Of a DNA stretch of 19,303 bases, positions 1 to 19,303 are shown in pieces. Source of the DNA: Methanospirillum hungatei (GTDB lineage Archaea; Halobacteriota; Methanomicrobia; Methanomicrobiales; Methanospirillaceae); NCBI GenBank assembly GCA_003251955.1, contig QKDV01000144.1:1-19303 (forward strand). Reading direction: 5' to 3'. The notes below the pieces were generated by a model. It made no database searches and was not told the DNA's origin. It saw only the letters and a list, made by a program, of their open reading frames with translations. The position numbers and the translations under genes are program-made. Positions within the stretch are counted from its first letter, which is position 1; the number at the start of each line of letters is the position of its first letter.

Positions 1-22
1 GATCTGCATCACGGGCTTTCAT
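1..22 (-). CDS. Possible start of an unknown gene cut by the window edge
   Basis: On the minus strand an ATG at 22 opens seven codons reading MKARDAD before the window ends. An AGGA-type ribosome binding site (CAGGAAG on the minus strand, about 28-34) sits about six bases upstream, which is the only support for a real start. Nothing can be said about function from seven residues. If real, it would be divergent from the HepT/MntA module and share the 23-173 gap with it. Confidence 0.3.
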
Positions 23-98
23 AATGCTTCCTGTAGTAAATCCGGGGATGTATTGGGAATATAACTATCTAATATACAGTAATGTCAAATCAAGATCC

Positions 99-139
99 CC
101 ATTATTTTTTACATTATTGGACAATGTTTGTAATAATGG
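99..139. promoter_or_regulatory. Inverted repeat upstream of hepT, candidate operator
   Basis: CCATTATT (99-106) is matched by its exact reverse complement AATAATGG (132-139). A second copy of the left arm, CATTATT (112-118), lies inside. The structure ends 34 bp before the hepT start. Toxin-antitoxin modules often autoregulate through inverted repeats, so an operator is a reasonable guess, but AT-rich DNA produces such repeats easily. Confidence 0.3.
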
Positions 140-173
140 AAAACAGATACGTACCTGACCTAAAGGATGTATA

Positions 174-590
174 ATGTCGAAAGATATCAGGTATATTCAA
201 CGACTTACAAATTACCATAAAGCCCTGGTTATTCTAAAAGAAGGAGTGGATCTCTATTGTTCTCGTCCACTTTCAAATATGGAGAAACAGGGATTAATAA
301 AATCATTTGAATTTACATACGAACTTTCATGGAACCTTTTGAGAGATTACTCATTATATCAGGGATATCAGGAGATCAGAGGCTCTCGTGATGCTATTCG
401 TCAGGCAATAGCCATGGACCTGATATCAGATGGTGAAACCTGGATGAACATGATTGAAAGCAGAAACAGTACGGCCCATACCTATGATGAGAAGACTGCT
501 GAAGATATTCTAGAGAAGATTGTTACCGAATATTACCCAATATTATCAGCATTAGAACGTAAAATGAAGGGTATTGCAGATGCTGGCTGA
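174..590 (+). CDS. hepT: HEPN-family toxin HepT (HI0074-type, formerly 'nucleotidyltransferase substrate-binding protein')
   Basis: A 138-residue all-helical protein of the HI0074/HepT family, about the usual family length. The family hallmark RX4HXY is complete: R97, H102 and Y104 in RNSTAHTY. In characterised HepT proteins these residues form the RNase active site, and the Tyr is the site AMPylated by the partner MntA. The conserved helix FEFTYELSWNLLRDY (about 45-59) also fits the family. The ATG at 174 is preceded by an AAAGGATG ribosome binding site (162-169). The gene overlaps mntA by 11 bp, so the two are translationally coupled. The toxin role is inferred from the family; an intact active site suggests the toxin is functional, not decayed. 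Confidence 0.88.
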   Translation: MSKDIRYIQRLTNYHKALVILKEGVDLYCSRPLSNMEKQGLIKSFEFTYELSWNLLRDYSLYQGYQEIRGSRDAIRQAIAMDLISDGETWMNMIESRNSTAHTYDEKTAEDILEKIVTEYYPILSALERKMKGIADAG

Positions 591-906
591 TTCTTCTACT
601 ACAGGTCTTTCAGAAGTTCAGATATCCCGAATCAGGTCAGTTTTTGAATTATACCCTGGGATACGCCAGGCAGTTTTGTTTGGTTCACGAGCCATGGGCT
701 CACACCGGTCCGGATCAGATATTGATATCGCAGTTGATTCAGATGAGATATCCTATAACGATCTTCTCCATCTCAATAGATTGATCGATGATTTGAATCT
801 GCCATTTAAAGTTGATCTGGTATATATACAGCGTATAGAGAATGCTGATCTTCTTGATCATATTCACCGGGTGGGAAAAATTCTGTATGCCCGGAATAGC
901 GTCTAA
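580..906 (+). CDS. mntA: MntA-type minimal nucleotidyltransferase antitoxin
   Basis: A 108-residue minimal nucleotidyltransferase of the DNA polymerase beta superfamily. The signature GSX10DXD is complete: G35-S36 in FGSRAMG, then D47 and D49 in GSDIDIAVD. A third acidic residue, D79 in KVDLVYI, is in the expected place. In the characterised HepT/MntA system this enzyme transfers AMP from ATP onto the HepT tyrosine and so silences the toxin. I chose the ATG at 580 because GAAGGG (566-571) lies eight bases upstream; an in-frame TTG at 574 would sit too close to that site. Both metal-binding and toxin-modifying motifs are present in the pair, so this looks like a complete type VII module. No partner gene beyond hepT is visible. 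Confidence 0.88.
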   Translation: MLADSSTTGLSEVQISRIRSVFELYPGIRQAVLFGSRAMGSHRSGSDIDIAVDSDEISYNDLLHLNRLIDDLNLPFKVDLVYIQRIENADLLDHIHRVGKILYARNSV

Positions 907-1167
907 AAATAAAATTCAATATGGTTTCTCTTTTCTCTAGATCCCTGATGTAAGAACCTGAAAAGCGGTACCCGGGTAATTCGAGTTCTCCCATTCACAC
1001 CCTCATCCCGGATACATACCCGAACGCCTTCTGAAGGTTTTTCTGATCTCTCCCAGGCTTAAGATCTTTGCCTGGACGATGTTGCAGAGTGCAGGTGTCA
1101 GTATTTCTTTTGGTTCAGCAAAGATACACCGGGCGGCTGGTCGGCGGAGATCTCTCATCTCCTGTCA

Positions 1168-1189
1168 TTGGGCGGAGACCGCCGCCCAA
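1168..1189. repeat. GC-rich hairpin TTGGGCGG/CCGCCCAA
   Basis: Perfect 8-bp arms (TTGGGCGG at 1168-1175, CCGCCCAA at 1182-1189) around the 6-nt loop AGACCG. It could end transcription from mntA on the plus strand, but no T-run follows, so I do not call it a terminator. Confidence 0.5.
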
Positions 1190-1216
1190 CATCAAATCTC
1201 ATATCTCCCCTTAATT

Positions 1217-1254
1217 CAATAATAACTAAAAATTATTTATTTTAATTATTATTG
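1217..1254. repeat. AT-rich hairpin leading into the second ATTGGGCGG copy
   Basis: CAATAATAA (1217-1225) pairs perfectly with TTATTATTG (1246-1254). After one mismatch, five more pairs (TAAAA at 1227-1231 with TTTTA at 1240-1244) extend the stem around an 8-nt loop. The right arm runs directly into the GGGCGG hexamer at 1254-1259. Confidence 0.4.
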
Positions 1255-1545
1255 GGCGGCAGAACCTGCACACACAGTATCATGCAACCGGATCTCCTCC
1301 CGGTGGTCATGTGCCTGTTATCTCCACCTCGCCGCCCGGACTCATGAATACCTACAAACCATCTTTCATTCACGAAACAGAGGTCAAATCGCGTGAGGGA
1401 TGCTCCCGCCCAATCACTGGTTTCGCCGCCCTGCCGCCCGGCAGACCTGGGAGGTTATTCCACCTTGAAAAGATTGAGATCTGTAAACCTAAAACAATAT
1501 GTTGAGAATTAGTAAACCAGAACTATCAAACTGTATACTATACTC

Positions 1546-1584
1546 AAAAAAAGATTAGAAACCTCAGGTCTATCAGAAAGACCT
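1546..1584 (-). terminator. Hairpin plus T-run ending the minus-strand primase operon
   Basis: On the minus strand a 6-bp perfect stem (AGGTCT/AGACCT, arms 1579-1584 and 1566-1571, 7-nt loop) starts just after the last operon gene, which ends at 1590. Thirteen bases further on a run of seven T residues follows (1552-1546). Archaeal termination depends mainly on the T-run; the placement right after the stop codon is the main support. Confidence 0.6.
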
Positions 1585-1589
1585 ATGGA

Positions 1590-1910
1590 TTATTTTACCC
1601 TGCTCACCGGACCTTTACGTTGCTCTCCTCTCATCACTGCCCTGACACGTGCAACCGGGCTTGCATAGGATATCCCGTCGATATCCATGTACAATCCCTT
1701 ACCACTATCAGACAGTCTGACAATACCATCTTTTGGCCCAGATATTGGTCCATCACCAAGGCCCAGGAGCACGGATGTAAGTACAACTCCCCGGATTGAG
1801 AATCTCCCGATATCATCGATAAACACCAGCAGAAACTCCCCGTCACGAATTATTCTACCACAATGTTCAAACCCGCTATCCACCTTAACGCTCTCAACAA
1901 ATATACTCAT
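1590..1910 (-). CDS. Unknown 106-residue protein, last gene of the primase operon
   Basis: I do not recognise this protein. It is soluble, without signal peptide or membrane helix. The sequence alternates short hydrophobic stretches (FLLVFIDDIG, VVLTSVLLGLG) with glycines and ends in a basic tail, which suggests a small beta-rich fold. I chose the ATG at 1910 over the in-frame TTG at 1913. The ATG shares one base with the stop of the upstream Cys-rich gene (TGATG), and GGAG lies about eight bases upstream. The coupling and the terminator just downstream make it very likely to be a real operon member. It may act with the primase or in host interaction, but no function can be assigned. Confidence 0.6.
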   Translation of the reverse strand: MSIFVESVKVDSGFEHCGRIIRDGEFLLVFIDDIGRFSIRGVVLTSVLLGLGDGPISGPKDGIVRLSDSGKGLYMDIDGISYASPVARVRAVMRGEQRKGPVSRVK

Positions 1911-2125
1911 CAAACATCTCTCCTGAGTATCTCTGTTTCATCTTCCATAGGGCAGGAATCCATGATTCCCGGCTGTCTGCCCGTACGTGTGCATATACAT
2001 TTCTTGCGAATCTTTTGTTTCAGACCTGCTGTGTTAACCCAATGGCGTGTCAGATACGAACAGCCTTTCCTGATACACCATGTAGTATTTGGTCGTGTCA
2101 TGATAATCCAGCACCATCCCTCCAT
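1910..2125 (-). CDS. Small Cys-rich protein downstream of the primase
   Basis: A 71-residue protein, rich in Cys, Arg and Lys. After C5, two Cys lie in CIRKGC (about 17-22), two in KKCIC (about 42-45), and one in DSCPMEDE (about 57-64). The arrangement suggests a small metal-binding domain, possibly nucleic-acid binding, but I cannot place it in a family. The ATG at 2125 is preceded by a strong ribosome binding site (GGGAGGAGG on the minus strand, about eight bases upstream). The gene starts 27 bp after the primase stop and ends in TGATG overlap with the next gene. The strong site and the coupling are better evidence that it is translated than the sequence itself. Confidence 0.58.
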   Translation of the reverse strand: MEGWCWIIMTRPNTTWCIRKGCSYLTRHWVNTAGLKQKIRKKCICTRTGRQPGIMDSCPMEDETEILRRDV

Positions 2126-2152
2126 ACTCCCGTCCTCCTCCCACTAACCTGA

Positions 2153-5100
2153 TCACGGAGGGCCGGTTATATCAGAGGATTCTCTATCTGCAGACTCTGC
2201 AGACCTGCGATAACATGACTCACAAAGACTTGTCCTACAATCCTGATCAATCCAGACTGCAGGCTGGAGATTACAGAGACTGCATCGTCCCGAAGGGGCA
2301 GTACGTTTGACCATCCTGGCTATCTCAACGGTTCCGGGCAGGATCACATGAGAAGCGACGATCCTTGAAACTGCCCTGGCATAGCATGACCCACAGAGAG
2401 TCAATGGCTCTTTCGATGGTTTTTCCCTCCTTTTCTGCTCCTTCTCCTGGAACCTTGTTTTTCGCTTCCCACAGACACTACATCTCCGTCGGTCAGGACC
2501 ACCGGTAACCCTGACAAAATTCTCCGGTCTTATTGAGGAGAGTGATACGCCCGTTGTCACCTCCCTGGCGCCAAACCCCTCTTCTTCACTGGCAGATGAC
2601 TCTTCGTGAGCGTCAGGTAGAGTAGGTACATCAGGTACATCTGGCACATGTGAGCCAGAACCTGTATCAGAAGGTGAATCATCAGGATGATCACCGTCAG
2701 GATCAGGCCCGTCATCAGAATCTGATGATTCATTCGCAAGCCAGACAGATCCTCCCTTAACCCAGGCTCTGTACAGTTCATTATCCCAGAGATAGGCCTT
2801 CGTTCTTTTCATCGTGGTATATCCCTCGTCACCAATGGAGACCGTGCGGTCAAAGAACGAGATCGCCGGGCATTTTTCAAGAATGCCTGAATATGTCTTC
2901 CCGTGAGAGCGGTACCCGTGAATCAGTTTGGTGATAGAACTGTTTGTCCAGCCTGTTGCCTTCTGCAGTTCACTTGTTGTGATCTCTGTATGATCTGCAG
3001 AAGCAATCGTCTCGATAAGGGCAGATTCACGACGGGTAAGTTTCGTTGCCTGTCCTCCGGTCTCGCCATTCAGGGCGACAAAGAGCCGTGCAGCCTGGGT
3101 GAAATCCTCTTCGGTTGCGATGATACACGAAATTCCTCCTGATTCTATCATCGTCCGCTGCTGCTGACAGAGTGCAGCGTTTGTCCTGATCAGATCGAGC
3201 AGCATATCCGGATTACGCCGGTTCTCTGCCGACTGGAACCTGATCCTCCGTGCAAACGGAATCACGACAAAAACCTCTTTCAGTTCATTCCAGATCTGTC
3301 TGCAGATCAGGATATCCTCGCTCACCTGTGCCTGTGAATCAGGCAGTTCTTCTGCACAGGCAAGAGTCCGGTCAAGCACCCTCTGATCCTGTTCATCAGA
3401 GTCATCGATCCAGCAGGTGAGCATCCGGTTAAAGACCTGATCATCACCGGCCCCTTCTACCTTTGCAATCCACCAGACACACCGCTGTGGGATCGTGCAG
3501 ATCTGTGGTTTTCTCTCTGTATTGACAGTCCTGTATGGAAACGGCTTTTGAAACGAGGTAGTCACTCCTTTCAAAATCTCCTGCATCTGCTCTGAAAGGC
3601 TGACATCATCGAGCGTGATCACTGTTCCGGGGATAAGATCGTCCATGTAAAAGAGTGCCTTGTCACTCATACGCCCGTCGAGCCGGTATGCTGAAGGAAT
3701 CAGGGATTTCATGGTCTCTATGGCATGGGACTTGCCTTTCCCTGACTCACCGGTGATAGAGACATGAAGCCCTCTGCTGTTGATCACCGTTCTTGATGCA
3801 AGCGAATGGACGAGACACTCGGCAACGGTCTGGTCTCCTTCATGATATCTCCCAAATGTTGAAAGAAGAGTATCAAGTGGATTGCCTTGTGCAAGGATCT
3901 CACGGGCTTGAGAGAGTATCTTGTCTTTTTCATCTATCTTCCCGTCATCTGCTTCTGATGGGACGGGTACTTGATCAGATCCGGTTGCATCTGGATCTGT
4001 TGAAACAGGATCTCTGGCCGTCCCGGGATTATTCTTCTCTCTTTGCCCGTCTGTATTTTTCCCGGGATTTGATTTGCTACGTGAAGATCCTTCATACATG
4101 GCCCGCAATTCAGACCATCGTTGTCTCCCGCTTCCGCATGAAGTATGGTGACATCCGGCGAAGATGGCACCGTTTGGGAGTTGTAATGCAAAAGCACCAT
4201 CCTTATGATCAGAAGAAAAGGGACACTGTTCAAGCGAATAGAGGGTTCCTCCCTTGTACGGTTTCGCGTTGGATGCAATGCTATGGTCCCTGAGCCATGA
4301 GCCGAGATCAAGGATTTTTCCTGATTTAAATCCCCTCTTTGAAACATTATCTGAACAATATTCTGAGTCTGTCTTTGAAACACTCTCTGATTCAGGTCCA
4401 GACCCGCCATGTTCATGTAACGAGAATTCCCCCAAAAGGGAATGCATCTGCTCATAACTGACAATAGTTTGTGTCTGTGGTGCTGTGATGATCTGCGATC
4501 TCCGGTGTGGCCGGTCAACAACATTGTCACCTTTCCTTGCGTATGTCCCGTATACCTTCCAGATCCGTCCTGCATTGAAGTTCGCGGTATCAACCCTGCA
4601 TGCAGAAGTTGAGAAACGGCAGTCAAGAAGTTCAAGAAATGATCGAACCAGATCCCGACTGGCATCATCATTTGGGAGATCGATTGCATAGAGCAGGTGT
4701 GCTCCGTTGCCGGAATCGGCGATGACGGGATCAGGCCAGCCGTTATCAGTTAGCCATGATCTGATAGTTCTGGCAAGAGAGAGGGCACTCTCATGTTCAG
4801 AATCAGATGATGAAACTCCTGATATCCTGACCGGATCGATGTCTATTGGAAGCCACCTTCGCCTGATGATATCGCTATCTGCAGTAGTTGCTTCTGATCT
4901 TGTGAGCCTTGTCTTGATCCGGTTGGCCCTTCGTGCGAGCAGAACCGGGTTTACTTCATTCAGGGTGAGATAAATCCCGGAAATGCGCAGGTCTTCTTCA
5001 AGCAGGAGGATATCATCGGCAGCCTTCTCATGGTTGTTATAATATCCTGAACCGATACCGTCATGACCGAGGGTCCTGATCTCAAATACCTGGCCCTTGG

Positions 5101-5155
5101 AAGCAAGGAGCCTGAGACATGCAAGAACTCCGGCTTTGCCGACTTCACCAGCCAT
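2153..5155 (-). CDS. Primase-polymerase/helicase-type replication protein with C-terminal zinc ribbons
   Basis: A 1000-residue multidomain replication protein of the kind found on archaeal plasmids and viruses. Residues about 20-240 form an archaeo-eukaryotic primase (AEP) domain: the catalytic DID is D105/D107 in LPIDIDP, H153 lies in SGNGAHLLY, and RIWKVYGTYARKG (197-209) is the third conserved block. A CHC-type zinc site follows (C311, H317, C335, C340). After an acidic linker comes a P-loop ATPase: Walker A GESGKGKS (469-476) and Walker B TVITLDDVS (511-519). A winged-helix-like segment lies at about 704-760. A very acidic, probably disordered stretch (808-860) leads to two CxxC...CxxC ribbons (C892/C895/C921/C924 and C958/C961/C978/C981). 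By family it should prime or copy DNA and unwind it during replication of the element. The start at 5155 has only a weak GGGG site upstream, so a slightly different start is possible. All key residues are present. Confidence 0.85.
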   Translation of the reverse strand: MAGEVGKAGVLACLRLLASKGQVFEIRTLGHDGIGSGYYNNHEKAADDILLLEEDLRISGIYLTLNEVNPVLLARRANRIKTRLTRSEATTADSDIIRRRWLPIDIDPVRISGVSSSDSEHESALSLARTIRSWLTDNGWPDPVIADSGNGAHLLYAIDLPNDDASRDLVRSFLELLDCRFSTSACRVDTANFNAGRIWKVYGTYARKGDNVVDRPHRRSQIITAPQTQTIVSYEQMHSLLGEFSLHEHGGSGPESESVSKTDSEYCSDNVSKRGFKSGKILDLGSWLRDHSIASNAKPYKGGTLYSLEQCPFSSDHKDGAFALQLPNGAIFAGCHHTSCGSGRQRWSELRAMYEGSSRSKSNPGKNTDGQREKNNPGTARDPVSTDPDATGSDQVPVPSEADDGKIDEKDKILSQAREILAQGNPLDTLLSTFGRYHEGDQTVAECLVHSLASRTVINSRGLHVSITGESGKGKSHAIETMKSLIPSAYRLDGRMSDKALFYMDDLIPGTVITLDDVSLSEQMQEILKGVTTSFQKPFPYRTVNTERKPQICTIPQRCVWWIAKVEGAGDDQVFNRMLTCWIDDSDEQDQRVLDRTLACAEELPDSQAQVSEDILICRQIWNELKEVFVVIPFARRIRFQSAENRRNPDMLLDLIRTNAALCQQQRTMIESGGISCIIATEEDFTQAARLFVALNGETGGQATKLTRRESALIETIASADHTEITTSELQKATGWTNSSITKLIHGYRSHGKTYSGILEKCPAISFFDRTVSIGDEGYTTMKRTKAYLWDNELYRAWVKGGSVWLANESSDSDDGPDPDGDHPDDSPSDTGSGSHVPDVPDVPTLPDAHEESSASEEEGFGAREVTTGVSLSSIRPENFVRVTGGPDRRRCSVCGKRKTRFQEKEQKRREKPSKEPLTLCGSCYARAVSRIVASHVILPGTVEIARMVKRTAPSGRCSLCNLQPAVWIDQDCRTSLCESCYRRSAESADRESSDITGPP

Positions 5156-5217
5156 AATAGCCCCAGTGAATCGGGAAGATCAGGCTGCTTTCTGAAGGCC
5201 TGACTACTCCTGCCTGC

Positions 5218-5571
5218 TCAGTCACCGGCATCTTCCGGACCTCGCAGTCTGACCGCTCCGCCTATACAGATCCGGTACCTGTTCCAGTAGTCTTTATGCC
5301 TGACCCAGTACTGAATCTCGCCAGGATATGCACCTGAACGTTGCAACTGTGAGAGGGCATCAATATCCTCCTGCAGATGAAATCTGCCGCGATAGGATCT
5401 GATGCAGAGGAAGAGCGTTTCAAACCGGTTCCACGCGATAAACCTGATCTGGCCGGGTTTGTTTGTGGTACGCAGGAGAACCTTTGCTACTTCATAACCC
5501 TGAGTCTGGAGGATAGCTTTCGCAGCATATCCTGCAGTATAACAGGTATGATACTCAGCGCTTCGATTCAT
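5218..5571 (-). CDS. PDDEXK-like (Holliday-resolvase-type fold) protein, probably without nuclease activity
   Basis: A 117-residue protein. Its layout resembles small archaeal PDDEXK proteins such as Hjc: an N-terminal helix (YTAGYAAKAIL, about 11-21), GYEVAKVLL, a strand pair around PGQIRFIAWN (39-48) and a core strand LFLCIRSYRG (53-62). The positions that should carry the acidic residues read Q41 and C56/R58 in place of D and ExK, so the classical metal site is missing. The fold assignment is tentative. The ATG at 5571 directly follows the TAG of the upstream gene (5572-5574), so the two are coupled. It sits 62 bp before the primase gene, which points to a DNA-binding role in replication or recombination. 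Confidence 0.55.
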   Translation of the reverse strand: MNRSAEYHTCYTAGYAAKAILQTQGYEVAKVLLRTTNKPGQIRFIAWNRFETLFLCIRSYRGRFHLQEDIDALSQLQRSGAYPGEIQYWVRHKDYWNRYRICIGGAVRLRGPEDAGD

Positions 5572-5760
5572 CTATGCCACCAACCATACTCTCCCCATTT
5601 TGATATCTGGAAGATCTCCTGATATATCCTGGATAGCGGGAGAGTTACCGCTATGGGGGAGCGAAGATATGATTAAAAACCCAGACGAGAAACCCTGATT
5701 ACTCCCCTCTGTGATCTGCCGCCAAGCTTGTTCATCTGACGGGGGGTACTGTGTCTTCAT
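5572..5760 (-). CDS. Unknown 62-residue protein coupled to the PDDEXK-like gene
   Basis: I do not recognise this short protein. Its N-terminal half is polar (MKTQYPPSDEQAWRQITEG), the middle carries a modest hydrophobic patch (GFLIISSLP) and there is no clear membrane helix. Support for translation comes from an AGAGG/GGCGG ribosome binding site six or so bases upstream of the ATG, and from its stop codon touching the start of the next gene (TAGATG). It may serve mainly as a leader for the downstream operon genes. Confidence 0.48.
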   Translation of the reverse strand: MKTQYPPSDEQAWRQITEGSNQGFSSGFLIISSLPHSGNSPAIQDISGDLPDIKMGRVWLVA

Positions 5761-5782
5761 CTACCGCCTCTTGTTCATAGTA

Positions 5783-5986
5783 TCACTGATTCTGCCTGAA
5801 TTCACTGGGTTGTTTCACTGTTTTTGATTGTGATGATTCAGCAGTTAAAAAAATGGTAATATCAGTACCTTTTAAAATGTATTGGTTTTCCCTTTGGATT
5901 TCTGGGTTTGATACGTAGAAATGTTTATCTTTGAGCAGATCACTGTCGATGAGTTCTGGAATTTTCCCTGGAGGCTGGGTACGCAT
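5783..5986 (-). CDS. Possible 67-residue first gene of the minus-strand operon
   Basis: The frame reads like a plausible soluble protein (for example VSNPEIQRENQYILKGTDI) but matches nothing I know. No ribosome binding site precedes the ATG at 5986. A TATA-like GATATATC on the minus strand (6005-6012) lies about 22 bp upstream, which would fit a leaderless transcript starting at or near the ATG. It ends 22 bp before the next gene, in the same orientation. It could instead be untranslated leader. Confidence 0.38.
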   Translation of the reverse strand: MRTQPPGKIPELIDSDLLKDKHFYVSNPEIQRENQYILKGTDITIFLTAESSQSKTVKQPSEFRQNQ

Positions 5987-6004
5987 GCATGTTGTTACAA
6001 ATTT

Positions 6005-6012
6005 GATATATC
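6005..6012 (-). promoter_or_regulatory. Candidate TATA box for the minus-strand replication operon
   Basis: GATATATC is centred about 22 bp upstream of the 5986 ATG. It is the best TATA-like element in the divergent gap for the leftward operon. A leaderless start is inferred from the spacing. Confidence 0.3.
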
Positions 6013-6108
6013 GTATTATCAGACTCTGATCAGATCGGGTGTGGCTGTTTGCACTAATTTTCTAAAATGGCCGGTAGTTCTCATCTTGTTTCCCTCCCCA
6101 TGCTGAAC

Positions 6109-6118
6109 CTATTATAAC
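6109..6118 (+). promoter_or_regulatory. Candidate TATA box for the plus-strand three-gene operon
   Basis: CTATTATAAC centred near 6114 would place a transcription start close to 6138-6140. That coincides with the left arm of the hairpin at 6137-6157. The box is imperfect and the call depends on position. Confidence 0.35.
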
Positions 6119-6136
6119 CAGGCTACTAATGAGATA

Positions 6137-6157
6137 ATGTCGCAATTTACGCGACAT
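6137..6157 (+). promoter_or_regulatory. Perfect hairpin immediately before the ribosome binding site
   Basis: ATGTCGC (6137-6143) and GCGACAT (6151-6157) are perfect 7-bp arms around the 7-nt loop AATTTAC. The GGGGG ribosome binding site starts at the very next base, with the chosen start at 6168. It could be an operator, a stabilising 5' stem or a translational control site. The right arm also contains the upstream in-frame ATG at 6156. Confidence 0.45.
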
Positions 6158-6167
6158 GGGGGAAAAT

Positions 6168-6677
6168 ATGGGAGATTTCACACAGAAGAGTGTTGTAAAG
6201 TCTGCGGTGAGAAAACTTGCAACACCGATTGCTGACTATACCGCATTTAGTACACTCATCCAGGATGTGCTGGATAGCAATCCGTGGGGATGCACAGCGT
6301 ACGAGTCTGCAGGGATAGCAAAGCCTGCGGTTGAGAAGAGCAAAGAAGCGTACGCAGCAACAATCGTGTACGAGAATGCAGAGGCAAAGACCGTTGGGAG
6401 CATTCCGGTAAGGGGACCGACGATGGCAGCTGTTAACACTGCTGTTACCCAGATCACGGGTATTGCTGCAATCACCACCGGTATGGGAGACGGAGTGAGT
6501 GCATCACGTGATTCGTCAGAGGATTCGTTCAGCTGCACCATCAAGGCTCATGCAAGTAACGGTGAACTCTATTCGGTCACGTTCAAGAGAGATAGTGTCA
6601 CCCTTTCAAGTTATGAGGCAGATTCTATCAGAACCGGTCTTGAGTCCTGGGCTGATATGGTTGCCATCCTGGCTTAA
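6168..6677 (+). CDS. Unknown Ala/Thr/Ser-rich 169-residue protein, possible structural subunit
   Basis: I do not recognise this protein. It lacks a signal peptide and membrane helix, starts with a basic helix (QKSVVKSAVRKLA), has a small-residue-rich middle (AAVNTAVTQITGIAAITTGMG, about 86-106) and ends in a beta-like region with LYSVTFKRDSVTLSSYE. Size and composition would suit a repeating structural subunit, but that is a guess from context. I chose the ATG at 6168 over 6156 because GGGGGA sits just upstream of it. The next gene uses the same GGGGGGA-type site, whereas 6156 has none and lies in a hairpin arm. It is the first gene of a plus-strand set with a secreted and a membrane protein. 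Confidence 0.7.
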   Translation: MGDFTQKSVVKSAVRKLATPIADYTAFSTLIQDVLDSNPWGCTAYESAGIAKPAVEKSKEAYAATIVYENAEAKTVGSIPVRGPTMAAVNTAVTQITGIAAITTGMGDGVSASRDSSEDSFSCTIKAHASNGELYSVTFKRDSVTLSSYEADSIRTGLESWADMVAILA

Positions 6678-6706
6678 CTCTCTCTTTTTTCATATCCGGG
6701 GGGAAT

Positions 6707-7255
6707 ATGAAGAGAGGGTTTGTAATTTTGGGGATGGTCTGCATTCTGTTTGCAGCCCTGGCCGGTGCTGATTATATCGCTACCACCATCACCACTGATG
6801 GTTCTGCATTCCTCTCCGCATCAGGATCTGATACCAACGGCTCATTTGCAGAGCGGGCAATGGCAGTGGATACAGCCCGTCTGACACGAACGATATCAGG
6901 CGATGAACCCGGGATTGATCTGGTGGTTTCAGGGTCCGGTCCGGTTCTGGTTTCAGATTATGCTTCAGGTCTGATACAGGAGTCAGAGAGCAGGAATCAT
7001 TGTTTGTTCCTGGACGAGGATGGTGAGAGGTCTCTTGGTGAGACCTCGGTGTATTCATCCGGGATATTTAACGGGGCTGAATATGCTGTCTCACGGGCTA
7101 TTGGTTCTGTTCTGTCCGGAGGAACCCGGGTAAATGGATCAGGACTTCTTGCGTTTGGGTTTCAGGGGTTAGGAAATAGGTCTCTGCAGAGCAGGGGATT
7201 TGTATCTGGTAATCTGTCTGTTCAGGATCTCTTCAGGTATGGAGGAAGAGAATGA
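6707..7255 (+). CDS. Secreted 182-residue protein of unknown function
   Basis: The first 21 residues form a classic Sec signal peptide: MKRG, a hydrophobic core (FVILGMVCILFAALA), then a likely cleavage site after Gly-Ala at about 20-21. The mature part is rich in Ser, Gly and Asn, has several N-x-S/T sites (NGS, NRS, NLS) and reads as beta-strand-rich, as expected of a surface or extracellular protein. The start has a GGGGGG ribosome binding site (6698-6703), and a T-rich run precedes it in the 29-bp gap. The stop overlaps the next start as ATGA. No family is recognised; a cell-surface or virion spike role is only suggested by context. Confidence 0.72.
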   Translation: MKRGFVILGMVCILFAALAGADYIATTITTDGSAFLSASGSDTNGSFAERAMAVDTARLTRTISGDEPGIDLVVSGSGPVLVSDYASGLIQESESRNHCLFLDEDGERSLGETSVYSSGIFNGAEYAVSRAIGSVLSGGTRVNGSGLLAFGFQGLGNRSLQSRGFVSGNLSVQDLFRYGGRE

Positions 7256-7494
7256 TTGCTGAAGTGATCGCTGGTATTAGCACCGGTTTAGCGGTTCTGA
7301 ACGGTTGTGTAGTGTATCTCATGTATAAGGAGTACATGAGGCTCGCCGATGCTTCACTTGAATTTGCAGGGATTGTTATTGAGTCGATCAGGGAAGAGAA
7401 TGGGGAGATTAAGGTTGAACCTATGGCTCTTGCGGGTCTCTCATTTGATCATATGATCCAACTTTCCAGTCTGTGGAAGTGGATCAAGAGGTAG
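7252..7494 (+). CDS. Small single-span membrane protein
   Basis: An 80-residue protein with one N-terminal hydrophobic helix (about 5-24, VIAGISTGLAVLNGCVVYLMY), followed by a charged helix and a C-terminal segment ending in LWKWIKR. The ATG overlaps the stop of the secreted protein gene (ATGA), and GGAGG (7241-7245) lies six bases upstream, so expression should be tightly linked. It may anchor or assist the secreted protein at the membrane. The family is not recognised. Confidence 0.72.
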   Translation: MIAEVIAGISTGLAVLNGCVVYLMYKEYMRLADASLEFAGIVIESIREENGEIKVEPMALAGLSFDHMIQLSSLWKWIKR

Positions 7495-7726
7495 AGGGGG
7501 ATAATCCTCTCTCTTTCGGCTCTGAAATCCCCATAAAATAGAATGATCATCGGTATGGTCCCAAAAAAAAGTTCATACTTGTATCGAAGTAAATCTCTTA
7601 CAAAACTCATTAACATAAATTAGCCGAAATTTTATCCCTTGATTTCAAAATTATCTGACATTATCTGAAGGATCATTCCGGTAAGGCCGTACTGGTTTTG
7701 ATGGACTCGCGAAGAGATAATTCAAA

Positions 7727-9451
7727 CTATTTTCTCTCGGTTATGTCTAAAAAACTCACAATGCTGGCGATTACATGCCCTTGGGCGTCTATAACCGGGT
7801 TTCCAAACACCTCTAGGAGAATTCGTGTCCCATCCGGGTGGATAACCTCCATGTCATCGATATGAGTGCTTTTTCCATACATACCCTGGACAATAGGCAT
7901 TTCTGAAGTTGGGTATTTTTGGCCTGTCCCCAGTTTCATCGCCTCATATACCTCTGAGAGATTCTCTTCTGTAGCATTTGGAAGAATCCCTCTACCAAGA
8001 ATCCTAATTGCTGCAGGATTTGAAATAAGAGGTTTTCCGGTTGGAGCCTCAACCATAAATATCCCAATAGGAACGGTATCCAGAATGGTATTGATCAACC
8101 TGTTCTGGTTGTCGAGGTCTTCATTCTTTTTCTGTAAGATTTCCTCATTTCGTTTTCGGTCAGTTACGTCAAAAATAATGCCATCAAAGACATATCTGCC
8201 GTTCTCAAAAACCGGACTTGATACTGCTTTGAGCCAGACTTCTTCTCTGGATGGCTTGATATACCTGGTTTCAAATTCCCATGCGGTTTTTGTTTCTATC
8301 GCTTGTTGCATGGAGATCAAAAACCGTTCTCTCTCTTCTGGTACGATGTTATGTGTTACCTCTTCGGAGAACGTAGCAGGATTATTCTCAATTCCAAGAA
8401 TGTCAGCACTTCGACTGCTGATATATTCAAATCCTGTTGTTCTGTCAGGATTCACAACAAATCGGTATACAACTCCAGGAATATTCGATGCCATAGCCTG
8501 GAGTTGTTGTTCTCTCTCCTCGAGTTTCTGTGTCTGGATTGTAAGTTTTTCTACGTTGGATCTAAGCTCCTGATCTGATGCATGTATCTCCTCATATGCA
8601 ACCTGTAATTGTTCATGATTCTGATGAAGTTCATTAACTGCCCGTCTGCTCTCTGTAATGTCCCTGATAGACTCTATTGCACCTACGATCTTACCCTCGT
8701 TATTGTAGAGTGGAGAGGCCGTAAACCATAATATTGCCCCGTTTCCTTCGTTAAAGTGAGAAATTGTAATTTCTGACGAAAATTGTCCATTCTCCGTCTT
8801 TATAATTGGATAGAGCGCCGTAAAATCAGAATCATCCTCAAAAATTTTGTTAATAAGAAGTGGACGGCGATCATGGTAGAAAGGGAGTGCATACTCAAAA
8901 TTTCCTTTTCCAAGCATATCTGAAGCCTGAACACCAGTCATCTGTTCCATAGCACGGTTCCAGGCAATGACGACTCCTTCAGTATTTATTGCAAAGGTTG
9001 CATCAGGCAGAAAATTGAGAATATCGGCCTCACGGCGTTCATGATCACTGATATTAATCTCTAATCTTCTTTGTTTTACTGCTTGTCGGATTTTATGGAT
9101 AAGCTCAGTATATTGTGCTTTTGGATCTCCACCTTTCTGCAGGTAAAAATCAGCACCCTCATTGAGAGCCTGAATAACAACCTCTTCTCGTCCTTTTCCA
9201 GTAAATATAATAAATGGGATGTTGTTATCAGAACTTCTCACCGTTCTTAAAAACTCAATCCCATCCATCTGAGGCATCTGGTAATCAGAGATGATGGCGT
9301 CAAATGATTGTGTCTGAATTAGAGCAAGTGCAGAAATCGCTGATTCGTGGGTTGATACCTTGATACCTTCATTTCTTTCCAGGAAGAGTTTTCCGATCAT
9401 GAGGAGATCTGGCTCATCATCAACATAGAGGATCTCAATATGTTCTGTCAT
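7727..9451 (-). CDS. REC-PAS-PAS-PAS response regulator without output kinase, apparently C-terminally truncated
   Basis: A 574-residue cytoplasmic protein. Residues 5-125 form a receiver domain with a complete phosphorylation site: D11/D12, phosphoacceptor D56 in SDYQMPQMDG, T84 and K106. PAS domains follow at about 138-268, 318-433 and 449-573, with a predicted coiled coil at about 270-320. Two internal PAS modules end in the usual DITESR and DVTDRK turns, and the last residues are DITERK, directly followed by TAG. The same frame continues after the stop as FELSLRES, which looks like the normal linker after a PAS domain. A C-terminal domain therefore seems to have been lost. A GGAG site eight bases before the ATG at 9451 supports the start. 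The adjacent upstream kinase lacks a receiver and is the likely phosphodonor; that pairing is inferred. Confidence 0.85.
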   Translation of the reverse strand: MTEHIEILYVDDEPDLLMIGKLFLERNEGIKVSTHESAISALALIQTQSFDAIISDYQMPQMDGIEFLRTVRSSDNNIPFIIFTGKGREEVVIQALNEGADFYLQKGGDPKAQYTELIHKIRQAVKQRRLEINISDHERREADILNFLPDATFAINTEGVVIAWNRAMEQMTGVQASDMLGKGNFEYALPFYHDRRPLLINKIFEDDSDFTALYPIIKTENGQFSSEITISHFNEGNGAILWFTASPLYNNEGKIVGAIESIRDITESRRAVNELHQNHEQLQVAYEEIHASDQELRSNVEKLTIQTQKLEEREQQLQAMASNIPGVVYRFVVNPDRTTGFEYISSRSADILGIENNPATFSEEVTHNIVPEERERFLISMQQAIETKTAWEFETRYIKPSREEVWLKAVSSPVFENGRYVFDGIIFDVTDRKRNEEILQKKNEDLDNQNRLINTILDTVPIGIFMVEAPTGKPLISNPAAIRILGRGILPNATEENLSEVYEAMKLGTGQKYPTSEMPIVQGMYGKSTHIDDMEVIHPDGTRILLEVFGNPVIDAQGHVIASIVSFLDITERK

Positions 9452-9593
9452 GATTTACTCTCCAGAATTTCCCAACTCGTTAAACAGACCGAAAATTCAA
9501 TAGATTCAACATATTGTCCCATTCATATACATCTGTTACTGTTAAATGTCCAAATTATAGTTGGAAAATTTAATTTGAATATTTTCATTTACA

Positions 9594-9626
9594 GGTCTCA
9601 TTGAGACCCCGGTATTCTTCAGGGGT
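9594..9626. promoter_or_regulatory. Two mutually exclusive hairpins between the kinase and REC-PAS genes
   Basis: GGTCTCA (9594-9600) pairs with TGAGACC (9602-9608). ACCCC (9606-9610) pairs with GGGGT (9622-9626). Bases 9606-9608 belong to both, so the two stems cannot form together. On the minus strand the second stem would be made first, about 140 nt before the REC-PAS start. This layout can act as an attenuator, as a terminator for the kinase transcript, or as a protein-binding palindrome. No T-run is directly adjacent. Confidence 0.4.
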
Positions 9627-9680
9627 AAACTTCTAGGATGTGATTATCGACCACTGTAAGGAATATTCACAGTCCTTCTT

Positions 9681-12600
9681 TTAATCCCCATTGGTGAACC
9701 GCCATTTCCCGTTTGGAATCGTTATCTCAAACCGTGCCCCGGTTCCCGGCTCGCCGTTCTCGGTGATCATAAGTCCGGTTATCGCCAGGATCTCCCGGGA
9801 GAGGAAGAGTCCCAGGCCGGTATTTTTACCAAAACCTCTGGTGAAGAGTTTTGGTTTATCCTCCATACTGACACCTTCTCCATCATCCTCGAAGATGAGA
9901 AGTAGATGATCCTTTTGAGGGTTTGCGGAAAGACGGATAGTCGTCATCTTTTCCCCCCCATAATGAAGTGCATTGTCAGTAAGATTGTAAAATACCTTAT
10001 AAAGCAGAGGATCGGCAAAGATCTCAAGACCCGGACAGTCAATGATCAGCTGGAGATCCTGCATCAGCAGTCCTGATGATACATCTTTTATCAACAGGGA
10101 CACATCCTGCCATACTGCGGATTTTACGCCAAGATCCTCATAATCCTTGGAAAAACTAATTTGCCGTCTGATATTCTCGGCGATCACTTCTTCTTTGGCA
10201 AAATATCCGGCAAGTGTCTTCGGATCTTCGAATGAAATGGTACTGAGGTGAATGTAGCCGGTGAGTGCCTGCAGTTGGTTATTGATGTCATGGCGGGTGA
10301 TTGAGGAGAGGAGGTTGAGTTTCTGGTTGGCCATCCGTAAACTCGCCTCTGCTCGGTGCAGATCTGTCAGATCGTGGACCACACCTTCCACCCCCGCAAT
10401 GGTGCCATTCGTATCATAGAAATAGTGGCTGCTTACGGTCACATGACGTATTGTTCCATTATTTGTTTTTATGGTGACTGGATACCCGTGTACCGAGCCA
10501 TTCTTACGGAGAGCTTCTAAAAAGGGTTTTCGGTCATCAGGGTTCTCATACACATCGGTCGCAGGTCGCCCAGTAATCTGATCCATTGAGTCATATCCGA
10601 GCATCCGGAGCCCGGAAGGGTTGATCATGATGAACTTCCCTTCCAGATCTGCCTGATACACAAAATCAGGGATATTCTCGATGATGACCCGGTACTTCTC
10701 CTCGCTCTGCCGCAACGCCTCTTCTGCCTGTTTTCTCCCGGTAATATCCTCAGAAAAGATGATGATACCCCCGATATTCTGGTCAGAAGTATACCACGGG
10801 CGTACCTCCCATGCAAGCCATTGGACTGCCCCATCAAGCCGTACGAACTTGTCCTCCTTCGAAGATATGACCTCTCCTAAAAGACTACGGTAAAGCACAG
10901 CGAGGATCTCTTTTTGTAGCTCGGGAAAGATCTCGGGATGGGTATGACCAATGATATCCCGATCGCCGAGATGATAGTCACTTAACCACCGGTGGCTTAC
11001 TGCGACATAACGCAGTTCCCTATCGAGCATGGCTAGGGCGGCGGGTGCATGCTCAATAAAGAGCCTGAGAAGTTCCTCACTTTTTCTCAGTGCCTGCTCC
11101 ATCTGCTTGCGTGAGGTGATATCTTCATAGGTACCCAGCAACCCGATAACCTCCCCTCTGCGACCTCGAAGGGGAACCTTGCTGGTAGTGACCCATGCCC
11201 TACTTCCGTCCGGTTTGATCAGCGGCTCTTCATAATTGAGCTGTGCAATCCCGGTCTCCATTACCTTCCGGTCATCGGCACGGTACTTGTCAGCTATTTC
11301 ATTCCACGTGGTGGAATAATCGTCCTTTCCCACTATGTCTCTAGGATCAGAATAACCAGCGTCCCGGGCATGGGATAGGTTGCAGCCAAGGTAGATCGAA
11401 TTTCTGTCTTTCCAGAAGACACCCAGGGGGATCGTATCAATAACCAGCTGGAGCATCTGCTTGGAATGGAAGAGTTCTTCTTCCGTCTTTTTCCTATTGG
11501 TGATATCATGGGCAATACCGGTGTAACGGGTAATACCTCCGACATCGTCCAGGATCGGAGTGCCACTTGAGGTGTGCCACCGCCACTCACCATTTTTGTG
11601 CTTCACCCGGTACTCAACTCCTTCCTGCCGTTCGCCGGTCTCCAGAACTTTATGGATAAACGCGTAACAAACAGGCAGGTCATCGGGGTGGACGAACTCA
11701 GTAAAATTATGACCGCTCACTTCAGATAACGGATGGCCGAGCAGATGGGTCCATGCAGGTGAGACAAAAAGGAAGATCCCCTCCTCGGAGAGTGAGTAGA
11801 TGATGTCATGTGATGTATCGATCAGGTTATGATACCGTGCTTCGCTCTTTCTTAGAGCTTCCTCTGCCTGTACCTGTTCTGTAATATCAATGCCGGTGCC
11901 CACAAGGTACTTCTTTCCGGCCACAGTCATGGAAAGGCCACCTAAAAGGTAAGGAATTTTCCTACCGTCTTTTGTCAGGATGCTTACTGTTATTGTGGTA
12001 AATTCCTCCTGACTGAACACCCTGTTGATTATTTCGGCAACAAAATCACGATCCTCAGGTGCGATCACATCAAGAGGAGTGATCTCCTGCAGTTCCTCAT
12101 CTGAATACCCGGTTATTATCCTGTGGTTAATATTTCTACGGACAAAATGACCATTCTCCTCGAAAACAAAAAAAACTCCCGGGATACTATCGATGGTAGT
12201 GTCTAAAAACTGGTTTGCGGTTTTCAGTGCCTCTTTGGCCTTCTTTTGTTCTGTGATATCCCGGACAATTGCCCACATGCCCTTATTGTTACCCGTCGTG
12301 TCCTTCATTAAAAATGTACGAATCTCCAAGGGGAAGACCGTCCCGTCCTTCCTCCGGTATTCCTTTTCGAAAATATCTGAGTATCCTCTCCTGAAGACCT
12401 GGTTCTCGATGATATCTGCTTCTTTCGCATGCCATTTTTCCGGTGTCAGGTCATTATAGGTGAGGGTATAAATTTCAGCAGGTTCGTATCCGACCATCTG
12501 CCTGAATGATTCGTTGAATAACGTGATCCTGCCACTCATGTCAACACAGGCGAATGCGTCCATCATGCTGTCATAGAGCTGGCGGTACCGCTCCTCGCTC

Positions 12601-13694
12601 TCCCTGTGTGCCTCCTCTGACTGGTGACGTTCCAGCACCCTGCTGATCCGTTCAGCTACGATAAAGATCAGGTTGAGTTCTTCGGCAAGGAATGGATCTG
12701 TTCCATATAATGCCTCATCTCCAAGGAAAAATATCTCAATATTGCCTACATTTTTCCCGTACACCGTCAGGGTAGATTCCTGCTTTATTGCACTGGTCTG
12801 AAATCCTTCTGACTGGAATTCCCTGCTTCCCACGGTAATTCTGGCACAGGTAAGGGCTGGATATCTCCACCCGGCAGGAAGAATATTTACCAAAGCCTGT
12901 AAGAGAGCATCACCAAAGGTGGTGGTCTCAATCAGATGGGCAATATCATACAGACAGTTCAGTTCTTTTACCCGTTCCTGAAGAGAGTCGGTTTTTTCCT
13001 TCAGTTCTCCTTCAATTACGCGACGTTCTGCGATTTCGTCTTCGAGATCCGCACTGAGAGACTCCCACCTGATGAGAATATAACTGGTGGATGCCAGTGC
13101 CATGATGATAAAATGGGTGAACAAGAACAGGACCTGGATGAATGTGGGCTCCAGGAGACTGTAGTTCTTCACAACGAGAAGATACGATCCCCGGGAAATA
13201 CCTGCAATGACATTCAGGAGAAGGATGCACCCGGTGAATTGCTTCAAGGGGGTGGAACGCGGCGTTGAGAAGACCAGAAGATAACTAGGGAAGATAAAAA
13301 AAAGAGCGTTCAGGATCGAAACAATACCAATGGCGAGGTCATGTCCAAGCAGGGGTAACCAGATGGTGATTATGGAGAGGGCAAAAATGACAGTATAAGT
13401 CCTCTGCCAGCGTTTATCAACAGGTCTGACAAGCGAGAGGAAAGCGATGGTTTCCAAACAGAACCCGGAGAAGAGCAATGTGTCTCCAAAGGAAAATGAG
13501 AGAATATCTGAAATTACTCCTCTGAAGAAAAGAAAAAACCACCCGGCAGCCTGGAGGGCCATACTGATCATAAAGATTGTATCGTAGATCTGTGCCCGTC
13601 TCCTGGTGGCAAAGAAGAGGAGCAGGGCTGCAATGGCATGACCCAGAATAAGGATGAGGATTAGGGTTCTTACATCGATAAATTCGATCACCAC
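9681..13694 (-). CDS. Membrane-bound multi-PAS sensor histidine kinase
   Basis: A 1337-residue sensor kinase. Residues 1-210 contain about seven membrane helices, followed by a coiled-coil linker (about 212-245). A GAF-like domain lies at about 245-358. Six PAS domains follow (about 370-485, 492-607, 618-735, 743-862, 872-987, 998-1113), several closing with DITEQK- or DITSRK-type turns. The kinase core has the phospho-accepting H1135 in SSITRHDINNQL, the N box N1237/N1241, G1 box DDGEGV (1270-1275) and G2 box TGLGL (1292-1296). It should autophosphorylate on H1135 in response to signals sensed through the PAS domains, at the membrane. There is no receiver domain; the REC-PAS gene 230 bp downstream is the obvious candidate partner. 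The start is GTG at 13694, with AGGAG seven bases upstream. Confidence 0.92.
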   Translation of the reverse strand: MVIEFIDVRTLILILILGHAIAALLLFFATRRRAQIYDTIFMISMALQAAGWFFLFFRGVISDILSFSFGDTLLFSGFCLETIAFLSLVRPVDKRWQRTYTVIFALSIITIWLPLLGHDLAIGIVSILNALFFIFPSYLLVFSTPRSTPLKQFTGCILLLNVIAGISRGSYLLVVKNYSLLEPTFIQVLFLFTHFIIMALASTSYILIRWESLSADLEDEIAERRVIEGELKEKTDSLQERVKELNCLYDIAHLIETTTFGDALLQALVNILPAGWRYPALTCARITVGSREFQSEGFQTSAIKQESTLTVYGKNVGNIEIFFLGDEALYGTDPFLAEELNLIFIVAERISRVLERHQSEEAHRESEERYRQLYDSMMDAFACVDMSGRITLFNESFRQMVGYEPAEIYTLTYNDLTPEKWHAKEADIIENQVFRRGYSDIFEKEYRRKDGTVFPLEIRTFLMKDTTGNNKGMWAIVRDITEQKKAKEALKTANQFLDTTIDSIPGVFFVFEENGHFVRRNINHRIITGYSDEELQEITPLDVIAPEDRDFVAEIINRVFSQEEFTTITVSILTKDGRKIPYLLGGLSMTVAGKKYLVGTGIDITEQVQAEEALRKSEARYHNLIDTSHDIIYSLSEEGIFLFVSPAWTHLLGHPLSEVSGHNFTEFVHPDDLPVCYAFIHKVLETGERQEGVEYRVKHKNGEWRWHTSSGTPILDDVGGITRYTGIAHDITNRKKTEEELFHSKQMLQLVIDTIPLGVFWKDRNSIYLGCNLSHARDAGYSDPRDIVGKDDYSTTWNEIADKYRADDRKVMETGIAQLNYEEPLIKPDGSRAWVTTSKVPLRGRRGEVIGLLGTYEDITSRKQMEQALRKSEELLRLFIEHAPAALAMLDRELRYVAVSHRWLSDYHLGDRDIIGHTHPEIFPELQKEILAVLYRSLLGEVISSKEDKFVRLDGAVQWLAWEVRPWYTSDQNIGGIIIFSEDITGRKQAEEALRQSEEKYRVIIENIPDFVYQADLEGKFIMINPSGLRMLGYDSMDQITGRPATDVYENPDDRKPFLEALRKNGSVHGYPVTIKTNNGTIRHVTVSSHYFYDTNGTIAGVEGVVHDLTDLHRAEASLRMANQKLNLLSSITRHDINNQLQALTGYIHLSTISFEDPKTLAGYFAKEEVIAENIRRQISFSKDYEDLGVKSAVWQDVSLLIKDVSSGLLMQDLQLIIDCPGLEIFADPLLYKVFYNLTDNALHYGGEKMTTIRLSANPQKDHLLLIFEDDGEGVSMEDKPKLFTRGFGKNTGLGLFLSREILAITGLMITENGEPGTGARFEITIPNGKWRFTNGD

Positions 13695-13818
13695 GATTTT
13701 TCTCCTCTGTATTCAGGTGTAGAACCGGTATACATCTTCTTTTTGCGTCCATGAGAGGGAGCAGCCGTTTTTAGCGATTGTCAATCTATGGTAATATTCG
13801 GTATATCTGGTTGGGTAG

Positions 13819-13826
13819 TTTATAAA
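13819..13826 (-). promoter_or_regulatory. TATA box for the multi-PAS kinase gene
   Basis: A palindromic TTTATAAA lies about 125 bp upstream of the GTG start. It would direct transcription from about 13795 and leave a 5' leader of roughly 100 nt. It is the best TATA match in this gap. Confidence 0.5.
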
Positions 13827-14434
13827 GGGATCGGATGATTTCAATGGCCTTCAATAATTCATAATTACTGGTTTTTATTGAATTATTGGAAACATCACCC
13901 AAACCTGATCCTAAAACAGACATAGAGGTACATTATGTGATGAGCCTTTCTGACTACCTTGAGAGTTTGATGGTATCTATATGAGATATCATAAAAATTA
14001 TGGGATATTTCATTAACACATTATTTCTGATACAGTCTACGAAACGCCCTCTTGAGGACAATAGAGAATAATATCTCAAATGAGCTATTTATTCGGTAGG
14101 AATCAGCCCTGATAGGATTTATCTGGGTGATGCTCATCGATGGAGTTGTGATATCGGTTGCAAAATGAATCTTTGAACCAGTTAGGAGATGAAAGAATCA
14201 GGGAGATGATTTATGGGATTGGAATTGTTATCGGGATATGATAGCCTGACTCAGATTTCATCGTATCTCGCTATTGTGAACGCTTTTTATTAATTCAGGC
14301 CCATATGGTCTACTTTTAAGTAATGTTCAATTCTTAACCGGTTTTTTTAGATAGACAACGAAGATCACTATCGAATATAGTAAAAGTGATCAAATTAACA
14401 GACATATTTTGATTTAAAAAATATTTAGGTTGTA
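13827..14434. other. Gene-poor AT-rich stretch between the kinase promoter and the FIST gene
   Basis: About 600 bp without a frame I would call a gene. It holds a 10-bp imperfect AT-rich hairpin (13981-13990 with 14004-14013, one G-T pair) and a perfect 7-bp one near the FIST end, listed separately. A T-rich stretch just after the FIST stop on the minus strand (about 14415-14425) may end that transcript. I see nothing else definable. Confidence 0.45.
14363..14391 (-). terminator. Hairpin downstream of the FIST gene
   Basis: GATCACT (14363-14369) and AGTGATC (14385-14391) form a perfect 7-bp stem with an alternative inner ACTAT/ATAGT pairing. It starts 44 bp after the FIST stop codon on the minus strand. 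It could protect or end the transcript, but no T-run follows directly. Confidence 0.3.
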
Positions 14435-15538
14435 TTAGTAAAACAACAGCATTGTTGCAGTATTATTCATGTGACCGATTAACTCCTCGCCGTATGTGGA
14501 AAAACCAACGGTTGGAAAATCAGAGAATAAAGCCCCGTATTCATCACATTTCTGTGCCTGGGTCAGGAGACAGGTTCGTTCACTACAATTAAAATTGATA
14601 AGCCCTTTAATTGCACCGACCTTCTCTTCCATTGCTAATATTGCTCTGCGGGTATCTTCTACGATATCAATTGGAGTGAGGAGTTCAAGTTCGATATCTT
14701 TTTGAACCTGGCAATGGAAGAAGATTGATTTCCCTTCTACCCGGTACGGAGCCCGGACAAATGGCTCATCCCCTGATATTAAACCAACCGGATTTACCAT
14801 AAATCGTGTTGAGATCTCATCTTCCGGTAGGCCTAATGCTGCTGCATACTCCTCTGTAGCCGGTTTACCATTAAACTCATGAACTCCTCTGGCCTCTTGA
14901 TCTACCGATGTTGGGACAAGTATTTTTTCGGTTCTGTTAAATGACTGGGTCTTAATTATATCAAATTTGCATCCTGGTTTTATCAGCGTCAGGATTGCAG
15001 CATTTGTATATGCTTTTCCTTCTAAATAGACCCAGGTTTTTTGAAATTCGAGATTATCACCTGCTGATCCACCAATAATTGTAATATTGAGAATATCACC
15101 CAGTCTTTCCATGACTTTCTCCTCTCCAAGGGAAAGTCCATCAATGAGGATCATCCCGATGTATTTCTCAACATCGAGATCCATTGGTTTTTCTCCAAAT
15201 TTAGCAGCCAAATCAATAGCAACTTTGGCCGGAGACTTGCGATCGCTTAAATCGATAACATCAGATGCGATTCCTTCAATCTCATCTGATTCCAAAGCCA
15301 TTGCTACAATCGAGTTCTTCAGCATTTTCCCTGTTACTATCTCCCCTGCAGTTGAACAACCAACTACGGTAGCTTCTGGAAATGCATTCTTCATAGCCGA
15401 GCTTATCTCATCAGGACTAAATATTGGAGAAGCAAAAAAGAAAACTGCTACCGGCTTTGAAGAGGAGAGTTGCGAAGATATTTCTGATACTGCTGATTGT
15501 GGCTGTGGTTTCTCTGAATATGCTACCTGAATTGTCAT
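14435..15538 (-). CDS. FIST-domain sensory protein (FIST_N plus FIST_C)
   Basis: A 367-residue cytoplasmic protein made entirely of the FIST module (FIST_N about 25-220, FIST_C about 225-360). Diagnostic motifs are GCSTAGE at 60-66, IGGSAGDN in the middle, CSERTCLL near the end and GFSTYGE at 345-351. FIST proteins are thought to sense small ligands, possibly amino acids, and typically occur near signalling proteins, as here. There is no fused output domain, so it must pass its signal to a partner. Its start lies 7 bp after the stop of the upstream 66-residue gene. The GGTGA ribosome binding site overlaps that stop codon, giving tight coupling. Full family length, no missing parts. Confidence 0.9.
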   Translation of the reverse strand: MTIQVAYSEKPQPQSAVSEISSQLSSSKPVAVFFFASPIFSPDEISSAMKNAFPEATVVGCSTAGEIVTGKMLKNSIVAMALESDEIEGIASDVIDLSDRKSPAKVAIDLAAKFGEKPMDLDVEKYIGMILIDGLSLGEEKVMERLGDILNITIIGGSAGDNLEFQKTWVYLEGKAYTNAAILTLIKPGCKFDIIKTQSFNRTEKILVPTSVDQEARGVHEFNGKPATEEYAAALGLPEDEISTRFMVNPVGLISGDEPFVRAPYRVEGKSIFFHCQVQKDIELELLTPIDIVEDTRRAILAMEEKVGAIKGLINFNCSERTCLLTQAQKCDEYGALFSDFPTVGFSTYGEELIGHMNNTATMLLFY

Positions 15539-15545
15539 GGTTCAC

Positions 15546-15746
15546 CTATAATTTAACGCACATTTCCTCTGATATTTGGTAAATCTTCTCAATTATTACG
15601 GGATCATCTTCTGACGAAGAAGTGTACTTTCTTGCATCAATTCCTTTAAGGAGTAATTTCGTCCTAGTTGTAGATTCAAGACTTGGATTTCCGTTTGATC
15701 GGACCTCTATTAACTTATCAATCAGTTCTATTATTTTACCCGGCAT
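15546..15746 (-). CDS. Small helical protein coupled to the FIST gene
   Basis: A 66-residue, predominantly alpha-helical, charged protein without signal or membrane segment. I do not recognise the family. AGGAG lies eight bases before the ATG at 15746, and a good TATA box sits 35-45 bp further upstream. Its stop codon contains part of the ribosome binding site of the FIST gene. That coupling suggests it works with the FIST protein, perhaps as its output partner; this is inference from context only. Confidence 0.75.
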   Translation of the reverse strand: MPGKIIELIDKLIEVRSNGNPSLESTTRTKLLLKGIDARKYTSSSEDDPVIIEKIYQISEEMCVKL

Positions 15747-15778
15747 AAGGATAACTCCTCATGTAATTTTTAAAAATC

Positions 15779-15792
15779 GTATATTTTTAAGT
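15779..15792 (-). promoter_or_regulatory. Promoter of the FIST operon
   Basis: On the minus strand TTAAAAATATAC forms a strong archaeal TATA box about 35-45 bp upstream of the 15746 start, leaving a short leader that includes the AGGAG site. Confidence 0.5.
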
Positions 15793-15812
15793 ATGGCTCA
15801 TAATATATTGTG

Positions 15813-15839
15813 TGATCTATAGATCATTTAGATCATATA
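15813..15839. promoter_or_regulatory. Palindrome and direct repeat upstream of the FIST promoter, candidate regulator site
   Basis: TGATCTATAGATCA (15813-15826) is a perfect 14-bp palindrome. TAGATCAT is repeated 10 bp apart (about 15819-15827 and 15829-15836), so half-sites are phased by about one helical turn. It lies about 20 bp upstream of the TATA box, where archaeal activators usually bind. No specific regulator can be named. Confidence 0.4.
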
Positions 15840-15929
15840 TGTAGCAACCTTCTGAACTGTTGAATCAAATTCTATGGGAGTTTAAACGAATTGTCGAATC
15901 TGTGAAGTATTTAATCGGTGTAAATAGAT

Positions 15930-16006
15930 AGAGGATACCAGGAAGAGGTTAGCACTTTTAACCGATCGAATCCCTGATATTTGTTGACCAATATCCTCTC
16001 TCAATA
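15930..16006. repeat. Possible degenerate fourth copy of the structured repeat
   Basis: GGTTA (15947-15951) and TAACC (15959-15963) form a stem where hairpin 2 would be. A TCTCAATA motif (15999-16006) begins 35 nt after it, the same spacing as in the three clear units. The second heptamer and hairpin 1 are not evident, and the loop is seven nt instead of five. An outer 8-bp stem (AGAGGATA at 15930-15937 with TATCCTCT at 15992-15999) is not shared with the other units. Confidence 0.3.
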
Positions 16007-16134
16007 ATTGTATCAAATGATAGCAGAAGGATCCAACCCTTGTTAATGGCTGGCTAAAAAAAGAGTTACTGATGATAAATGCCCGTTTATCTGTAGTAAA
16101 ATACTACGGTCAGTGATGTCAGCTTATGAATTAT

Positions 16135-16274
16135 TCCCTGTCCAACAGCAGACAGGGATCGGATCTCAAAAAGTCTGGATGATTATTCCTAGGTGTGTTT
16201 TATGAGAGGTGGTGCGCACCTCAAATACTAATCTCTCTTCATATGCCATATTGATTTTCTCAATGATCTCAATA
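16135..16274 (-). ncRNA. Structured repeat unit A (candidate RNA)
   Basis: Plus-strand layout: hairpin 1 TCCCTGTC/GACAGGGA (16135-16142 and 16151-16158, 8-nt loop), 47 nt, hairpin 2 GAGGTG/CACCTC (16206-16211 and 16217-16222, 5-nt loop), 35 nt, then TCTCAAT (16258-16264) and TCTCAATA (16267-16274). On the preferred minus strand the order reverses: the TATTGAGA/ATTGAGA pair comes first and hairpin 1 last. No frame in the unit is shared with units B and C. The role is unknown; a strand assignment argument is given under findings. Confidence 0.45.
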
Positions 16275-16357
16275 GGTAATATTCATCCTATTGAAACAGT
16301 TCATATCGATTCCGGGTATATTCAATCTGATGAAAACTCGTAGAGCGTAAGAAAAGT

Positions 16358-16480
16358 ATCCCCATTACTGAGATGGGGATCTGTTGATGCGTTAGAGTAA
16401 CAGTAAGTATCAAGGTGTATAAAACACCCTTAGTCTCTTCGTCAACGCCAGACATATACGTTATCTCAATCTTCTCAATA
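16358..16480 (-). ncRNA. Structured repeat unit B (candidate RNA)
   Basis: Hairpin 1 is ATCCCCAT/ATGGGGAT (16358-16365 and 16373-16380, 7-nt loop). Hairpin 2 is GGTGT/ACACC (16414-16418 and 16424-16428, 5-nt loop). The heptamers are TCTCAAT (16464-16470) and TCTCAATA (16473-16480). The arm sequences differ from units A and C, yet pairing and spacing (33 and 35 nt) are kept. On the minus strand hairpin 2 extends by a G-U and an A-U pair, and hairpin 1 is followed by ACTTTTC. A 78-codon minus-strand frame covers the unit, but its codons are not conserved in A or C. Confidence 0.45.
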
Positions 16481-16550
16481 GAAGATAGATGTCGATAATA
16501 GTAATCTGGCCTGATAGTAGGCAAAAAAGTTCAATGAAAACCCGATAAAA

Positions 16551-16684
16551 GATTCCTGTCCGACAGAAAAGACAGGAATCCAAATTGTAGTTGTACTGTA
16601 CTATGCAGTATTTATCGAGGTGGAGCACACCTCAAAAAATATTGAATTCCAACTACCTTATTGCCTTTCTCAATTCTCTCAATA
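16551..16684 (-). ncRNA. Structured repeat unit C (candidate RNA)
   Basis: Hairpin 1 is GATTCCTGTC/GACAGGAATC, a perfect 10-bp stem (16551-16560 and 16571-16580, 10-nt loop). Hairpin 2 is GAGGTG/CACCTC (16617-16622 and 16628-16633, 5-nt loop). The heptamers are TCTCAAT (16668-16674) and TCTCAATA (16677-16684), with spacings of 36 and 34 nt. On the minus strand the unit begins 44 bp after the chemoreceptor stop. A TTATATA box touches its 5' end, and hairpin 1 is followed directly by TTTT, as in an intrinsic-type terminator. Confidence 0.48.
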
Positions 16685-16728
16685 TATAATAGAATTATCC
16701 GATAATCTGGTTGTGTATACGATCTGAA

Positions 16729-19257
16729 TCAGACCTTAAATTGAGTCATCTTTTCAGATACACCATCAACAATACCAACAATATTTGCAACCACCTTGTT
16801 TATCTGTGACAGGGCTGATGAGATCTCCTTTGAAGCACCTGATACTGAAACAGTCTCATCAGTGATGGTATGCGTGAGATCTGCTATCTCCTGTATGCTG
16901 GATGTTACCTCTTCAACCGATGCAGCCTGTTCTTCAGAGGCTGATGCAACCTCTGTGATGTGGCTGCTGATATCCTCAATTTTTTGTGCGATATCGTCAA
17001 ATGCCTGGACCGTCTGCTCAAGAGACTGTCTTCCTTCAAGGACAACCTTGTTTGATTCAGCCATCGCTTCAGTTGCAGACCGGGATTTCTGCTGTAGTGA
17101 TGAGATCAGATCTGCAATGTTCTCGGCTGATTTTCTGGAATCCTGTGCAAGCGACTTGACTTCAGATGCCACAACAGCAAAACCCCGCCCGGCATCTCCG
17201 GCACGGGCAGCCTCTATAGCTGCATTCAATGCAAGGAGATTTGTTTGACTTGCAATATCAGAAATTAACTTGACAATCTTTCCAATCTCAATCATCTGCT
17301 CATTGATATCCGAAATGATCGCACCAATATGTTCTGATGAAGTAGAGATTGCATTCATCGAAGTTACTGAGTTATGTGCGAGTCCGATCCCCTCCTTAGC
17401 CGAAGAGGTCGCCTCCTGTGAAAGGTTAGCAACCTCGTCAGCCTTCATCGATACCGAACTTACAACCTGAACCATATCATTCATGGCACTGAGGATCTGT
17501 TTTGTACTTGAGTCACTCTGCCCGGCCTTATTTCTGATATCAGACATTAATGATGTGACTTCACCAGATCCGGCAGTGATCTCTTCGATACTTGCATTTG
17601 CCTCTTCAGTATTCTTTTTAAGATCCTGTATGTTTTCTATCGTATGTGACAGTACCGAGGAAACCTCTTCCCCGATATGATCGAGTACTTTTTGAAATGA
17701 GATCCAGTCTCCCTGGATTGCCTGCTTGTTTGAAAACCGTGCAGTTAAGTTATATGCTGCATACTCATCAGAAACCCGCATCGCTTCTTTTAACGGAATA
17801 GTGATAGTATCAAGCGTCGTGTTCATTCCCTTAATGATCGTTGCATAGTCTCCCTGGTGAGCGGTGGGATCAGCACGGTATGAGAGATGCCCTGATGCGG
17901 CCTCTTGTGAGAATTTTATCGAATCATCAACGAGATGGCTGATCGCAAGGCGGGCTTTATCAAGGGATTTTTGTATGATGGTAAAACTCTCGTATGCTGA
18001 CTTTGTATACTCATCAGAAGGAATTACTGATGTTGTAAATGTTGTCTTTCCAGATGCAAGATTTCCAATATTTTCTGATACTATCTGTACCGATTTTTCA
18101 AGATAATCAACAAGTCTTTTGACTCCGGTCATATCGATATAAAATGTTATAATCTGTGTAACCGTGTTATTGGTATCAAGAACCGGGACATACCTGTACT
18201 CCAGGTTTTTTGGCCCGGTTCCAAAATCAACCACGAGTTCTCCACGTTCCGGTTTTCCTGATCTGATAGTCTCAGAAAATGAAGGGCCGTTTCGTGATAT
18301 GACATTAAAATCACGGGTGCTCCTGGAGGTTATTGTCTGGATTGGCAGCTCTGATATTGATGAAAATGCCTGGTTTGTTGAGAGTATTGTACCATCTAAT
18401 GCCATGGTAATTATGCCGGCCGGACATTCATCAATTAAAAGTTGAGACTGATTGAGCCTGTTGACAAGCTCTGTCTGGTCAATCATGATATGATAGACCT
18501 GAACAACATCACGATTGTGGTTGAGAACCGGTATGTACGAGTAATTAAGATGCTTTACACCAGACTTAAAGTGGCATACAAATTTTCCTGAAACCAGCGT
18601 TTTTAATCTGATCGCATCCTGAATTGTCTCTCCTTCCCGGGAGATTACCTTGTGATCTTTGAACTCTATCTCCTTAGCCTCTTCTTTAGAATGCCCGGTT
18701 ATTTCACAATATGCCGGATTCACATGGAGTATTTCTGCTTTAGGAGATAATGTGAGGATTGAGAAGGGGGCGTTCTGAATAAGAGATGACATGGCATTAA
18801 TGCGATTGACTACTTCACTCTGGTCAATCACAGTAGTCATCAGGCAGGTCTGCCCCTCGTACTCTATTCGGTTGAGTGTAACATTTGCTGGAAAAATCTC
18901 CCCGGTGAGCTTCTTGTGATCCCATCTGAAATTTACTGTCTCTCCTGAAAATGCCCGCTTAATCATCTCCTGTGAGAGAGTCGCTGAGCTTTTTCCGTCA
19001 CGCTGAACAGGAGGTGACAGAATTCCCGGTGGTTTCCCGATAATATCACCTTTTGTCCGGGCTTCAAACATCTCAATAGTCTTTCTGTTGCAATCAATAA
19101 ACATCCCTTCTGGGCTTACAATCTGAATTGCGACCGGAGTTACATCCAGAATGCTTTGAAGTGTCTTCAAATCAGTAGTTGTGATAATTGAAGGAGTCAG
19201 AACCTGTGTGTTATCTCGTGTTCCCTGCTCTCCTAATGTAACGGATTTTACAATCAT
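16729..19257 (-). CDS. Soluble PAS-domain methyl-accepting chemotaxis protein
   Basis: An 842-residue chemoreceptor without membrane helices, so it should work in the cytoplasm. Three PAS domains lie at about 30-148, 152-265 and 268-380. A helical HAMP-like linker region follows (about 385-540), and then the MCP signalling domain (about 540-835). The highly conserved hairpin tip is intact: [20 protein letters not shown] (668-687) followed by [15 protein letters not shown] (690-704), the CheA/CheW contact site. Glu/Gln- and Ala/Ser-rich helices on both sides are typical methylation regions. It probably senses redox state or a small molecule through PAS and feeds the archaellum chemotaxis pathway. 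No clear ribosome binding site precedes the ATG at 19257, so a leaderless transcript or another start is possible. No che genes are in the window, so its pathway genes must be elsewhere. Confidence 0.92.
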
Positions 19258-19303
19258 CTCTTGTATAGTAGTGTATGCAACGAAAGTGAAAGAAAATCTG
19301 AAT

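Follow-up and report, generated by a model that had tools for sequence, protein, structure and literature searches.

Methanospirillum is a model syntrophic methanogen. A 19,303-nt stretch of Methanospirillum hungatei DNA, referred to here in its whole length as the window, contains three tandem repeat units next to a chemoreceptor gene, and the question is what these units encode. Sequence inspection places them at 16136–16684 with a period of about 205 bp, and a repeat finder agrees, giving unit spacings of 206 and 204 bp. On the plus strand each unit comprises hairpin 1, hairpin 2 and the box TCTCAATnnTCTCAATA, a double heptamer. The two hairpins are separated by 46, 31 (33 if counted to the inner GGTGT) and 36 nt in units 1, 2 and 3, respectively. 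The core of hairpin 2 is followed after 35, 35 and 34 nt by the box, in which the heptamer starts lie 9 bp apart. All hairpins and boxes of the three-unit architecture proposed in a preliminary description of this DNA were found at about the spacings given there, and both the distance of 34–35 nt between hairpin 2 and box and the 9-bp heptamer offset can be read directly from the sequence. Hairpin 2 of unit 2 is longer than described there, with 7 bp, one of them G-U, if read on the minus strand. The coordinates are collected in Table 1.

Table 1. Features of the array and of neighbouring genes in the window; strands of the array features are the predicted ones
Feature	Position	Strand	Basis
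Unit 3 upstream box (TATTGAGAGAATTGAGA on the minus strand)	16668–16684	−	exact pattern
Unit 3 hairpin 2 (5′ hairpin in the predicted RNA)	16617–16633	−	repeat finder, folding, covariation
Unit 3 linker segment, putatively antisense to the sheath-family Shine-Dalgarno/start region	16583–16598	−	pattern searches, pairing compared with shuffles
Unit 3 hairpin 1 (3′ hairpin in the predicted RNA)	16551–16580	−	repeat finder, folding, covariation
Unit 2 upstream box	16464–16480	−	exact pattern, orthologue conservation
Unit 2 hairpin 2	16412–16431	−	folding, covariation
Unit 2 linker segment, putative antisense match to GTTGATGC..AGAGTA in the sheath-family leader	16382–16399	−	pairing compared with shuffles
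Unit 2 hairpin 1	16358–16380	−	sequence, folding, covariation
Unit 1 upstream box	16258–16274	−	exact pattern, orthologue conservation
Unit 1 hairpin 2	16206–16222	−	repeat finder, folding, covariation
Unit 1 conserved linker segment (TCATAAAACACACC on the minus strand)	16192–16205	−	rpsJ ribosome-binding site as a hint of the target
Unit 1 hairpin 1	16136–16159	−	sequence, folding, covariation
Chemoreceptor (MCP) gene adjoining the array	16729–19257	−	Pfam MCPsignal
Gene for a 1000-aa protein	2153–5155	−	no PHROGs match; Pfam matches below cut-off only
Gene for a 117-aa protein	5218–5571	−	part of the block at 1590–7494
Gene for a 173-aa protein	6156–6677	+	part of the block at 1590–7494
Gene for a 182-aa protein	6707–7255	+	part of the block at 1590–7494
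Gene for an 80-aa protein	7252–7494	+	part of the block at 1590–7494

An exact search for the 17-bp box pattern in the 1.64-Mb assembly of the same genome (67% complete) gives three sites, each of them inside the array; allowing up to one mismatch gives five sites, the extra two of which lie elsewhere. Searched alone in 61 relatives, the box gave ten exact sites, three in the present array and two in an array of the genome G004. The others are one site each at G004:C2, in G017 and in G042, and two in G005; by eye, the G004:C2 site and both G005 sites resemble coding sequence. A nested inverted repeat (AGAGGATA..TATCCTCT enclosing GGTTA..TAACC), followed by CTCTCAATAA, was noticed at 15925–16007 and may represent a degenerate fourth unit.

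When 61 genomes were searched at the DNA level, the array region turned up in its own genome and in two other Methanospirillum genomes, G007 and G004. G007 contains the complete array, with 73% identity over query bases 12–615. G004 contains three units at C4, a partial array at C9 and two stray units at C8:91517 and C8:84284. The same chemoreceptor gene adjoins the array in all three genomes; the C-terminal 323 residues of its product share 89% identity with G007 and 81% with G004, and the next-best genus genome among the matches listed reaches 57% across the whole length and 59% for a portion of it. Two covariance models were built, R1 from seven units and R2 from three type-2 units, and each recovered a unit that had been held out: R1 found C8:91517 (74.6 bits, E 1.4e-8) and R2 found the type-2 unit C8:84284 (48.7 bits, E 1.6e-6). 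R2 gave 17 further rows at E 0.4–5, including two weak matches inside the present array; the others were taken as chance. With stricter filters, R1 matched four of 232 Methanomicrobiales genomes. One of the four, the match in G009 (E 0.07), looks like coding sequence on inspection by eye and was not counted as an array. Thus, three of the 232 genomes carry units, all of them from one genus, in which three of 12 genomes have the array. The covariance-model search suggested in the preliminary description did uncover more copies, all of them in a single genus of the Methanomicrobiales. In total, 12 units (three here and nine from relatives) are available, and they fall into three orthologous types. 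The type-3 pattern had no match in the viral and genome contig collections searched, from which near relatives of this genome may have been left out.

The 12 units retain their base pairs through changes on both sides of the stems, as structured non-coding RNAs do. On the minus strand 11 of the 12 hairpin cores outperform their shuffles in folding by over 2 s.d. (z −2.35 to −5.82), the exception being the G004 C9 copy (z −0.85). The plus-strand values range from −0.8 to −7.66, and since the z-scores of the two strands are similar, they carry no strand information. In every core (12/12) the predicted minus-strand fold has hairpin 2 at the 5′ side and hairpin 1 at the 3′ side, with a short, weak helix predicted in the linker of 11 of the 12 units. 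In hairpin 1, seven of ten pairs show changes on both sides across the 12 units, a number reached by one of 500 shuffles, and 14 cells are changed on both sides compared with 3.7 in shuffles (0/500 as high). In hairpin 2, ten cells are changed on both sides compared with 4.8 in shuffles (0/500 as high), and four of eight pairs are affected, which 36 of 500 shuffles also reach. Sliding the pairing partners by 1–3 columns abolishes the signal. In these counts the arms were aligned by hand and the 12 units are related sequences, which inflates such numbers; a tool-made alignment of seven units has four of 16 pairs changed on both sides (12/500 shuffles as high). The covariation claimed in the preliminary description is thus borne out for hairpin 1, which exceeds both the shuffled and the slid controls. 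For hairpin 2 it holds on most measures, but not on the number of pairs changed. A small-protein reading of the units found no support: in g4_1 the one frame that begins plausibly is interrupted by a stop, and inspection by eye shows no reading frame that is conserved.

The compensatory stem changes also bear on the possibility that the units act as DNA, namely as binding sites, terminators or an integration/recombination site tied to a multicopy element, with the hairpins forming cruciforms. The window contains a gene block at 1590–7494 around a gene for a 1000-aa protein (Table 1). Relatives of this protein occur in 11 of 12 genus genomes with up to 24 matches per genome, some of which are pieces of one copy, and the block looks like a multicopy mobile element. 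Genes of this element abut the G007 array and the partial array at G004 C9, and one of the G004 C8 units lies about 550 bp from such a gene; moreover, the heptamers of the box form a direct repeat of a kind that a regulator could recognise. The array at G004 C4, however, has no element gene in the first 27 kb of its 65.8-kb contig, and both the compensatory changes and the conserved linkers complementary to an mRNA leader (see below) argue against a DNA element, which we regard as highly improbable. A reading as integron attC sites was considered and set aside.

An Rfam search gave no match at the gathering score within the window; the best sub-threshold match was ncr952, which scored 16.3 bits where the gathering score is 100. 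The homologues, the covariation and the absence from Rfam together support the earlier proposal of a candidate undescribed RNA family. Among the literature matches listed, no title concerned a Methanospirillum small or non-coding RNA or a comparable archaeal antisense RNA. We conclude that the array probably encodes a cluster of sibling small RNAs that is undescribed and restricted to one genus; these RNAs would be transcribed from the minus strand and would add a family absent from Rfam.

The reading direction follows less directly. Hairpin 2 keeps 94.8% of its pairs on the minus strand and 86.2% on the plus strand; the values for hairpin 1 are 91.8% and 90.9%, and this hairpin is strand-neutral. 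Averaged over nine pairwise comparisons, orthologues share 81% identity in the box region; the value drops to 54% across the 34-nt spacer, is 69% from hairpin 2 through hairpin 1, and falls to 40% and 41% in the flanks. The 26-nt box region of type 3 is identical to 88–96% among the three genomes. These conservation boundaries and the constant distance of 34–35 nt are explained by a gene on the minus strand that is preceded by an upstream element and ends at hairpin 1. The 15 nt after hairpin 1 are slightly enriched in T (6.8/15 compared with 6.1 after hairpin 2 on the plus strand). A matrix derived from 24 tRNA predictions was too weak to confirm a TATA box. We are fairly confident that the units are to be read on the minus strand in the order box, hairpin 2, linker and hairpin 1, with the box as their putative promoter element. 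The direction assumed in the preliminary description, with hairpin 1 first, is probably the reverse of the true one, as the pairing in hairpin 2 favours the minus strand.

A possible function is suggested by the linkers. The type-3 linker is antisense to AATTGTAGGAGTACTG, a site whose end lies 2 nt upstream of the ATG of one and the same gene in each of the three genomes. In 2.0 Mb of G007, this site is the best non-self match of the segment from the G007 linker (15/16), and for the version in the window it is one of three places at 14. Whole-genome matches to the type-3 segment with up to two mismatches are few, and some lie at other sites. A reversed control pattern gives one to three matches per genome, which makes the number of matches unremarkable; what is remarkable is their shared place. 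A weak point of the duplex is that the GGA of the Shine-Dalgarno sequence faces two mismatches at its centre, or one in G007. The type-2 linker (TACTCT..GCATCAAC) is complementary, in antisense orientation, to GTTGATGC..AGAGTATCAG in the leader, approximately 23–42 nt before the same ATG. Its complement, GTTGATGC.{0,6}AGAGTA, occurs at three sites in 2.0 Mb of G007, every one in the start region of a paralogue (three of 1886 start regions). The type-2 linker of G007 itself does not match this strict leader pattern.

The product of the gene shared by the three genomes has 281–287 aa (the G007 copy is P0001), with no Pfam and no PDB match. Its relatives from M. stamsii and a M. hungatei isolate have 358–388 aa and 58–60% identity, start with MKFGY and contain two cysteines 14 apart. 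The features of these relatives fit the MspA sheath family as characterised in the parts of PMC6242892 drawn on here, and the account of the sheath family in the corresponding parts of PMC11576556 also fits the target. In common with the MspA/SH proteins as portrayed there, the target has a short signal-like start, and its relatives have the two mid-protein cysteines. The target is presumed to be an MspA/SH sheath-family protein, a tentative assignment made by likeness to these family descriptions. The leader motif is present upstream of five of the ten relatives examined, including those of M. stamsii and the M. hungatei isolate.

Pairing was compared with shuffled linkers. Against the three G007 leaders, all eight linkers of types 2 and 3 pair more strongly than their shuffles, no more than 13 of 1000 of which reach the same strength; none of the three type-1 linkers does so (the c9 linker was left out). 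A reverse-complement control was unremarkable in six of the eight linkers and significant in two (g4_3, 6 of 1000; c8_2, 1 of 1000), because the leader is partly self-complementary. Among 1070 start regions in 1.2 Mb of G007, the main target ranks 5, 2, 2 and 1 for the type-3 linkers, 6, 6, 22 and 5 for type 2, and 1063, 983 and 876 for type 1; a paralogue ranks 1, 1, 3 and 4 for type 2. The complementarity of types 2 and 3 to the start region thus exceeds chance, as would be expected of trans-acting antisense RNAs. It is nevertheless conceivable that the small RNA genes are genuine and that their fit to the sheath leader arose by chance or is secondary to their main function. The search that yielded the targets was post hoc, the sheath leader is not matched by type 1, and several unrelated start regions pair equally strongly with single linkers. 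We consider this quite unlikely, as two unit types fit adjacent parts of one leader, that of the same gene in three genomes.

The main rival places the function on the plus strand, where the units would be sense mimics of the sheath leader that titrate its binding protein or RNA and so raise sheath expression. The plus strand does contain leader-like sequence and its hairpins fold about as well. In type 3 the GGA of the Shine-Dalgarno sequence is replaced, which would suit a decoy that must avoid ribosomes. However, the loss of hairpin 2 pairs on this strand (86.2% kept, compared with 94.8%), the position of the conserved box, where it could not serve as a promoter for the plus strand, and the lack of conservation beyond hairpin 1 (41%) all argue against such a decoy, which we consider unlikely.

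On balance, we favour the view, as somewhat more probable than the sum of its alternatives, that the array comprises three paralogous minus-strand small RNA genes, of which units 2 and 3 repress the translation of sheath proteins and unit 1 targets another mRNA. Each gene would have the shared upstream element TATTGAGAnnATTGAGA about 34 nt ahead of the 5′ hairpin (hairpin 2), which would be followed by a linker of 30–45 nt without strong structure and by the 3′ hairpin (hairpin 1). In units 2 and 3, the linkers would serve as antisense seeds. Unit 2 would pair with the conserved leader hairpin of the sheath-family mRNAs, opening or covering it, and unit 3 would cover their Shine-Dalgarno/start region. 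Ribosome binding would be blocked and the synthesis of sheath protein lowered. Unit 1 has the common frame and a different seed, which suggests a different target.

For unit 1, the start region of rpsJ offers a hint. The type-1 segment has four non-self matches with up to one mismatch in the three genomes, and rpsJ is the one among them that was recognised by eye as a start region. With the G007 type-1 query, five other places in 2.0 Mb of G007 match as well as rpsJ; for the other three type-1 queries, rpsJ is not among the best ten matches in this sequence. When the full type-1 linkers were paired with rpsJ, 20, 11, 0 and 10 of 1000 shuffles were as strong, and 156, 99, 14 and 83 of 1886 start regions paired at least as strongly as rpsJ. 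For an 18-nt piece of the linker alone these numbers fall to 2, 2, 1 and 1 of 1886, a result that gives only a hint of the rpsJ ribosome-binding site as the target, because the piece was chosen after the rpsJ match. More speculatively, the siblings might form a combinatorial sheath switch. Two of them would bind next to each other on a single leader, where one would open the hairpin and the other cover the Shine-Dalgarno sequence, and the third would provide a link to ribosome synthesis via rpsJ. Since several sheath paralogues have a common leader, the cluster would then set the amount or the variant of the sheath. This reading is tentative, and we would sooner doubt it than adopt it. Mutual complementarity between type-1 and type-2 units was also seen in the repeat-finder output.

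Clusters of sibling small RNAs are known from bacteria, where Qrr, OmrA/B and LhrC each consist of related RNAs with a common frame and common targets. The array would resemble them in comprising several related small RNAs with a common frame and shared targets. The bacterial siblings mostly share their seed, whereas each type of the array has its own. Among archaeal trans-acting small RNAs, sRNA154 of Methanosarcina mazei contains two stem-loops and acts by masking a ribosome-binding site, and masking of ribosome-binding sites has been proposed for sRNA41 of the same species, as outlined in the relevant passages of PMC5867862. The RNAs of the array are predicted to be similar in kind, but their putative seeds lie in the linker between the hairpins, and they form three tandem siblings, two of which would be aimed at one leader. 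At the level of Rfam matches, no family relation to sRNA154 or sRNA41 was found. The passages on sheath and envelope in PMC6242892, PMC11641113 and PMC11576556 that were drawn on treat the proteins and their many paralogues and describe no RNA regulator; to judge from them, the control of archaeal amyloid-like sheath synthesis seems to be an open question. The target predicted here at the level of base pairs makes this question directly testable.

The sheath-family leader itself may form a hairpin (GTTGATGC..AGAGTATCAGC) just before the Shine-Dalgarno sequence, and this is kept across paralogues and species. The motif was located at L247, L248, L250, L241 and L242 and at three G007 genes. It is also present in species without a detected array, so that its conservation is not due to the RNAs of the array, and it is possible that it constitutes a regulatory leader in its own right.

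At the other end of the window, two small adjacent genes lie at 174–906. The second has a weak PHROGs match, and by eye we take the two to resemble a HEPN/nucleotidyltransferase pair.
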